DNA from: Magnetospirillum sulfuroxidans
GTDB lineage: Bacteria; Pseudomonadota; Alphaproteobacteria; Rhodospirillales; Magnetospirillaceae
Assembly: GCF_018224925.1 (NCBI RefSeq)
Contig: NZ_JAGTUF010000021.1
Coordinates: 1 to 59,165 of the forward strand
Direction of reading: 5' to 3'
DNA: 59,165 bases
Shown here one piece after another: positions 1 to 59,165 of the stretch. The notes under the pieces were generated by a model, which saw only the letters and a list, made by a program, of their open reading frames with translations, had not been told where the DNA came from and made no database searches. The position numbers and the translations under genes are program-made. How positions within the stretch are numbered: position 1 is the stretch's first letter; each line of letters starts with the position of its first letter.

Positions 1-366
1 ATAAAAGCCCGTGCCGCTTCGAGGCCGAAGCTGCATAGACAGAGAAACGCTCTCCACTCTTTCCGGGCAAGTCCAGTGACGGATATGGTTTTCTTGAATG
101 CCGTCATGACGGAACTTAAAACAAAAAATATCTACATCGCCGAGGCTGGAATTAACAACGTCCCTGGAATTATTGCGGATGTCCGCGGTTATGCCTGGGC
201 CAATGCCTACCCGTGCTATCTTTCGCGGCTTAAAACCCGGGGGATATCAGCCTATACAAGCGACCCATCCACATGCCCTTCGGCCACGCCCTAACCAAAT
301 CCCCATGCGTTTCACGCACGGGGATTTGACATGAGGCACGGCTTGCCTTGTCCTGCGCGTCGCCTG
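1..366. other. Left-edge non-coding stretch
   Basis: No gene can be supported here. A 72-codon reading frame starting at a GTG near 76 (plus strand) runs to 294, but it has no ribosome binding site, no recognisable family and base composition unlike the coding regions, so I do not call it. The stretch ends in an inverted repeat at 297-327, listed separately. Confidence 0.5.
297..327. terminator. Inverted repeat, probable bidirectional terminator
   Basis: The arms AAATCCCCATGCG and CGCACGGGGATTT flank a five-base loop, with one mismatch. The hairpin lies just past the 3' end of the minus-strand DUF4337-type gene. It has only short T tracts, so terminator function is inferred. The same arm sequence (AAATCCCC[A/G]TG) recurs in the hairpin at 51886-51932. 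Confidence 0.45.
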
Positions 367-969
367 TTAAAGGAAGGGAAGCTCAAGGAACAAGGTGTAG
401 GCATCGACCAGCAGAAATAAGCCCATTCCACCGGTCACATAGCTGCCCAACATGATGTATCGCAGGCCGGTAATCAAATATACCGACATTAAGACGATGG
501 CGATCTGAAACAATGTTTCGGAAAAGTCGAAATACGGATCGATTTTAACGGATTCACTGTGCTGATCAGAGAATGCCTTGGCTTGTTCAAGCAGTTCTTT
601 TTTGCCGTCATTTTCTTTCGGGTCGGATTCGTAGCGCTGAATCGTGGCCTTGTACTGATCGATCTTGGCTTGAACTTCCGCACGGGCGGCCGCCGGCATG
701 GTGGGTTGGGTGACCAGCATCAGATTCATCTGATCGACGCTGATCTTGTATAAAGTTTGCCGAGCATTCTTGGCTTGGAAATAATTATAGGTATCACTCA
801 TTTTGATGACGGATGTCATCATGTCTTCACCATTATTGCCGCCGCCGAGGCCGCAAACGGCAAGAAGAACAGCCAGGAATGAGATGTAAATGGCATTCCA
901 TTTGCTGTTTTTGCTGTCGCCAAGCTCTTCAATTTTCTCTTGAATCTCGCCGACATCGACGCCTGCCAT
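367..969 (-). CDS. DUF4337-type membrane protein
   Basis: About 200 residues, function unknown. A transmembrane segment lies near residues 25-42 (NAIYISFLAVLLAVCGLGG), a central helical stretch rich in Lys, Glu and Gln follows, and two hydrophobic segments close the protein (FQIAIVLMSVYLITG and GGMGLFLLVDAYTLFL). The segment MSDTYNYFQAKNARQ after the first membrane helix resembles the conserved A/S-D-x-Y-x-Y-Q-A-K motif of DUF4337 proteins. The start at 969 was chosen because GGAG lies 8-10 bases upstream; a longer frame reaches 1026 without a better site. It is transcribed away from the exonuclease gene. Confidence 0.7.
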   Translation of the reverse strand: MAGVDVGEIQEKIEELGDSKNSKWNAIYISFLAVLLAVCGLGGGNNGEDMMTSVIKMSDTYNYFQAKNARQTLYKISVDQMNLMLVTQPTMPAAARAEVQAKIDQYKATIQRYESDPKENDGKKELLEQAKAFSDQHSESVKIDPYFDFSETLFQIAIVLMSVYLITGLRYIMLGSYVTGGMGLFLLVDAYTLFLELPFL

Positions 970-1185
970 GATGTATCTCCGTGTTTTTGTTTGGTTGAAG
1001 GGAAGGGTTTGGCATAATTTCGGCATATGATAGATGAATAAGTGAAGGCGGGAAACAGGGGGTTGGTGTACCGGCTTAAAGCTGTGGCGACGCCTGAAAC
1101 ATATGGATACGGTGATTCTGCCGTGATCGGGGCGGCAGGCAATCTGTTACAGTGCGGACCTACGCCAATAAGGGGGAATGAGGGC

Positions 1186-1842
1186 ATGCTGACATTGGAC
1201 GATCTGGCGGATGTCGGGCGCATGGTCGCCATCGACGCCGAAACCACCGGGTTTCGCATTCCCGGCGCGGCCGAGATCAAAAAAATGCCCAAAGGGATGA
1301 AACTGCCCGGCATTGTCATCGAGATCGGCTGCCTGGAAGTGCTGCGCGACGGTGACGGCTGGAAGACCGGGGAAAGCTGGCAGCGCCGGATTCAGCCCGG
1401 CGGCCCCATCGCCAAGGCCTCGATCGCCATCCATGGCATCACCCAGGCGGATTTGAAGGATGCCCCGCTGTTTCGTGACGTTCTTGATGAATTCGAGGAT
1501 TTCATCGGCCAGGATGTCTTGCTGGCCCATAGCGCCGTCAACGAAATGGATTTCCTTAATTTCGAATATGCCCGCGTTGGACGCTGCGGCTTCGACGAGG
1601 TGATCTTCGGCAGCAGCGATTTCGTCTGCACGCAGAATTTGTCACGGCAATTTTTTCCCGGCGTTCCCGGATCGCTGGATGTTTTGTGTGATCGGCTGTG
1701 GATCGACCGCTCGGATCGGTTCCAGCATCACGGCGCCTTGCTTGATGCCATGTTGACCGCCGAAGCCTTCATCAAGATGAGCGGCGGGTTCGTCCAAGAC
1801 GATACCCGCTCGGTCAGCTTCGGCGGTCCTTCTCAGGGATAA
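1186..1842 (+). CDS. 3'-5' exonuclease of the DnaQ/epsilon type
   Basis: A 218-residue stand-alone DEDDh exonuclease. The ExoI motif is DAETTGF near residue 16, ExoII is HSAVNEMDF in the middle, and ExoIII is HHGALLDAMLTAEAF near the C-terminus; together they supply the metal-binding Asp/Glu and the catalytic His. Proteins of this type trim single-stranded DNA or act as accessory proofreading nucleases. An insertion between ExoI and the next strand (around GAAEIKKMPKGMKLPG) is unusual for the family. The ATG at 1186 was chosen for the purine-rich AGGGGGAATGAGG just upstream and because the motif I strand begins a few residues later; the frame is open back to 1042. It converges on the alcohol dehydrogenase operon. 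Confidence 0.8.
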   Translation: MLTLDDLADVGRMVAIDAETTGFRIPGAAEIKKMPKGMKLPGIVIEIGCLEVLRDGDGWKTGESWQRRIQPGGPIAKASIAIHGITQADLKDAPLFRDVLDEFEDFIGQDVLLAHSAVNEMDFLNFEYARVGRCGFDEVIFGSSDFVCTQNLSRQFFPGVPGSLDVLCDRLWIDRSDRFQHHGALLDAMLTAEAFIKMSGGFVQDDTRSVSFGGPSQG

Positions 1843-1843
1843 A

Positions 1844-1892
1844 GGCGGTTTTTACCGCCCGGCCAATGAACTGATCCGTTGGATCAGTTCAT
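1844..1892. terminator. Double hairpin between convergent genes
   Basis: Two stem-loops lie between the exonuclease stop and the end of the alcohol dehydrogenase operon: GGCGGT-TTTT-ACCGCC at 1844-1859, and a perfect 12-bp stem ATGAACTGATCC / GGATCAGTTCAT with a three-base loop at 1866-1892. The position between converging genes suggests transcription termination in both directions. Confidence 0.6.
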
Positions 1893-1966
1893 GCCGAGAC
1901 GGCCGGCTCAAATGCCGCTCGGGCTTGCCGGCAGCCGGAACGGATCATTTCAAAGGGCGGCCGGGA

Positions 1967-3124
1967 TTACAGCACCTGACGATACAGTTCGCACACATCG
2001 GCATGGCTCATCGGCCGGGGATTGGTGGCGATCAGACGCTGGATTTGCGTCACCACTTCCTCGGCCATGGACGGGATGTCGTCGGCGGTGACCCCCAGAG
2101 CGGACAGCCGGGTTTCCAGCCCGCCCCAGCCGGCCATGGCTTCCATGGCGGTGACGAAGGCTTCGGCCGCCGCCGCCGGGGTGGCGAAGCTTTGGCCGGG
2201 CAACAGGCAGGGGGCCAGTTGGGCGTACAGGCTTTCGGCCGCCGGCAGGTTGAAGCGCAAGACCGGCCCCATGACGATGGCGTTGGAATGGCCGTGCGGC
2301 ACATGGAAGCGAGCCCCCAGCGGATAGGCCAAGGCGTGGATGGCGGCGACCGAGGCATTGACGAAGGCCATGCCGCCGAGCATGGAGCCTTCCAGCATGG
2401 CGGCGCGCGATTCCAGATCGCCGCCATTGGCCAGCACGCGGGGCAAGTGGGTGGCCAGCAGCGCCAGCCCCTTTTGCGCGAAGCAATCGGCCATGGGGTT
2501 CTTGCGGGTCCGGCTGGTAAAGCCTTCGATGGCGTGAACCATGGCGTCCAGGGCGGTGGCCGCCGTCACCTTGGCCGGCATGCCGACGGTCAGTTCGGCA
2601 TCCAGCAACGCGATATCGGGCAACAATTGCGGCGTATAGACCGCTTTCTTTTCGTGCGCTTCGTTGGTGACCACCGAGACCCAGGTGACTTCAGAGCCGG
2701 TGCCGGCGGTGGTCGGCACCTGGATCAGCGGCAACCGGCCGCCGATGGCCATGTCGGTGCCGAAAATTTCGGTGATACCTTGCGTCGAGCGGGTCAGCAG
2801 CGCCACCACCTTCGCCGTGTCCAAGGACGAGCCGCCGCCCAGACCGATGATTCCATCGGCCTGGGACTGGCGGGCAAAAGCCACGGCGGCTTCAACCATG
2901 GCCACCGGCGGATCGGCGGCGACCTTGTCGAACAGGGCGGGGCTCAACCCGCCTTGGTTCAACACGGTCATGGCCCGTGCGGCGATGCCGCACCCGACGA
3001 TGCCGGGATCGGTGACGATCAGCGGCCGGGTGATGCCCAGATCGGCGCACAGGCTGGCCAATTGCGCCAAGCCGCCGATCTGGGAGATAATCCGCGGCGC
3101 GGTGCGGAAGGTAAAAGCCGTCAT
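1967..3124 (-). CDS. Iron-containing (group III) alcohol dehydrogenase 1
   Basis: A 385-residue member of the iron-dependent alcohol dehydrogenase family, which interconverts alcohols or hydroxy acids with aldehydes using NAD(P). The nucleotide-binding GGGSSLDTAK motif, the GTGSEVT motif and the metal-ligand region (ALDAMVHAIEGF, then HALAYPLG and HVPHGHSNA) are all present. The ATG at 3124 has AAGGAG at good spacing. It is the last gene of the transport/oxidation operon, directly after the semialdehyde-type dehydrogenase. It is a clear paralogue of the gene at 5069-6223. The substrate is not evident from sequence; 4-hydroxybutyrate- or diol-type substrates are one option given its neighbour. 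Confidence 0.85.
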   Translation of the reverse strand: MTAFTFRTAPRIISQIGGLAQLASLCADLGITRPLIVTDPGIVGCGIAARAMTVLNQGGLSPALFDKVAADPPVAMVEAAVAFARQSQADGIIGLGGGSSLDTAKVVALLTRSTQGITEIFGTDMAIGGRLPLIQVPTTAGTGSEVTWVSVVTNEAHEKKAVYTPQLLPDIALLDAELTVGMPAKVTAATALDAMVHAIEGFTSRTRKNPMADCFAQKGLALLATHLPRVLANGGDLESRAAMLEGSMLGGMAFVNASVAAIHALAYPLGARFHVPHGHSNAIVMGPVLRFNLPAAESLYAQLAPCLLPGQSFATPAAAAEAFVTAMEAMAGWGGLETRLSALGVTADDIPSMAEEVVTQIQRLIATNPRPMSHADVCELYRQVL

Positions 3125-3135
3125 GGCGTCTCTCC

Positions 3136-4593
3136 TTACTTGATGCCGCCCAGGCACAGATACTTGATTTCGACGAAATCATCGGTGCCGTATTTCGAGC
3201 CTTCGCGGCCGATACCCGATTCCTTGACGCCGCCAAAGGGGGCGACTTCGGTCGAGATGATGCCTTCGTTGATGCCGACGATGCCGTATTCCAACTGTTC
3301 GGCCACCCGCCACACCCGAGCGATGTCACGGGCATAGAAATAGGCGGCCAGACCGAATTCGGTGTCGTTGGCCATCCGCACGGCCTCGGCCTCGGTCTTG
3401 AATTTGAACAGCGGCGCCACCGGGCCAAAGATTTCCTGGCGAGCGACGTCCATGTCAGGGGTGACCTCGGTCAGGATGGTCGGTTCGAAAAAGCCGTGGC
3501 CCAGGGCGTGACGCTTGCCGCCCAGCACCACCTTGGCCCCCTTGGCCACGGCGTCGCCGATCAGGCGTTCGACCTTTTCCACCGCGTTCTGGTTGATCAA
3601 GGGGCCTTGTTGGCTGTCGCCGCCCAGGCCGGGACCGACCTTGAACGCCGCCACCGCCGCCGCCAGCTTGGCGGTAAAGGCGTCATAGACGCCTTCTTGC
3701 ACCAGCAGACGGTTGGCGCAAACGCAGGTCTGGCCGGCATTGCGGTATTTCGAGGCCAAGGCCCCTTGCACGGCGGCATCAAGATCGGCGTCGTCGAAAA
3801 CGATGAACGGGGCGTTGCCTCCCAGTTCCAAACTGACCTTTTTCACCGTGTCGGCGCATTGCTTCATCAGCAATTTGCCGACCTGGGTCGAGCCGGTGAA
3901 GGACAATTTGCGCACCAGCGGGTTGCCGGTCAGTTCACCGCCGATGGCGGCACCGTGACGGGCGGTGACGACGTTGAAAATTCCCGCCGGCACACCGGCC
4001 CGTTCGGCCAGCACCGCCAAGGCCAAAGCCGATAACGGCGTGTCTTCCGCCGGCTTGACCACCACCGGGCAACCGACGGCCAGGGCCGGGGCGCATTTGC
4101 GGGTGATCATGGCGATGGGGAAGTTCCACGGCGTGATGGCGGCGACGACGCCGATGGGTTCCTTAAGGACGAGGATGCGCTTGTCGGCGCCGTGGGCCGG
4201 AATGGTGTCGCCATAGACGCGCTTGGCTTCCTCGGCGAACCATTCAAGGAAATTGGCGCCATAGACCACCTCGCCGCGCGCCTCGGCCAGCGGCTTGCCC
4301 TGTTCGGTGGTCATCAGCACCGCCAGATCGTCGGCATTGGCCAAGATCAAATCGTACCATTTGCGCAAGATGTTGGCGCGGTCCTTGGCGGTCTTGGCCC
4401 GCCAGGCCGGCCAGGCGGCATTGGCCGCGGCGATGGCGCGGGCGGTTTCAGCCGCGCCCATGTCGGGCACGGCGCCGATCAGGCTGGCATCGGCGGGATT
4501 GGAGACCGGGAAGGTGGCGCCGGAATCGGCGTCCACCCAGGCGCCGCCGACATAGGCTTGGGCGCGCAACAGGGACGGATCGGAAAGCTGCAT
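3136..4593 (-). CDS. gabD: Succinate-semialdehyde-type aldehyde dehydrogenase
   Basis: A full-length 485-residue aldehyde dehydrogenase that oxidises an aldehyde to the acid with NAD(P)+. The segment ELGGNAPFIVFDDADLDAA and the block GQTCVCANR are typical of the GabD subfamily; the catalytic Glu is residue 256 and the nucleophilic Cys is residue 290. The Rossmann region TPWNFPIAMITRK and the FTGSTQVGK loop are intact. It sits between an acyl-CoA thioesterase and an iron-type alcohol dehydrogenase, so it probably oxidises the aldehyde those dehydrogenases make. Substrate specificity (succinate, glutarate or another semialdehyde) is inferred from subfamily resemblance only. Confidence 0.85.
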   Translation of the reverse strand: MQLSDPSLLRAQAYVGGAWVDADSGATFPVSNPADASLIGAVPDMGAAETARAIAAANAAWPAWRAKTAKDRANILRKWYDLILANADDLAVLMTTEQGKPLAEARGEVVYGANFLEWFAEEAKRVYGDTIPAHGADKRILVLKEPIGVVAAITPWNFPIAMITRKCAPALAVGCPVVVKPAEDTPLSALALAVLAERAGVPAGIFNVVTARHGAAIGGELTGNPLVRKLSFTGSTQVGKLLMKQCADTVKKVSLELGGNAPFIVFDDADLDAAVQGALASKYRNAGQTCVCANRLLVQEGVYDAFTAKLAAAVAAFKVGPGLGGDSQQGPLINQNAVEKVERLIGDAVAKGAKVVLGGKRHALGHGFFEPTILTEVTPDMDVARQEIFGPVAPLFKFKTEAEAVRMANDTEFGLAAYFYARDIARVWRVAEQLEYGIVGINEGIISTEVAPFGGVKESGIGREGSKYGTDDFVEIKYLCLGGIK

Positions 4594-4612
4594 GATCGAA
4601 TGTCCTTGGGGG

Positions 4613-5056
4613 TCAGGCGTGAGCGGGAAGCATCAGGGTTTGGAGCGCGGCGCGCATGGCGTCGGGCACCCGCGTCGGTCGGTTGCTGGCGCGGTCCACA
4701 TAGACGTGGACGAAATGGCCGGCGGCCGAGACGGTATTGTCGTCGTTGCGGAACAGCCCGACCTCGTAGCGGACCGAGCTGTTGCCCAGATGGGCGACGC
4801 GCAAGCCGGCTTGGACGACGTCGGGAAAGGCGAGCGAGCTGAAATAGGCGCACGAGGTTTCGATGACCAGACCGATCACCGTGCTGTTGATGTAATCCAA
4901 CAGGCCTTGTTCAATCAGCCACTGGTTCACCACGGTGTCGAAATAGCTGTAATACTGGACGTTGTTGACGTGACCATAGACGTCGTTGTCCATCCACCGG
5001 GTGGGGATGGGCAGGAAGTGGGCGTAATCGGCCCGCGTCTCGTTCTTGGCGGCCAT
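4613..5056 (-). CDS. Acyl-CoA thioesterase (4HBT hot-dog fold)
   Basis: A 147-residue hot-dog-fold thioesterase of the 4-hydroxybenzoyl-CoA thioesterase/YbgC type, expected to release a free acid from a CoA thioester in the cytoplasm. The diagnostic N-terminal motif RWMDNDVYGHVNNVQYY contains the catalytic Asp and the HVNN turn. AAGGA precedes the ATG. Its place between two alcohol dehydrogenase genes and the aldehyde dehydrogenase suggests that a CoA ester takes part in the same pathway. The acyl group is unknown. Confidence 0.8.
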   Translation of the reverse strand: MAAKNETRADYAHFLPIPTRWMDNDVYGHVNNVQYYSYFDTVVNQWLIEQGLLDYINSTVIGLVIETSCAYFSSLAFPDVVQAGLRVAHLGNSSVRYEVGLFRNDDNTVSAAGHFVHVYVDRASNRPTRVPDAMRAALQTLMLPAHA

Positions 5057-5068
5057 GAAAGGGCTTCC

Positions 5069-6223
5069 TTAATAGACGGATCGGTACAAGGCCAGGGCAT
5101 CGGCCTCGGTGACGTCGCGGGGGTTGTTGATCAGCAGGCGCTGAATGGCCATGACGTCCTTGGCCATCATCGGCAGATCGGTCTCGCTGACGCCGACATC
5201 GCGCAGGCGCTGGGCAAAGGGCATTTCCGCCACCAACGTGTCCATGGCGTCGATGAAGGCGTTACTTGCCTCGGTGGCGGAGGCGAAGACCTGCCCGGGC
5301 AGGATGATTGCCGCCAATTTGGCATAAGAGCGGCGGGCCACTTCCGCGTTGAAGCGCAGGACCGGCACCAGGACCAGGGCGTTGGAATGGCCATGCGGGA
5401 CATGGAAATGCCCGCCCAGCGGATAGGCCAGGGCGTGAACGGCGGCGACCGGGGCGTTGGCGAAGGCCATGCCGGCCAGCATCGAGCCTTGCAGCATGGC
5501 GTTGCGGGCATCCAAATCGCCGCCGTCGGCGATGACCTTGCGGATGTTGAAGAACAGCAGTTCCAGCGCCTTGATCGCCAATCCGTCGGAGAGCGGGTTT
5601 TTCTTGTGGCGGGTGGTGAAGGCTTCGATGGCGTGAACCATGGCGTCGATGCCGGTCATGGCGGTGACCGCCGCCGGCAGGCCGGTGGTCAAGGCGCCGT
5701 CCAGCACGGCGATGTCCGGGTACAGCAGCGGCGAGACCACACCCTTTTTTTCGTGGGTGGGGGTGGTGACGATGGCGATGGGGGTGACCTCGGAGCCGGT
5801 GCCGGCGGTGGTCGGCACCTGGATCAGCGGCAGGCGCGGCCCCTTGGCCAGACCGATGCCATAGATGTCGGGTAAGGCTTGCGGATTGCCGGCCAGCAGG
5901 GCGACCAGCTTGGCGGTATCCAGCGACGAACCGCCGCCCAGGCCGACGACGCCGTCGATGCCGGCGGTGCGGGCGCTGGCGACGGCGGCATCGACCGAGG
6001 CTTCCGGCGGGTCGGCCTGGACGTCGGAAAATACCTCGACGGCGACCTTGGCGGCAGCGAAACCGTCAAGCACCGGGGCAAGGATGCCGGCCTGAACCAG
6101 CCCCTTGTCGGTGACCAGCAGAACTTTGCGCAGGCCCAATTCGGCGGCCAGCGTCCCCAGCTTGGCGGCGGCGCCGGTTTCACAGATGATGCGCGGCGTG
6201 GTTTCGAAAACGAAATTGGTCAT
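5069..6223 (-). CDS. Iron-containing (group III) alcohol dehydrogenase 2
   Basis: A 384-residue iron-type alcohol dehydrogenase with GLGGGSSLDTAK, GTGSEVTP, GIDAMVHAIEAF and the metal-ligand stretch HALAYPLGGHFHVPHGHSN. It is closely similar along its length to the enzyme at 1967-3124, so the two probably arose by duplication and may handle two successive alcohol groups or two related substrates. Its ATG overlaps the livF stop codon by four bases (ATGA), so it is translationally coupled to the transporter genes. This supports a role in metabolising what that transporter imports. Confidence 0.85.
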   Translation of the reverse strand: MTNFVFETTPRIICETGAAAKLGTLAAELGLRKVLLVTDKGLVQAGILAPVLDGFAAAKVAVEVFSDVQADPPEASVDAAVASARTAGIDGVVGLGGGSSLDTAKLVALLAGNPQALPDIYGIGLAKGPRLPLIQVPTTAGTGSEVTPIAIVTTPTHEKKGVVSPLLYPDIAVLDGALTTGLPAAVTAMTGIDAMVHAIEAFTTRHKKNPLSDGLAIKALELLFFNIRKVIADGGDLDARNAMLQGSMLAGMAFANAPVAAVHALAYPLGGHFHVPHGHSNALVLVPVLRFNAEVARRSYAKLAAIILPGQVFASATEASNAFIDAMDTLVAEMPFAQRLRDVGVSETDLPMMAKDVMAIQRLLINNPRDVTEADALALYRSVY

Positions 6224-6888
6224 GGGTTTTCACTCCCTGATGTGCCGGCGGTGACGACGCCGCGTTCAATGCGATAGACGCTGTCGACCAGATCGGCGGA
6301 ATGGACGGCATCGGATTCCGACAAGATCACCGACAAACCTTCCTGGCGCAGCCGGCCGATGACCTCGGTCAGGCGGCGCGACAGCACCGGGGCGACGCCC
6401 TCGAACGGCTCGTCCAGCAACAGCAGGCGGCGGCCGGGCATCAGGGCGCGGGCCAACGCCACCAGCTTTTGCTGGCCGCCGGACAATTGCAGGGCGCGGC
6501 GGGCGCGGAAATCGGCGACCTCGGGCATCAGCCCATAAATCCATTCCAGCCGGGTGGGAAAATCGGCCAAACCGTTGGCCCAGGCCGGCAGCAGGATGTT
6601 TTCCTCGACCGTCAATTGCGGGATCAGCCGTCGGTCTTCGGGCAGATAGCTGACCCCCATGCCGGCGCGGCGGTGGCCGGGGACGGCGGTGACGTCGGTG
6701 CCGTGAATGGTGATGGCTCCGGATTCCACCGGCAACAATCCCATGATCGAGCGCAGCAAGGTGGTCTTGCCGGCGCCGTTGCGGCCGACCAGACCGACCA
6801 TGGCGCCTTCGGGAACGTCAAAGGCGACGTCGCGCAGCACCGGGATCTGTTCGATGCGGACGTTCAGGTTGCGGACGCTGAGGGTCAT
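6220..6888 (-). CDS. livF: Branched-chain-type ABC transporter ATPase (LivF)
   Basis: A 222-residue ATPase of the LivF type. The Walker A motif is GRNGAGKTTLL, the Q-loop lies in SYLPEDRRLIPQLT, the signature is LSGGQQKLVALARAL, and the Walker B segment is RRLLLLDEPFEGVAP. It should pair with LivG on the cytoplasmic face of the LivH-LivM channel and drive import. It overlaps livG by four bases and the downstream alcohol dehydrogenase by four bases. Liv-type transporters carry amino acids, amides, urea, aromatic acids and other small organics, so the name does not fix the substrate. Confidence 0.88.
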   Translation of the reverse strand: MTLSVRNLNVRIEQIPVLRDVAFDVPEGAMVGLVGRNGAGKTTLLRSIMGLLPVESGAITIHGTDVTAVPGHRRAGMGVSYLPEDRRLIPQLTVEENILLPAWANGLADFPTRLEWIYGLMPEVADFRARRALQLSGGQQKLVALARALMPGRRLLLLDEPFEGVAPVLSRRLTEVIGRLRQEGLSVILSESDAVHSADLVDSVYRIERGVVTAGTSGSENP

Positions 6889-7673
6889 GCCTTGCTCCTG
6901 CTTTTTTCGCTGGCGGGGGCGCCGTGGCCGTGGCCGATGACCAGTTCGCGCACGCGGTTGTCGGCGAACACCTGGGCCGGGATGCCGTCGCTGATGATTT
7001 CGCCGCTATAAAAAGCCAGGACGCGGCTGACATAACGCTCGACGATTTCCATGTCGTGCTCGACGAACAGCACGGTGACGCCGTGATGGCGAACGGCGCG
7101 CATGACGGTATCCATCAGCGGGAACTTTTCCTCGACCGACACGCCCGAGGTGGGTTCGTCCAGCAACAGCATGCGCGGCGTGCCGATCAGGGCCATGGCG
7201 ATGTCGATCAGCTTGCGCGCGCCTTGCGGCACGGCGCTGACCAGGGAATCACGGAACCGTTCGACGCCGAATTCGGTCAAGATCTCGTCGGCCTGACGCA
7301 GGCGCGCCGGGGTGGAGACCGGATTGAGGAACGACGGACGCGGGCTTTCCGCCGCAACTAAGGCGATCAGCATGTTTTCCAACACCGACAGCTCAGGGAA
7401 CAATTGCGCCACCTGGAACGACCGGGCCATGCCCATGCGGATGATCTTGCGCGGCGCCTTGCCGATCAAGGTATGGCCTTCGAAGCGGATGTCGCCCGAT
7501 GATGGCGGCAGATAGCCGGTCACCATGTTGATGAAGGTGGTCTTGCCGGCGCCGTTGGACCCGATGACTCCGACCACTTCGCCCGCTTCGATGCGAACAT
7601 TGATGTCCTTGGCGGCGATGACCGCGCCGAAGCTGCGGCACAGGCCCTTGGTTTCAAGAATGGGGGTGCTCAT
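6885..7673 (-). CDS. livG: Branched-chain-type ABC transporter ATPase (LivG)
   Basis: A 262-residue ATPase of the LivG type, with Walker A GSNGAGKTTFINMVTG, the characteristic switch region GMARSFQVAQLFPELS, and Walker B RMLLLDEPTSGVS. The signature motif is degenerate (SAVPQGARKLIDIAMAL), as is common in LivG proteins. The ATG at 7673 overlaps the livM stop as ATGA; the longer frame reaching 8111 is livM sequence in another frame. It works with LivF as the heterodimeric motor. Confidence 0.88.
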   Translation of the reverse strand: MSTPILETKGLCRSFGAVIAAKDINVRIEAGEVVGVIGSNGAGKTTFINMVTGYLPPSSGDIRFEGHTLIGKAPRKIIRMGMARSFQVAQLFPELSVLENMLIALVAAESPRPSFLNPVSTPARLRQADEILTEFGVERFRDSLVSAVPQGARKLIDIAMALIGTPRMLLLDEPTSGVSVEEKFPLMDTVMRAVRHHGVTVLFVEHDMEIVERYVSRVLAFYSGEIISDGIPAQVFADNRVRELVIGHGHGAPASEKSRSKA

Positions 7674-8614
7674 GCCTTGACCCTCCGGTTGCGGCTGACC
7701 AGGCTCCACAGGCCCTTGGGCAGGAAGATGATGATGCCCAGCAGCACCAGGCCCAGGATCATCTGCCAGGTGTGCGGGGTGAACTCGATGGCGTAGGTGC
7801 GGACAAAGGCGAACAGCACGGCGGCGACGAAGGGCGCCGCCACATGCATGGTGCCGCCCAGCAGGGCGATGAAGACGAATTCGCCCGAGGTGGTCCAAAA
7901 AGCCATTTCCGGGTCGATATGACCGGTGGCCAGGGCGGTCAGGCCGCCGCCCAGCGCCGATACCGCCGCCGCCACCAGATATTGCGCGTACAAGATCCAG
8001 CGCGGCGACAGGCCCAGATACTCGACACGGATTTCGTTCTCGCGGATCGCCTCGCACACCCGGCCGATGCCGGCATGCTGACTGCGGTACAAGAACAAGG
8101 CGCAGGCGCAAGAGACCACCACGGTCAGGATGTAGACGGCGATCTTTTGATTGGCGCCGTCGAAGGTGACGCCCAGATAGGACACGCCATGGACGTTGAA
8201 GCCGTCGGTCGAGCCCAGGGTCTGGCTTTTGACCAGGACGCCGAACAAGATCATCGACAAGGCCAGGGACAGCATGGCGAAAAAGATATCGCGGTAGCGG
8301 GTCATCAGCAGGCCGATCACCGCCGCCAACCCGACCGAGGCGACCAAGCCCAAGGCCAACAGGGCAAAGGCGTCATGGATGCCCAGCAGATTGCCGCCCA
8401 GGCCGATGGCATAGCCGCCGACGCAGAAAAACAATCCCTGGCCGAACGACACCAGCCCGGCGCGCATCTGCACGACGACGCCTTGGACCACCAGGGCCTT
8501 GGCCAGGGCCAAGGTCAGGATGAAGGTCAGCCAATGGGGCAGCACAAAGGCCCCGGCGACCAGAATGGCGGCGGTGGCGATCAGCCACAGCCCGGTTCGA
8601 TCGATGTAGGTCAT
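7670..8614 (-). CDS. livM: Branched-chain-type ABC permease (LivM)
   Basis: A 314-residue integral membrane protein with 8-10 hydrophobic segments, the second permease half of a Liv-type importer. The family pattern QGVVVQMRAGLVSFGQGLFF near residue 45 and the cytoplasmic EAIRENEIRVEYLG loop that contacts the ATPases are present. It follows livH with a one-base overlap and ends in a positively charged tail (VSRNRRVKA). Confidence 0.87.
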   Translation of the reverse strand: MTYIDRTGLWLIATAAILVAGAFVLPHWLTFILTLALAKALVVQGVVVQMRAGLVSFGQGLFFCVGGYAIGLGGNLLGIHDAFALLALGLVASVGLAAVIGLLMTRYRDIFFAMLSLALSMILFGVLVKSQTLGSTDGFNVHGVSYLGVTFDGANQKIAVYILTVVVSCACALFLYRSQHAGIGRVCEAIRENEIRVEYLGLSPRWILYAQYLVAAAVSALGGGLTALATGHIDPEMAFWTTSGEFVFIALLGGTMHVAAPFVAAVLFAFVRTYAIEFTPHTWQMILGLVLLGIIIFLPKGLWSLVSRNRRVKA

Positions 8615-9516
8615 CAGATTTTCCTTGCCACGGTGCGTCCGAACAGGCCTTGCGGGCGAACCGCCAGGACCAGCGACATGACGCCGTAAATGACGAACAG
8701 CTCGATTTCAGGAGCCAGATGCACGGCCATGGATCGGGTCAGACCGACCAGCAGGGCGCCGACCACGGCGCCTTCGATGCTGCCCAATCCGCCAACCACG
8801 ACCACGGCGAAGGCCAAGACGATGACCTCGACGCCGATGCCGGGCGAAACCGAGATGGACGGCGCGGTCAAGGCGCCGGCCAGGGCGCCCAAGGTGGTGC
8901 CGACGATGAAGGTGCCGGCGAACATCAGGCGGACGTTGACGCCCATGGCGACGGCGATTTCGCGGTCATGGATGACGGCGCGCAGCACCTTGCCGGTATG
9001 GGTGCGGTTGAGGACGAACCAGCACAACCCGCCGACCACCACCGAGGCGCCGACCAGGGCCAGATCGTAATTGGCGAAGGCCAATTCACCGATCATCGAG
9101 CGTCCGAGCAACGAATAAGGCTGATAGGTGAAATAGGGATCAACGCCGAAGACCAGCTTGGTGGCGTCTTCCAAGATCAGCAGCAAGGCATAGGTGACGA
9201 TCACCATCAGCAATTCGTTGCGCTTGTACATGAAGCGCAACAGGCCTTGCTCGATGACAAATCCGACCACCAACCCGGCCAGCAAGGCGCAGCCGACCAG
9301 GATGGCATAGCTCCAATAGGGGTTTGCTTCGCCGTTGCTCGAGAAGTACCAGCCGACCAAAGAGGCGGCGCTATAGGCGCCAATGGCATAGAAGCTGCCA
9401 TGGGCCATGTTCAGGATCCGCATGACCCCGTAGATGACGGTCAGGCCGGCGGCGACCAGGAACAGCCAGGATGCGTAGATCATCCCGTCCATCAAGATGG
9501 CGTAAAAGGTGGTCAT
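8614..9516 (-). CDS. livH: Branched-chain-type ABC permease (LivH)
   Basis: A 300-residue LivH-type permease with multiple membrane spans. The N-terminal DGMIYASWLFLVAAGLTVIY and the GVMRILNMAHGSFYAIGAY motif are diagnostic, and the ATPase-contact loop RAVIHDREIAVAMGVN is present. The ATG at 9516 has GGAG upstream; an in-frame start at 9564 would add residues outside the family. It lies about 115 bp downstream of the first binding-protein gene, with a GC-rich hairpin in the gap that may lower permease expression relative to the binding proteins. Confidence 0.87.
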   Translation of the reverse strand: MTTFYAILMDGMIYASWLFLVAAGLTVIYGVMRILNMAHGSFYAIGAYSAASLVGWYFSSNGEANPYWSYAILVGCALLAGLVVGFVIEQGLLRFMYKRNELLMVIVTYALLLILEDATKLVFGVDPYFTYQPYSLLGRSMIGELAFANYDLALVGASVVVGGLCWFVLNRTHTGKVLRAVIHDREIAVAMGVNVRLMFAGTFIVGTTLGALAGALTAPSISVSPGIGVEVIVLAFAVVVVGGLGSIEGAVVGALLVGLTRSMAVHLAPEIELFVIYGVMSLVLAVRPQGLFGRTVARKI

Positions 9517-9600
9517 GTCGGTTAGTCTCCGCATGCGGGCAGGGGGCAAGGCCCCGACGTTCATGCCTTATCCTTCGGCATGTTGGCCGGGTCCTGGGGT

Positions 9601-9622
9601 GGGGGACGGCAAGCCGCCCCCC
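9601..9622 (-). terminator. GC-rich intercistronic hairpin
   Basis: The arms GGGGGACGGC and GCCGCCCCCC form a stem with one mismatch between the binding-protein gene and livH. There is no T tract, so partial attenuation or 3'-end protection of the binding-protein mRNA is more likely than full termination. Confidence 0.4.
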
Positions 9623-9631
9623 GCTATCAGG

Positions 9632-10954
9632 TTAGTTGCCGCACTTGGCGCCGGGGAAACCGGCCTTGATCCACTCGGCGGCGGTGGTGCCGTCGGGCGG
9701 GGTCACGCAATCGCCGGCATAGGATTTGACGTTGGCGAGGCTGGCCTGCTTGGTCTTGGCGTCATAGCGGTATTCGCCATAGCTGATGCCTTGCAGGGCC
9801 TGGTGGCCGTTGGCGCGGGACATGGCGACGGTGCCCGACACCGATTCGAAGGTCAGGTTGGTGAAGGCGTCGAGAACCTTTTCCTTTTCCGGCACGATGC
9901 CGGTCTTGCCGGCGGCGGCCTTTTCGGCGGCGGCCTTCAGACCCAGGATGGCTTGGGCCATCTTATAGGCCGGATAGGACGGCGCCATTTCGACTTGGGC
10001 GACATAGGATTTGTGGAACCATTCCGACAATTCGTTCTTGGGGGCGAACGCGCCGAACGGACCACGGGCACCCAGGATCAGGCCGTTGGGGGCCTGGCCC
10101 TTGAGACGGTCAAGCGCCGATTCGCCGCAGGTCAGGATGGCGGCGCTTTTGTCGAACAGGCCGCGGGCGGCGCCCTGCAGAACAAAGGCTTCCATGTCGC
10201 CACCCCAGAAGCTGGTGTGGATGACGTCGGGCTTGGAAACGGCGATGGCCGAAATCTCGGCGCCGTACTGGCCCTGGAACAGCTTGGGGAATTGTTCGGT
10301 GGCGATCTTGGTTTCCGGCTTCAGCTGAGTCAAGGCGGCGCGGAAATCGGCCCACGAATCCTGGCCCCAGGCGTAGTTCTGCTGAATGCTGGCCACGGCC
10401 GAGGTCTTGCGGTTGGTGTCGACGACATAGCGGGCGGCGCCGATATTGTCGATGGCGGCATCCAGGCCGGTGCGGAAGACGTAGCGCGGAGTCTTGTTTT
10501 CTTCGAACAGGCGCGAGGTGCCGCAATCGAACATGACGGTGGGAACCTTCAGTTCCTCGGCCACCGGCGAAATGGCCAGGCAATCGCCCGACGAGATATA
10601 GCCGACGACGGCATCGACCTTGTGGCGTTCGGCCAGATTGCGGAATTCTTCCACCTGCTTGGTGGCGCCGCCGTTTTCATCGATGACGACGGTTTCGATT
10701 TCCAGGCCGTTGATGCCCTTTTGGCCGTAAGGACCGGGAACCTTGCCTTCGTTCAGAGCATTGATCAGCAGTTTGGCGCCATTGATGGACGGTACGCCGA
10801 ACGGCCCGGCGGCGCCGCCGGACAGAAAGGTGACGACGCCAAGGCGGAATTTGCCGTTCTCAGCCGCGACGGACGGGCTGGCGACGGCGGTGATGGCGGC
10901 GGCGGCAATGGTGGCGACGGCCATGGGCCGAACGATGTGCTTCAATCTTTTCAC
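9632..10954 (-). CDS. ABC transporter substrate-binding protein (LivK type), copy 1
   Basis: A 440-residue periplasmic binding protein of the Peripla_BP_6/LivK class. The GTG at 10954 is preceded by GGGAGGTC and gives a clean signal peptide (VKRLKHIVRPMAVATIAAAA, cleavage after AVASPSVAA). The mature protein begins FRLGVVTFLSGGAAGPFG, followed by VVGYISSGDCLAISPVAEEL, a typical ligand pocket strand. Four cysteines are visible in the mature part. It is the gene nearest the permeases, and a second, different binding protein is encoded just upstream in the same operon. Ligand unknown. Confidence 0.85.
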   Translation of the reverse strand: MKRLKHIVRPMAVATIAAAAITAVASPSVAAENGKFRLGVVTFLSGGAAGPFGVPSINGAKLLINALNEGKVPGPYGQKGINGLEIETVVIDENGGATKQVEEFRNLAERHKVDAVVGYISSGDCLAISPVAEELKVPTVMFDCGTSRLFEENKTPRYVFRTGLDAAIDNIGAARYVVDTNRKTSAVASIQQNYAWGQDSWADFRAALTQLKPETKIATEQFPKLFQGQYGAEISAIAVSKPDVIHTSFWGGDMEAFVLQGAARGLFDKSAAILTCGESALDRLKGQAPNGLILGARGPFGAFAPKNELSEWFHKSYVAQVEMAPSYPAYKMAQAILGLKAAAEKAAAGKTGIVPEKEKVLDAFTNLTFESVSGTVAMSRANGHQALQGISYGEYRYDAKTKQASLANVKSYAGDCVTPPDGTTAAEWIKAGFPGAKCGN

Positions 10955-10979
10955 GAAGACCTCCCAGTCTAGTTTGCTG

Positions 10980-12296
10980 TCATTCGATAAGTTCAACCGC
11001 CCCGGCGGCCTTGGCGCGTCGAGAGCGGACCAGTTCGGGCAAAGGACGCAAGTCCTCGGCCCCATAGACCGTCCATTTGCCCAGCATGACCTTGGCTGGT
11101 GGATAGGCCGTATTGGCCACCACTTCGCCCACCGCTTGGGTCTGGACGATCTGGTGGGTGTCGGGATCAATGAACGAGTTAAAGCCGTCGGGATCCTCGG
11201 GCAGGTGCAGTTCCAGGCCTTCCAGCGCCGTGATCACCGCCCCCATGTCGGTGGCGCCGCCGGCTTTGGTGACGGCGCGGGCGATGGCCATGATGCCGCT
11301 ATAGGCGCCTTCGGCGGCGTAGGTGGGGAAACGTCCCTCGGCCTGGCGGAAGGTCTCGACGAAACGGCGGTTGGTGTCGGTGTCCGGCCAGTTGTTATGG
11401 TGGCGGGCCGACAAGATCAGACCCGGCGGCGGCTTGTCGCCCAGGGACAACATGACCTCGTAATTGCCGCCGGTATCGAAATTGGCCAGGCGGATGCGGG
11501 TGAAGAAATCGGTGGTGCGCGCTTGTTTGAGAAAGGCGACGAAGTCGCCGCCCCACAACGAGGTGACGACGATGTCGGGCTCGGCCTTCAACATGGCCTG
11601 GATATAGGCGGAGTAATCCGGCTCGTATAATTTCGGCCAGAACATGCCGACGCTTTCATAGCGCACGCCCAAATGTTCCAGATTGCTTTGGAAGTCGCTC
11701 CACGACACATGACCGTAATCATAATCGGGGCCGATATAGGCCAGCCGCTTCCACCCGGTCTTTTTCTGCAATTCAGCCAGATAACGAGCGCCAGCCGCCA
11801 TCGAGGTATAGGAATCGTTGCTGACGCGGAAATAATAAGGGTGCAGCCCTTCGATGGTCAGCCGCGACGAAGCGTGATCGGTGCCGACCATCACCACCTT
11901 GTTCTTCAGCGCCACCTTGCTGACCGCTTGGGCGACGCCGGAACTGACCATGCCGCACAAAAAGCGGGCCTTGTCGTGGGCGATGAAATCCTCGGCCATG
12001 CGCACGGCATAAGAGGCTTTGGAGCGGTCGTCATCGACGATCACCCGCAGACGCGGGGCATCGGCTTCGGCGGCCAGTTCGGCCAAAGCCAGCTTGATGC
12101 CGGCGACACTGTCCTTGCCGTAGATGGCGGCGCGGCCGGTCATCGGGTACAGGCAGCCGATGGTGACTTGCGCCTGGGTCGCCGGCAAGCCCAGCTCGAC
12201 ACGGGCCAGCGCCGGCGCGGACCACGTCCCGCCGATGATGCCAATGCCAAGACAAGCGATTGCCGCGCCACGGCGCGCACACGAATATGCCAACAA
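10980..12296 (-). CDS. ABC transporter substrate-binding protein (LivK type), copy 2
   Basis: A second LivK-type binding protein of about 438 residues. No ATG fits; the best start is one of two adjacent TTG codons at 12296 and 12293, with GGGAGGTC 5-8 bases upstream, giving a signal peptide (SCARRGAAIACLGIGIIGG) and a mature sequence with VTIGCLYPMTGRAAIYG. It resembles copy 1 in the C-terminal half (VVTSLWGGDFVAFLKQ and WTVYGAEDLRPLPEL-type segments) but is clearly diverged. As first gene of the operon, 60 bp from a sigma-54 promoter, it may feed the transporter or serve as a periplasmic sensor for the adjacent kinase; both are inference. Confidence 0.8.
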   Translation of the reverse strand: MLAYSCARRGAAIACLGIGIIGGTWSAPALARVELGLPATQAQVTIGCLYPMTGRAAIYGKDSVAGIKLALAELAAEADAPRLRVIVDDDRSKASYAVRMAEDFIAHDKARFLCGMVSSGVAQAVSKVALKNKVVMVGTDHASSRLTIEGLHPYYFRVSNDSYTSMAAGARYLAELQKKTGWKRLAYIGPDYDYGHVSWSDFQSNLEHLGVRYESVGMFWPKLYEPDYSAYIQAMLKAEPDIVVTSLWGGDFVAFLKQARTTDFFTRIRLANFDTGGNYEVMLSLGDKPPPGLILSARHHNNWPDTDTNRRFVETFRQAEGRFPTYAAEGAYSGIMAIARAVTKAGGATDMGAVITALEGLELHLPEDPDGFNSFIDPDTHQIVQTQAVGEVVANTAYPPAKVMLGKWTVYGAEDLRPLPELVRSRRAKAAGAVELIE

Positions 12297-12357
12297 GACG
12301 ACCTCCCGATGTCCGGTTCCGTTCGATGATCGGCCCGGCGCTTTTGGAACCAGGAAG

Positions 12358-12373
12358 CGCAAAGGCCGTGCCA
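12358..12373 (-). promoter_or_regulatory. Sigma-54 promoter of the transport/oxidation operon
   Basis: On the minus strand the sequence reads TGGCAC-GGCCT-TTGCG, a full match to the -24 (GG) and -12 (GC) elements with correct spacing. It lies about 60 bp before the TTG start of the first binding-protein gene. The neighbouring regulator is a sigma-54 activator, which makes the pairing convincing. Confidence 0.8.
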
Positions 12374-12437
12374 ATCGCCATTTTCCTGGAAAATCCGCGG
12401 AAAGTGGCGTTTTCACAATTGGAAAAGAGATGATCGC

Positions 12438-12484
12438 GAGCGGTTTCCGCGCATCATGCGCGGGGGCTTGAGCGGTTTCCGCTC
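12438..12484. promoter_or_regulatory. Paired palindromic enhancer for the NtrC-type regulator
   Basis: The 13-mer GAGCGGTTTCCGC occurs at 12438-12450 and 12470-12482, 32 bp apart (three helical turns, same face of the DNA). The second copy extends to the perfect palindrome GAGCGGTTTCCGCTC and overlaps the stop codon of the response-regulator gene. The sites lie about 65-125 bp upstream of the sigma-54 promoter, a standard distance for enhancer binding. Binding by the adjacent regulator is inferred. Confidence 0.7.
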
Positions 12485-13820
12485 AGTCCATGCCCAGGCG
12501 TTGCAGTCGCCGTTTCAGGGCATGGCGGGAAATTCCCAGAACCTCGGCCGCCCGGCCCTTTTGTCCGCCGGCTTCGCGCAAGGCGTCTTCCAGCAAAATC
12601 CGTTCGGCATCGGCCAAGACGGCGGTGATGACCGCCGGCGCGGGAAAGCTGGTGGCGCTCATGTCGGCGGGTAAATCGGCGGGGTGGATGGTTTGACCGG
12701 GCCGCAAGATGGTCAGCCGTTCCACCAGATTTTTCAATTCGCGGACGTTGCCGGGCCAGGGATAAGCGCGCAACACCCGTTCGGTCTCGGCGGCGAAGCG
12801 GATTTGGCTGACATTTTCCTCGCGGCAGAAGCGTTCGGCGAAGCTTTGCGCCAGCACTAAAATATCATCGCCGCGTGCCCGCAACGGCGGCAGCGGAATA
12901 TGGATCACGTTCAGGCGATAGAACAAATCCTCGCGGAACCGGCCGCGGCGGACTTCATCTTGCAGATCGCGGTTGGTGGCGGCGACCACCCGCACATCGG
13001 CCTTTTGCGTCCGCCCCGATCCCAGGGCGCGGTAATCGCCGTTTTCGAGGAAATGCAGCAGCTTGGCCTGTAACAGCAGCGGCAATTCGCCCACTTCGTC
13101 CAAGAATAAGGTGCCGCTATCGGCCAGGCTGACCAGACCGACCCGCTTTTGGTGGGCGCCGGTAAAGGCGCCTTTTTCCACCCCGAACAATTCCGCCTCG
13201 ATCAGTTGTTCGGGCAGCGAGGCGCAGTTGATTTCGATGAACGGGCCGTTGGCGCGGGGGCTAAGGCTATGGATGGCGCGGGCCACCAGGGCCTTGCCGG
13301 TTCCCGATTCGCCCAGCAGCAGCACGCGGGCGGAATTCGAGGCGGCGATCAGGCGGATGGTGTCGGAAAGCGCCTGCATGGCCGGGCTGGACCCGATCAG
13401 GGTACCGGCGCTTTGCACCGCGCCCTGGCGATGAAAGGCGATTTCGCTGGTCAGTCGTTCGCGTTCCAGCACCGAGGTGATGACGTGGAACAAATCATCC
13501 AGCTCGAACGGCTTGGTCAGATAATCGGCGGCCCCCAGCTTCACCGCGCGGACGGCGGCGCGGGTGTCGCCGTGGGCGGAAATCATGATCACCGGCAAAT
13601 CGGGATTGCTTTGGTGCAGGCGTTCCAGCACCTCCATGCCCGACATATCCGGCAAATGCAGATCCAGCAGCACGATTGCCGGCTCGGTGCGGGCGATCAG
13701 GGCCAGGCCTTCGGTTCCGCTGTGGGCGGCATGGGCGATGTAGCCCTCGCCCTTGAGGGCAAAGCTGAGCGAACGCACCAGCGCCGCTTCGTCGTCGATG
13801 ATCAGCACCGATGCGCTCAT
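12483..13820 (-). CDS. Sigma-54-dependent response regulator (NtrC family)
   Basis: A 445-residue activator. The receiver domain covers residues 1-120 with the phospho-acceptor at Asp53 (LLDLHLPDMSG). The AAA+ domain carries GESGTGKALVARAIH (Walker A), the sigma-54 contact loop KGAFTGA and LFLDEVGELPLLLQ (Walker B). A Fis-type helix-turn-helix lies at the C-terminus (KGRAAEVLGISRHALKRRLQ). It overlaps the upstream histidine kinase by four bases. The likely target is the adjacent operon, which has a sigma-54 promoter and palindromic sites. It is not NtrC itself, since it is paired with a membrane kinase and a transport operon. Confidence 0.88.
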   Translation of the reverse strand: MSASVLIIDDEAALVRSLSFALKGEGYIAHAAHSGTEGLALIARTEPAIVLLDLHLPDMSGMEVLERLHQSNPDLPVIMISAHGDTRAAVRAVKLGAADYLTKPFELDDLFHVITSVLERERLTSEIAFHRQGAVQSAGTLIGSSPAMQALSDTIRLIAASNSARVLLLGESGTGKALVARAIHSLSPRANGPFIEINCASLPEQLIEAELFGVEKGAFTGAHQKRVGLVSLADSGTLFLDEVGELPLLLQAKLLHFLENGDYRALGSGRTQKADVRVVAATNRDLQDEVRRGRFREDLFYRLNVIHIPLPPLRARGDDILVLAQSFAERFCREENVSQIRFAAETERVLRAYPWPGNVRELKNLVERLTILRPGQTIHPADLPADMSATSFPAPAVITAVLADAERILLEDALREAGGQKGRAAEVLGISRHALKRRLQRLGMD

Positions 13821-15496
13821 GCGCGTTCTCCCGCTAGCGGCAGGCGGACCTGGACCCTGGTCCCGTGGCCGGCCCGGCTGTGAATATCCAAGGCGCCGCC
13901 GTTCAGCTCGATCAATTGCCGGGAAATGGCCAGCCCCAAACCGGTGCCTTGCGGCTTGGTGGTGAAGAACGGCGCGGTTACGCGCGGCAGAATATGGGCG
14001 GGAATGCCGCCGCCCTGGTCCTCGACCTGCAACAAGGCGTGGGCGGAGCCGTCGGCGTCGGCGGTCACCGTCACCCGGCTGCCCGATGGCGCCGCCTGCA
14101 CGGCGTTGATGACCAGATTGAGCATGACCTGAATGATCTGGTCGCGGTCGGTCTGGATGACCAGCCGGCTGTCGCCTTGGATAGACAATGTCACCTGGCG
14201 TTCCGCCGCCAGCGGCGTCATCAGCCGCAGCAGGCGGTTCAGCAGATCATCCATGGGCAAGGCGATGGTCTGCGGCGGATGCGGGCGGCCAAAGGCCAAA
14301 ACGTCATCCATCACCCGTGCCAGCCGGTCGATTTCCGCCCCCACGTCTTCTAAAAGGTCCAGCCGCTCGTGATCTTTTTCGCCACGGGCCAAAGCCTGGA
14401 CGCTGGTCTTGATGGTGGCCAGGGGGTTGCGGATTTCGTGGGCGACGCCGGTGGCGAATTCGCCCAGCACCGCCAATCGTTCCACCCGCAACATCCGGTC
14501 CATGGTGTCTTGCAGGCGGGTGGCCATGACGTTGAAGGCTTTGGCGACGTTGCCGATCTCGTCATCGCCTTCGACGGCGATACGGTAATCCAGGCGTCCA
14601 GCGGCGACCGCCTCGGCCCCGTGGGTCAAGGGCTCGACCCGATGGCGCAGGCGGCTGGCCAGACGGGCGAACAGCACCACGATCACCGTGGCGGCGACGA
14701 TGGCGGCCAGATACAGGCCCTGGCGGGCGGCGACGAAGGGACTGAGGAGCTGGTCCGGGTCGATGACCAGCAAAGGTTGCCAGCCGGGCAGGAATTCCGG
14801 CCCAGCGACGATTTGGCGGCCGGGAATCACCGCCAGTCCCAAGGCGTCGAAATAGCCTGCCGGCGTCTTCAAGATCGGCTGAACGATCCCGGCCAGCGAC
14901 GATCCGCCCAGCAATTCGGTCACCGAGGCCAGACGCACATGCAAGGCGATGGTGCCGGCGCTTTGGCCGTTATGCTGGTTGCGCAGGGTTTGACGGACCA
15001 GGAACCAGCCGGATTGGCCGTCTTGGGGCGGGGCGGGGCCGATGATTTCAAGGTCGCCGGCCTTGGTGACCGGCATGTCGCGCACGGAAAACGGCTGATC
15101 GGACCAGTAGGGCGGCCCCGACGCCGCTTGTCCGGCCACCACCCGAACCAAGCCGCCATCGGCGGCGAAAAACAAGATGCCGTACAAATCGGGCATGTCG
15201 GCCTCGATGCGCAGCAAGGTGCTGGCTTCGCCGCCAGGGTCGATGCCGGCGGCGGCAAAGGCGGGGATGGTCGGGTAGTTGGACAGGGTTTCGATCTGAT
15301 AGATGCGACCGTCGAAAAATGATCCCAGCTTGCTGCCCACCGCCGACAATTGCGCGGTCAGGCGTTCGCCGGTGATTTGCTCCAGCAGGGCGCTGGCATA
15401 GCGATCGTACAGGGCGCCGACGATGACCATGGGCACGACCGAGCCAAGCAGGGAAATCAGAAAATATTTGCGGACAATGCTGCTGCCCAGACGCAT
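13817..15496 (-). CDS. Membrane sensor histidine kinase
   Basis: A 559-residue kinase. A transmembrane segment lies at about residues 12-30 (FLISLLGSVVPMVIVGALY), followed by a periplasmic domain of about 230 residues, probably Cache-like. A second membrane helix (LYLAAIVAATVIVVLFARLA), a HAMP region (LTHGAEAVAAGRLDYRIAV), the phospho-acceptor box with His353 in GVAHEIRNPLATIKTS, and the ATP-binding N, G1 and G2 boxes (LNLVINAVQAA, VEDQGGGIP, GTGLGLAISRQLIELN) follow. The large external domain suggests direct sensing of a periplasmic ligand. It is translationally coupled to the response regulator and together they should control the downstream operon. Confidence 0.87.
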   Translation of the reverse strand: MRLGSSIVRKYFLISLLGSVVPMVIVGALYDRYASALLEQITGERLTAQLSAVGSKLGSFFDGRIYQIETLSNYPTIPAFAAAGIDPGGEASTLLRIEADMPDLYGILFFAADGGLVRVVAGQAASGPPYWSDQPFSVRDMPVTKAGDLEIIGPAPPQDGQSGWFLVRQTLRNQHNGQSAGTIALHVRLASVTELLGGSSLAGIVQPILKTPAGYFDALGLAVIPGRQIVAGPEFLPGWQPLLVIDPDQLLSPFVAARQGLYLAAIVAATVIVVLFARLASRLRHRVEPLTHGAEAVAAGRLDYRIAVEGDDEIGNVAKAFNVMATRLQDTMDRMLRVERLAVLGEFATGVAHEIRNPLATIKTSVQALARGEKDHERLDLLEDVGAEIDRLARVMDDVLAFGRPHPPQTIALPMDDLLNRLLRLMTPLAAERQVTLSIQGDSRLVIQTDRDQIIQVMLNLVINAVQAAPSGSRVTVTADADGSAHALLQVEDQGGGIPAHILPRVTAPFFTTKPQGTGLGLAISRQLIELNGGALDIHSRAGHGTRVQVRLPLAGERA

Positions 15497-15524
15497 GACA
15501 AATCCTAATCGGTCACCATTTCCC

Positions 15525-16781
15525 CTAAGCGGCGGGGGTGGCGATCAAACCCGTTCGCTTGCCGCCCAAGATGGCGGCGGCGGCGATATTGCCATAAACG
15601 TTGAGCAGGGTCAGCGGCGGGTCAAGCACCGGCTCTAGCGCGATCAGCAAGACGATGGCCACTTCCACCGGTACGCCGAAGGGCGAAAGCAGCACCGCCA
15701 GCAAGGTCATCGAGGCGATGCCGGGGGCGCCGGTCATGGCGCAGGCGACCAAAATGCCGCCAACCATCACCAGCAAGGCGGCGTCGATGCCGATGGGCAA
15801 GCCGTAAAGCTGAAGGACGAAAACCGAACTGATCACCACATGCAGCACGTTGCCCAATGGATACAGGCTGACCCCTAACGGCAGCACCATCTGCGCCGCT
15901 TGGCGGCCCAACCCCAATTTCAGTTCAACCGCCCGCAATGCCGTCGGCAGGCTGGCGATGCTGGAAGCGGTGCCAAAGGCGGTGAATAACGGTTCGCGCA
16001 CCTTGGCCAGCACGGTCAGCGGCCGGATGCCGGTGCGGGCTGAAATCACCAGGGTGAGGACCATGATCATTCCGATCACCAGGGCGTAGATGGTGGCGAT
16101 CAGCCGGCCCAGGGCAATGAACATGTCGCTGCCGCCTTGGGCGGCGTGATTGGCCATCAGCGCCAGCAGACCAAAGGGCAAGCCAACCTGAATCCAGCCC
16201 ATGACCTTGACCAGGGCGTTGTAAAAGGCATCCAGCACGCCGATGGCTTGGCCGCCTTGTTCGTTGCCCAGCTTGCCCAGCCCCAGCCCCAGCAGCAGCG
16301 AGAACAGCAACAGGGCCAAGGTGTGGCCTTCGGCGGCGGCGCGGACAATGTTGGTGGGCACGATCATTTGCACCAGCAGCCAAAGGCTGGGTTGCGGCCC
16401 TCCGGCTGATTGCGCTTCCTGGCGCAGCATTTCCTGGGCCAGGAAGACCTTTTGATTGATGGCCAAGCCGATTCCAGGCTCGACGACGACGGCGACGGTC
16501 AAGGACAGCAGCGCGGTCAGAGCCATGCCCGCAATGAACAACAGGGCCAGACGCGGTAAGGCGTTGGCGCTGTCGCTGATCAGCAGCCGGGCAATGCTGG
16601 TGGAAATGGCGGTGACGATGATCGGCAGAACACACATCTGCATCAGCGACAGATAAAGTTCGCCAAACGGAGCCAGGGCGGCGCCGGCGGCGGGAACCAG
16701 GATGCCAAGGACGGCGCCGGCGCTCAGACCGCCAAGGACGGCCCAGGGGCTGGTCAGCCAGCGCAGGAGGACCGGGTTCAT
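15525..16781 (-). CDS. DAACS-family cation:dicarboxylate/amino acid symporter
   Basis: A 418-residue secondary transporter with about eight membrane spans. The family hallmarks are the serine-rich loop FGTASSIASLPTALRAVE, and the hairpin-2/TM8 region GAPGIASMTLLAVLLSPFG with VALLIALEPVLDPPLTLLNVYGN. Members import C4-dicarboxylates, glutamate/aspartate or other amino acids with Na+ or H+. Its start overlaps the stop of the upstream periplasmic binding-protein gene by four bases, an uncommon partnership because DAACS carriers normally work without a binding protein. Whether the kinase genes downstream belong to the same transcript is unclear. Confidence 0.85.
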   Translation of the reverse strand: MNPVLLRWLTSPWAVLGGLSAGAVLGILVPAAGAALAPFGELYLSLMQMCVLPIIVTAISTSIARLLISDSANALPRLALLFIAGMALTALLSLTVAVVVEPGIGLAINQKVFLAQEMLRQEAQSAGGPQPSLWLLVQMIVPTNIVRAAAEGHTLALLLFSLLLGLGLGKLGNEQGGQAIGVLDAFYNALVKVMGWIQVGLPFGLLALMANHAAQGGSDMFIALGRLIATIYALVIGMIMVLTLVISARTGIRPLTVLAKVREPLFTAFGTASSIASLPTALRAVELKLGLGRQAAQMVLPLGVSLYPLGNVLHVVISSVFVLQLYGLPIGIDAALLVMVGGILVACAMTGAPGIASMTLLAVLLSPFGVPVEVAIVLLIALEPVLDPPLTLLNVYGNIAAAAILGGKRTGLIATPAA

Positions 16782-17674
16782 TGTTGGGCGCCCTTGAGAT
16801 GACGGTTAAGAATGCGGTCAAGCGTGCCGTCATCCTTGCGATCGGCGATATAGGTATCCAGCCAGGCCAGCCACGACAGGTCGTCGCGGTGGGTCGCCAT
16901 GGCGATGGGGTCGCTGGCGCCGGGTAAGGGCAAGGTTTTCACGTACAGGCCCCAATCCTCGGGCACGTTATAGCGCGGGGCGCCGGGGATGGGGTAATTG
17001 ACTGCGGTGGCGAAGCCTTCATCGACCATCACCGCGTGCAGCTGGCCGGCCATGAGCGCCACCAAGGCATCGTCATTGCTGGCAAAGCGGCGGATCTGCA
17101 CCTGGGGAAAGCGTTCGGTGGCGAAATCGGCATAGGAACTGCCTTCTTCGACCCCGATCTGGACTTGGGGGGAATTCAAGGCTTCGATTTTTTCACCACC
17201 GCGAAAGAACGGCGCGGTCTTGGTGCGGCTGGCCATCAGCACTTGCCGCAATCGCACATAAGGCTGGGTAAAGCGAACCAGGGCCGCCCGGCGCAGGGTG
17301 CGGCTAAGATAGCTGATGACGACGTCGGCGCGGCGTTCGGCGACGAGTTGCGGCAGCTGATCGAAACTGTCGGCGATGCGGGCATAGCTTAACCTGACCC
17401 CCAGGCGTTGGGCGATATCGGTGGCCAGTTCGACGTCGATGCCGCTTGGTTTGCCCTGGTCATCCATATAAAAGAACGGCGGCATGTCGGTTTTGTAAGC
17501 GGCCACCACCAGGGTGCCGCGGGCGATGATGCGGGCGATGTCGGGGGCGATATCGGCACCGTGATCGGCGGCTTGGGCCGTCATCGGCAAGATGACGCTT
17601 AGCCAGGCTGTGACGATGGTTGTCCGTATCCTCGCGATCATTCCCATACCCAAGGCTGATTTCCGCGTCACCAT
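16778..17674 (-). CDS. Periplasmic substrate-binding protein (SBP_bac_3 type)
   Basis: A 298-residue family 3 solute-binding protein. A signal peptide ends at about LPMTAQAADHG. The mature part shows GTLVVAAYKTDMPPFFYMDD, GIDVELATDIAQRLGVRL, and the lobe-2 segment GSSYADFATERFP with YIADRKDDGTLDRILNRHL at the end. These normally deliver polar amino acids to ABC permeases, but no such permease is nearby; instead the gene overlaps a DAACS symporter. The start is uncertain: ATG at 17674 or an internal ATG at 17647, neither with a strong ribosome binding site. Confidence 0.78.
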   Translation of the reverse strand: MVTRKSALGMGMIARIRTTIVTAWLSVILPMTAQAADHGADIAPDIARIIARGTLVVAAYKTDMPPFFYMDDQGKPSGIDVELATDIAQRLGVRLSYARIADSFDQLPQLVAERRADVVISYLSRTLRRAALVRFTQPYVRLRQVLMASRTKTAPFFRGGEKIEALNSPQVQIGVEEGSSYADFATERFPQVQIRRFASNDDALVALMAGQLHAVMVDEGFATAVNYPIPGAPRYNVPEDWGLYVKTLPLPGASDPIAMATHRDDLSWLAWLDTYIADRKDDGTLDRILNRHLKGAQQ

Positions 17675-17719
17675 ACCTGAGTTTGCGGGTGAACCAAACC
17701 AAAGTCGGGAATATGGCGC

Positions 17720-18421
17720 TCAGCCGACCAGCATGGCCAACGAGACGCCGCCGAAATCGGGCCAGACCGCCTTGGCCCCGGCCGGGTTGTCGCCTTGGGT
17801 GAAGGCGCTGGGGCTCATCACCACCGGGATGCCGGCGGCCTGGGCGGCGCGGACGCCGTTGCTGGAATCCTCGATGGCCAGACAAAGCGGCGCCGCCAAG
17901 CCCAGCCGGGACAGCACCAGCGCATAGACCAGGGGGGCGGGCTTTTTCACCGGCGCATCGTCGCTGCACGCCATGGTTTCGAACCAAGCGGGGTTTAAGC
18001 CGGTGCCGGCCATCAGCGCCATCACGTTGGCGCGGGTGGTGGTGGTGGCGATGGCCAGGCGCAGTCCGGCGGCGCGGGCCTCGGCGATCAGCCGGGCGAT
18101 GCCGGGGCGCAAGGCGACGGCGCCGCTTGCAACCCACTGGGTGTAGATCTCGGTCTTGCGCCGATGCATGCCGGCGATAAGTTCGTCCAACGCGTCGGCG
18201 GGCACTGCGTGGGGGTGACGGTGCCAAAAGGCGCGCATGCGCTCCTTGCCGCCCGAAACTTTCAGCAGCGCGCCATAGAGCGGCGGGTCCCACTGCCATT
18301 TCAATCCGAATTCGGCAAAGGTTTGGTTGAAGGCGCGGCGATGGCAATCCTCGGTTTCGGCCAAGGTGCCATCGACGTCGAAGATCAGGGCTTGGGTGAG
18401 GATCTGGGCCTGGGTCATCAT
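17720..18421 (-). CDS. HAD-superfamily sugar-phosphatase-like hydrolase
   Basis: A 233-residue HAD hydrolase of the CbbY/beta-phosphoglucomutase-like subgroup. Motif I is LIFDVDGTLAETE with the nucleophile Asp; the helical cap follows (HRRAFNQTFAEFGLKW); motif II lies in LAIATTTTRANV; the Lys of motif III is in DAPVKKPAPLVY; and motif IV is CLAIEDSSNGVRAAQAAG. Such enzymes dephosphorylate phosphoglycolate or small sugar phosphates. The start is one of two adjacent ATGs at 18421/18418; no strong ribosome binding site is visible. The next gene upstream, a cupin, is on the same strand with a 63-bp gap. Confidence 0.8.
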   Translation of the reverse strand: MMTQAQILTQALIFDVDGTLAETEDCHRRAFNQTFAEFGLKWQWDPPLYGALLKVSGGKERMRAFWHRHPHAVPADALDELIAGMHRRKTEIYTQWVASGAVALRPGIARLIAEARAAGLRLAIATTTTRANVMALMAGTGLNPAWFETMACSDDAPVKKPAPLVYALVLSRLGLAAPLCLAIEDSSNGVRAAQAAGIPVVMSPSAFTQGDNPAGAKAVWPDFGGVSLAMLVG

Positions 18422-18484
18422 CACGCCAGTGTAAGACCGGCGGCGCCACGTCACCACACCCGCGCCGGGTGGGGCGGGGCCGCC

Positions 18485-18910
18485 CTATTTCATGGGAATG
18501 ACGTTGTTGCTGCCCTCTGCCCCCATATAGACGGCCAGGATTTCCACCGGCTCGGTCCCTGGATTGGTGCCGCGATGGGTGGTCATCATCGCCTCGACGA
18601 AGGAATCGCCGGGCTTATAGGTCTTCATGCCCTTGTCGCCGTAATCGACGACGGCGGTGCCCTTCAAGATATAGGCGAACATGGGCACGCCATGACGGTG
18701 GAACACGGTTTCGGCGCCGGGCGCGATGGTGACGATATCGGCCTTGACCTCGGCCGGGCCGGTGGTCGGATAGACGATGGTCTCGCCGATGATGGTCTTG
18801 GTGGTCTTGAGCAGCGGCTTGGTCGGATAGGCGTCGGCGGCCAGCGCCGGCATGGCCAGCGCGCCCCCCAGCAAAAGCGTCAACGTCGCGGTCTTGAACG
18901 GCTTCAACAT
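18485..18910 (-). CDS. Exported cupin-domain protein
   Basis: A 141-residue protein with a signal peptide (LKPFKTATLTLLLGGALAMP, cleaved after ALA) and a single cupin barrel. The first cupin motif is GAETVFHRHGVPMFAYILKG and the second carries GDSFVEAMMTTHRGTN. Histidines that could bind a metal are present in both. Periplasmic single-domain cupins of this type are usually of unknown function. It follows the P-type ATPase gene by 49 bp on the same strand, so it could be the last gene of the iron operon, but the junction is not tight. Confidence 0.75.
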   Translation of the reverse strand: MLKPFKTATLTLLLGGALAMPALAADAYPTKPLLKTTKTIIGETIVYPTTGPAEVKADIVTIAPGAETVFHRHGVPMFAYILKGTAVVDYGDKGMKTYKPGDSFVEAMMTTHRGTNPGTEPVEILAVYMGAEGSNNVIPMK

Positions 18911-18959
18911 TGCTACGATTCCCTTGCGAACCTACAGGTGGGGGCAGAATGCCTGAAAA

Positions 18960-21059
18960 TCACCCGCGGGGGGAGGGGGCATTGGGCATGAGCCGGCGCA
19001 ACGCGTTCAACAAGATGCCGATGGTGGTGCCGTTATGCAGGACCGCCGTGGTGATCGGCGACAGCAGGCCCAGGGCGGCCATGCCCAAGATGCCGGTATT
19101 GAGGCCGACGGTCAGGCGGTAATTGCTGGCGATGCGGGCCATGGCGGCATTGGCCAGATCCTTGGCGTCGGCCACGCGCTCGATGCTGTCTTCCAACAAC
19201 GCGATATCGGCGGTCAGTCGGGCGATGTCGGCGCCCTTTTGCATGGCGATGCCGACATGGGCGCCGGCCAAGGCGGGGGCGTCGTTGATGCCGTCGCCGA
19301 CAAAGGCGATGCGGGCGCCGGATTGGTTCAGCTCGGCGATGATGCGGGCCTTGTCCTCGGGCATCAGTTCGGCGTGGAAATCGTCCAACCCCAGTTCGGC
19401 CGCCAGATCGGCGGCGCGATCGCGGTGGTCGCCGGTCAACAGCAAGATGCGCTTGACCCCGGCGTGGCGCAGTCGGGCAATGGTCCGGGCGCTGGTGGCG
19501 CGGATGGAATCCTTCAAGGCCAGGATGCCGAGCAATCTGCCGCCATAGCCGATGAACAGCAAGGTCTTGCCTTCATGGTACAGACGGTCGATCACCGGCT
19601 GCTGCGGACTGATGTCGATGCCTTCATCCTCTTGGACGAAATGGCGCGAGCCGACGACGACACGCTGACCGTCGATGACGCTGGCGACGCCATGGGCGAC
19701 GATGAACTGAACTTCCTGATGATCGAAATGGTGGTTGTGGGTGGCCTTGGCGGCATTGACCACGGCCAGGGCCAGCGGATGGAAGTAATGTTCTTCGACC
19801 GAGGCGGCCAGACAGATCAGATCCTCGGCCGTATAGGCGGCGTCGAAAGCGATGGAATCGGTGACTTCCAGCATGCCGGTGGTCAGCGTGCCGGTCTTGT
19901 CGAAAATAAAGGTATCGGCTTGGGCCAGACGTTCCAGAGCGGTGGCGCCCTTGACCAAGATGCCGGCCTTGCCGGCGTCGAACATGGCCGATTTGAAGGC
20001 CACCGGGGTGGCCAGCTTCAAGGCGCAGGAATAATCAGCCTGCAAGACCGAGGCGGCGTTGCGCCAGTTGCCGGTCACCAGGGCAGAGGCGCCGGCCAGT
20101 TTCAGGACGCTGGGCACCAATTGGTCGGCCAGTTTGGCCGCTTCGATCTGGGCCTCGCTTTTCGCCGTCAGCGATTGTTCGACATAATCGGCGATGCGGG
20201 CGGCGGCGGTGCGGCTGCCGACCTGTTCGGCGTAGACGCTCAGCCTTCCTTCTTCCATCAGCGTCCCCGACAGCACGCTGGCGCCGCGCCCCTTGACGAC
20301 GCCGACGCTTTCACCGGTCATCGCCGCTTCGTTGACGGTGGCTTCGCCGGCAAGGACGGTGCCGTCGACCGGAATGACGGTGCCGGCGCCGACGACGACG
20401 GTATCGCCGACCATGACGTCGGCGGCGGGGATTTGCACTTCGACGCCGTCCTTCAACACCCAAACCAGATCGCTGGTTGGACGCAGCAGATGCTTAAGTA
20501 AATCGTCGGAGCGCCGGGCGATGGAATTCTCCATGTATTCGCCCAAGGCCAGCATGAAGGTGGTGGTGTTGGCGGCGGTGAAATCGGAACGAGCCAGCGA
20601 GATGGACACCGCCATGGCTTCCAGCACATGGCTGGTGATGCCGTTCTCGGCGTAATCGGTGGCGGCATGACGCAGCAGGGGCAGGGCGGCGTTCAGGCTG
20701 ACCGGCAGGCGCAGGGGCAGGGGCAGCAGGCCGGTCCCCAGCAACACGGTCAGCGCGGCGGCGACCGCCGCCTTGCCGTCATCGCCCTTGCCGGGTTTGG
20801 CGGTTGCCGCCGCCAGTTCCAGGCCGGCCAGGGTTCGGGCAATGGCCTCGGCATCGGTCGCGGCCGGATCGAACACCACCACCAGCGAGCCGGCGCGCTC
20901 GTTGGCGCGGGCGGAAGTGACGCCGTCCAGCCCGGCGGCGACGGCTTCAAGCGCCGCCGAATCCGCCGCCGCCGCCGGGTGGCGGCGATAGCGCAGACGA
21001 ACCCGACCGGGCAGGCGGTGGGCGATTTCGACAGAGCGCAGCCAGGGCTCGGCGTTCAT
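18960..21059 (-). CDS. fezB: P1B-type ATPase, ferrosome FezB-like
   Basis: A 699-residue heavy-metal P-type ATPase. At the N-terminus, instead of a CxxC metal domain, is HRLPGRVRLRYRRH (residues 14-27). The actuator loop is TGES (248-251), the phosphorylation site DKTGT (387-391), and the hinge GDGINDAP (588-595). The membrane metal motif is SCALKLATP (344-352), not CPC or SPC. I recall that this arrangement marks the P1B-6 group, which includes FezB, the pump that loads iron into ferrosomes. Its start overlaps the small gene upstream, at the end of feoABC and five small genes. Transport of iron into a vesicle is inferred from subgroup and context. Confidence 0.78.
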   Translation of the reverse strand: MNAEPWLRSVEIAHRLPGRVRLRYRRHPAAAADSAALEAVAAGLDGVTSARANERAGSLVVVFDPAATDAEAIARTLAGLELAAATAKPGKGDDGKAAVAAALTVLLGTGLLPLPLRLPVSLNAALPLLRHAATDYAENGITSHVLEAMAVSISLARSDFTAANTTTFMLALGEYMENSIARRSDDLLKHLLRPTSDLVWVLKDGVEVQIPAADVMVGDTVVVGAGTVIPVDGTVLAGEATVNEAAMTGESVGVVKGRGASVLSGTLMEEGRLSVYAEQVGSRTAAARIADYVEQSLTAKSEAQIEAAKLADQLVPSVLKLAGASALVTGNWRNAASVLQADYSCALKLATPVAFKSAMFDAGKAGILVKGATALERLAQADTFIFDKTGTLTTGMLEVTDSIAFDAAYTAEDLICLAASVEEHYFHPLALAVVNAAKATHNHHFDHQEVQFIVAHGVASVIDGQRVVVGSRHFVQEDEGIDISPQQPVIDRLYHEGKTLLFIGYGGRLLGILALKDSIRATSARTIARLRHAGVKRILLLTGDHRDRAADLAAELGLDDFHAELMPEDKARIIAELNQSGARIAFVGDGINDAPALAGAHVGIAMQKGADIARLTADIALLEDSIERVADAKDLANAAMARIASNYRLTVGLNTGILGMAALGLLSPITTAVLHNGTTIGILLNALRRLMPNAPSPRG

Positions 21060-21388
21060 ATCTGGCCGTTCTGCTCGGCCTGAACCTCCGCCTGCAAATC
21101 GGCCATCTGTTCCTGCATTTCGGCCATGCCGCCCATCAGGCCGCCATAGGCCTTGATGCCGGCCTTGAACAGCTTGCCGCGCAATTCGGCGTCCGACAAA
21201 ACGTAAGCGGCCGCGCCGCCAAGCAGCAGGCCAAGCAGGAATTGTTCCGATCGCCCGGCCGGCAAAAGACGACCCAGGCCGCCCAGCATGCCTTGATTCC
21301 GGCCTTGCCCCAGATGCAGGGCCATCATCTGTTCAAGGTCGCGGCGCTTAAGGCCCTTTGCCTTTTTCTGTTTGTTCTTCTTAGCCAA
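21056..21388 (-). CDS. Small membrane-associated protein of the feo/fez operon
   Basis: A 110-residue protein with three parts: a Lys-rich start (MAKKNKQKKAKGLKRRDLEQ), a glycine-rich hydrophobic segment (EQFLLGLLLGGAAAYVLSD, residues about 48-66), and a C-terminal amphipathic Glu/Gln-rich helix (MAEMQEQMADLQAEVQAEQ). No known catalytic motif. Overlap with both neighbours implies coupled translation. A role in forming or decorating a membrane compartment, as for ferrosome accessory proteins, is inferred from operon position only. Confidence 0.7.
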   Translation of the reverse strand: MAKKNKQKKAKGLKRRDLEQMMALHLGQGRNQGMLGGLGRLLPAGRSEQFLLGLLLGGAAAYVLSDAELRGKLFKAGIKAYGGLMGGMAEMQEQMADLQAEVQAEQNGQI

Positions 21389-21707
21389 TTTCAGTCTCCG
21401 GGGCTGGCGGGATGGGATCGGGATTGAGCAGGATTTCCGCCGCGGCGATTCCGGCGGCGCCGCCGGCCAGGGCGATCAGGGCGCTGGCGTAATCACGCCG
21501 CCGCAAGCTCTCGGCGGTGGCGATGCCGGCGGCCAGGGCGGCCCCGCCTTGCAAGGCCATTCGCAGGACCTTTTTTCCGGGCGGCTTGCCGTGGCTCCAA
21601 CGGTCCTGAACGGCGGTCAGCAAGGCGGTCGCGACCAGGCCACGGGTGAAATTGCCGGCCAGTTCGACGGGCGCCAAGGCGACGCCCTTGCCTTTTTTCA
21701 GCTTCAC
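21381..21707 (-). CDS. Small Gly/Ala-rich membrane protein of the feo/fez operon
   Basis: A 108-residue protein with a basic N-terminus (MKLKKGKGVALAPVELAGNF) and two hydrophobic Ala/Gly-rich segments (MALQGGAALAAGIATAES and YASALIALAGGAAGIAAAEI). GG and GxxxG-like patterns favour helix packing in a membrane. The acidic, proline-rich tail is short (NPDPIPPAPETEIG). It overlaps the preceding gene by four bases and the following by eight. It resembles no enzyme that I recognise. Confidence 0.7.
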   Translation of the reverse strand: MKLKKGKGVALAPVELAGNFTRGLVATALLTAVQDRWSHGKPPGKKVLRMALQGGAALAAGIATAESLRRRDYASALIALAGGAAGIAAAEILLNPDPIPPAPETEIG

Positions 21708-22072
21708 GAATCGGACTCGGGCTTGGCATCGACGGCCGCCATGGCCGTCGGGGCCGCGGCCTTTTTCTTGGTCGCGGGCTGGCGGCGCGGCGTGGCCTTG
21801 GCCTTGGCCACGGTGGCGGGCTGTTCCGCCATGGGTTCCGCCGCGGCCTGTTCTTCCGGGGCCAGTTTGGCGCGCAGGGTGGCGGTGGATTTCTCGATGG
21901 CTGACAAGCTGGTGACGGTGGCGTCGCGCAGACCGGCCTGGGCTTTGTCCAGACCCGTGCGGGCCTTGTCGCCCAAATTGCCCAAACTGTCGGGAGCCTT
22001 GACTCTTTTCAGCAATTTGACGCCGACGATACCGGCCACCAGACCAGAGGCAAAGGTAAGCAGAGGCAGCAT
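21704..22072 (-). CDS. Membrane-anchored protein with Lys/Ala/Pro-rich tail (feo/fez operon)
   Basis: A 122-residue protein. An N-terminal hydrophobic segment (LLTFASGLVAGIVGVKLLKR) is followed by a helical stretch (GDKARTGLDKAQAGLRDAT, SAIEKSTATLRAKLAPEEQ) and a low-complexity tail rich in Lys, Ala and Pro (KAKATPRRQPATKKKAAA). The layout of one anchor plus a charged disordered tail resembles proteins that coat bacterial organelles or bind polyanions. That is analogy, not evidence of function. Confidence 0.68.
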   Translation of the reverse strand: MLPLLTFASGLVAGIVGVKLLKRVKAPDSLGNLGDKARTGLDKAQAGLRDATVTSLSAIEKSTATLRAKLAPEEQAAAEPMAEQPATVAKAKATPRRQPATKKKAAAPTAMAAVDAKPESDS

Positions 22073-22090
22073 GATGCTCTCCTTTCGAGA

Positions 22091-22420
22091 TCAGGCCTTG
22101 GCGGCACTCACCAAGGTTTGCAGCAATATTTCGGTGCCCGGCACCGATGTTCCAGACAAAAATCCAGCCCAGGCCGCTGACGGGATGATGGCGGGGTCGT
22201 ATTCGATGGTGCAGGACTTGGCCAGCGGGTTAAGAGCGATGGTGCGGATGCCGGCCGTGGCGGCCAGGGCGGCGCTGAATCTTTTGGCGTCCTCGGCCAG
22301 GTTTTTCAGGTCGCCGCTGATCGGGCCGTCGAGCTTTAGGCGGACCCGGCCGGGAATGTGATGGGCGATGACCAGGGCACGGGCAAAGCGCAGCAGGGGG
22401 AAATCGGTATCCACGGACAC
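22091..22420 (-). CDS. HMA-like domain protein (ferrosome FezC-like candidate)
   Basis: A 109-residue protein. Near the N-terminus it carries IAHHIPGRVRLKLDG, almost identical to the start of the P-type ATPase in this operon (IAHRLPGRVRL), followed by a ferredoxin-like fold pattern (AALAATAGIRTIALNPLAKS, then CTIEYDP). It looks like a free-standing copy of the ATPase's N-terminal HMA-like domain without the CxxC metal site. A role as a soluble partner of the pump is inferred. Confidence 0.7.
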   Translation of the reverse strand: MSVDTDFPLLRFARALVIAHHIPGRVRLKLDGPISGDLKNLAEDAKRFSAALAATAGIRTIALNPLAKSCTIEYDPAIIPSAAWAGFLSGTSVPGTEILLQTLVSAAKA

Positions 22421-22433
22421 GATGGTTCAGGCC

Positions 22434-22883
22434 TTATTTAAGTGTGCGGCGCCAATGCACCGCCATGTGAGTCAGCATCATCGCCACGAACACCGCCCCG
22501 GCCTGGGCATGCAGTTTCTTGCTGGTGCCTAAGGCCAGCAAAGATACCGCCATGCTGGCCATGGCGCCGATTTTGGCGACGCGGTTGATTTCCCATTTGG
22601 CTTTGCGCGGCGCGGTCAGGGCGATGCGCTGGGCCACGTGCGGAACCGGCCGGGCAATGGCGGGCAGCACGGCCGCGACTTCGGCGCGGATGCGGGCTTG
22701 CATGGTCCCGTCATCGGGATCGAAGCGCAACAGCATCGACCCCAAGGCGGGATTGCCCTCGACTTGGGCCAGCGCTTGCAGCCGTGCCGTCAGCGCGTCG
22801 TGGCGGCTTTTGTCGCGCAGCAGCGGGTGGCGCAGGCGGATGCGGCCGGGCAAGACCGAGGCGAAGACATTCACGCTGTCCAT
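22434..22883 (-). CDS. HMA-like protein with C-terminal membrane segments (feo/fez operon)
   Basis: A 149-residue protein. The N-terminal domain has SVLPGRIRLRHPLLRD (residues about 9-24), the same PGR(V/I)RL motif as two other products of this operon, and MLLRFDPDDGTMQ as its last strand. Two hydrophobic segments follow (GAMASMAVSLLALGTS and AGAVFVAMMLTHMAVHW) and the end is basic. Its start overlaps feoC by 13 bases, tying it to the iron operon. Confidence 0.7.
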   Translation of the reverse strand: MDSVNVFASVLPGRIRLRHPLLRDKSRHDALTARLQALAQVEGNPALGSMLLRFDPDDGTMQARIRAEVAAVLPAIARPVPHVAQRIALTAPRKAKWEINRVAKIGAMASMAVSLLALGTSKKLHAQAGAVFVAMMLTHMAVHWRRTLK

Positions 22884-23098
22884 TCAAAGACTTCCGATGG
22901 CGGTTCCTTGCAGGCGCAGCCCGATCCGGCCTTGCCGCAGCCGCCTTGGATATCAAGCTTGCGCAGCCGTCCCTTGGCGATCCATTGCTCGACCATGGGG
23001 CGGACGGCGCTGGCGGCGGTATCGAAATGAATGCTGATTTCGGTCAGCGAGGCCCGCTTGCGCTCAACCATGAAGCTTTTTAGCTCGGACAGAGTCAT
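22871..23098 (-). CDS. feoC: FeoC-like regulator of the Fe(II) transporter
   Basis: A 75-residue winged-helix protein. The helix-turn-helix part is LTEISIHFDTAASAVRPMVEQ, followed by the wing and a cysteine cluster, GGCGKAGSGCACKE, which in FeoC proteins can hold an oxygen-sensitive iron-sulfur cluster. FeoC stabilises or regulates FeoB. It lies 12 bp after feoB and overlaps the next gene. Confidence 0.82.
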   Translation of the reverse strand: MTLSELKSFMVERKRASLTEISIHFDTAASAVRPMVEQWIAKGRLRKLDIQGGCGKAGSGCACKEPPSEVFEWTA

Positions 23099-23110
23099 GG
23101 CTTTGTTCCT

Positions 23111-25468
23111 TTATTCCGCCGGCACCGCCGCAAGGCGGCGGGCCTGGGCGCGGCCGACGATCCACATGGTCGCCACCGCCAGCACCAGCACGGTGGCGCA
23201 GATGGACAGCCACAGGGTCGAGGTGGTCGGATCCAGGGCGAAACGGGCTGTCTGATAAACGGTGACCGAGGCCATGTAGCCCAAGATGGTGGTCCAGCCG
23301 GTGGCAAACGCCGTCCAGCCCAGGCTGGTTTCGTGGCGAATGGCGCCCAGTGCCGCGACGCAAGGGGTGTAGAGCAGGATCAGCACCATATAGGCCAAGG
23401 CGCCGGCGACACCGTCGAAGCGGGTGACCATGGCGCCAAAGACGCCGCCTTCCACTTTCAGTTCCTCGGCCGCGGTTCCGGCATCGGTCACGTAGCTGAC
23501 ATCCAGTCCCAGCGGGTCGGCCAATTTGTCGACCACACCGGCCAGATTGACGGGAATGGTGGCGGCGGCGGCCAGCAGCTTGGCGCCCAAGGTCTCCGGC
23601 GCCGCTTCTTCCTCGGCGGCCTCGGCGGTTTCGCCTGCGGCCGGGGAGGTGTCGGCGGCATCTTCCGCCGCGGCTTGGCTGTACAGCGTGTTCAAGGTGC
23701 CGACCACCGCTTCCTTGGCGAAGATGCCGGTGAACAGGCCGACGGCCGCCGGCCAGTTTTCCTCGCTCAGGCCCATGGGCTTGAAGAGGGGGATAATGCT
23801 TTGGCTGGCCGCCGACAGCACCGAATCACGGCTGTTTTCCTTGCCGAAGCTGCCATCGGTGCCAAGCGCGTTAAAGAACGACAGCAACATGACGATGGGG
23901 ACGATGACTTGGCCGGCACGGAAGATGAATTCGCGCAAACGCTGCCAAGCCTGCATCACCACGATGCGCAGGGTCGGCAGGTGATAGGGCGGCAATTCCA
24001 TGACGAAATGCGACACGTCGCCCTGCAACAGGGTGTTCTTGAGGATCAGACCGGTCAGGACGGCAAAGGCCAGGCCGACCAGATACAGACCGAACACCAC
24101 GTTTTGGCCGTTGACCGGGAAAAAGGCGGCGGCGAACAGGGCGAACACCGGCAGGCGCGCTCCGCACGACATGAACGGCGCCATCAGCGACGTCAAAATG
24201 CGGTCGCGGCGATTTTCCAAGGTGCGGGTGGCCATGATGGCGGGGACGTTGCAGCCGAAACCGACGATCAGCGGCACGAAGGATTTGCCGGGCAGGCCGA
24301 TGGCGCGCATGGCCCGATCCATGACGAAGGCGGCCCGCGCCATATAACCGGAATCTTCCAGGAACGACAGGAACAGGAACAGGCAGGCGATGATCGGGAT
24401 GAAGGTGGAGACGGTCTGGATGCCCGAGCCGAAGCCCTTGGCCACCACCACCAAGCCTTCCGGCAGACCCAGCCCGGTCAGCGCTTCGCCCAATCCATCG
24501 ACCATGATGGCCCCCATGGCCTGGTCGAAGAAGTCGATAAAGGCGCCGCCGATATTGATGGTGAACAAGAACATCAGATACATGGCCAGCAGGAATACCG
24601 GAATACCGAGAAAGCGGTTCAGAACCACCTTGTCGATGCGCCGGGTCAGCTTCAGCGACACCTTGCGGGGCTGGTGGAAACAGGCGGCCATGGCCTCGGC
24701 GACGAAACGATAGCGGCCGTCGGCGATAATGATGTCGGGTTCGTCGCCACATTGGTCTTCGACCAGGGCGCGATGTTCGGCCAATTGGCTTTCCAGCTTG
24801 CCGGCGGCCAGGGTTTCCACGAAGGCGTCGCCTTCCAGCAGGCGCAGGGCGGCCCAGCGGGAATCGACGTGGCGTGAACCGGCGGCCGTGGCCAAGGTCG
24901 GGGCAAGGGCGTCGATGGCGGCGGTGACGGCGGCGGCGTGGTCGGGATGAGCCGAGGGAACGCGGGCGGCGACGGCGGCGGCGGCGATGGCCTGCTTCAG
25001 TCCGTCGATGCCGGTCGAGCGGCTGGCCACCAGGGGCACCACCGGGCAATCCAACACCTTGGCCAAGGCGTCGCAATCAATCTCGATGCCGCTTTTCTTG
25101 GCCAGATCCATCATGTTGAGGGCGACGACCATCGGCACCCGCATTTCCAGCAACTGGCAGGTCAGGTACAGGTTCCGTTCCAGGTTGAAGGCGTCGATGA
25201 TGTTGACCACCACCTGTGGCTCGCCCGACAAAATATAGTCGCGCGCCACCCGTTCATCCTGGGAACCGGCGCTATAGCCGCCGATCATGTAAATGCCGGG
25301 CAGATCGACCAGATCATAGGTTTCGCCGCCATGGCGGAATTGGCCGACTTTCTTTTCGACGGTGACGCCGGGCCAGTTGCCGACCTTTTGCGTCGATCCG
25401 GTCAGGCTATTGAACAAAGTGGTCTTGCCGCAATTGGGGTTGCCCACCACCGCGATAACATGAGCCAT
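23111..25468 (-). CDS. feoB: Ferrous iron transporter FeoB
   Basis: A 785-residue Fe(II) uptake protein. The N-terminal G domain has GNPNCGKTTLFN (G1), DLPGIY (G3) and NMMDLAKKSG (G4). The membrane core contains the two gate repeats with conserved cysteines, for example IVGFGCNVPAIMATRTLENR and APFMSCGARLPVFALFAAAF. Near residues 610-640 lies an acidic, Ala-rich insert (AAEDAADTSPAAGETAEAAE) that looks disordered and is not typical. The ATG at 25468 was preferred to a TTG two codons earlier because GAGAGGG sits seven bases upstream. FeoA lies two bases before it. Confidence 0.93.
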   Translation of the reverse strand: MAHVIAVVGNPNCGKTTLFNSLTGSTQKVGNWPGVTVEKKVGQFRHGGETYDLVDLPGIYMIGGYSAGSQDERVARDYILSGEPQVVVNIIDAFNLERNLYLTCQLLEMRVPMVVALNMMDLAKKSGIEIDCDALAKVLDCPVVPLVASRSTGIDGLKQAIAAAAVAARVPSAHPDHAAAVTAAIDALAPTLATAAGSRHVDSRWAALRLLEGDAFVETLAAGKLESQLAEHRALVEDQCGDEPDIIIADGRYRFVAEAMAACFHQPRKVSLKLTRRIDKVVLNRFLGIPVFLLAMYLMFLFTINIGGAFIDFFDQAMGAIMVDGLGEALTGLGLPEGLVVVAKGFGSGIQTVSTFIPIIACLFLFLSFLEDSGYMARAAFVMDRAMRAIGLPGKSFVPLIVGFGCNVPAIMATRTLENRRDRILTSLMAPFMSCGARLPVFALFAAAFFPVNGQNVVFGLYLVGLAFAVLTGLILKNTLLQGDVSHFVMELPPYHLPTLRIVVMQAWQRLREFIFRAGQVIVPIVMLLSFFNALGTDGSFGKENSRDSVLSAASQSIIPLFKPMGLSEENWPAAVGLFTGIFAKEAVVGTLNTLYSQAAAEDAADTSPAAGETAEAAEEEAAPETLGAKLLAAAATIPVNLAGVVDKLADPLGLDVSYVTDAGTAAEELKVEGGVFGAMVTRFDGVAGALAYMVLILLYTPCVAALGAIRHETSLGWTAFATGWTTILGYMASVTVYQTARFALDPTTSTLWLSICATVLVLAVATMWIVGRAQARRLAAVPAE

Positions 25469-25470
25469 GG

Positions 25471-25707
25471 TCAAACCCTCTCGATTTCCAAAATGTCGGC
25501 TTCGGTTTTGCGCAGCGTCAGGGTGAAGTTGCGCACCGAGATTTCGATGGGGTCGCCAAAGGGGGCGACGCGGGTGATGGAAAACACCACCCCAGGGGTC
25601 ACGCCCATGGCCAGCAAGCGCTGACGATAGCCACGATCACCCTTGGCGAAACGGACGACGCGGGCGGTGTCGCCCGGCTTCAGATCCTGTACGCGGTTGT
25701 TGGACAT
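25471..25707 (-). CDS. feoA: FeoA, SH3-like partner of FeoB
   Basis: A 78-residue FeoA protein with the typical VQDLKPGDTARVVRF start, GDRGYRQRLLAMGVTPG in the middle and GDPIEISVRNFTLTLRKTEAD at the end. FeoA binds FeoB on the cytoplasmic face and is needed for iron uptake. The ATG at 25707 fits the family length; the frame stays open to 25806 but that region holds the promoter. First gene of the iron operon. Confidence 0.9.
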   Translation of the reverse strand: MSNNRVQDLKPGDTARVVRFAKGDRGYRQRLLAMGVTPGVVFSITRVAPFGDPIEISVRNFTLTLRKTEADILEIERV

Positions 25708-25759
25708 TCGGCGCGCCCTGTTCCTTGAGAATGAAGGTGATAACCAATCGCGATTTCGG

Positions 25760-25788
25760 ATACTAATCCACAAGAAAGATGCGGTCAA
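25760..25788 (-). promoter_or_regulatory. Sigma-70 promoter of the feo/fez operon
   Basis: On the minus strand, TTGACC (25783-25788) is followed after exactly 17 bases by TAGTAT (25760-25765). Transcription would start near 25753, leaving a leader of about 45 bases before feoA. Confidence 0.7.
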
Positions 25789-25792
25789 ATCA

Positions 25793-25806
25793 TTGACGTT
25801 GGTCAA
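25793..25806. promoter_or_regulatory. FNR/FixK-type box before feoA
   Basis: TTGAC-GTTG-GTCAA is a perfect inverted repeat of the FNR/CRP-family type. Its centre lies about 46 bp upstream of the predicted start site, next to the -35 element, close to the class II activator position. Low-oxygen induction of Fe(II) uptake is the likely meaning. Confidence 0.65.
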
Positions 25807-25838
25807 TCGTGCATGACTGACCGGCGCGGCGTGCCGGA

Positions 25839-26996
25839 TCAGTTCAGCGGCACAGAGGATTGGTGGTGGAAATAGCGCAATTCGTCGATGGTCGGCGGCC
25901 GTTTGGTTTCACCGGCATGGCGGCGCACCAGTTCCAGAATTTCCCGGCCCTGGAGCGAGGTGACCTCGACGCCGATCTCGGCAAAGGCGTGCAAGATGGC
26001 GGTCAGGCCGGAATGCTTGCCCAGCACGACTTGGTGATTGCGGCCCAATTCGCGCGGGTCCAGCGCTTCATAGGTGCGGCGGTCCCGCAACAGACCGCTG
26101 ACGTGGATGCCCGATTCGTGAGTGAAAATGGCATCGCCGACAATGCTTTTATTGACGGGCACCGGGCGGCCCGAGGCTTCGGCCACCAGATGCGATACCG
26201 CCGCCAGATCGGTTTTCACCACCCCGGTGGACAGGGCGTACAGATGCTCGGCCGCCACCACCACTTCTTCCAACGGGGCGTTGCCGGCGCGTTCGCCCAG
26301 GCCGTTGACGGTGGTGCTGACGTGACGGGCGCCACCTTTGATCGCGGCCAGGGAATTGGCGGTGGCCAAGCCCAGGTCGTCATGGGCGTGGATTTCCAGT
26401 TCCAGATCGCAGGCGGCGCGCAGGCGGACGAAGATATCGTGGGTGGCGAAGGGGTCCATGATCCCCAGCGTGTCGGCGAAGCGGAAGCGTTGGGCGCCGG
26501 CTTTCTGACAGGCTTCGACCACCCGCAGCAGGAAGTCGGGATCGGCGCGGGACGAATCCTCGCCGCCGATCAACACCTCGAAGCCCATGTGGTGGGCCTT
26601 GGCCACCATCCCCCCGATATGGGCCAAAGCCCACGCGCGGTCCTTGCCCAGCTTGGCCGACAGTTGCAGATCCGAGACCGGAATGGACAGATTGACGGTG
26701 CCGATCCGACATTGGCGGGCGGCGGCCAGATCGTCGTCATGCATGCGGCACCAGCCGATCAGGCGGGATTTCAGCCCCAAGGCGGCAACGGCGTTGATGC
26801 TGGCGATTTCCTCGGCCCCCATGGCCGGGATGCCAACCTCGATCTCCGGCACTCCGGCCAGATCCAGGGCTTGGGCGATGGCCAGTTTTTCATCCAGACG
26901 AAAGGCCACCCCGGCAGTCTGTTCGCCATCGCGCAAGGTGGTGTCGTTAATGGTCAGGGCGGGAATGGTCAGGGCGGGGGGGACGGGCGCCGCCAT
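25839..26996 (-). CDS. nifV: Homocitrate synthase NifV
   Basis: A 385-residue enzyme that condenses acetyl-CoA with 2-oxoglutarate to give homocitrate, the organic ligand of FeMo-cofactor. The DRE-TIM metal and catalytic motif [17 protein letters not shown] is near residue 20; the HxH metal site is in [18 protein letters not shown]; and the [13 protein letters not shown] segment is typical. The ATG at 26996 begins five bases after iscA ends. Co-transcribed with iscA from the sigma-54 promoter at 27356-27371. Confidence 0.93.
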
Positions 26997-27001
26997 GGTT
27001 T

Positions 27002-27313
27002 TCAACCGCACTTGCCCGAGCAGGAACACTTTCCGGCGGCGGCGGGGTTGTCGAACTGAAAACCGGCGCCTTCTTCACCTTCGACGTAATCGACGCTGAC
27101 ACCGGTCAGCCACATGGCCGAAGGCGGGTCGATGAACACTTTCAGTTCGTCGAAGGTCAGGACTTCGTCGCCTTGGTCGGGCTTTTCTTCCAGCGACATG
27201 CCGTATTGGATGCCCGAGCAGCCGCTGTTGTTGACGGTGATGCGCAAGCCCAGCGCATCTTCGGTGCAAATGGATTTCAGCACGGACACGGCACGGTCGG
27301 TCAGGGTCAGCAT
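27002..27313 (-). CDS. iscA: Nif-specific A-type Fe-S carrier (IscA/HesB family)
   Basis: A 103-residue A-type iron-sulfur scaffold. The conserved cysteines are in [12 protein letters not shown] and in the C-terminal CSCSGKCG, which has an additional cysteine compared with the usual CxC ending. It probably delivers Fe-S clusters to nitrogenase components. The ATG at 27313 has AAGGAG at good spacing. It is directly downstream of a NifA-type promoter and upstream of nifV. Confidence 0.88.
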
Positions 27314-27355
27314 GGCGGGTCTCCTTGCAGGAAACAATGGATCTGACCTGATCGG

Positions 27356-27371
27356 TGCAAGGGCGGTGCCA
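27356..27371 (-). promoter_or_regulatory. Sigma-54 promoter of iscA-nifV
   Basis: Minus strand TGGCAC-CGCCC-TTGCA, a perfect -24/-12 element, 43 bp before the iscA start, with a NifA site 63 bp further upstream. Confidence 0.88.
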
Positions 27372-27433
27372 GATGGGGAAATGGCGGAAACGCTGGTGGC
27401 GCGGATTTAGGCAATGTCGCGATTGTCGGGCTT

Positions 27434-27449
27434 TGTCGGGATGCCGACA
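27434..27449. promoter_or_regulatory. NifA upstream activator site of iscA-nifV
   Basis: TGTCGGGATGCCGACA fits TGT-N10-ACA exactly and is itself nearly palindromic. It lies about 70 bp upstream of the -24/-12 element. Confidence 0.85.
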
Positions 27450-27477
27450 AAAGGGGCAGCGGCCTGCGGGCGACAGA

Positions 27478-27606
27478 TTATTTCCGGCAGGTTTTGGTCA
27501 GCGCGATACAGCTGTTTCCGCAAGGTTTGCCTTTATTGCAGGTCTTGGCCTCGGCCCCGCCGGCAAACAGGGTGACGGCGATGAGGATGGCGATGGCGTA
27601 TTTCAT
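27478..27606 (-). CDS. Tiny exported Cys-rich peptide
   Basis: A 42-codon gene on the minus strand. It encodes a clean signal peptide (MKYAIAILIAVTLFAGGAEA) followed by a mature part of 22 residues, KTCNKGKPCGNSCIALTKTC plus RK. Four cysteines in CNKGKPCGNSC and KTC could form two disulfides or bind a metal. GGGG lies about six bases before the ATG. The KGKPCGNSCI core recalls small exported proteins of unknown function that I have seen in other proteobacteria. It lies after nifQ and just before the iscA NifA site. Confidence 0.6.
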   Translation of the reverse strand: MKYAIAILIAVTLFAGGAEAKTCNKGKPCGNSCIALTKTCRK

Positions 27607-27685
27607 GATCACCCCGGCAACGGAACCGCGGCAAGCATAGCGCGACGAAGGCGATTTGCAATGTTAAGTTGTTGGTGTGTGGGGA

Positions 27686-28291
27686 TCAGACCGCGGCGCG
27701 GGCGATCTGGGCCAGCAGGCTGGGGCCATCCTCGCGGCTGAAGCAGATGGAGAAGTCGGGACAGGAATCGCACACCGGGCTTTTGCAGATGGACATGCCT
27801 TCTTGCTGGCACAGCTCGCGGTAAAAGAACTTCTTCCATTTCATGTCGCGGGCATTGGCTTGGGCCAAGGGGGCGAAATAGTCGCGCATCAGCCGCGACA
27901 GGTCGGTGCGGTCGATAAAGCCCAAATCCTGCCACAGGTGGTTGGATTCAAGCGAGCGGCGGGCGACGATGTGGGCCAGCCATACCGCTTGCGGTCCATC
28001 CTGGCTGGCATTGGCCCGCAACAGGGTGCGCAAATCGGGTTCCTCCAGGCTGACGGGCTGGTCGCCTTGGCCGTCGAAGGAGAAGCGGTCGGCCAGGAAG
28101 GCGGCGGCATGGGGAAAATAACAGAGCAACAAGCTGGTGACGTCGTTGGCCGACAGGCCCAAGGCGACATCCAGCTTGCGGCCGGATTCGCCATGGGCCA
28201 GGGCCAGGGGGCAGGCCAGGACATGGCGACAAAAGTCGCTGTCCCGGGTGCCCCCGGCCATCAGCAGGCGATAAAGTTCGCCGGCCAGCAT
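27686..28291 (-). CDS. nifQ: NifQ, molybdenum donor for FeMo-cofactor
   Basis: A 201-residue NifQ. The family's metal-binding motif C-X4-C-X2-C-X5-C is present as CKSPVCDSCPDFSIC near the C-terminus, preceded by MKWKKFFYRELCQQEGM. NifQ carries a Mo-Fe-S cluster and passes molybdenum to NifEN/NifH. The ATG at 28291 follows the ferredoxin stop by one base; the longer frame upstream is ferredoxin sequence in another frame. Last nif gene of the nifENX transcript. Confidence 0.9.
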   Translation of the reverse strand: MLAGELYRLLMAGGTRDSDFCRHVLACPLALAHGESGRKLDVALGLSANDVTSLLLCYFPHAAAFLADRFSFDGQGDQPVSLEEPDLRTLLRANASQDGPQAVWLAHIVARRSLESNHLWQDLGFIDRTDLSRLMRDYFAPLAQANARDMKWKKFFYRELCQQEGMSICKSPVCDSCPDFSICFSREDGPSLLAQIARAAV

Positions 28292-28292
28292 G

Positions 28293-28580
28293 TCAGGCCG
28301 CCGCCGAATGCTTTTGCGCGTTGGTGCCGCACACGGTTTCGCACGACGAGCAGCCGATGCAGGCGCCGGATTTGTCGATGACCATGACCTTGCGTTCCAC
28401 TTCGACGTCATCGTCGAAGGGGTCGCAGAACGCGCCCTCGTCATCGATACCCATCAGCTTCAACACGCCCTGGGTGCACACCTTGTAGCAACGGCCGCAA
28501 CCGATGCACAATTCGGTGTCGATGCTGTCGAGATACTTGGGCTCCCACGGGGTGCCGTCGCGGGTGGAGAAGATAGCCAT
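28293..28580 (-). CDS. fdxB: Nif-specific 2[4Fe-4S] ferredoxin (FdxB/ferredoxin III)
   Basis: A 95-residue ferredoxin with two cysteine clusters: ELCIGCGRCYKVCTQ near residue 24 and ACIGCSSCETVCG near residue 74, separated by a longer spacer than in classical bacterial ferredoxins, as in ferredoxin III of nif clusters. The ATG at 28580 is preferred over one two codons earlier because AAGGAG is seven bases upstream. Probably an electron donor in cofactor assembly or to nitrogenase reductase. Confidence 0.88.
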   Translation of the reverse strand: MAIFSTRDGTPWEPKYLDSIDTELCIGCGRCYKVCTQGVLKLMGIDDEGAFCDPFDDDVEVERKVMVIDKSGACIGCSSCETVCGTNAQKHSAAA

Positions 28581-28643
28581 TTTCATGCTCCTTGGGGTGG
28601 CTTGTCGCAAAATTCGTTAAATCTGAACCATGGTGGCGCGCGG

Positions 28644-28676
28644 ACCCGGCGGAGAAGAGGCTCGCCGCCGGGTTTT
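28644..28676. repeat. Intercistronic hairpin
   Basis: ACCCGGCGG and CCGCCGGGT arms lie just after the stop of the nifX-associated gene. On the minus strand no T tract follows, so mRNA processing or 3' protection is more likely than termination. Confidence 0.4.
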
Positions 28677-28678
28677 GC

Positions 28679-29125
28679 CTAGGCCTCGGCCACGTCGGGG
28701 AATTTCTCGATGCTGGCGACGCCTTCATCGGCCAGCTTGCCGGCCTTCTCGATCAAGACGGCCAGATCTTCAAAACCGAAGCGGTGCAGTTCGCGCACAT
28801 GCGAATTGACCGCCACCAGCCGACCACAGATCAGCAAGGCCTTGCCCCAACCTTCATGATGAATGTTCATCAAGGGGGCCACCGGCTTGCCGGTGCGGCG
28901 TTCCACTTCCCAGGCGACGGCGGCATAGAACTGGCCGACGCGCATCAGGATATCGGGATCAGGATCGTCGAACATGGGCAGGTCGCGCTTTTGCGCCTTG
29001 GTGACGATGAAGGGGGCGATCAGGTCTTCGTCCAGTTCGGTGTCATAGGCGCCAGAACGGTCCTCGGCCCGGATCAGCCGCAGCAATCCCTGGATGATCG
29101 GATGTTTGATGTTCTCGGTATCCAT
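28679..29125 (-). CDS. NifX-associated nitrogen fixation protein (DUF269)
   Basis: A 148-residue protein of the DUF269 family that accompanies nifX in most nif clusters. Recognisable segments are PIIQGLLRLIRAEDRSGAYD near the start and VNSHVRELHRFGFEDLAVL towards the end. Precise function is unknown; association with FeMo-cofactor synthesis is inferred from its constant company. GAGG lies nine bases before the ATG at 29125, and nifX ends four bases upstream. Confidence 0.87.
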   Translation of the reverse strand: MDTENIKHPIIQGLLRLIRAEDRSGAYDTELDEDLIAPFIVTKAQKRDLPMFDDPDPDILMRVGQFYAAVAWEVERRTGKPVAPLMNIHHEGWGKALLICGRLVAVNSHVRELHRFGFEDLAVLIEKAGKLADEGVASIEKFPDVAEA

Positions 29126-29129
29126 GGAT

Positions 29130-29546
29130 TTAATCCTCGTCATCAATGAAACGTTCGTCGCCGCCTTCATTTTCCTTCAGCGCCCGGCGCAGCCACGGCG
29201 GCGGATTGGTCTTGAGCATGGTGCGCACCCGCTCGATGACCTGGGCGATGGGTTCGTCGTTGGGCAGCTTGATCGGGTGGACCTTGGCGCGGACCACCCG
29301 CGCCGCCGCCGGCCCGCCGATGGCGCGGACGAACAGCAGCGACGATCCGCCGAGCGCGTCGATCTTGGCGGCCAGACGGTCTTCGCCATCGTCGTGCTGA
29401 CCGTCTTCCTGGGTCACCGTGCCAAACTGCACCGCTTCGACAAAAGCGTGACTGTCGGGGCCGACGTCATAGAACAAAAAGGTCTTGGCGCTGGCGAAAT
29501 GGGCATCGACGTTGGTCTTGTCGTGGGTGGCAAAGGCAATGCGCAT
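29130..29546 (-). CDS. nifX: NifX, FeMo-cofactor precursor carrier
   Basis: A 138-residue NifX with the start MRIAFATHDKTNVDAHFASA and GSSLLFVRAIGGPAAARVV, typical of the NifX/NafY/NifB C-terminal domain. NifX binds NifB-co and the VK-cluster during FeMo-co assembly. The last 25 residues are charged (ALKENEGGDERFIDDED). The ATG at 29546 has AAGGAG; upstream codons in frame overlap nifN. Confidence 0.9.
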   Translation of the reverse strand: MRIAFATHDKTNVDAHFASAKTFLFYDVGPDSHAFVEAVQFGTVTQEDGQHDDGEDRLAAKIDALGGSSLLFVRAIGGPAAARVVRAKVHPIKLPNDEPIAQVIERVRTMLKTNPPPWLRRALKENEGGDERFIDDED

Positions 29547-29580
29547 GTGGGCTCCTTTCACAGGGGCTGGGGCGGTGTCG

Positions 29581-30981
29581 TCAACCAATCGCAGGCGCCG
29601 CAACATGGTCGTGCTCCGTCGTTTGGTGGCCCTGGGGGTAATGGCCCTGAGGGTGGTGGATTGGGCCGTGGTCGTGGCCAGGATGTTCGATCAAGACATT
29701 GGCAAGCTGGAAAATCAGATCGCGGGTGCCGCGATAGCCGACAGTGACCCGGTGCGCCCCGCCCAAGCGGTCGTAAACCGGGAAGCCGGCGCGGAAATGC
29801 GGGATCCCCAGGGCTTGGCAGGATTGGCGGGCATTGGTGTTGGAAATCACCAAATCGGCGCCGCCGGCTTCCAGGATCTGGTCTTCCATGTCTTGGAAAT
29901 CGCCGATAATCACCTGCTGGCAGGGCAATTGAGAGAGATGGGCGGCATGGACCGACGTGATTGCGGCGACCAGCTCGCCACCCATGTCATTGATCAGCTT
30001 GCCCCAGGTCCATAGAAAATCCGGCTCGCCGGCAATGGTGAATTTGCGGCCGCCGAAATAAAAGTGGCCGTCAAGCATGGCATCGATCAGTTGCGAGCGG
30101 GCCCGGCGGATCTTGGCCGGCACCGGCTTGCCGGCGGCGGTGGACAGGCAGACCATCAGGCGGTCGGTGGCTTCCAACCCGGTCAGGCGGTCGAACACCA
30201 CATAGGGGACGCCGGTCTTGTCGTGCAGGGTCTCGGCCGAGATGCGCATGTGCTCGCCGATGGCGATGGTCAGCTTGGCGCGGCCCAGGTTCTTGGCCTG
30301 CTCGACCGTGGCGCCGCCCAAGGTGGTGGGGATGAAATGGTCGGGAACGTGACCATCGACCGAGCCGGACAGATCGGGCAGCACATTGGCTTTCAGGCCG
30401 AATTCCTCGACCAGTTCGACCAGATGCTCGATATCGCCGGGGGTCAGGTGGACGCCGGGCAAGATGTTGACGCGGTTGCATTCCTGGGCGCGGGCCGAAG
30501 CCGGCTCGGCCAGGGCATCGATGATGGCGGCGACCGCCTTGCCCCACCCGGTTTCCAGAGAGCCGGCGAAGTCGGGGGCCGAAACCGGGATAACCTTGAC
30601 GTCGGCCAGTTCCGGGTTGCGGGCCAAGATCAGCTTGAGGTCGCCCTTCATGTCCTCGCCTCGCGTCTCGGTCAGCGCGGTGGAAATCAGGCCGATGATC
30701 TTGGGCTTGGTCCGCTTGGCGATATTCAGCAACGCCGCTTCCACCTGATCCATGCCGCCCAGGATGGTCGAAACCTCGTTCATGGCGGTGGTTTGCAGCG
30801 GAATGGCTTCGCGGAAGTGGCGCACCAGCATGACCAGGGCAAAGGCGGTGCAGCCCTGGCTGCCGTGCAGCAGCGGCATGGTGCCGTCCATGCCCATGAA
30901 CGCCATGGAGGCGCCCAAGGGGGCGGACAGTTTAAGCGGATTACTGGTCACGGAATGACCGTGGCTGACGATCAGGGCCAT
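29581..30981 (-). CDS. nifN: NifN, FeMo-cofactor scaffold beta subunit
   Basis: A 466-residue NifN, homologous to NifK. It has the early LSAPLGASMAFMGMDGTMPL and HGSQGCTAFALVML (cluster cysteine) segments. With NifE it forms the tetramer on which the FeMo-cofactor is matured. The C-terminus carries an unusual histidine-rich tail of about 35 residues (EHPGHDHGPIHH, then PQGH repeats, then EHDH) with nine histidines, which could hold metal. It starts five bases after nifE. Confidence 0.93.
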   Translation of the reverse strand: MALIVSHGHSVTSNPLKLSAPLGASMAFMGMDGTMPLLHGSQGCTAFALVMLVRHFREAIPLQTTAMNEVSTILGGMDQVEAALLNIAKRTKPKIIGLISTALTETRGEDMKGDLKLILARNPELADVKVIPVSAPDFAGSLETGWGKAVAAIIDALAEPASARAQECNRVNILPGVHLTPGDIEHLVELVEEFGLKANVLPDLSGSVDGHVPDHFIPTTLGGATVEQAKNLGRAKLTIAIGEHMRISAETLHDKTGVPYVVFDRLTGLEATDRLMVCLSTAAGKPVPAKIRRARSQLIDAMLDGHFYFGGRKFTIAGEPDFLWTWGKLINDMGGELVAAITSVHAAHLSQLPCQQVIIGDFQDMEDQILEAGGADLVISNTNARQSCQALGIPHFRAGFPVYDRLGGAHRVTVGYRGTRDLIFQLANVLIEHPGHDHGPIHHPQGHYPQGHQTTEHDHVAAPAIG

Positions 30982-30986
30982 GGGGC

Positions 30987-32375
30987 TTACTCCTCGACTT
31001 CCCAGGGCGCCGGCCGGCGCACTTGTTCCCAGATGGGGTTGGACAGGGCCAAGTCCATTTGCTGGACCAAGGTGACCATGCCGTCATAACCGGCATATTG
31101 GTGGTGGCGTTCCTGGTTGATGTCCAACCATGGGGTCTTGGCCTTCAACGCCACGAATTGCGAGCGTCCACCCGACAACATGATGTCGGCGCGCCCTTCC
31201 TTGAACATGGCGTACATATCGCGGGGGGCGATGGCGTCGACCAGCTTGTCTTCGTCGCCGCCCAGGCGTTCCAGCGCTTTTTGCTTGTCGGCCTCGGTGG
31301 ATTTGCGCACCGACGATCCGACCACTTCCATGCCCATTTCCTGAAGCGCATGGATCACCGACCAGCTTTTGACGCCGCCGGTGTACAGCAACACGCGCTT
31401 GCCGGCGAGGCGGGCGCGGTAGGGTTCCATCCGCGCCCAGGTCTTGGCCTCTTCCTCGGCGATCAGGGCCTCGGTGCGGTCCATCAGGGCCGCGTCGGCG
31501 CCGCGTTCGATCAGCATGGAAGCAATGGCGCGCAAGGCTTCCGAGGTGTCGGAAATGCCGTAGAACGAGCCTTCGAAATACGGGATGCCCCAGCGTTCCT
31601 GCATCTTGCGGGCCAGCGTCACCAGGGCCTGGCTGCACACCACCATGTTGGCCTGCGCCGTATGGGCGGCGGCGACGTCGTTGTAGCGGGCGTCGCCGGT
31701 GATGGCGGTGCGCAGGCGGATGCCCAGGCGGTCCAGCAGGGCGCGGACGATGGCCATTTCGCCGGCGACGTTGTATTCGCCTAAGATGTTGATGTCGTAA
31801 GGGGTGGCGTCGTCGGGCTCGCGCGTGCCGATGACATAGTCGATCAGCGCCTCGCCGGCCAGCCGGTTGCCCAAATTCTTCGAGCCGACGAAGCCCGGCG
31901 CTTCCACCGGGATCACCGGAACGCCCAAACGTTCGGTCGCCGCCCGGCACACGGCGACGATGTCGTCGCCGATCAGGGCGGTGACGCAGGTCTGATAGAC
32001 GAACACGGCCGGCGGGTTGTGTTTGGCGATGGCCTGCTTGATCGCCTTATACAGCTTCTTTTCGCCCCCGTTGATGATGTCCAGGTTGGACAGATCGGTG
32101 GTGAAGCCGCGACGATACAGCTCGGGGCCGGACGACCCGACGTTGCGGGTGTCCCAGGAATTGCCTTCGCAGGCGATGGGGCCGTGAACCAGATGAACCG
32201 CATCGGTGATCGGCTGCAACGCGATCTTGGCGCCGTCGAAGGCGCAGCCGCCGGCGGCGGCGCCGGGGACCAACTGCTTGCCGCAGCCCTTCTTGCGTTC
32301 TTTCTCCGACTTCGCCTGATTGGTGGCGCAGCCGGGTTCGTTCATCAGGTCCTGGATTTTCTTACGGTTGAGCAT
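30987..32375 (-). CDS. nifE: NifE, FeMo-cofactor scaffold alpha subunit
   Basis: A 462-residue NifE, homologous to NifD. The N-terminal cysteines CATNQAKSEKERKKGCGKQL, the block PGAAAGGCAFDGAKIALQP, GPIACEGNSWDTR and VYQTCVTALIGDD are in place for cluster binding. First gene of the nifE-N-X-(DUF269)-fdxB-nifQ transcript, driven from the sigma-54 promoter 37 bp upstream. Confidence 0.94.
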   Translation of the reverse strand: MLNRKKIQDLMNEPGCATNQAKSEKERKKGCGKQLVPGAAAGGCAFDGAKIALQPITDAVHLVHGPIACEGNSWDTRNVGSSGPELYRRGFTTDLSNLDIINGGEKKLYKAIKQAIAKHNPPAVFVYQTCVTALIGDDIVAVCRAATERLGVPVIPVEAPGFVGSKNLGNRLAGEALIDYVIGTREPDDATPYDINILGEYNVAGEMAIVRALLDRLGIRLRTAITGDARYNDVAAAHTAQANMVVCSQALVTLARKMQERWGIPYFEGSFYGISDTSEALRAIASMLIERGADAALMDRTEALIAEEEAKTWARMEPYRARLAGKRVLLYTGGVKSWSVIHALQEMGMEVVGSSVRKSTEADKQKALERLGGDEDKLVDAIAPRDMYAMFKEGRADIMLSGGRSQFVALKAKTPWLDINQERHHQYAGYDGMVTLVQQMDLALSNPIWEQVRRPAPWEVEE

Positions 32376-32411
32376 GGGTGGCGGCCCTCCTCATGGAACA
32401 ATTCCAAGAGA

Positions 32412-32427
32412 TGCAAGTCGCGGGCCA
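32412..32427 (-). promoter_or_regulatory. Sigma-54 promoter of nifENX
   Basis: Minus strand TGGCCC-GCGAC-TTGCA, with the invariant GG and GC correctly spaced, 37 bp before nifE. Confidence 0.82.
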
Positions 32428-32478
32428 TGCGGGAAAATGGCGGAAAAGCAGGATTGTTTAGCCGCTGCTGTCGGTCAT

Positions 32479-32494
32479 TGTCGGGGATGCGACA
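32479..32494. promoter_or_regulatory. NifA upstream activator site of nifENX
   Basis: TGTCGGGGATGCGACA fits TGT-N10-ACA exactly, about 52 bp upstream of the -24 element. Confidence 0.83.
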
Positions 32495-32538
32495 CAGGAT
32501 GTCGGGGCAGGGGCAAGGGGGACAGGATTTCCGCTTGG

Positions 32539-32570
32539 GCCGCTTTGCGGCCATGGCCGGCGTTCGGGAG
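32539..32570 (+). repeat. Island direct repeat, copy 1
   Basis: Core CCGCTTTGCGGCCATGGC followed by CGGCGTTCGGGAG. Similar sequence occurs in the same orientation at 33304-33336 and 35801-35832. This copy marks the boundary between the nifE regulatory region and the parDE module. Confidence 0.6.
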
Positions 32571-32657
32571 TGGGAGCACGGCACTCGAATGCAGACGTTA
32601 TTTCAGCGTCTTCAACTCAAGGCCGATGCGTTGCAAGCGCGAAATGCGCACCAAGCC

Positions 32658-32948
32658 TTAGAATCCCGCTTCCCTAGTGTGACGCACAGTCAAAACCACA
32701 ATGTCGCGCCCGTCGTAATGATAACGCGCAACGTAGCCGCCATCGCCGAATTCGATGAGCCAATCGCGAAATTGCGGCTCCATATCGTCAACGGGGCGGC
32801 CGATTTCGGGCTGCACAGCCAAGATCTTCATGCTCTCGCGGATCGCCCGCACCGCCCGAAACGCGGCCTCCCGGCTTTTCGGCCGCAGAAAGGCGTGGAA
32901 CCGCGCGACGTCTTGCACCGCCAGAGGCGACCAGATCAGCCGTGGCAT
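32658..32948 (-). CDS. parE: ParE-type toxin (RelE/ParE superfamily)
   Basis: A 96-residue toxin of the ParE family. Visible features are LIWSPLAVQDVARFHAFL at the start, the central helix AIRESMKILAVQPEIGRPVDD, and the C-terminal strand VARYHYDGRDIVVLTVRHTR. ParE toxins poison DNA gyrase; RelE relatives cleave mRNA, and sequence alone favours ParE. It overlaps the antitoxin gene by 13 bases and is translated after it, the usual order. Confidence 0.82.
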   Translation of the reverse strand: MPRLIWSPLAVQDVARFHAFLRPKSREAAFRAVRAIRESMKILAVQPEIGRPVDDMEPQFRDWLIEFGDGGYVARYHYDGRDIVVLTVRHTREAGF

Positions 32949-33217
32949 TCAGGGATTTCGACGTCCTCGCCGGCTTCGAGCTTGGCAAGCCAAGCATCGG
33001 CTTCGGTGGCGGTGATATGCAAGCCGGTCGTTTGATAATCGGTCCAAGCGGCGATAGCTGATTGGCGAAACTGTTCGCGCTTTTCCTCGCGTTCAACGTA
33101 TTGGGCGATGGCTTCGCGCATGATCCAATGCGGCGAACGGCGCTGAGCGGCAGCCAGCCGCTGCACCTTGCCCTTTATCTCCTCGTCGAGTTTCAGGCTT
33201 GTCGTTGATGCAGCCAC
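32936..33217 (-). CDS. Ribbon-helix-helix antitoxin (ParD/CopG type)
   Basis: A 93-residue antitoxin. The N-terminal DNA-binding ribbon and helices are TTSLKLDEEIKGKVQRLAAA and SPHWIMREAIAQYVEREEK, and the C-terminal part (EADAWLAKLEAGEDVEIPE) should neutralise the ParE toxin. The GTG at 33217 has GGGAG upstream and leaves the palindromic operator at 33224-33250 outside the gene; an in-frame GTG at 33250 would put the operator inside the coding region. Confidence 0.82.
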   Translation of the reverse strand: MAASTTSLKLDEEIKGKVQRLAAAQRRSPHWIMREAIAQYVEREEKREQFRQSAIAAWTDYQTTGLHITATEADAWLAKLEAGEDVEIPECHG

Positions 33218-33223
33218 AATGGA

Positions 33224-33278
33224 GTGCTCCCAGGTGTTACCTTGGAGCACTATAGCGCTTTCTCCTGGCCGATATCAA
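33224..33278 (-). promoter_or_regulatory. Promoter and operator of the parDE-type module
   Basis: On the minus strand TTGATA (33273-33278) and CTATAG (33250-33255) are 17 bases apart. Immediately downstream lies an interrupted palindrome, GTGCTCC-AA-GGT-AAC-ACC-TG-GGAGCAC (33224-33250), a plausible autorepression operator between promoter and start codon. Confidence 0.6.
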
Positions 33279-33303
33279 CGTTACCGGGGCAAATGGCCGC
33301 CTT

Positions 33304-33336
33304 GCCGCTTTGCCGCCCATGGGGGGCGTTTAAGAG
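33304..33336 (+). repeat. Island direct repeat, copy 2
   Basis: Core CCGCTTTGCCGCCCATGG followed by GGGGCGTTTAAGAG. It is the most diverged of the three copies and separates the parDE module from the higBA module. Confidence 0.5.
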
Positions 33337-33405
33337 TATGGCCGTGACGCCCGAAAACTGCCGTTAATTTCCGTCGTCGGATCGGCCATCCATGATGAAG
33401 CGCCC

Positions 33406-33434
33406 TTGAAATATAGAACCAGGTTCTACATATT
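33406..33434 (+). promoter_or_regulatory. Promoter and operator of the higBA-type module
   Basis: TTGAAA (33406-33411) is followed after 17 bases by CATATT (33429-33434). The spacer contains the perfect palindrome TAGAACC-A-GGTTCTA (33414-33428), so a repressor bound there would block polymerase. This is the normal layout of an autoregulated toxin-antitoxin promoter. Confidence 0.6.
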
Positions 33435-33467
33435 TGATTTGCGGGACGGGCACGGGAGCGGCCAGCG

Positions 33468-33848
33468 TTGATAATCTACAAAAGCAAGTGGTTTGTCCGG
33501 TTTGCCAAGAAAGAGCGCATTGCCGATGCCAAACTGTGCGAAGCCATCATGAACGCCGAGATGGGCCTGATCGATGCGGATTACGGTGACGGCTTGATAA
33601 AGCAGCGCATTGCCCGCCCGAGCGAGGGCAAGTCGGGGGGATACCGGTCGATCATTTTGTTCCGAAAGGGCGAACGGTCGTTTTTTGTCTACGGCTTTGC
33701 AAAGAGCGACCAGGACAACATCGATAAAAGTGATGAACGCGATTTCAAGAACTTGGCCGCCGTGCTGCTGAATGCCTCGGACGAGCAGTTGGCGGATCTG
33801 GTGGAAAGCGGGAAGTATCAGGAGGTTCAGTGCGATGGCCAGAACTAA
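33468..33848 (+). CDS. RelE/HigB-type toxin
   Basis: A 126-residue toxin of the RelE/HigB superfamily. The first half matches the RelE fold (IIYKSKWFVRFAKKERIADA, then GDGLIKQRIARPSEGKSGGY and RSIILFRKGERSFFVYGFAK), including basic residues expected at the RNase site. The C-terminal 40 residues (FKNLAAVLLNASDEQLADL) form an extra helix. The start is a TTG at 33468 with GGGAG nine bases upstream. It precedes and overlaps the HTH antitoxin gene, the reverse order typical of higBA. Confidence 0.8.
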   Translation: MIIYKSKWFVRFAKKERIADAKLCEAIMNAEMGLIDADYGDGLIKQRIARPSEGKSGGYRSIILFRKGERSFFVYGFAKSDQDNIDKSDERDFKNLAAVLLNASDEQLADLVESGKYQEVQCDGQN

Positions 33849-34158
33849 GACTTACAAGAGCAACGTGAAGGCGGCAATCCACGAGACGGCGCAGGGCCTG
33901 CTTGAGGCCGGGCTCATTGACAAGCACACGATGCGTCGGTTTGACCAATCCTGCCTGACGCCGGTCCGGAAGTTCACGGCCGACGAAATCCGCGCCCTGC
34001 GCGAGCGTGAACAGGTCAGCCAGACCGTGTTCGCCATGTACCTCAACGTCACCAAGGATTCGGTGAGCCAGTGGGAGCGGGGCGACAAGCGGCCCGCCGG
34101 CCCGGCCTGCAAGCTGTTGTCCATTGTCGCCGAGAAGGGCCTGTCGGCCATCGCCTGA
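33835..34158 (+). CDS. XRE-type HTH antitoxin (HigA-like)
   Basis: A 107-residue antitoxin. The helix-turn-helix is VSQTVFAMYLNVTKDSVSQW followed by ERGDKRPAGPACKLLSI, typical of HigA and related XRE regulators. The N-terminal part (HETAQGLLEAGLIDKHTM) probably wraps the toxin. The ATG at 33835 overlaps the toxin gene by 14 bases. The product should bind the palindrome at 33414-33428. Confidence 0.82.
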   Translation: MARTKTYKSNVKAAIHETAQGLLEAGLIDKHTMRRFDQSCLTPVRKFTADEIRALREREQVSQTVFAMYLNVTKDSVSQWERGDKRPAGPACKLLSIVAEKGLSAIA

Positions 34159-34316
34159 GCCTTGAGGTGCATCGTGACTGCTCCGCGCCCATCTACGACA
34201 TCGACGGCTCGTGTGGGCTGATCTCAATAGCGGCCGCAGGCTGCTCCCCTCTATCGACGCTTATCACCCGGTAGTTCGCCCCACGCAACCCCTAGTCCGG
34301 CGTGAAGCCTCCTGTT

Positions 34317-35702
34317 TTAGCCTTGTGCCTTACCATTCTCCGGCCTGACTGTGCTCTTATTGCCACTTACGGGCGGGGGTGGCGCGAAGATTGTTCCCGT
34401 CGCCGGGTCAACACCCGCAATGATCCGGCGCGTTAGTGCGTGCAGCAGGCCCGAGATATCAAGAAGTAGTTTGTCGTCCTTCGCGCTTGAATAGGGCGAC
34501 ACCAAGTTCCCATGCATGACCTTGTTGCGAAGCGTGTCCCACGCTTTGTACTGATCTGCAGTCACCCACCCCGCATCGCGAAGCTGGCGAAGGCCGATCG
34601 CGGCCGAAGTCTCCAATATTCGCGACGCCGCATTTTTGGCTGGCTTCTTGAACCGGGCGTCTCCTGTCCAAAGATCAATATAGGCCTTGAACTTGTCGAT
34701 TTGCGTTTCTAGCTTTGCTATCTCGGTAGTCTCCATATCCGAGCGCCAGGAACCCCGCGGGAAGATCAGATTAACTAAGCCCTCAGCGGCGCTGGCATAC
34801 GTAAGGGCCCATACCCAGCGGGATCCACTGGAGGCTTGGATAACCTCGACATAAAGCTCTGTAATGGCGTTCGCCTCGAAATCGCGCACACTGGCGACAT
34901 AGGCGAGGAGACGGGCATAGCTGGTCCAAAACCCCTCTTTATCGATAAATGCCTTTTCTCCCTGCCAGAGGGCACAGGCATCGGCACGTTCCGACCAGGG
35001 TGGTGACGGGCGGACCCAGTTCATCACATAGGTTCCGATTCCCCGGGCGACAAATCGCGGGTAGATAAGTTGGCCGAACAGAATTCTCAGCGGCTCACCC
35101 AGCCAATTCTCGGTGAACGTTACCGGTAGCTGAGTAGTGCCTGGAGCGTGAATTAGTAATTTGTTGTCCTGGTCGTCCAGGGTGAAGGTTACATCTGTAT
35201 CAAGGATTGACATCCGATGGACAGACTTCCCATCTACTCCTGGCTTCGGAAAAAAGCGACGCAGGACAATGCGGGCCATGTGATGGGCTGGAAGCAGATA
35301 AATGACCTCTGTAAATAGAGCGGTCGGACCGTCATTGGTCACTATTATAGAATCGAATTCCCCACTAAATATCCAGTCCTCTCCGTGGCCACCAGGGTCG
35401 ACCTTCGCTATTGTCCAACCGCAAAGGAGCCGCGTGCCATCTTCCGCCACTGCCTCTAATCGCTCCCGGAGGCAACCGTCATAGGGGTCTTGTTGGATGC
35501 GATTGAGGGTGCGTAGCGCATGACCGATGTCCTCCGGAACACCCTGGATTCGGTAGCAGAAAGAAGTTTCCGAACTGACGACGACCTCGCCGGAACCCAC
35601 GACCAGAGGGGGCTCGTTGTCGCCCGCCAATAAGGTCATTTTGGAGCAAGTGATGACCGTCCCCACTTCGGCAAAGCGCTGCAATCTGTCCAGAATGGTC
35701 AT
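34317..35702 (-). CDS. Large HEPN-motif protein of unknown function
   Basis: A 461-residue protein that I do not recognise as a whole. The N-terminal half is beta-rich (VVGSGEVVVSSETSFCYRI, DWIFSGEFDSIIVTNDG), followed by an alpha-helical C-terminal half. That half contains WDTLRNKVMHGN; the Arg392-x4-His397 pattern is the catalytic signature of HEPN ribonucleases. A beta domain plus C-terminal HEPN resembles abortive-infection proteins such as ApeA, so an anti-phage role is possible. Its location in an island with toxin-antitoxin genes and its lower GC content support foreign origin. The extreme C-terminus is Pro-rich and probably disordered. Confidence 0.65.
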   Translation of the reverse strand: MTILDRLQRFAEVGTVITCSKMTLLAGDNEPPLVVGSGEVVVSSETSFCYRIQGVPEDIGHALRTLNRIQQDPYDGCLRERLEAVAEDGTRLLCGWTIAKVDPGGHGEDWIFSGEFDSIIVTNDGPTALFTEVIYLLPAHHMARIVLRRFFPKPGVDGKSVHRMSILDTDVTFTLDDQDNKLLIHAPGTTQLPVTFTENWLGEPLRILFGQLIYPRFVARGIGTYVMNWVRPSPPWSERADACALWQGEKAFIDKEGFWTSYARLLAYVASVRDFEANAITELYVEVIQASSGSRWVWALTYASAAEGLVNLIFPRGSWRSDMETTEIAKLETQIDKFKAYIDLWTGDARFKKPAKNAASRILETSAAIGLRQLRDAGWVTADQYKAWDTLRNKVMHGNLVSPYSSAKDDKLLLDISGLLHALTRRIIAGVDPATGTIFAPPPPVSGNKSTVRPENGKAQG

Positions 35703-35800
35703 CTAAATCTCGTTAGGCCTGAAGCAACACGTGCTGACGTCTCTAAAATACAACTTCATAACCAAACCCGCCATTCCCCTTCCGGCCCCTTTTGCTCATT

Positions 35801-35832
35801 CCGCTTTGCGGCCATGGCGGGCGTTCCGGGAG
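35801..35832 (+). repeat. Island direct repeat, copy 3
   Basis: Core CCGCTTTGCGGCCATGGC followed by GGGCGTTCCGGGAG, nearly identical to copy 1 at 32539-32570. It lies between the HEPN-motif gene and the next unknown gene. Confidence 0.6.
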
Positions 35833-35876
35833 GCTGCGTCAGTCTCCGACGGCGGACACTGCAATTTTTTGCACTG

Positions 35877-36983
35877 TCACCGTAACCTGACGAGTTCAAT
35901 CGTACGGGTGTGAATAATCAGAACAGGGATACGCTTGCGGCCACAGACACGATCCAGCCACCCTCGAAAAAGCTGCCAAATACATCTCTTTGGTCTCGGT
36001 ATGCGCGCAGGATGTTGTTTCGAGTGGACTAGATAGCCGAGCGAATTCGGCGGGGGCGGTAGCGAACGGCTGATTGGACCCGTTGCCGCCATGCGGCCAG
36101 TTGGTGTCGAGTCGAATATGCTCTGCGGTGCCTCGCTATTCTCCACGATCGCGATGATTTCGGCGCAGATACGATCCCAGCCCGTAAGGTTAGTCGGGGA
36201 CGGCGGATAGCCCTTACACTGGAAGCTTGCCCCAACTTCGATATTGCCGGAGCTAGGAACCTTCGCCCCTGAGAAAAAAGCTTGCAGGAAGGCACCAAAG
36301 GTCAGGTCGCACGTGTGATTAAGGATCGGCGGCCCCGCCATCCACCATGAGGTCCAATGTGTTGCGGCCGGACTTTTCGCTCCCGATTCAATGCGTGGGG
36401 CGGCGATGTACCAACCATAAGGCAACGTTCCGAGCTTTGGTCCGCGGAGATCGATAGATTGGGCCAGTGGTGTAGCGGATTTTGACGCCTTGAAGAGGTC
36501 GAAAACCGGCCACATCGACAGAAGGTCGAACTCTTTCTTCGTCGATCCCGCCATCGCGCTGATGGGCACCTTGGGGGCCACGATCTGGCTTTTCTCCTTA
36601 GCGACCTTCGCCTGGAGCAGCACGGCCCGGGCATTCGTAATGTCCGCCCGCGTACCGTCCGACAATACCAATTCGTCAAAGGCAAACAACACGGCATCCC
36701 CCAGTTCGGTCCGCTCTGTTTTTGACGCGATAGCTGCCAGTTTTGACGCGATAGCTGCCAGGGGAATCTTGTCGATCCAGGCAAGGCGGATGGTGACCTC
36801 GAATTGCACGCCGGGATTCTGGGTGAAGCTCCCTTGAAGCAGCCCCTGGAGCTCACGCAGATAAGATTTTCCAAACAGAGTGGAGAGCTGCTTGAGTTCG
36901 CCTTTTGAGGCCGTAGTCTGCGCATGGTTTCGGGTAATTTTGTCGATGTCCATAACCATCGACTGGGTAATTGAAAGACGCAC
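35877..36983 (-). CDS. Unknown island protein with tandem duplication
   Basis: A 368-residue protein that I cannot assign. The first 140 residues are helical and contain an exact 21-bp tandem duplication at 36720-36761, giving LAAIASKLAAIASK in the protein. The segment FDELVLSDGTRADITNAR and then AVLLQAKVAK looks like the core of a PD-(D/E)xK nuclease with QxK in place of ExK, but this is weak. The C-terminal 60 residues are basic and Arg/Pro-rich. The start is a GTG at 36983 (GCGAGG upstream) or an internal ATG at 36959/36953. Lower GC than the nif genes; probable defence or mobile-element cargo. Confidence 0.5.
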   Translation of the reverse strand: MRLSITQSMVMDIDKITRNHAQTTASKGELKQLSTLFGKSYLRELQGLLQGSFTQNPGVQFEVTIRLAWIDKIPLAAIASKLAAIASKTERTELGDAVLFAFDELVLSDGTRADITNARAVLLQAKVAKEKSQIVAPKVPISAMAGSTKKEFDLLSMWPVFDLFKASKSATPLAQSIDLRGPKLGTLPYGWYIAAPRIESGAKSPAATHWTSWWMAGPPILNHTCDLTFGAFLQAFFSGAKVPSSGNIEVGASFQCKGYPPSPTNLTGWDRICAEIIAIVENSEAPQSIFDSTPTGRMAATGPISRSLPPPPNSLGYLVHSKQHPARIPRPKRCIWQLFRGWLDRVCGRKRIPVLIIHTRTIELVRLR

Positions 36984-37234
36984 GAGAACCTCGCTTCCAG
37001 TACCGGCCCAGTTTTGCGGACGCAGGTCGAAGTTACACCGCTTGGCGCGGTCCGATCAATGGGGCGGAGAGACCATCCCATTGCTTTGAGTCTGGCTGCC
37101 CGAACAGCTCCCTCAGAATCCCGGATCCTGATAGTGGTCGTCGGATTACGATGTGGATTGCGGTGTCACAGCACTTAATTGAAGGTCCGCGGTGTCCACG
37201 TCCACCTCCCAAACCCGACCTTCCGCTCACGGCC
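36984..37234. other. Island edge without genes
   Basis: About 250 bp between the unknown island gene and the conserved 454-residue gene. Short frames occur on both strands but none has a ribosome binding site or recognisable sequence. No repeat or promoter stands out. Confidence 0.4.
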
Positions 37235-38599
37235 CTAATCAGCCGAGGCCCCGGTTGGTGAGGACACGCCTTTGAGGTAATTGGCCAGGGCCTTGACCTG
37301 TTGCTGCCAATGGTCTTCGTCGCGGTGTTCTTGTTGGCGGATATCCGGGCGGGCTTGGGCTTGTTCGATATAGCGCAGCAGATAGGGCATGCGGGCGCGG
37401 CGGGATTCCTCGGTCTGGCCGAGATTATAGGCGAAGCGTTCCAGATAGCGGGTGCCCAGGCGGGGAAAGACCCGGTGCAGCATCAAGACAAAGAAATCGT
37501 GCCAGGGATCGGGGAAGGCGGTGAAGCCTTTGAGCAGCATGTCGCGCAACGCCCCTTCGCGGGCTTGTTGCTGAAACACGCGGGGGTCCCATTCCTGTTC
37601 GTACAAGGTATGGCAGGCGCGCCAGAATTCGGACAATTGCGGCCACCAATCCAGGGAAGCGGAAAGCAAGGATCGCATCAGCACGATCTCGTCATTGCCC
37701 ATATGGGGCAGATCATAGGCGGCGGGCGAGGGCGGTTGCAGGATGTCGCGCAATTCCTTGGTTTCCGGCTTGATCTTGAGCACGCGCTCGCCGTCGCGCA
37801 ATTCGCTGACCAGCAACAGGTCATTCCAGGCGCTGTTCCAGGTCAGTTCCAGCAGACGCTTCATGCTGTCGTTGATGTGTTCCCAGAAGCTTTCGGTGGT
37901 GGCGGTGCCGATATCGATGTTGCTGGCCAACAGGCGCAATTGCCGGCTGCTCTTGATCTTGGGATAGATCAGCGCGGCGACGGCCTGCTTGTAACGCTCG
38001 GCAAAGGACGGCGACAGCAGGAACGGCAGCGGCAACGGCCGCGACACCGCCGGATTGTGCTTTTGGAAAAACGCCAACACCCGCTCGACCCGGTATTGCA
38101 ACGCCGCCAGACACAGATCGTCAAAGCTGGCGAAGCCGCCGCGCGGGTTGGGCGGCGCCGGTTCCGGGTATTCGATATGCTTGAGCAGATGGGCAAGCTG
38201 CGGCGGCAGGCTGTATTGCAGGTCTTGCGGGCCGTCGTCTTCCTGGGCGGCAGGGGGCGGCACGTCGTCTTCCAACAGCCGGTTGGCGGCCTGTGCCCGC
38301 CGGACCGGGTCGTGTTCCAAATGCGGCACGCGCTTTTCCCGCGCCGCGTCCAAGATGGCGACGCAATCGGCGGCGGCCAGCCGGGTGTGGTGGCGCAATT
38401 CCTTTTCCGGCGCGTCGAACGGCAGGTCGCCGACCACCTCGCCCAGCAGGATCGACAATTGGTCAAGCAGCTCGCGTTCGTCGGTGCGGCGCAAAATCTG
38501 GGTCAGGGCCACATAGGATTGCTCCATCAGCTCGACCGGATCGTCCAGGGCGGCGATGGTGTGGCGCAGACGTTCGGCATCGACGGGCAAATCGGACAT
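37235..38599 (-). CDS. Conserved-looking hypothetical protein beside nifK
   Basis: A 454-residue soluble protein not assigned to a family. It is acidic at the N-terminus (DPVELMEQSYVALTQILRR, then DERELLDQLSILLGEVVGD), has a Pro-rich linker near residues 113-160, and is helical and Trp-rich in the C-terminal half (SLDWWPQLSEFWRACHTLYE, DPWHDFFVLMLHRVFPRLGT). No membrane segment. GC content and codon use match the nif genes rather than the island, so it is probably native and marks the right edge of the insertion. It is separated from nifK by a terminator. Confidence 0.6.
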   Translation of the reverse strand: MSDLPVDAERLRHTIAALDDPVELMEQSYVALTQILRRTDERELLDQLSILLGEVVGDLPFDAPEKELRHHTRLAAADCVAILDAAREKRVPHLEHDPVRRAQAANRLLEDDVPPPAAQEDDGPQDLQYSLPPQLAHLLKHIEYPEPAPPNPRGGFASFDDLCLAALQYRVERVLAFFQKHNPAVSRPLPLPFLLSPSFAERYKQAVAALIYPKIKSSRQLRLLASNIDIGTATTESFWEHINDSMKRLLELTWNSAWNDLLLVSELRDGERVLKIKPETKELRDILQPPSPAAYDLPHMGNDEIVLMRSLLSASLDWWPQLSEFWRACHTLYEQEWDPRVFQQQAREGALRDMLLKGFTAFPDPWHDFFVLMLHRVFPRLGTRYLERFAYNLGQTEESRRARMPYLLRYIEQAQARPDIRQQEHRDEDHWQQQVKALANYLKGVSSPTGASAD

Positions 38600-38671
38600 G
38601 GCTATGACTTTCGGGCAATCACCTTCCGTCAGTATATGGCCGTGTCGATCTTTATCGCCAAGCGGGAAATG

Positions 38672-38705
38672 AAAAAACCCCGGAGCACTGGGGTGCTCCG
38701 GGGCT
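38672..38705 (-). terminator. Rho-independent terminator of nifHDK
   Basis: On the minus strand CCCCGGAGCACC-CCAG-TGCTCCGGGG is followed by TTTTTTC, a classical intrinsic terminator, 27 bp after the nifK stop codon. Confidence 0.9.
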
Positions 38706-38731
38706 TGTACGATCCAAACCGGGACAGCAGG

Positions 38732-40258
38732 TTACCGGGTCAGATCGAAGGAGATGTCCGATTCGTCGGCGACTTCGAACACACGGTCAAGGATTTCGAC
38801 CAGAACCCGCAACGCGCCCTGATAGCCGAAGGTGGGGAAGCGATGGTGATGGTGGCGGTCGAAGATCGGGAAGGTCATGCGGATCAACGGAATGCCGGTG
38901 TCCTTTTCCAGATACTTGCCGTAGGACGAGCCGATGATGAAATCGGTCGGTTCGGTGAACAGCAGCGAGCGCAGATGCCACAGATCCTTGCCGGCCCACA
39001 CCTGACCCGAGGCGCCGAAGGGCGAGGAGGCCAGCAGGGCCTTGGCCTTGGCTTCCCAGTCCTTGCCGCCATTGGTGGCCAGGACGTGGGTCGGCTCGGC
39101 GCCCATTTCCATCAGGAAAGCGGCCATGGACAAGCAGAAATCGGGGTCGCCGAAGACGGCGAACTTCTTGCCATGCAGCCAAGCCTGGCTGTCGGTGATG
39201 GCGTCGACCAGACGGCCGCGTTCCTTTTCGATGGAAGCGGGAATGGCCTTGCCGGTCAGTTCCGAAACCTTCATCAGGAAAGCGTCGGTGGCGCCGATGC
39301 CCATGGGATAGTTGAAGGCGGCGGTCTGCTGCCCCTTGGTCGCCACATATTCCAGGGTCTTGAGCGAGCAATATTCCTGCAAGCCGATGGTGGCCTTGGC
39401 GTTGATGGCGGCGCGGGTGTCGTCGAGCGTGGTGCCGCCGTCATACATGCGGTATTCGCCGTCCGAGGGCGTGTCGTAGACATCGGAAACGTCGCCGATG
39501 AAGGTGTAATCGACGCCCATGGTGTCGAGGTAACGCTTGATCTCGCGGTTGTTGGCGACCGCATAGCCGTCGAAACCGGGGATGATGTTGATCTTCTCGC
39601 CGGCGGTGCCGGTCAACTGGGATTCACGATCCCAGAAGTACGAGAGGATGCCCTTCATCTGGTTGTCGTAGCCGGTGGTGTGGCTGCCGACGAAGGACGG
39701 GGTGTGGGCGAAGGGAACCGGGAAATCAGCCGGAACCGATTCCTTTTCCTTGGCGGTGGCGATGAACGCCGACAGATCGTCGCCGATGACTTCGGCCATG
39801 CAGGTGGTCGAAACCACGATCATCTTCGGCTTGTACAACGTGTAGGCGTTCTGCAAGCCTTCGACGATGTTGGCGAGACCGCCGAACACGGCGGCGTCTT
39901 CGGTCATCGAATCGGCGACGATCGGCACCGCTTCCTTGAAGTGGCGAGCCAGATGCGAGCGGAAATAAGCGACGCAGCCTTGCGAACCATGCACGTAGGG
40001 CAGGGTGCCTTCAAAACCGGCGGCCACGAACACCGCGCCCAGCGGCTGACAAGCCTTGGCCGGATTGATGGTGGCGATTTCACGGGCGAAGTTCTTTTCG
40101 CGGTATTCCCAGGTCTTGGTGTATTCGACCTGGGCGGCCACGACATCGTCGGTGGGCCGGCACTCGAACTGAGCCTTCTTGGTGGCGAACAGTTCCAGGT
40201 ATTCCGGTTCCTTGAACAAGGAAATGTGGTCTTTGATCTTGTCAGCGCTCTGCGGCAT
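38732..40258 (-). CDS. nifK: Nitrogenase MoFe protein beta chain NifK
   Basis: A 508-residue NifK. P-cluster cysteine segments are visible as [34 protein letters not shown] and [15 protein letters not shown]. The [20 protein letters not shown] block and C-terminal [19 protein letters not shown] are typical. With NifD it forms the alpha2beta2 dinitrogenase. AAGGAG precedes the ATG. It lies 100 bp after nifD, a gap that holds a GC-rich inverted repeat, and ends at a strong terminator. Confidence 0.97.
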
Positions 40259-40358
40259 GGCAGTTCTCCTTCATCCTCCCCGCGCCCCCGTTTTGTGGGC
40301 GTCACGCGAGGAGGTGTTGTGACATCAAGAAATGTAAGGCTTTACAAACGGTTGGCGC

Positions 40359-41813
40359 TTACGCGGCCTTCCACGGAGCCTTGAACTTCGACCAGATCGG
40401 GCTGTTGATGGCCAGGTCCATATCGCGAGCGAAAATGGCGAAGCCGTCATAACCGTGATACGGGCCGGAATAGTCCCACGAGTGCATCTGGCGGAAGGGC
40501 ACGCCCATCTTTTGGGTGGCGTACTTTTCCTTGATGCCGGAACCGACCAGATCGGGGCGGATCTTTTCGATGAACTGCTCAAGCTCGAAGCCCGAGACAT
40601 CGTCATAGATCAGCGTGCCTTCCTTGACGTAATCGGTGGTGCGCTGATAGTCGTCGTTGTGGCCGAATTCATAGCCGGTGCCGACGATGGTCATGCCCAG
40701 ATCGTCATAGGCGTTGGCGACGTGACGGGGACGCAGACCGCCCACGTACAGCATGACCTTCTTGCCTTCCAGGCGGGGCTTGAACTTGGCCAGCACATCG
40801 GCGACCAGACCTTCGTACTTGGCGATGACCTTTTCGGCATTGGCCTGGATGGTCTCGTCGAACTGCGAGGCGATCTTGCGCAAGCTCTTGGCGATCTGGC
40901 TGGGGCCGAAGAAGTTATATTCCACCCACGGAATGTTGTACTTCTCTTCCATGTGACGGCAGATGTAGTTCATCGACCGATAGCAGTGGATCAGGTTCAG
41001 CTTGGCCTTGGGGGCGCGTTCCATTTCGGCCAAGGTGGCGTCGCCGGACCACATGCCGACCACGCGCAGACCCATTTCTTCCAGCAGCTTGCGGGACGGC
41101 CAGGCGTCGCCACCGATGTTGTAATCGGCGATCAGATTGACGTCATAGGGGCCGGTTTCCCATTCGGGCTTGGACTTTTCGAACACCCAATCGCGGATGG
41201 CGTCGTTGGCGATGTGGTGACCCAGCGACTGGGACACACCGCGGAAGCCTTCGCAACGGACCGGAACGATGGTCTTGCCGGTTTCCTTGTGCTTCTTCTT
41301 GGCGACGGCTTCGATGTCGTCACCGATCAGGCCGATCGGGCATTCGGACTGGATCGAGATGCCCTTGTTCAGCGGGAACAAGACGTTCAACTCGTCGATC
41401 ATCTTTTCCAGGTTCTTGTCGCCACCGAAAACGATGTCGCGTTCCTGGAAGTCCGAGGTGACCTGCATGGTCACGAAGCTGTCGATGCCGACCGTGCCAT
41501 TGAAATAGTTGCGGCGCTGGGACCAGGAATAGTGACCGCAGCCGACCGGACCATGGGAGATGTGGACCATGTCCTTGACCGGACCCCACACCACACCCTT
41601 GGAACCGGCATAGGCGCAACCACGAATGGTCATGACACCGGGAACGGACTTGATGTTGGACTTGACGCCACAGCTGGACGAACCAGCGTCGTCAGTCTTC
41701 TTGACGTTAAGGTGACGGCCACGCTTCTTGGCGGCCTTCTCGGGGTACTGCTCGAGGACTTCCTTGATAAGGGCCTCATTGAAAGCAGCGTCGGGTGCGT
41801 TGTCGAGGCTCAT
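40359..41813 (-). CDS. nifD: Nitrogenase MoFe protein alpha chain NifD
   Basis: A 484-residue NifD. P-cluster cysteines lie in [36 protein letters not shown] and [14 protein letters not shown]; the FeMo-cofactor Cys ligand is in [18 protein letters not shown] and the His ligand in [18 protein letters not shown]. This is a molybdenum-type alpha chain: the neighbours are nifEN, nifV and nifQ, and no vnfG/anfG gene follows. The ATG at 41813 has AAGGAG; upstream in-frame codons are not family-like. Confidence 0.97.
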
Positions 41814-41842
41814 GCCCCATCTCCTTATCCGGGTTTTCGCAT

Positions 41843-41872
41843 CCCCCGCCGCCGCCATACGAGCGGCGGGGG
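41843..41872 (-). repeat. nifH-nifD intercistronic hairpin
   Basis: Perfect 10-bp arms CCCCCGCCGC and GCGGCGGGGG with a ten-base loop, between nifH and nifD. Stems in this position are known to protect nifH mRNA 3' ends, which gives more NifH than NifDK. Confidence 0.6.
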
Positions 41873-41902
41873 TAACGATAAAAGCTGGTCAGTCGCCAGT
41901 AA

Positions 41903-42805
<903 letters not shown>

Positions 42806-42858
42806 CTAGCCTTCAATGGACTGGCGGGGGCATCGGCCGCCGCCTCTGATCCCATAGA

Positions 42859-42874
42859 GGCAATGGGCGTGCCA
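42859..42874 (-). promoter_or_regulatory. Sigma-54 promoter of nifHDK
   Basis: Minus strand TGGCAC-GCCCA-TTGCC, 75 bp before nifH, with correct GG/GC spacing. Confidence 0.9.
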
Positions 42875-42903
42875 ACTTTTTGGAATGCCTAAACAATCAA
42901 TAA

Positions 42904-42916
42904 TATCAATGCATTA
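42904..42916. promoter_or_regulatory. IHF site upstream of nifH
   Basis: TATCAA-TGCA-TTA matches the IHF consensus WATCAANNNNTTR exactly. It lies between the -24/-12 element and the NifA sites, where DNA bending is needed. Confidence 0.7.
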
Positions 42917-42944
42917 ATGTGGTTTTTGGGGGCGTGGTGAGGGC

Positions 42945-42979
42945 TGTCGGGAAGCCTACACGCTGTCGCAAGCCTCACA
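42945..42979. promoter_or_regulatory. Tandem NifA activator sites between nifH and draT
   Basis: Two TGT-N10-ACA sites: TGTCGGGAAGCCTACA at 42945-42960 and TGTCGCAAGCCTCACA at 42964-42979, 19 bp centre to centre. They are about 80-100 bp from the nifH -24 element. They also lie 100-130 bp upstream of draT and could influence it. Confidence 0.82.
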
Positions 42980-42996
42980 TTCAGCCGCCATCAAGC

Positions 42997-43025
42997 TTGG
43001 TGGGCGCTGACAAACGCCTTATATT
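42997..43025 (+). promoter_or_regulatory. Candidate sigma-70 promoter of draTG
   Basis: TTGGTG and TATATT are separated by 17 bases, about 50 bp before the chosen draT start. The -35 is imperfect, so this is only a candidate. Confidence 0.35.
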
Positions 43026-43077
43026 GCAAGGCACAAAAATTGCATGGGTATTGGTGACGGAATGGGAGTATCGGGGC

Positions 43078-43896
43078 GTGACACCAAGGCCAAAGTACAG
43101 TTTCGGCCAGTCCACCAATCTGGTGGGCCTGCCCACCGACCTTCTGGGATGCCGCGAGTTCAACGATTATCCGCAGGAATTGCACATTTCCGGTGCACGC
43201 GAGATGAACAAGAACTTGTTCGAGATGTTGTCCCAGGCACCGGACCTTGGTGATGCCGGCTTGGCCTTCCATGCCTATATGAACGCCATGTTCGGGATGG
43301 AGCCCGAGCAACAGGAATACGAGCAGGCGCTCAAGGGGCGACGCTTTCGCGCGTCGTTCCTGCGGTTGCTGAAGGGCTGGGGCTATGACAGCAACGGCCC
43401 CGAAGGTGCGGTGCTGAAAGGCTGGGTGCAAAGCCGGTTTGGTTTGTTCCCAACCTTTCACAAGGATGTCATCGACCGTATTTCCGGGCCGGTGTGGACC
43501 GCCTATGTGGAAGAAAAGATGTCGTCGCGGTTTCACAACAATTCCATCCACACCCAATTGGATATGCTGTACGAATTCTGCCAATGGGCGTTAGGGCGCT
43601 TTGCCGCGCCGGGAAAAACCCATCTGACCTTGTACCGGGGCACCAATTCTTTCGACGAGCATCAGATCGTCGATCGGATCGATCGTCGCCGGGTGGTCAT
43701 GCGCATCAACAATCTGGCGTCTTTTTCCGAAGATCGCGACGTCGCCGGCTGTTTTGGCGACGTCATCATCACCGCTCATGTCCCGGTGGTGAAGATCATC
43801 TTCTTTAATACGTTGTTGCCCATTCATCCCCTGAAGGGCGAGGGGGAGTACCTGGTCATCGGCGGCGAATATCTGACCGATGCCAGCTATTTTTAG
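43078..43896 (+). CDS. draT: Dinitrogenase reductase ADP-ribosyltransferase DraT
   Basis: A 272-residue enzyme that transfers ADP-ribose from NAD+ to an arginine of NifH and switches nitrogenase off when ammonium appears or energy falls. Recognisable segments are STNLVGLPTDLLGCREFNDY, LYRGTNSFDEHQIV and NNLASFSEDRDVAGCFGDV. The GTG at 43078 was chosen because GGGAG lies upstream and because it gives the family's usual length; the frame is open from 42919, but that extension would cover the nifH NifA sites. It precedes draG by 14 bases. Confidence 0.93.
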   Translation: MTPRPKYSFGQSTNLVGLPTDLLGCREFNDYPQELHISGAREMNKNLFEMLSQAPDLGDAGLAFHAYMNAMFGMEPEQQEYEQALKGRRFRASFLRLLKGWGYDSNGPEGAVLKGWVQSRFGLFPTFHKDVIDRISGPVWTAYVEEKMSSRFHNNSIHTQLDMLYEFCQWALGRFAAPGKTHLTLYRGTNSFDEHQIVDRIDRRRVVMRINNLASFSEDRDVAGCFGDVIITAHVPVVKIIFFNTLLPIHPLKGEGEYLVIGGEYLTDASYF

Positions 43897-43910
43897 GAAA
43901 GAGCATTTCC

Positions 43911-44795
43911 ATGGAAGAAAACATCCCTCTGCTTGACCGTGCCCTGGGGGCCTATCTCGGACTGGCTGTCGGCGATGCGTTGGGAGCGACGGTAGAGTTC
44001 CTGACCAAGGGCGAAATTCAAAGCCAGTACGGCGTTCATCGCAAGATGATCGGCGGCGGCTGGTTGCATTTGGCTCCGGGGCAGATCACCGACGACACCG
44101 AAATGTCGCTGGCCATGGGGCGTTCGTTGGCCCGCATGGGACGTTTCGATGCTGTCGATGTGTGTGATGAATTCGCCGCCTGGCTGAAAACGGGTCCGGT
44201 GGATATCGGCAACACCTGCCGCCGCGGCATCCGTCGCTATATGATCCATGGCAGCGTTGATGGTCCTTATTGCGATGGCGATGCCGGCAATGGCGCCGCC
44301 ATGCGCGTGCTGCCGCTGGCCTTGGCCACCCACGGGCATCCTGACAAGGTCGAGCCGTGGACCTTGGCGCAATGTCATATTACCCACCATCACCCGCTGT
44401 CGGACAGCGCCTCACTGGCCATGGTGCGGATGGTTCATGCCTTGTTGAACGGCGAAGGCATGCGCGGCGCCCGCGCCATCGCCACCGCCCTGGTCGACAA
44501 GCACCGGAGTTTCCGCTTCGAAGTGTTCAAGGGCCAATCCACCGCCTATATCGTCGATACCATGCAGACGGTGCTGCATTTTTATTTCGTCACCGATTCG
44601 TTTCAGGAATGTCTGATTCAGACCGTCAACCAGGGCGGCGATGCCGATACCACCGGCGCCATGGTCGGGATGTTGGCCGGCGCCTGTTATGGTCTGTCGG
44701 CCATCCCCAATGCGTGGTTGAGCAAGCTGGACAAGAATGTGTCCGAGGAAATTCGCGCTCAAGTGCCGAAATTGCTGGCGATCGGGGCGGCATAG
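43911..44795 (+). CDS. draG: Dinitrogenase reductase-activating glycohydrolase DraG
   Basis: A 294-residue ADP-ribosylglycohydrolase that removes ADP-ribose from NifH and restores activity. The dinuclear-metal motifs are ITDDTEMSLAMGRSLAR near the N-terminus and GGDADTTGAMVGMLAGA near the C-terminus; GNGAAMRVLPLAL is also typical. GAAAGAG lies before the ATG. PII proteins and AmtB are known to control DraG, and glnK-amtB lie 14 kb away. Confidence 0.95.
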   Translation: MEENIPLLDRALGAYLGLAVGDALGATVEFLTKGEIQSQYGVHRKMIGGGWLHLAPGQITDDTEMSLAMGRSLARMGRFDAVDVCDEFAAWLKTGPVDIGNTCRRGIRRYMIHGSVDGPYCDGDAGNGAAMRVLPLALATHGHPDKVEPWTLAQCHITHHHPLSDSASLAMVRMVHALLNGEGMRGARAIATALVDKHRSFRFEVFKGQSTAYIVDTMQTVLHFYFVTDSFQECLIQTVNQGGDADTTGAMVGMLAGACYGLSAIPNAWLSKLDKNVSEEIRAQVPKLLAIGAA

Positions 44796-44815
44796 GGGGG
44801 GGGCGGCGTCGATCG

Positions 44816-44833
44816 GGATAAGCCCCCTTATCC
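44816..44833. terminator. Small hairpin between draG and a convergent gene
   Basis: GGATAAG-CCCC-CTTATCC lies in the 38-bp gap between the convergent draG and toxin-like genes. It is followed by TTATTCG on the plus strand, a weak terminator shape. Confidence 0.4.
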
Positions 44834-45658
44834 TTATTCGTTCGGGCCTTTCTGTTTGTTTTTAAGCCAGGCCGAGAATTTTGAATCACCGCCCTTGGCC
44901 GCCGGTTTCTTGGCCGCCGGTTTCTTGGCTGGCTTGAGGGCGTCGTGGACGGTTGTCCGCAGGCTATTGCTCCGAACCGTCGCGGCGGGCACGATCAATT
45001 GATGGACCGCGCTCATGGAAATGCTGATCTCGGGACGATCCGGCCCGTGCGCCCAATAAAAGCTTAGTCCGGCGTTCATCACGGCCAAGGCAATGCCTTG
45101 GGTCGAGACGTTGTCGAAGGCCAGCCAGCCATCGGTGGTCTGGACTTCGGTGAACAGGTGGCTGTCATGGCCGATTTGGACGCCATTGAACCAGATCTCG
45201 CCCACCTGCATGGCACTGGGCGATGTTGGGTCATAGGTCGAATAAAGCCACGGCTTGTGCGGGATGCCCTTTTGAATCAACCATTCTTGCAGCTTGGCCG
45301 CCACCTGATCGCAGATCATCGCTTCTTGGTCGGTTTCCCTGATCTTGGCGATGATGGCGGTGACGATGGCGGCGATTTCCGCGCGTGTCGGCAAATTTGC
45401 AGATGAACTTGAAGCGGCCATGGAACCGAGAGTCGCCGCCCGTTGCACTGATCCGCCACCCGGATGGGGCCGGGGAACGGGAGGAGACGCTGGACGGGCG
45501 GCCGCGGTGGGTATCTTGGTCTGAACCCCGGCGGCGCCGAAGCGGGTTGGCGGTGGGGCGTGGTGGACCCTGGCGTTGCTTGCCGCGATTGCCGGCTTGG
45601 CCTGTACCGTGCGGGGCCATGCAATGGGCGGCGGCGGATGATGTCGCTGATTGGACAC
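44834..45658 (-). CDS. Papain-like (Cys-His-Asp) protein with toxin-style N-terminus
   Basis: A 274-residue protein not known from nif clusters. Residues 1-75 are Pro-rich and disordered, with PPPTRFGAAGVQTK and GGGSVQRAATLG, a pattern I associate with leaders of secreted or contractile-injection cargo proteins. Residues 91-230 look like a papain-fold domain: Cys116 at the start of a helix (MICDQVAAKLQEWLIQKG), His164/His167 on a strand (GHDSHLFTEVQT), and Asp182 (GWLAFDNVST) could form the triad. The C-terminus is a Lys/Ala-rich tail (KPAKKPAAKKPAAKGG). Protease or deamidase-type toxin activity is inferred. No immunity gene is obvious nearby. Confidence 0.55.
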   Translation of the reverse strand: MSNQRHHPPPPIAWPRTVQAKPAIAASNARVHHAPPPTRFGAAGVQTKIPTAAARPASPPVPRPHPGGGSVQRAATLGSMAASSSSANLPTRAEIAAIVTAIIAKIRETDQEAMICDQVAAKLQEWLIQKGIPHKPWLYSTYDPTSPSAMQVGEIWFNGVQIGHDSHLFTEVQTTDGWLAFDNVSTQGIALAVMNAGLSFYWAHGPDRPEISISMSAVHQLIVPAATVRSNSLRTTVHDALKPAKKPAAKKPAAKGGDSKFSAWLKNKQKGPNE

Positions 45659-45720
45659 GGATCGACTTCCCTGTGTTCTGGTTTAACGAGCCGGTTCACC
45701 GGGAAGACTTCTTTGATCGG

Positions 45721-46140
45721 TCAGGCTGGCGGTTCGCATTTCGGCGCGTGATCGTGTTTGGGGCAGCCTTCGCCGACGCCGCCGGCGGCGTTCAGGCCGA
45801 TCCATGCCGCCACCTTGGTTTCGTCCCAGCCGACCATGCGCCGATCCCCCGCCTGCATCAGCGGCCGGCGGATCAAGAGATGGTCTTCCAACAGCAATTC
45901 CAGCGCCTTGGTGGCGCTTAAGCTCTCGGGGACGACTTCCCCCGACTTCACCTTCGGGGCGGAGCGGTTGAACCATTCGGCCGGTGGCAGGGGGGCAAGG
46001 AAAGCCAGCAATTCGGCTCCCGACCATGGATGCGACAATAGATCGCGCACCTCCAACACATGTCCCGAATCCGACAATGTCTTCTTCTGGCGGGAATTGC
46101 CGCCGCAGCCGGGCTTTTCGTAGAAAATCACGTGGGCCAT
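45721..46140 (-). CDS. nifO: Nitrogenase-associated ArsC-like protein (NifO)
   Basis: A 139-residue thioredoxin-fold protein of the arsenate-reductase-like group found in nif clusters. The N-terminal FYEKPGCGGNSRQKKTL carries the active-site-like Cys; further typical parts are LLSHPWSGAELLAFLAPLP and LIRRPLMQAGDRRMVGWDE. The C-terminal GVGEGCPKHDHAPKC adds Cys and His residues. NifO has been linked to molybdenum and cofactor allocation. The ATG at 46140 fits the family start. A terminator and a sigma-70-like promoter separate it from the nifB transcript. Confidence 0.85.
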   Translation of the reverse strand: MAHVIFYEKPGCGGNSRQKKTLSDSGHVLEVRDLLSHPWSGAELLAFLAPLPPAEWFNRSAPKVKSGEVVPESLSATKALELLLEDHLLIRRPLMQAGDRRMVGWDETKVAAWIGLNAAGGVGEGCPKHDHAPKCEPPA

Positions 46141-46322
46141 GGGTGTTCTCATTTCCTTGCCGGTGGTGGTTCCGTGTGACCCAGCAAGAATCAGACCGTC
46201 AGCCCTGTCGCCATGGCAGCGTTCCAGTTCCGCCCTCATCAAAATTTTGCGACCGGAGCGGCGGGGGGACGCGGCGGGATGTGGGCCAAGGCAAGGTTGC
46301 CGAAAAGAGGAAGAGTGTCAAA

Positions 46323-46353
46323 ATTATAGCGCCAAAGGTTGTGTTGTCGTCAA
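46323..46353 (-). promoter_or_regulatory. Candidate sigma-70 promoter of nifO
   Basis: On the minus strand TTGACG (46348-46353) and a perfect TATAAT (46323-46328) are separated by 19 bases, slightly long. It lies downstream of the terminator at 46376-46406 and would give a leader of about 180 bases. Confidence 0.45.
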
Positions 46354-46375
46354 TCGCTCATCATCGGGCGACAAG

Positions 46376-46406
46376 AAAAAGGGGGCGCCCCTAAGGACGC
46401 CCCCCG
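46376..46406 (-). terminator. Rho-independent terminator of the nifB operon
   Basis: On the minus strand GGGGGGCGTCC-TTAG-GGGCGCCCCC is followed by TTTTTCTT. It sits 25 bp after the 2Fe-2S ferredoxin stop and should end the nifB transcript. Confidence 0.85.
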
Positions 46407-46430
46407 ATATCGATCTGCGTGCTTCCGCCA

Positions 46431-46814
46431 TCAACGCCGCAGATCGATCTCGACTCCGGCTTCGCCGGAGAACTCAACCAGAATGTCTTCATCGCGAACG
46501 ATGTACTGACAGGCCAGACGGAACGGCGGGGGCATATCCTCCACCTCGGTCTTGGCCAGCAATTCCTTGGACAGCTTGCCGTTCACCGACAGGGTCAGCT
46601 TTTCCTTGTCGGTCAGGTGGATGGCCTTGGGGGCGTTGTCGCCCAGATGGGTCACCTTGATCAGGCAGGAGCCGCATTCGCCGTCCTGGCACTGGAACGG
46701 AATGACGATGTTGTTGGCCTTGGCCACGGCCAGCAGGGTGCCGTTATCGCCGGCGACGGCGTAAACGGTGATGTTCTTGCTCAGGGTCGGACCGCTGAAG
46801 GTTACGTTGGCCAT
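46431..46814 (-). CDS. Nif-cluster [2Fe-2S] ferredoxin
   Basis: A 127-residue plant/adrenodoxin-like ferredoxin. The cluster cysteines are in FQCQDGECGSCLIKV (C-x5-C-x2-C) with the fourth in FRLACQYIVRDED. Longer than simple plant-type ferredoxins because of the insert KLTLSVNGKLSKELLAKTEV. It probably supplies electrons in nitrogenase assembly or catalysis. It follows the SIR2-like gene and is the last gene before a strong terminator. Confidence 0.87.
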   Translation of the reverse strand: MANVTFSGPTLSKNITVYAVAGDNGTLLAVAKANNIVIPFQCQDGECGSCLIKVTHLGDNAPKAIHLTDKEKLTLSVNGKLSKELLAKTEVEDMPPPFRLACQYIVRDEDILVEFSGEAGVEIDLRR

Positions 46815-46848
46815 CTTTGGGTGCTCCTTGGGGATTTCGTCGGAAGAG

Positions 46849-47715
46849 TCACAAAACCGGGGCTGTCGCCGCCAGAATCTCGGCCGCTTGGGCCAAGGGC
46901 ATGGAAATCGGGGTTATCTTTTCGATCTCCATGAATTTCTTTTCGTTCGGGGTCAGATCGTCCCAAGGCACCACCGCATAGCGCGGCCCCTTGGAATGCT
47001 TGGTCAGGCAGCGGGCGAAGGTGCGCAGGATCTGGTCGTAGAAACGGCATCCCAGAAAAATGACTCCCATCTCGGTCCGCCGCTCCTTGATGGTGTCGGG
47101 GATCGGGGTCTGAATATCGATGTCGGTCAGGACCTCGACGTAATCGGCGTCGGAAGCCAAGACGTCGCCGGCCGGCAGCGCCGCTCCGTGCGGCTTGTAC
47201 AAAATGGTCGTGGCCTTGGCCGCCTCGGCTGAGGCCACTTCGCTGCCATCGGCGGCATAGGAGCGGAACCACGGCGCGTCGCCGGTGCGGCGGGCTTTCG
47301 AGGTGCCTTGGAACAGCGCCCAATCGGAACGGGCTTCGGCCAGGGCCTGGGCCATGGTGCCGTCGTACCAGGTGTCGATGATCAGCGGCAATTGGGTGCG
47401 TCCGGCCAACCAGCGGTGCAGCAGGCTGGGTTCGGGCACCGGCTTGAAGATTTCAAGCATCAGCTTGTCCAGCGTCATCCGATGACGAAAGGTCTCGATA
47501 TATTGGGCGGTGTGCCACATGTTGTTGCGGATGCGCCCCGGAACGGCGACGCGCTTGCACAGGCGCTGCGACAATTCCCGCGCCCCCGTCGGCACCGGCC
47601 ACGGTTCGGGGGTCAGCGTCAGCACTTCGGGGCCGAGAAACGGAATAAGGTGTCCCGCCGCGATTTGACGGCCCAGATCGGCAACGATTTCATGGGGAGC
47701 GGCGGGAATGTTCAT
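46849..47715 (-). CDS. SIR2-like domain protein within the nifB operon
   Basis: A 288-residue protein with a SIR2-like NAD-binding fold. The first strand and loop read AAGHLIPFLGPEVLTLTPE and the later strand ILYKPHGAALPAG carries the KxHG motif typical of SIR2-like enzymes; VIFLGCRFYDQILRTFARCL near the C-terminus matches the last Rossmann part. The zinc-binding cysteines of true sirtuins are absent. It lies between nifT and a [2Fe-2S] ferredoxin and is co-transcribed from the NifA-dependent nifB promoter. A deacetylase, NADase or NAD-sensing role is open. GAGG precedes the ATG at 47715. Confidence 0.78.
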   Translation of the reverse strand: MNIPAAPHEIVADLGRQIAAGHLIPFLGPEVLTLTPEPWPVPTGARELSQRLCKRVAVPGRIRNNMWHTAQYIETFRHRMTLDKLMLEIFKPVPEPSLLHRWLAGRTQLPLIIDTWYDGTMAQALAEARSDWALFQGTSKARRTGDAPWFRSYAADGSEVASAEAAKATTILYKPHGAALPAGDVLASDADYVEVLTDIDIQTPIPDTIKERRTEMGVIFLGCRFYDQILRTFARCLTKHSKGPRYAVVPWDDLTPNEKKFMEIEKITPISMPLAQAAEILAATAPVL

Positions 47716-47719
47716 GGCT

Positions 47720-47935
47720 TTAATCCTCGTCGTCGGCGAGCTTGCGCGCATCGACGGTGATGGGAAGCGGGGTATCGTCAGGCATATCGGGCATCTGGAA
47801 CGACCAGCCATTGCTGATCTTGATCACGCCGCCCCAAATTCCAGGCTTTTCCGATTCGACCACTTTTTCTTCCAGATCCTTTTTCGGGACGTAGATTTCG
47901 TAGTAATCGTCGACCTTGCGCAGGGTGACCTTCAT
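47720..47935 (-). CDS. nifT: NifT/FixU protein
   Basis: A 71-residue NifT with the family start MKVTLRKVDDYYEIYVPKKD, the central GIWGGVIKISNGWSFQMPD and an acidic tail. Function is unknown; it is not essential in species where it was tested. It overlaps nifZ by four bases and precedes the SIR2-like gene by four. Confidence 0.9.
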   Translation of the reverse strand: MKVTLRKVDDYYEIYVPKKDLEEKVVESEKPGIWGGVIKISNGWSFQMPDMPDDTPLPITVDARKLADDED

Positions 47936-48198
47936 CCCAGTTTCTCCATACTTTCGATTTCGTGCGTGCGCATGCCGACCAGCATGCCGCGGTCGACGAA
48001 GTCGATGGCGTAGACGTAGAAACGGTTGAGGAATGTTCCCACCGATTTCACATAGCCCACGTCACCGCGGTGAATCAGAAAGGCCCCCATGTCTTGCCCG
48101 GGATAGGTTCCGTCGTTGCGGATTTCCCGAATGGCCTGAACTTTCTCCCCCGGCTCATAGGCCGGTGGTCCGTATAGTTCGCTGGCTTGGGCTTCCAT
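47932..48198 (-). CDS. nifZ: NifZ, MoFe-protein maturation factor
   Basis: An 88-residue NifZ. The core PPAYEPGEKVQAIREIRNDG, FLIHRGDVGYVKSVGTFLN and VYAIDFVDRGMLVGMRTHE is typical. NifZ helps form the second P-cluster pair of the MoFe protein. Between fdxN and nifT, with overlap to nifT. Confidence 0.92.
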   Translation of the reverse strand: MEAQASELYGPPAYEPGEKVQAIREIRNDGTYPGQDMGAFLIHRGDVGYVKSVGTFLNRFYVYAIDFVDRGMLVGMRTHEIESMEKLG

Positions 48199-48213
48199 GG
48201 GAGCCTCCCCTGA

Positions 48214-48402
48214 TTACGCCTTGACGATGCAGTTTTCGACCGGGCAGACGGCGATGCATTTCGGGTCGTCGCCGTCGCATTCGCTACAGGCGCTGGCCTT
48301 GATGACATAGGTCTCGCCCTTCATGGCGATGGCGGCGTTGGGGCACTCGAATTCGCAAGCGCCGCAGGCGGAGCAGGTGGAGGTGGTGATCTTCAGAGCC
48401 AT
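48214..48402 (-). CDS. fdxN: 2[4Fe-4S] ferredoxin FdxN
   Basis: A 62-residue ferredoxin with two clusters: [12 protein letters not shown] near residue 8, and [19 protein letters not shown] near residue 38, in which the second motif has the extended C-x2-C-x8-C-x3-C spacing of nif and chromatium-type ferredoxins. FdxN donates electrons to NifB or nitrogenase reductase. It lies 24 bp after nifB. Confidence 0.93.
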
Positions 48403-48426
48403 GGCGGTTCTCCTTGGGTTAAAAAA

Positions 48427-49896
48427 TCAGGCAATGGAGCCGTAGCTGAGGCTGGCATTGGCTTCGGCGTACCAGCGGGCTATGGCGGTTTCGATATATT
48501 CGAAGGGATAGGAATCGATGGCGGTGATGCCGGCGGCAGCCAAATCCTTCTTCGGGCACGACCCGATCTTGGACACGAACACGGCCTCGATGCCGGCCAA
48601 TGTCGGGATCAGGTTGTCTTCCAGCACGTCGTCGTCGCCCCAACCGCCTTGGCAGTAATTGTCCACCTTGCGGTGACCGACGAAACGCACGCCGTCGTGA
48701 TCGACTTCGTAGACCTGGAATTCGCTGGCGTGGCCGAAATGTTGGTTGACGCGACCGCCGCCCTTGGTGGCGACGGCGACCAGACGGGCTGGCGCGGTTT
48801 CGGCGGCGGCCAGGGTATCCTCGGCCTTGGTCACGGCGGCTTGGCGGTCGGCGCGTTCGCGCTCGACCACTTCGCGATACAGCCGCCGGGCCTCGGGATC
48901 GTATTCGACCTCGGCGTCGATCTTGTCCATGGTGAAGTCCTGCGACAGGTCTTCCCCCAGCATGCCCACCGCATCGGCGCGGCACTGGCGGCAATGGCGC
49001 ATCAGATTGGCGCCGCCGGCCAGTTTGTCCTGCAAGTCCTTCAACTCGGCCGGGTTGGGGCCGCGCTGGCCGGTCAGGCCGAAATGGGTGCCGTGGGCGG
49101 GATCAGAAATCAGCGGCATGACATTGTGCAAGAAGGCGCCGCGCGCCTTGATGGCGGCGTTGACGTCCATCAGGTGCTGGTCATTGATTCCGGGGATCAT
49201 CACCGAGTTGACCTTGACCAGGATATTCTTCGAGGCCAATGCTTCCAGGCTTTCCATCTGCCGTTCGTGCAAAATCTTCGAGGCATCCAGGCCGGTGTAG
49301 CGTTTGCCGTTATGATAGATCCACGGGTAGATCAGGGTGCCGATCTCGGGATCGACCATGTTGATGGTGACGGTGACGTGGTCGATGTTGTGGTCGGCCA
49401 GGGCGTCGATATGGTCGGGCAAGGCCAAGCCGTTGGTCGAGACGCAGAACTTCAGATCGGGCAGACGCTTTTCCACCTGACGGAAGGTCTCGAAGGTCTT
49501 GCGCCAGTCGAACATGGAATCGCCGGGGCCGGCGATGCCCAACACCGAAAGCTGCGGCACCTTGTTGGCGACGGCGACAACCTTCAGCGCCGCCTGTTCC
49601 GGCGTCATCCGCTCGGAGGTGACGCCGGGGCGGGATTCATTCGAGCAATCATATTTGCGATTGCAATAATTGCATTGGATGTTGCAGGCTGGAGCCACCG
49701 CCACGTGCATGCGGGCGAAATAATGGTGGGCTTCTTCCGAATAGCAGGGATGATCCTTGATCTTGTCCCACACATGGGCCGGCATGTCGTCGGGACCGGA
49801 AGACGATCCGCATGACGATTTGGTCGAACAGCCGCTGGCCTGGGGCTTGGCTTCACCACGCTTGGTGATGCTTTGCAGGGAAACGATGTTGGACAC
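48427..49896 (-). CDS. nifB: NifB, radical SAM FeMo-cofactor synthase
   Basis: A 489-residue NifB that builds NifB-co, the 8Fe-9S-C core of the cofactor. The radical-SAM motif is CNIQCNYC with Cys71, Cys75 and Cys78; other family segments are GIAGPGDSMFDWRKTFETF and MPLISDPAHGTHFGLTGQRG. Residues about 370-489 form a fused NifX-like domain (VAVATKGGGRVNQHFGHASE). The start is a GTG at 49896 with TTGGAGG upstream. First gene of nifB-fdxN-nifZ-nifT-SIR2-ferredoxin. Confidence 0.96.
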   Translation of the reverse strand: MSNIVSLQSITKRGEAKPQASGCSTKSSCGSSSGPDDMPAHVWDKIKDHPCYSEEAHHYFARMHVAVAPACNIQCNYCNRKYDCSNESRPGVTSERMTPEQAALKVVAVANKVPQLSVLGIAGPGDSMFDWRKTFETFRQVEKRLPDLKFCVSTNGLALPDHIDALADHNIDHVTVTINMVDPEIGTLIYPWIYHNGKRYTGLDASKILHERQMESLEALASKNILVKVNSVMIPGINDQHLMDVNAAIKARGAFLHNVMPLISDPAHGTHFGLTGQRGPNPAELKDLQDKLAGGANLMRHCRQCRADAVGMLGEDLSQDFTMDKIDAEVEYDPEARRLYREVVERERADRQAAVTKAEDTLAAAETAPARLVAVATKGGGRVNQHFGHASEFQVYEVDHDGVRFVGHRKVDNYCQGGWGDDDVLEDNLIPTLAGIEAVFVSKIGSCPKKDLAAAGITAIDSYPFEYIETAIARWYAEANASLSYGSIA

Positions 49897-49934
49897 CGGC
49901 AGCCTCCAATTCAGGGGTCTCTGAACTTAGGTAC

Positions 49935-49950
49935 TGCAACTGTGATGCCA
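49935..49950 (-). promoter_or_regulatory. Sigma-54 promoter of nifB
   Basis: Minus strand TGGCAT-CACAG-TTGCA with correct spacing, about 40 bp before the nifB GTG. Confidence 0.88.
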
Positions 49951-49995
49951 ACTTTAGAATGGCGGAAAATAAGGGCTTTGAACGTTTTTGTCCGT

Positions 49996-50011
49996 TGTCG
50001 CATCCCCGACA
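49996..50011. promoter_or_regulatory. NifA upstream activator site of nifB
   Basis: TGTCGCATCCCCGACA fits TGT-N10-ACA exactly, about 46 bp upstream of the -24 element, and 107 bp from the divergent antiporter start. Confidence 0.83.
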
Positions 50012-50117
50012 GCGGCGTCGCGGATGCGACAGAACGCTTTTTTGTCGCCACCGGGTGGAAACATGACTTGGGCTTACCCATACTGAAGGCCCGTTCCTCG
50101 ACGAAACAAGGACTTCC

Positions 50118-51875
50118 ATGCATCCAGAGGCATCTTTGATCGCGACCATCGCCATGAGTCTGCTGTTTGCCTTTGCCGGCGGCTGGGTTGCCTCATTGCT
50201 GCGTCTGTCGCCCATCGTCGGCTATTTGCTGGCCGGTATCGCCGTCGGCCCGTTCACGCCGGGTTATGTCGCCAATACCGGCTTGGCCCAGGAATTGGCG
50301 GAAATTGGCGTCATCTTGCTGATGTTTGGAGTCGGGTTACATTTCTCCGTCAAGGATTTGTGGTCGGTGCGCTGGATCGCGTTGCCCGGCGCGGTGTCGC
50401 AGATCGTCGTCGCCACCGCCATTGGCGCCCTGCTGGCGCATTTTTGGGGATGGAGCTTGCCGGCCGGATTGGTCTTCGGCCTGGCTTTGTCGGTGGCCAG
50501 CACGGTGGTGTTGCTCCGGGCCTTGGAGGAACGAGGCTGGGTGCAGACTTTGAACGGCCGCATCGCCATTGGCTGGCTGATCGTCGAGGATCTGGCCATG
50601 GTGGTGGCGTTGGTGTTGTTGCCGGCTTTGGCGCAAGCGGCGAAAGGGGGCGGCGGATCGCTGGAAAGCCTCTTGCCGGCCTTGGGACTGACCTTGGCCA
50701 AGGTCGCGGTTTTCATTGCCTTGGTGCTGGTCGTCGGGCGCAAGGTGGTGCCGTGGGTGCTGGAGCAGGTGGCGCGCAAAGGCTCACGCGAGATGTTCAC
50801 CCTGGCGGTGCTGGCCTTGGCCTTGGGCATCGCCTATGCCTCGGCAACCCTGTTCGGGGTGTCGTTGGCGCTGGGGGCTTTCTTCGCCGGGGTGGTGATG
50901 AGCGAATCCGATCTCAGCCATCAAGCGACGGCGGATTCGCTGCCCTTGAAGGATGCCTTCGCCGTCTTGTTCTTCGTTTCCGTCGGCATGCTTTTCGATC
51001 CATCGATTCTGATCCGCGATCCGATGGCGGTGATGGCGGTATTGCTGGTGATCATTATCGGCAAATCATTGGCCGCTTTCGCCATCGTGCTGCTGTTCCG
51101 CTATCCGGTCGGCACGGCGTTGGTGGTATCGGCGAGTTTGGCGCAGATCGGTGAGTTTTCCTTCATCCTTGCGGGGTTAGGGGTGGTCGAAGGCCTGCTT
51201 CCGGCCGAGGCGCAGACTTATATACTGGCCGGGGCGTTGCTCTCCATCGCCCTTAATCCGGTGGTGTTCATGACCTTGGGACCGCTGGAGCGCTGGATGT
51301 CCGAACACCCGAAATTGCGGGCGCTGCTGGAACGGGCCAGTCGCGACGAGATGTCGGAATTGCCCCAGACAATATGCGGCGGCTTGTCCAACCATGCCGT
51401 CATCATCGGTTTCGGGCGGGTTGGCGCGATGGTGGCCCGTGGCTTTGAGGCCGGAAAAATCCCTTATGTGGTGGTCGAACAGAACCGGCAGGTGGTTCAA
51501 GCCTTGCGGAAGCGCGGGGTGGTGGTGGTCTGTGGCGATGCGGCGACCCCAGGCGTGCTCGAATCCGTTGGGGTGGCGACGGCCAAATTGTTGGTGGTGG
51601 CTATTCCCGACGGCTTCCAGGTGCGGCGTGTGGTGGATGCGGCCCGCGTCGGCAATCCCCATATCGACATGGTCGCCCGTACCCATAGTGACACCGAGCG
51701 CGACTACCTGGAGCGCCAGGGGGTTGGCTTGGCGGTGATGGGAGAGCGTGAATTGGCCTTGTCGATGATGGGGTATGCGTTACGCAGTGTTGGCGTTCAC
51801 GACGAGGCGGCCGGCATGCTTGTCGCCGGATTGCGAAACATGAATGGGCCGGTTCATCCCAAGGCGGCGTCATGA
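50118..51875 (+). CDS. CPA2-family cation:proton antiporter with RCK domain
   Basis: A 585-residue KefB/YbaL-type protein. Twelve or so membrane segments cover residues 1-385, including LSPIVGYLLAGIAVGPFTPG and ISLALGAFFAGVVMSESDLS-like family landmarks. A cytoplasmic TrkA-N/RCK domain follows, with the nucleotide motif VIIGFGRVGAMVARGFE and a later VVVCGDAATPGVLESVG. Such proteins exchange K+ or Na+ for H+ and are controlled by NAD(H) or glutathione adducts. It is the only housekeeping-type gene between nifB and nifA and has no clear link to nitrogen fixation. Confidence 0.87.
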   Translation: MHPEASLIATIAMSLLFAFAGGWVASLLRLSPIVGYLLAGIAVGPFTPGYVANTGLAQELAEIGVILLMFGVGLHFSVKDLWSVRWIALPGAVSQIVVATAIGALLAHFWGWSLPAGLVFGLALSVASTVVLLRALEERGWVQTLNGRIAIGWLIVEDLAMVVALVLLPALAQAAKGGGGSLESLLPALGLTLAKVAVFIALVLVVGRKVVPWVLEQVARKGSREMFTLAVLALALGIAYASATLFGVSLALGAFFAGVVMSESDLSHQATADSLPLKDAFAVLFFVSVGMLFDPSILIRDPMAVMAVLLVIIIGKSLAAFAIVLLFRYPVGTALVVSASLAQIGEFSFILAGLGVVEGLLPAEAQTYILAGALLSIALNPVVFMTLGPLERWMSEHPKLRALLERASRDEMSELPQTICGGLSNHAVIIGFGRVGAMVARGFEAGKIPYVVVEQNRQVVQALRKRGVVVVCGDAATPGVLESVGVATAKLLVVAIPDGFQVRRVVDAARVGNPHIDMVARTHSDTERDYLERQGVGLAVMGERELALSMMGYALRSVGVHDEAAGMLVAGLRNMNGPVHPKAAS

Positions 51876-51885
51876 CCGGCTTGAC

Positions 51886-51932
51886 GCCTGACCAAATCCC
51901 CGTGACAGAAACTCATGGGGATTTGGTCAGGC
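51886..51932. terminator. Long hairpin between the antiporter gene and nifA
   Basis: The 19-base arms GCCTGACCAAATCCCCGTG and CATGGGGATTTGGTCAGGC are nearly perfectly complementary with a nine-base loop. It lies between the convergent antiporter and nifA genes and probably ends both transcripts, though no T tract follows. The AAATCCCC[G/A]TG arm also occurs at 297-327. Confidence 0.6.
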
Positions 51933-51968
51933 CCAAGGGGCCGCGCGGCATAGGGGCTGCCCGTGCGG

Positions 51969-53672
51969 CTAAAGCTGTCTGATTTCGATGTCGTATTTTT
52001 TTAGGGCATAGCCGATCTGGCGTGGCGTCAGCCCCAACAGGCGGGCGGCCTTGGCCTGGACCCAGCCGCAACGCTCCATCGCCTGAACCAACCGCGAGCG
52101 CTCATCCAGGCTGTCCAAATCCACCTCTGGGACGGATTCGCTTGGCGCCTGGGGGGCGCTGCTGACCGGCGGCGGCGCGGCGGAAACGGCGACCGGTTCG
52201 CGCACCGGCGCGGTGGGGATGGGGACCAGATGGCTGGCGCCTTGGCCTTGGCCGGGTTTGCCGTCCCACAGGGTCGATGACAGACAAAGGTCGCGCCGAC
52301 ACGACAGGTCGATTTCGTCGATGACGTCGCCATGGGCCATGGTGGCGGTGCGATAGATGCAGTTTTCCAGCTCGCGCACGTTGCCGGGGAAGTTGCAGCG
52401 TTGCAGGGTTTGCAAGGCCTTGGCGGTGATGCCGACCTTCCGGGCGTTTTCCTGGTTGAATTGGCCAAGGAAATGGTCGGCCAGCAACGGAATGTCGCCG
52501 TGACGCTCGCGCAGGGGCGGCAGGAAGATGGGCACCACGTTCAGGCGGAAGTACAGATCGGCGCGGAATTCGCCCTTGGTTACCGCCATTTCCAGATTGC
52601 GGTTGGTGGCGGCGACCAGGCGCACATCCACTTTCAGGGTCTTGGCGCCGCCGACGCGTTCAAATTCGCCCTCTTGCAGCACGCGCAGCAGCTTGGACTG
52701 GAAATTGGCGGAAATCTCGCCGATTTCGTCCAAGAACAAGGTGCCGCCATTGGCCAATTCGAAGCGGCCCTTGCGATCGGCGATGGCGCCGGTAAAGGCG
52801 CCCTTTTCGTGACCGAACAATTCCGATTCCAGCACGCTTTCCGACAGCGCCGCGCAATTGACCTTGACGAAGGGCTTGGCTGCGCGCTTGGACAGCATGT
52901 GCACGGCGTGGGCGATCATTTCCTTGCCGGTGCCGCTTTCGCCGCGCAGCAGCACGGTGGCCTTGGTCGGCGCCGCCTGTTGCACCTGGGCGAACACCCG
53001 GCCCATGGCCTCGGAATTGCCGACGATGTCTTCCAATCCGGCGGCCTGGGCGGCGGCGGGCTTGATCTTGATGACCTGCTTTTGCAGCCGGGCGTTGTCT
53101 TCCATCAATTGTTCGCGGTCAGCCAGCACCTTGCGGTACAGGCCGACGGTCTGGCCGATCAGGGTGCCGACCATGGTCAGGAAGCGGATATCGTGTTGAA
53201 ACCCCCGGTGGGCGCCGCTTTCGCGGCTGCGCAACACCGACAGGGTGCCAAAAGGCCGGTCATTGGTCTTCACCGGCACACAGAGAAAAGCCAGGCTGTC
53301 ATCGTCTGGGTCCAGGAATTCAGCGATGTAATCGGCCAATCCAGGGTCGCCGACGGCGCTGGGCACCACCATGGGCATCGAGCCTTCCAGCACCGGGCGG
53401 ATGGCGGCCATGGGGTATTTCAGCCCGCCATCGCGGGCTTCGCGCAGGCTCATGCCGGTGACGGCGGCCAAGATCTGTTCGTCGCTGCCGTCATCCAAGG
53501 TGACGACGCCGTGGCGCATTTGCAGATAAGAGGACAAGATGTTGAGGACGTCATGCAAGGCACGATCAAGATCGAAGGTCGAACCCAGCACCTTGCCGAT
53601 TTCATAGATGCCGATCAGCTGCGCTTCGCTGTCTTCGTTCCGCGTTTTGCTCAAGCTACCCATCCTGTGCAC
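51969..53672 (-). CDS. nifA: NifA, sigma-54 activator of nif genes
   Basis: A 567-residue NifA. A GAF domain covers about residues 25-170. The AAA+ domain has Walker A GESGTGKE (244-251), GAFTGA (291-296) and FLDEIGEI (313-320). The C-terminal Fis-type HTH is [19 protein letters not shown]. Between the last two domains the cysteines 426, 438, 458 and 463 form C-x11-C-x19-C-x4-C, the signature of oxygen- and iron-sensitive NifA. A Pro/Ala-rich linker follows it. The start may be the GTG at 53672 or ATG at 53663. It is the last gene after fixABCX and a ferritin-like gene. Confidence 0.95.
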
Positions 53673-53792
53673 CCCATGGCTGGCCTTGCTCTAAGAATGA
53701 GCATCCCCACGGCATGATTAATTGTTAGACTTTAGCGCTGTCTGAACTGGTTCGTCCAGTGCCACCAAGCCGGCAATTGCTGCAAATGCGAA

Positions 53793-53827
53793 GGGGTGCC
53801 CATGCGCTTGTTGCACATGGGCACCCC
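53793..53827 (-). terminator. Hairpin between ferritin-like gene and nifA
   Basis: Perfect 12-bp arms GGGGTGCCCATG and CATGGGCACCCC with an 11-base loop. On the minus strand it is followed only by TTCGCATTTG, so partial read-through from the fix operon into nifA is plausible. Confidence 0.5.
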
Positions 53828-53856
53828 TATCGGGTAGGTCAAGAGGATAAACCGTA

Positions 53857-54312
53857 TCAGGCGGCCAGACGCTGGATCCAGCGCTGGATCGCTTCCACGT
53901 GCTCGGCCTCTTCGTCGGTGAATTCCTGCGCCATGACGCGAATTTCCGGATCGGTGGTGGTGTCGAGCACGTTTTTATAGAATTCATAGCCGCGCATCTC
54001 GGCATCAAGCGCCAGACGCATGGCTTCTTGTACTCCCATCATCGGGTCGGCGCCCCAGATGGCGGCAGCTTCCGGGCTTTCCATTTCCGGCCACTTGAAG
54101 TCGTCAGCGGTCATTTCCGGCAGGTCATGATAGCCGCAGCGTTCCTTGGCCTGCTGGTAATGCAGCTGCGAGTAATGGGCCATTTGGGCGAAGAAGTCGC
54201 AGACTTCCTTGTTGCCGTGGGTTTTGGCGGCTTCGGCCAGTTCCTTGAAGCGCAACACCGCCTCTTGTTCCAACCGCGCCGCATAGGCGAGGAATTCGTC
54301 AACCGATTTCAT
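53857..54312 (-). CDS. Ferritin-like (rubrerythrin-type) di-iron protein
   Basis: A 151-residue four-helix protein. Likely di-iron ligands are spread over the helices: EFLAYAARLEQEAVLRFKEL, FFAQMAHYSQLHYQQAKERC, LALDAEMRGYEFYKNVL and DEEAEHVEAIQRWIQ, each with the E-x6-Y or E-x2-H type spacing of ferritin-like proteins. No rubredoxin domain is present. It lies ten bases after fixX. A role in peroxide removal or iron handling near nitrogenase is inferred. Confidence 0.8.
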   Translation of the reverse strand: MKSVDEFLAYAARLEQEAVLRFKELAEAAKTHGNKEVCDFFAQMAHYSQLHYQQAKERCGYHDLPEMTADDFKWPEMESPEAAAIWGADPMMGVQEAMRLALDAEMRGYEFYKNVLDTTTDPEIRVMAQEFTDEEAEHVEAIQRWIQRLAA

Positions 54313-54321
54313 GACAGTTCC

Positions 54322-54615
54322 TCAACCGAACTTGAACAAGATGCCGTAGCCACCGCGCGGATAATTCCACTCGATGTCACCGGTGGCGGCGCAGACGATG
54401 CGGCAGGTGCCGCATTCCAGGCAACCATCGGGAGCGATTTCGACCTGACCGGTTTCGTTGCGGGTATAGCAACCGGCCGGGCAGACCTTGACCAGGGCGG
54501 CCAAGGCATCCGAGGGCTTGGTGTGCGGCTTGACGCTGATATGGGGGCGGCCTTCGTCCACCATGTAGCGGTTCTGATAGAGCTTTTCCTCTACCTTGAT
54601 GCTGATCTCTTGCAT
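54322..54615 (-). CDS. fixX: FixX, ferredoxin-like subunit of the FixABCX complex
   Basis: A 97-residue FixX. The start [18 protein letters not shown] and the cluster segment [20 protein letters not shown], then [11 protein letters not shown], supply cysteines for the iron-sulfur clusters. FixABCX bifurcates electrons from NADH to ferredoxin/flavodoxin and to quinone, supplying reductant to nitrogenase. It follows fixC after a 59-bp gap with a hairpin. Confidence 0.92.
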
Positions 54616-54630
54616 GGAGGTTCTCCTGAT

Positions 54631-54668
54631 GAGCCCAAGGCGGCGGCGGGGGCGCCAGCCTTGGGCTC
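54631..54668 (-). repeat. fixC-fixX intercistronic hairpin
   Basis: 11-bp perfect arms GAGCCCAAGGC and GCCTTGGGCTC around a GC-rich loop. It may tune the amount of FixX relative to FixC. Confidence 0.45.
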
Positions 54669-54674
54669 GTCTGA

Positions 54675-55976
54675 TTAACGGAAGGCGCGAGCCAGATTGA
54701 ACATATCGCCGATCAGACCGCCGATACGCCGCGTCGAGCGGAACGACTTGGTGATCTTCTTTTCCTTGCTGCGCTTATCTTCGCCATCGACGCGCAACAT
54801 GGTTTCGGCGGCTTGCGACAACAGGCGCGGATAATCGGTGAAGAAGTGCTTGTTGTTGTGCAAGACCTTGGGCAAGCGGCGATATTTGTGCAGATCCTTG
54901 ATGACGAAGCTGTCTTCCAACGCCTTCTTATAGGCGGACAGCACCGAGGCGATCATCGGCTTGCCGGCCTTCTTGGCCTCGATCACCGTCTCGGCCGCCA
55001 GACGCCCCGAAGTCATCGCCATGTTCGAGCCCTCACGATGGACGGCGTTGACGAACTGGGCGGCGTCGCCGACGATCATCCAGCCATCGCCGAACAATTG
55101 CGGCACCGCGTTCAGACCGCCTTCGGGGATCAGATGGGCGGCGTATTCCTTGACTTCGGACCCGGCCAGCAACGGCTTGATCGACGGATGGTTCTTGAAT
55201 TTTTCCAACAGGAAGGCCGGGCGGACCTGGGCTTCGGTGAAATCCGAGACCAGGCAGCCGATGCCGACGGCGATGCTTTCCTTGTTGGTGTACAAGAACG
55301 CGGTGCCGACCATGCCGACAGTGACCGAGCCGGCCACCTCGATGACCACGCCTTCTTCCTCGCCGATGTTGAAGCGGCTTTCGATGACGTCTTGCGGCAG
55401 GAAGTGCATTTCCTTGACCGCCAGGGCGACGGATTCGGGGGTGACTTCTTTTTTCAGGCCCGAGCGGTTGGCGACCAGGGCATTGACGCCATCGGCCATC
55501 ACCACCACGTCGGCATAGACTTCGCCTTCGTCACGGTCGGTGCGGACGCCGATGACCTTGCCCTTGGCATCCTTGATCAGTTCGGTGACGGTGGTTTCGC
55601 ACACGACCAAGGCGCCGGCTTCGCGGACCTGGCGATTGAACCACTTGTCGAACTGGGCGCGGATGATGGTGTAGCGGTTGGGCTTTTCTTCATTGAAGGC
55701 GTCGGAACGATAATGGCCGCCGACATGGGCCTTGTCGTCCAAGATCCACATGCGTTGTTCGACGATGTGGCGTTCCAGCGGCGCATCCTCGCGGAAATCG
55801 GGGATGATGCGTTCCAGCGCGTCGGCGTACAAGATGGCGCCCTGGACGTTCTTCGAGCCGGAATATTCGCCGCGTTCGATTTGCAGCACGTTCAAGCCGG
55901 CCTTGGCCATGACATAGGCGCAGGCGTTGCCCGAAGGGCCGGCCCCGATCACGATGGCGTCGAAAGTCTCACTCAT
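54675..55976 (-). CDS. fixC: FixC, flavoprotein quinone reductase subunit
   Basis: A 433-residue FixC of the ETF-quinone oxidoreductase family. The FAD-binding start is [20 protein letters not shown]; the [20 protein letters not shown] segment is typical of FixC; and [20 protein letters not shown] is the second flavin motif. It passes one of the bifurcated electrons to quinone at the membrane. 14 bp after fixB. Confidence 0.94.
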
Positions 55977-55990
55977 GATTCAAGCCTCCT

Positions 55991-57091
55991 TCAGCCGGCC
56001 AGCCGGTTGACCGCCAGACGGCGGCGAAATGCTTCGGTCAATGCCGGCAGGATCTGCAAGGCGTCGCCGACGATGCCCATATGGGCGAATTCGAAGATGG
56101 TGGCGTTGGGGTCGGTGTTGATGGCCAAGACGATATCCGACCCCTCGACGCCGACGCGGTGCTGAATGGCGCCCGAAATCCCGGCGGCGATATAAAGACG
56201 CGGCCGGATGGTCTTGCCGGTCTGGCCGATCTGGCGTTCCGCCGGCATCCACCCCTTTTGCACCACCGGGCGCGAACAGCCGTATTCAGCGCCAAGAACC
56301 TGAGCCAGATCGGTGACCAGCTTGAAGTTCTCGGGCCGGCCCAGACCCATGCCGCCGGCGACGACGATATCGGCATAGGCCAGTTGGGCCTTGTCCATGT
56401 TGGCGTCGGGGATGAAGTCCAAAATCTTGGTGATGATGTCGCTTTCGGCCATGACCAGCGAATGGCGGACGACGCGGCCGGTGCGGCCTTCTTGCGCCTC
56501 CGGCATGGCCATGACGCGGGGGCGGATGGTGGCCATCTGCGGACGGAAGTTGAGCGTGTGGATGGTGCACAAAAGCGTGCCGCCAAAGGTCGGGCGGGTG
56601 GCCGCCAACGAGCCTTCGTGGTCGATGGCCAATTCGGTGCAATCGGCGGTCAGGCCGGTGGCCAAGGTGGTGGCGACGGTGCCGGCCAGATCGCGGCCCA
56701 GATTGGTGGCGCCCATCAGCAGGATTTCCGGCTTGAAGGTGTTGACCAGATCGGTCATCGCCGCCGCATAGGGCTGGTTGCGGTAATCGGCCAGCAGCGG
56801 GTCTTCCATCAGATAGACCAGATCGGCGCCATAGGAAAACGCCTCTTCGATCGCCTTGGTGGACGCGTCGCCGGGGCCGGCCAGCAAGGCGCCGGCCAGT
56901 TCAACGCCCAACTTGTCGGCCAGCTTGCGGCCTTCACCCAGCAATTCCCATGAAACCGGGTGAACGACGCCGCGTTCCATTTCGATCAGCACCCAGACGT
57001 GCTTGTAATCGCGGAAACGTTCGGGCAGTTCCTTCTTCATCCCGGCGCGGGAGCCACCGGCAGCGGCGGCGGGAGCAGCTTTATCGCTCAT
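55991..57091 (-). CDS. fixB: FixB, electron-transfer flavoprotein alpha subunit
   Basis: A 366-residue ETF-alpha type protein. The N-terminus has an Ala/Gly-rich extension ([17 protein letters not shown]); the C-terminal FAD domain shows [37 protein letters not shown] and [19 protein letters not shown]. With FixA it forms the bifurcating flavoprotein. The ATG at 57091 has AAGGAG at ideal spacing; the frame remains open further upstream but is fixA sequence in another frame. Confidence 0.94.
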
Positions 57092-57104
57092 GTCACTCTC
57101 TCCT

Positions 57105-57956
57105 TCAGGCCTGAGCCGCGCGGCCGACCAGATCGGTCTGCAGCTTGGGGGCGGCGGCGAAGATGGCTTCGACGGCATCGTTGGCGATGTCGCTGGTGGG
57201 ACGATTGGTGGTGTCGATCAACTTGGCCTTGTCGGCGCGCGGCTTGGGCGCGAACACCTTCTTGACCACGGTGGGCGAGCCGCGCAGGCCGCAGCGGGTG
57301 ACGTCCTCGATGCCGGCGGCGGCGGCGTTGAAGGTCTTGATCGGCTCGCGGCCGGCGCGCAGCACGTTGGGCATGGAGCCGCGGCGGATGGTGTTCGAGC
57401 CTTCCAGCATGGTGACCATGCACGGCAGCTTGGTCTTGAGCACCTGGACGCCGCCTTCGGAGCGACGCTGCACGGTGATCTCGCGCGCCTTGGCGTCCAG
57501 CGCCTCGATGGAGGAGACATAGGTCAACTGATTGAGGCCGAGGCGACAGGCGATCCCCGGGCCGACCTGGGCGGTATCGCCGTCGATGGTCTGCTTGCCG
57601 CAGAACACCAGATCCACCGGTTCGTCCTCGGCGATCTTGGTGATGGCCATGGACAAGGCATACGAGGTGGCCAGAGTGTCGGAACCGGCGAAGAAGCGGT
57701 CGGTCAGCAATACCGCCTTGTCGGCGCCGATCCCCATGGCCTTGCGCAGCGCGTCCTCGGCCATGGGCGGGCCCATGGTCAACACGGTCACCTTGCCGCC
57801 GACCTGATCGCGCAATTGCAGCGCTGCTTCCAGCGAGTAAAGGTCGTACGGATTGATGATCGTCGGCACGCCCTGGCGCATGATGGTATTGGTAACGGGA
57901 TGGACGCGGATCTGAGCGCTGTCCGGAACCTGCTTGATACAAACAACGATATTCAT
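57105..57956 (-). CDS. fixA: FixA, electron-transfer flavoprotein beta subunit
   Basis: A 283-residue ETF-beta type protein with [19 protein letters not shown] at the start, [20 protein letters not shown] and [20 protein letters not shown] in the nucleotide-binding part. It probably holds the NADH-oxidising flavin of the complex. The ATG at 57956 has AAGGAG. First gene of fixABCX, 38 bp from a sigma-54 promoter. Confidence 0.94.
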
Positions 57957-57993
57957 GGCCGGGCTCCTTGGCGGAAAATCTGGAACTGCGTTT

Positions 57994-58009
57994 CGCAATC
58001 CGCGTGCCA
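57994..58009 (-). promoter_or_regulatory. Sigma-54 promoter of fixABCX
   Basis: Minus strand TGGCAC-GCGGA-TTGCG, 38 bp before fixA. Confidence 0.88.
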
Positions 58010-58027
58010 TTGCAGCAAAATTATAAA

Positions 58028-58040
58028 AATCAACGGGTTG
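58028..58040. promoter_or_regulatory. IHF site upstream of fixA
   Basis: AATCAA-CGGG-TTG matches WATCAANNNNTTR exactly, in an AT-rich patch between the -24/-12 element and the NifA site. Confidence 0.68.
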
Positions 58041-58064
58041 TCGTGTTTTTTATAGGTATGCCAT

Positions 58065-58080
58065 TGTCGCGCTTGCGACA
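58065..58080. promoter_or_regulatory. NifA upstream activator site of fixABCX
   Basis: TGTCGCGCTTGCGACA is a TGT-N10-ACA site and close to a perfect palindrome. It ends four bases before the nifW stop codon. Confidence 0.83.
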
Positions 58081-58083
58081 GTG

Positions 58084-58416
58084 TCAGCCGCGACCGGCCT
58101 TTAATGCGTCAAGCGAGACAAAACCCGGACTTCCCGGTTCCTGGTCCTTGAACACCTTGAACACTTTTTCGCTGATCCCGCTGGAGACGACGAAATCGGC
58201 GTAGGCGCGGGCCAGACTGGCGGCGCAGGCGGCTTTACGGCTTTCCTCGGGCAGGGCGTCGACGCCGTCCTGCTTCAGGTATTGCTGAAAACGCTTGAGG
58301 ATGTGGAGGCGACTGACGCTGACCACGCCTTGATCGAAAGGCACCGCCAACAGGGTGAAGAACTCCTCTGCTGCCGACAACGTGCGCAACTGCTCAAGAA
58401 TTCCGCTCATGCTCAT
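58084..58416 (-). CDS. nifW: NifW, nitrogenase-protective protein
   Basis: A NifW of 108-110 residues. Family segments are LRTLSAAEEFFTLLAVPFD, VSRLHILKRFQQYLK and FKVFKDQEPGSPGFVSLDAL. NifW is thought to aid MoFe-protein maturation or protect it from oxygen. The start is the ATG at 58416, or the second ATG at 58410, which has better spacing to AAGGG. Single-gene transcript with its own sigma-54 promoter; ends right before the fix regulatory region. Confidence 0.92.
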   Translation of the reverse strand: MSMSGILEQLRTLSAAEEFFTLLAVPFDQGVVSVSRLHILKRFQQYLKQDGVDALPEESRKAACAASLARAYADFVVSSGISEKVFKVFKDQEPGSPGFVSLDALKAGRG

Positions 58417-58468
58417 GCCCTTTTTTCCAGGTCGTGGGCGGCGGTTGCCGTCCCGTGCATAGAAGCGC

Positions 58469-58484
58469 AGCAAAGGGCGTGCCA
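58469..58484 (-). promoter_or_regulatory. Sigma-54 promoter of nifW
   Basis: Minus strand TGGCAC-GCCCT-TTGCT, about 53 bp before nifW. Confidence 0.86.
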
Positions 58485-58528
58485 GCCTAAACTGGAAGCA
58501 ATGCCTTGATTTTGTGCAAAATCCCGTG

Positions 58529-58544
58529 TGTCGCATATGCGACA
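58529..58544. promoter_or_regulatory. NifA upstream activator site of nifW
   Basis: TGTCGCATATGCGACA is a perfect palindrome fitting TGT-N10-ACA, about 45 bp upstream of the -24 element. It is also 150 bp upstream of glnK on the other strand. Confidence 0.85.
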
Positions 58545-58697
58545 GAGCTGTCGGGATTTGTCGGGTCAGCCAACAAAAGCGCGAAAAAGCGCCAAAATGG
58601 CGGTCATCGGTTAAAACGGCACGGCTTTTGAATAGGCAGAGTTAGTGGGCAAGCGCCCGCGTCGGCGTAGTGACCCTTCAAAATAAGGGGGAAGACC

Positions 58698-59036
58698 GTG
58701 AAACTGATCATTGCCATCATCAAGCCGTTTAAGCTGGACGAAGTGCGCGAGGCGCTGACCCAGTTGGGTATCCAGGGGCTGACCGCCACCGAGGTTAAGG
58801 GCTTTGGCCGTCAAAAGGGCCAGACCGAGATTTACCGTGCTGCTGAATATGTCGTGAGCTTCGTGCCCAAGATCAAGATCGAGCTGGTCGTCAATGACGA
58901 CGTCGTCGATCGCGCCGTTGAAGCCATTCAGGCGGCGGCCCGGACCGATAAGATCGGTGATGGCAAGATCTTCGTTATGGATGTTGCCCACGCGCTGCGC
59001 ATCCGCACCGGTGAAGCCGATACCGAAGCCCTTTGA
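58698..59036 (+). CDS. glnK: PII signal protein (GlnK/GlnB type)
   Basis: A 112-residue PII protein. The T-loop GRQKGQTEIYRAAEYVVSF has the uridylylation site Tyr51; the B-loop region is RTDKIGDGKIFVMDVAHALR with RIRTGEADTEAL at the end. It reports 2-oxoglutarate and ATP/ADP to AmtB, DraT/DraG, NifA and other targets. The start is a GTG with AGGGGGAAG upstream. The amtB gene 25 bp downstream identifies it as the GlnK-type copy. Confidence 0.93.
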   Translation: MKLIIAIIKPFKLDEVREALTQLGIQGLTATEVKGFGRQKGQTEIYRAAEYVVSFVPKIKIELVVNDDVVDRAVEAIQAAARTDKIGDGKIFVMDVAHALRIRTGEADTEAL

Positions 59037-59061
59037 TCCCCTTCCGTCAGAGGAAACAATC

Positions 59062-59165
59062 ATGAGCGATCTTATGAAAAAGGTAGTCGCCGGCGCCGGG
59101 TTGGCGTTGAGCAGCATGTTCATTGCCGGCGCTGCGCTGGCGGAAGAAGCGGCCGCGGCCGCGGC
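59062..59165 (+). CDS. amtB: Ammonium transporter AmtB, 5' end only
   Basis: The first 34 codons of a gene cut by the window edge. MSDLMKKVVAGAGLALSSMF followed by IAGAALAEE is a signal peptide of the kind found on proteobacterial AmtB proteins, then an Ala-rich start of the mature chain. AGAGGAAAC lies before the ATG. Assignment rests on position after glnK as much as on sequence. AmtB conducts ammonium and sequesters GlnK and DraG at the membrane. Confidence 0.75.
   Translation, partial: MSDLMKKVVAGAGLALSSMFIAGAALAEEAAAAA

Follow-up and report, generated by a model that had tools for sequence, protein, structure and literature searches.

We found a six-gene cluster of ferrosome (fez) type directly behind feoABC in the window, by which we mean the whole 59,165-nucleotide stretch of Magnetospirillum sulfuroxidans DNA analysed. 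Our preferred reading, to which we give a probability of roughly 0.8, is that this cluster is transcribed with feoABC, with FeoB importing iron, FezB pumping it into a compartment and an FNR/FixK-type regulator switching both together. A first-pass annotation had proposed a ferrosome set here, and the proposal gained support from the position of the ATPase in a FezB-type clade and from matches of the small genes to distant fez loci; FezB and the gene set carry most of the weight in this placement. We regard the locus as a good further example of a known ferrosome system, made informative by its shared control site, rather than as a new type of system. What is new here is that fez is split from feoABC in two related genomes (G005 and G007), and that a promoter block occurs both at feoABC and at a separate fez operon. 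The locus brings a clear six-gene ferrosome set to the Magnetospirillum group, whose familiar iron organelle is a different one, the magnetosome. We found no description of a feo-fez operon, or of fez genes in Magnetospirillum, in the excerpts consulted from the accessible ferrosome literature, which lacks most subscription journals.

The operon comprises nine minus-strand ORFs (feoA, feoB, feoC, five small genes and a P-type ATPase gene) between positions 18960 and about 25707. Adjoining ORFs overlap or lie no more than 18 bp apart, in keeping with the limit of 20 bp first given. In the direction of transcription, feoA (25471–25707, 78 aa) overlaps feoB (23111–25474) by 4 bp, and a 12-bp gap separates feoB from feoC (22871–23098), which overlaps o149 (22434–22883, 149 aa) by 13 bp. 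After gaps of 13 and 18 bp come o109 (22091–22420) and o122 (21704–22072), and o122, o108 (21381–21707), o110 (21056–21388) and fezB (18960–21059) then overlap in turn by 4, 8 and 4 bp. FeoA, FeoB and FeoC all had Pfam matches above cut-off (for FeoC, PF09012, E 4.4e-22) and so belong to the FeoABC families, and feoB holds the sole strong FeoB_N match in the genome. The likely start codon of feoA is the ATG at 25707. The longest ORF, which starts at 25806 and had been taken as the gene, is too long, because orthologous ORFs in six relatives (L112, L113, L116, L118, L131 and L132) encode 77–80 aa and its 33 extra codons overlap the conserved promoter block. All nine genes are under purifying selection (dN/dS 0.10–0.49, compared with G005 and G011) and the gene order was found again in other genera; thus, the set is not a chance assembly.

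The promoter block lies between nifV and feoA. It contains a sigma-70-like promoter (TTGACC-N17-TAGTAT, 25760–25788, minus strand, 9/12 matches) and an FNR/FixK-like palindrome (TTGACCAACGTCAA, 25793–25806, minus strand), which is the only TTGAY-N4-RTCAA in the window. The promoter is not significant alone (one in the scanned region vs 1.5 in shuffles), and its TTTGACC part is conserved in relatives. For the palindrome, 0.24 occurrences were expected in the window and 21/100 shuffles had at least one. The block with its palindrome was found upstream of feoABC in six genomes, and the same block precedes the separate fez operon in G005 and has decayed in G007. Across 39 upstream regions, the palindrome was present in eight, six of them from one clade, vs 0.08 expected, and absent from 31. 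Because the block precedes feoABC and also the separate fez operon in G005, the sequence evidence favours shared anaerobic control over read-through from nif. These split and fused genomes amount to a natural experiment in which feoABC and fez have related promoter blocks whether joined or apart, and coupled import and storage is therefore directly testable. No clear Fur box was found in the window (the best candidate had 7 mismatches); Fur control of fez has been reported for C. difficile, according to the accessible text of one study (PMC12574912).

Read-through from nifENX-nifV, which would place the operon in the nif regulon and have it load nitrogenase with iron, is an alternative that we judge unlikely. 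Nif genes do adjoin, as first annotated: NifV, FdxB-type ferredoxin III, NifN, NifE, NifD, NifH, NifB and NifA were all found nearby over NCBIfam cut-offs, and a NifQ-like ORF had no NCBIfam match at E 1e-20. The nifV gene is on the same strand and ends at 25839, 131 bp before the feoA ATG, and the nifV-feoABC-fez arrangement is kept in the window, L112, L116 and L118. However, the proposed link is only local: nif linkage of fez is limited to four genomes, all from one clade, and a conserved block belonging to the operon itself, with the FNR-like palindrome, lies in the nifV-feoA gap. In G004, feoABC-fez occurs with no nif match in the stretches examined, and G005 and G007 retain nifV-feoABC-cupin but have fez at another place, away from nif. 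For sigma-54, the best match around this gap in the window had 4 mismatches, and the best NifA-type site had 2 of 6. More widely, feo genes near fez are common (21/87 loci), and fezB was present in 7/12 other genomes of the genus.

The fezB product, a 699-aa ATPase of P1B-6 type, has an N-terminal RxR HMA-like domain, DYSCALK in TM4 and HN near its C-terminus. SCA in TM4 is a P1B-6 feature and an N-terminal RxR replacing CxxC is a Fez feature. Both replacements first noticed in this protein were found, SCALKLATP for CPC at residues 344–352 and PGRVRL for CxxC at residues 17–22. HN in TM6 is given as a mark of P1B6 pumps in the portion available of one report (PMC9374683), and the window ATPase thus has both P1B-6 features of FezB, SCA and HN. 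In a tree of 112 ATPases it fell inside an 88-row FezB-type clade (SH-aLRT 100) that also takes in rows from Shewanella, Desulfovibrio and Lachnospiraceae. Grouping with CtpC-like pumps had been named beforehand as the refuting test and was not seen: two CPC-bearing, DUF1490-linked (CtpC-type) ATPases lay outside the clade, and CopA/ZntA-like pumps were likewise separated from the window ATPase. Cys345 and Lys348 were present in 88/88 FezB rows, SCA in 86/88, RxR (R19, R21) in 87/88 with one gap, and Asn676 in 87/88; His675 reads 88/88, of which 87 are meaningful, L115 being a frameshifted tail. Cys345 with His675/Asn676 is the putative FezB site, assigned from conservation only. A CxxC in the first 90 residues was seen in 1/88 rows. 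The window protein has no Cys in that region, a condition not general among FezB because 64/88 rows have at least one.

The five small genes had been described as HMA-like or Gly/Ala-rich, which is right but applies unevenly. The HMA_2 matches of o149 and o109, the latter with a PGRVRLK motif, scored 27.2 and 28.8 bits, below the Pfam cut-off of 30. o122 (hydrophobic N-terminus, Ala/Lys-rich tail), o108 (a Gly/Ala-rich membrane protein) and o110 (a single hydrophobic segment rich in Gly/Ala, with a charged tail) fell into no family: Pfam and NCBIfam gave nothing better than E 0.017 and PHROGs nothing at E 0.1. Of the five genes, whose correspondence to Fez proteins had been left unestablished earlier, four were found again in distant fez clusters. 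Single-step profiles built from 21–24 rows of close loci and run against 65 distant loci (E ≤ 1e-3) matched 41 loci for o149, 41 for o109, 34 for o110, 18 for o108 and a weak 3 for o122, with 0 matches each in a reversed-sequence control. The loci counted for o149 and o109 overlap, and FezB itself is among their matches, since the three proteins have the HMA-like domain in common. In 30 of the 34 loci matched by o110 the gene ended no more than 50 bp from the fezB ORF start. The o108 matches sit upstream of fezB, and in Campylobacterota and Gammaproteobacteria this is where o109, o108 and o110 all found matching genes. By eye, the o122 N-terminus resembles DUF6110-type proteins upstream of fezB elsewhere. 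Pfam DUF6110 had no match among the window small proteins, and the o110 profile reached DUF6110-type genes only once iterated.

o149 looks like FezC, with an HMA-like domain fused to two predicted helices carrying two invariant histidines. Its profile matched the gene directly downstream of fezB in two Desulfovibrionaceae, L084 (E 2.5e-23) and L079 (E 3.6e-23), a position that we take to be that of FezC from the order fezABC. S9, R14, R16, H125, G129 and H139 were invariant in 23/23 aligned rows, which were chosen for having both parts. FezC is described as a heme b cytochrome related to DUF4405 in the accessible part of one paper (PMC11334425), and o149 scored 18.6 bits against DUF4405, below the cut-off of 26.7. 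Equating o149 with the FezC of every Desulfovibrio would be unsafe, because the ORFs downstream of fezB in L085, L092, L108 and L100 are short and encode just the HMA-like part, lacking the two helices; in L082 this place is cut by the contig end. The strongest distant o149 matches came from two Gammaproteobacteria (L063 and L075), close to fezB but on the opposite strand.

We compared the cluster with known systems through congeners or other kin of the characterised D. magneticus, R. palustris CGA009 and S. putrefaciens CN32. Grant et al. reportedly described a six-gene operon in Shewanella putrefaciens in 2022. The Desulfovibrio-type ferrosome genes are named fezABC. Like the window, they include FezB, and the gene downstream of fezB in L084, L079, L080 and L083 resembles o149 in both parts; a DUF6110-like protein is encoded upstream of their fezB. 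Their FezC-like gene comes after fezB, whereas o149 heads the six-gene cassette of the window. Six-gene fez clusters, of which that of R. palustris is RPA2333-2338 in the accessible text of its report (PMC12016538), share with the window a fezB with RxR and SCA. Shewanella fidelis (L072) and Shewanella sp. TC10 (L073) have, in order, a divergent HMA-like gene, o109, a long protein (270 and 306 aa), o108, o110 and fezB. Of these, o108 and the long protein were matched by iterated profiles, which are prone to drift; o108 did not reach Shewanella in a single step. The window set differs from these clusters in being collinear, in having feoABC at its head and in starting its fez genes with an HMA-FezC-like fusion; by eye, the divergent Shewanella protein is without the two-histidine helices of o149. 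Unlike typical feoABC, the window operon continues into the fez cassette.

An iron efflux platform without an organelle, in which FezB would sit in the cytoplasmic membrane and expel excess Fe2+ with the small proteins as PacL-like scaffold partners, seems to us improbable. The available sections of PMC9374683 describe CtpC-PacL (DUF1490) platforms, which resemble the operon in that an HN-bearing P1B6-like pump goes together with a small helical partner, PacL1 and CtpC forming membrane efflux foci, and state that DUF6110 proteins typically accompany P1B6 pumps. The gene directly upstream of fezB matched DUF6110 above the cut-off in L103 and L106 and below the cut-off in L084 and L085, and a pump next to an importer could be a relief valve. 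Yet those platforms have CPC in TM4, a DUF1490 partner and a place outside the FezB-type clade, whereas the operon has neither CPC in its ATPase nor a DUF1490 match, and its gene set matches the multi-gene fez kind rather than a pump with one partner. Co-switching import and export would also be wasteful unless the export goes to a store. A CtpC-like P1B6-like ATPase was rejected because the protein has SCA where CPC would be expected and falls in a separate clade, and because DUF1490 gave no match at E 0.1. A CtpC/ZntA-like Zn, Cd or Mn exporter behind feoABC by chance is very improbable: the ATPase scores 354.1 bits against the NCBIfam cadmium-family model TIGR01512 (cut-off 313.5), but this model describes a subfamily, the ATPase scores higher (470.1) with the broader TIGR01525, and the tree separates it, with SCA replacing CPC, from CopA/ZntA-like and DUF1490-linked pumps.

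Under joint transcription of feoABC and fez, FeoB would import Fe2+ into the cytosol and FezB would pump it across the inner-compartment membrane by a path including Cys345 and His675/Asn676. The small membrane proteins may shape or organise the compartment, and o149, a FezC-type bis-His protein and probably a heme-binding dimer, would cycle the redox state of iron as it is stored and released. As oxygen falls, an FNR/FixK-type activator would turn on import and storage together. Much more tentatively, the whole may be one oxygen-switched unit in which FeoB and the ferrosome builders are driven jointly from an FNR/FixK-type site, each half keeping a copy of the control block in the split sister genomes, and in which the RxR HMA-like domains of o149, o109 and FezB are anion-handling modules carrying phosphate or iron-phosphate, not bare metal. 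If so, this would account for the presence of phosphorus alongside iron in ferrosomes. Concrete residues for testing are the RxR in the HMA-like domains and, in the FezC-like protein, the two histidines. The genome also has three ferritin-family matches, one with an internal stop, so iron storage need not rely on ferrosomes.

The window is one complete contig of a 4.13-Mb host genome, and sequence tests place its iron gene set as a fez (ferrosome) cluster joined to feoABC downstream of a single conserved promoter block. The system is of a known kind; its value lies in the split-and-fused comparison, an HMA-FezC-like fusion and a near-universal RxR motif. The nine minus-strand genes of the first-pass annotation were confirmed: the series opens with feoA, closes with the gene for a P-type ATPase of 699 aa (fezB, 18960..21059), and its members overlap or lie at most 18 bp apart. 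FeoA, FeoB and FeoC passed their Pfam cut-offs, and the feoA start is probably 25707, giving 78 aa, because the loci of six relatives have orthologous ORFs of 77–80 aa. Pairwise dN/dS against comparison genomes G005 and G011 was 0.10–0.49 across all nine genes, showing that the small ORFs too are genuine genes. The proposed nif neighbourhood also held, with real nif genes upstream of the operon. Crude gene calling gave a long plus-strand ORF (37301–40384) where minus-strand nifK was expected; we took it as a codon-bias shadow.

Scanning genomes with an alignment of four rows gave 79 loci, drawn from the best 80 among 586 confirmed stretches, a sample biased toward close kin. In a collection of 128 P-type ATPases that still held duplicates, FezB-type rows had DYSCALK or near-DYSCALK in TM4 and, in nearly all, HN near the C-terminus; CopA/ZntA-like rows had CPC, and two DUF1490-linked ATPases, encoded on Pseudonocardia and Rhodococcus plasmids, had CPC plus HN. 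Once duplicates, fragments and one unrelated ATPase (16 rows in all) had been removed, 112 remained for a tree built by a quick method with SH-aLRT support and without bootstrap. A branch with SH-aLRT 100 split 88 FezB-type rows from the other 24, the group labelled CPC also including L011, whose motif is SCS. The window's ATPase, previously read as a probable ferrosome pump with SCALKLATP in place of CPC, fell among the 88, grouping with Magnetospirillum, Azospirillum and Betaproteobacteria. D342, Y343, C345 and K348 were invariant across these rows, SCA was present in 86 (exceptions L043 and L127), R19 and R21 in 87 with one gap, and N676 in 87; H675 reads 88/88, though the row of L115, the G007 locus, is out of frame there. 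Only one of the 88 had CxxC within the first 90 residues, and 64 had at least one Cys there. L127, a fez-type cluster on Cereibacter azotoformans plasmid pORIO2 (typed as conjugative), reads ACP rather than SCA in TM4 and lies near a FeoA-family gene; we read it as a divergent and possibly mobile ferrosome set.

Five small genes, named by aa length (o149, o109, o122, o108 and o110), lie between feoC and fezB. The o149 alignment comprised 23 rows selected for both an HMA-like and a two-helix part; L085, L092, L108, L100 and L082 (short, lacking the two-helix part, L082 being truncated by the end of its contig) and an L116 ORF picked in error were left out. Six columns were invariant (S9, R14, R16, H125, G129, H139). 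The structure predicted from these rows (mean pLDDT 83.7, pTM 0.56) begins with a ferredoxin-like domain and continues into two long helices (94–117 and 122–142); structure comparison agreed with an HMA-like domain but did not settle the matter. Desulfurispirillum indicum FezC binds heme b and was modelled as a DUF4405-like dimer (PMC11334425). By analogy, we infer that o149 would bind heme b as such a dimer; its DUF4405 score was below cut-off.

One profile per small gene (21–24 rows from the window and 23 close loci) was searched once against 65 distant loci at E ≤ 1e-3, the single step being chosen to avoid drift. Matches were found in 41 loci each for o149 and o109, counts that include each other and FezB because all three share the HMA-like domain, and in 34 for o110, 18 for o108 and 3 for o122; reversed-sequence controls gave none for any profile. 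The two strongest o149 matches (L063, L075) are encoded on the strand opposite to fezB, a few hundred bases downstream of it; those in Desulfovibrionaceae (L084, E 2.5e-23; L079, E 3.6e-23) lie directly downstream. In 30 of its 34 loci, the o110 gene ended no more than 50 bp from where the fezB ORF starts. With iterated profiles, in which drift is possible, the order HMA-like gene (divergent)-o109-long protein-o108-o110-fezB was found in Shewanella, Photobacterium, Vibrio, Ferrimonas, Pragia and Kluyvera. DUF6110 lay directly upstream of fezB over cut-off in L103 (Lachnospiraceae) and L106 (Erysipelotrichaceae) and below cut-off in L084 and L085; by eye alone, the o122 N-terminus resembles these four proteins. 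In Shewanella (L072 6143–6622) and Ferrimonas (L061 6384–6773), the fez genes adjoin one for a basic protein whose tail is rich in Cys; the Shewanella protein has no Pfam match over cut-off.

The window, Magnetospirillum sp. W65 (L112), L116 and L118 share the order nifV-feoABC-o149-o109-o122-o108-o110-fezB-cupin-HAD. G005 and G007 have nifV-feoABC-cupin-HAD at the same place, without the cassette, and carry the six fez genes together at another site, with one flank common to both genomes. G004 has feoABC-fez, with no nif match in the stretches read. The cupin gene after fezB (18485–18910) has a signal-peptide-like start, and cupin precedes a HAD-type gene in 6/6 clade genomes compared, whether or not the fez cassette separates it from feoABC. 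Among the matches listed, window excluded, feoB was within 8 kb of fez in 21 of 87 loci (same strand in 16) and nif genes were seen in 3; among those listed, 47 of the 87 had full flanks, 13 of them with feoB. Thus, feo-fez proximity is widespread and nif proximity is local.

A conserved block precedes feoA in six clade genomes (window, W65, G008, G011, G005, G007), comprising a TTGAY-N4-RTCAA-type palindrome (window 25793..25806, minus strand; one base off in G008), TTTGACC and GGTTATCACC. The palindrome is FNR/FixK-like, which would make FNR/FixK its putative binder; the FNR consensus is complete upstream of G007 feoA. The window has one palindrome against 0.24 expected, and 21 of 100 shuffles had at least one, so the weight rests on conservation rather than the single match. 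Of 39 upstream regions, one that of window feoA and 38 taken from relatives (the G005 and G007 feo regions among them), 8 contained it against 0.08 expected from mononucleotide shuffles; the relatives' starts were set by hand and may sometimes differ from the true unit start. Six of the eight belong to the window's clade and two are independent (Pseudothauera L040, Ectothiorhodospira L046); it was absent from the other 31, Shewanella and Azospirillum included. Where fez stands apart, in G005 (TTGATGAGCGTCAA) and G007, a related block precedes the operon, its palindrome decayed in G007. At CTTT-TTGTGGAATA both blocks agree with the feo blocks found in fused operons and differ from those of their own genomes; the G005 and G007 fez blocks may therefore derive from a fused operon.

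Of 12 other genomes in the genus, 7 carry FezB at 76–86% identity; of 12 from the family's other genera, one does (G013, 71%). In the class sample (289 genomes, own included), three had a match at E ≤ 1e-95, a strict threshold that may miss divergent FezB; one of these, G187, fell outside the FezB-type clade. With E 6.9e-68, the window FeoB is the sole strong FeoB_N match of its genome; the second-best (E 3.5e-14, in a 520-aa frame) was taken as another GTPase. Three ferritin-family matches lie elsewhere in the host genome, one with an internal stop. fezB and magnetochrome (PF18509) co-occur in only 1 of 13 genomes of the genus, the one with a split fezB; this is suggestive but not significant. 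That genome is single-contig G007, whose fezB (L115 5707–7821) is broken between two reading frames close to the 3' end, so that the pump may lack its C-terminal part, though sequencing error could also be the cause.
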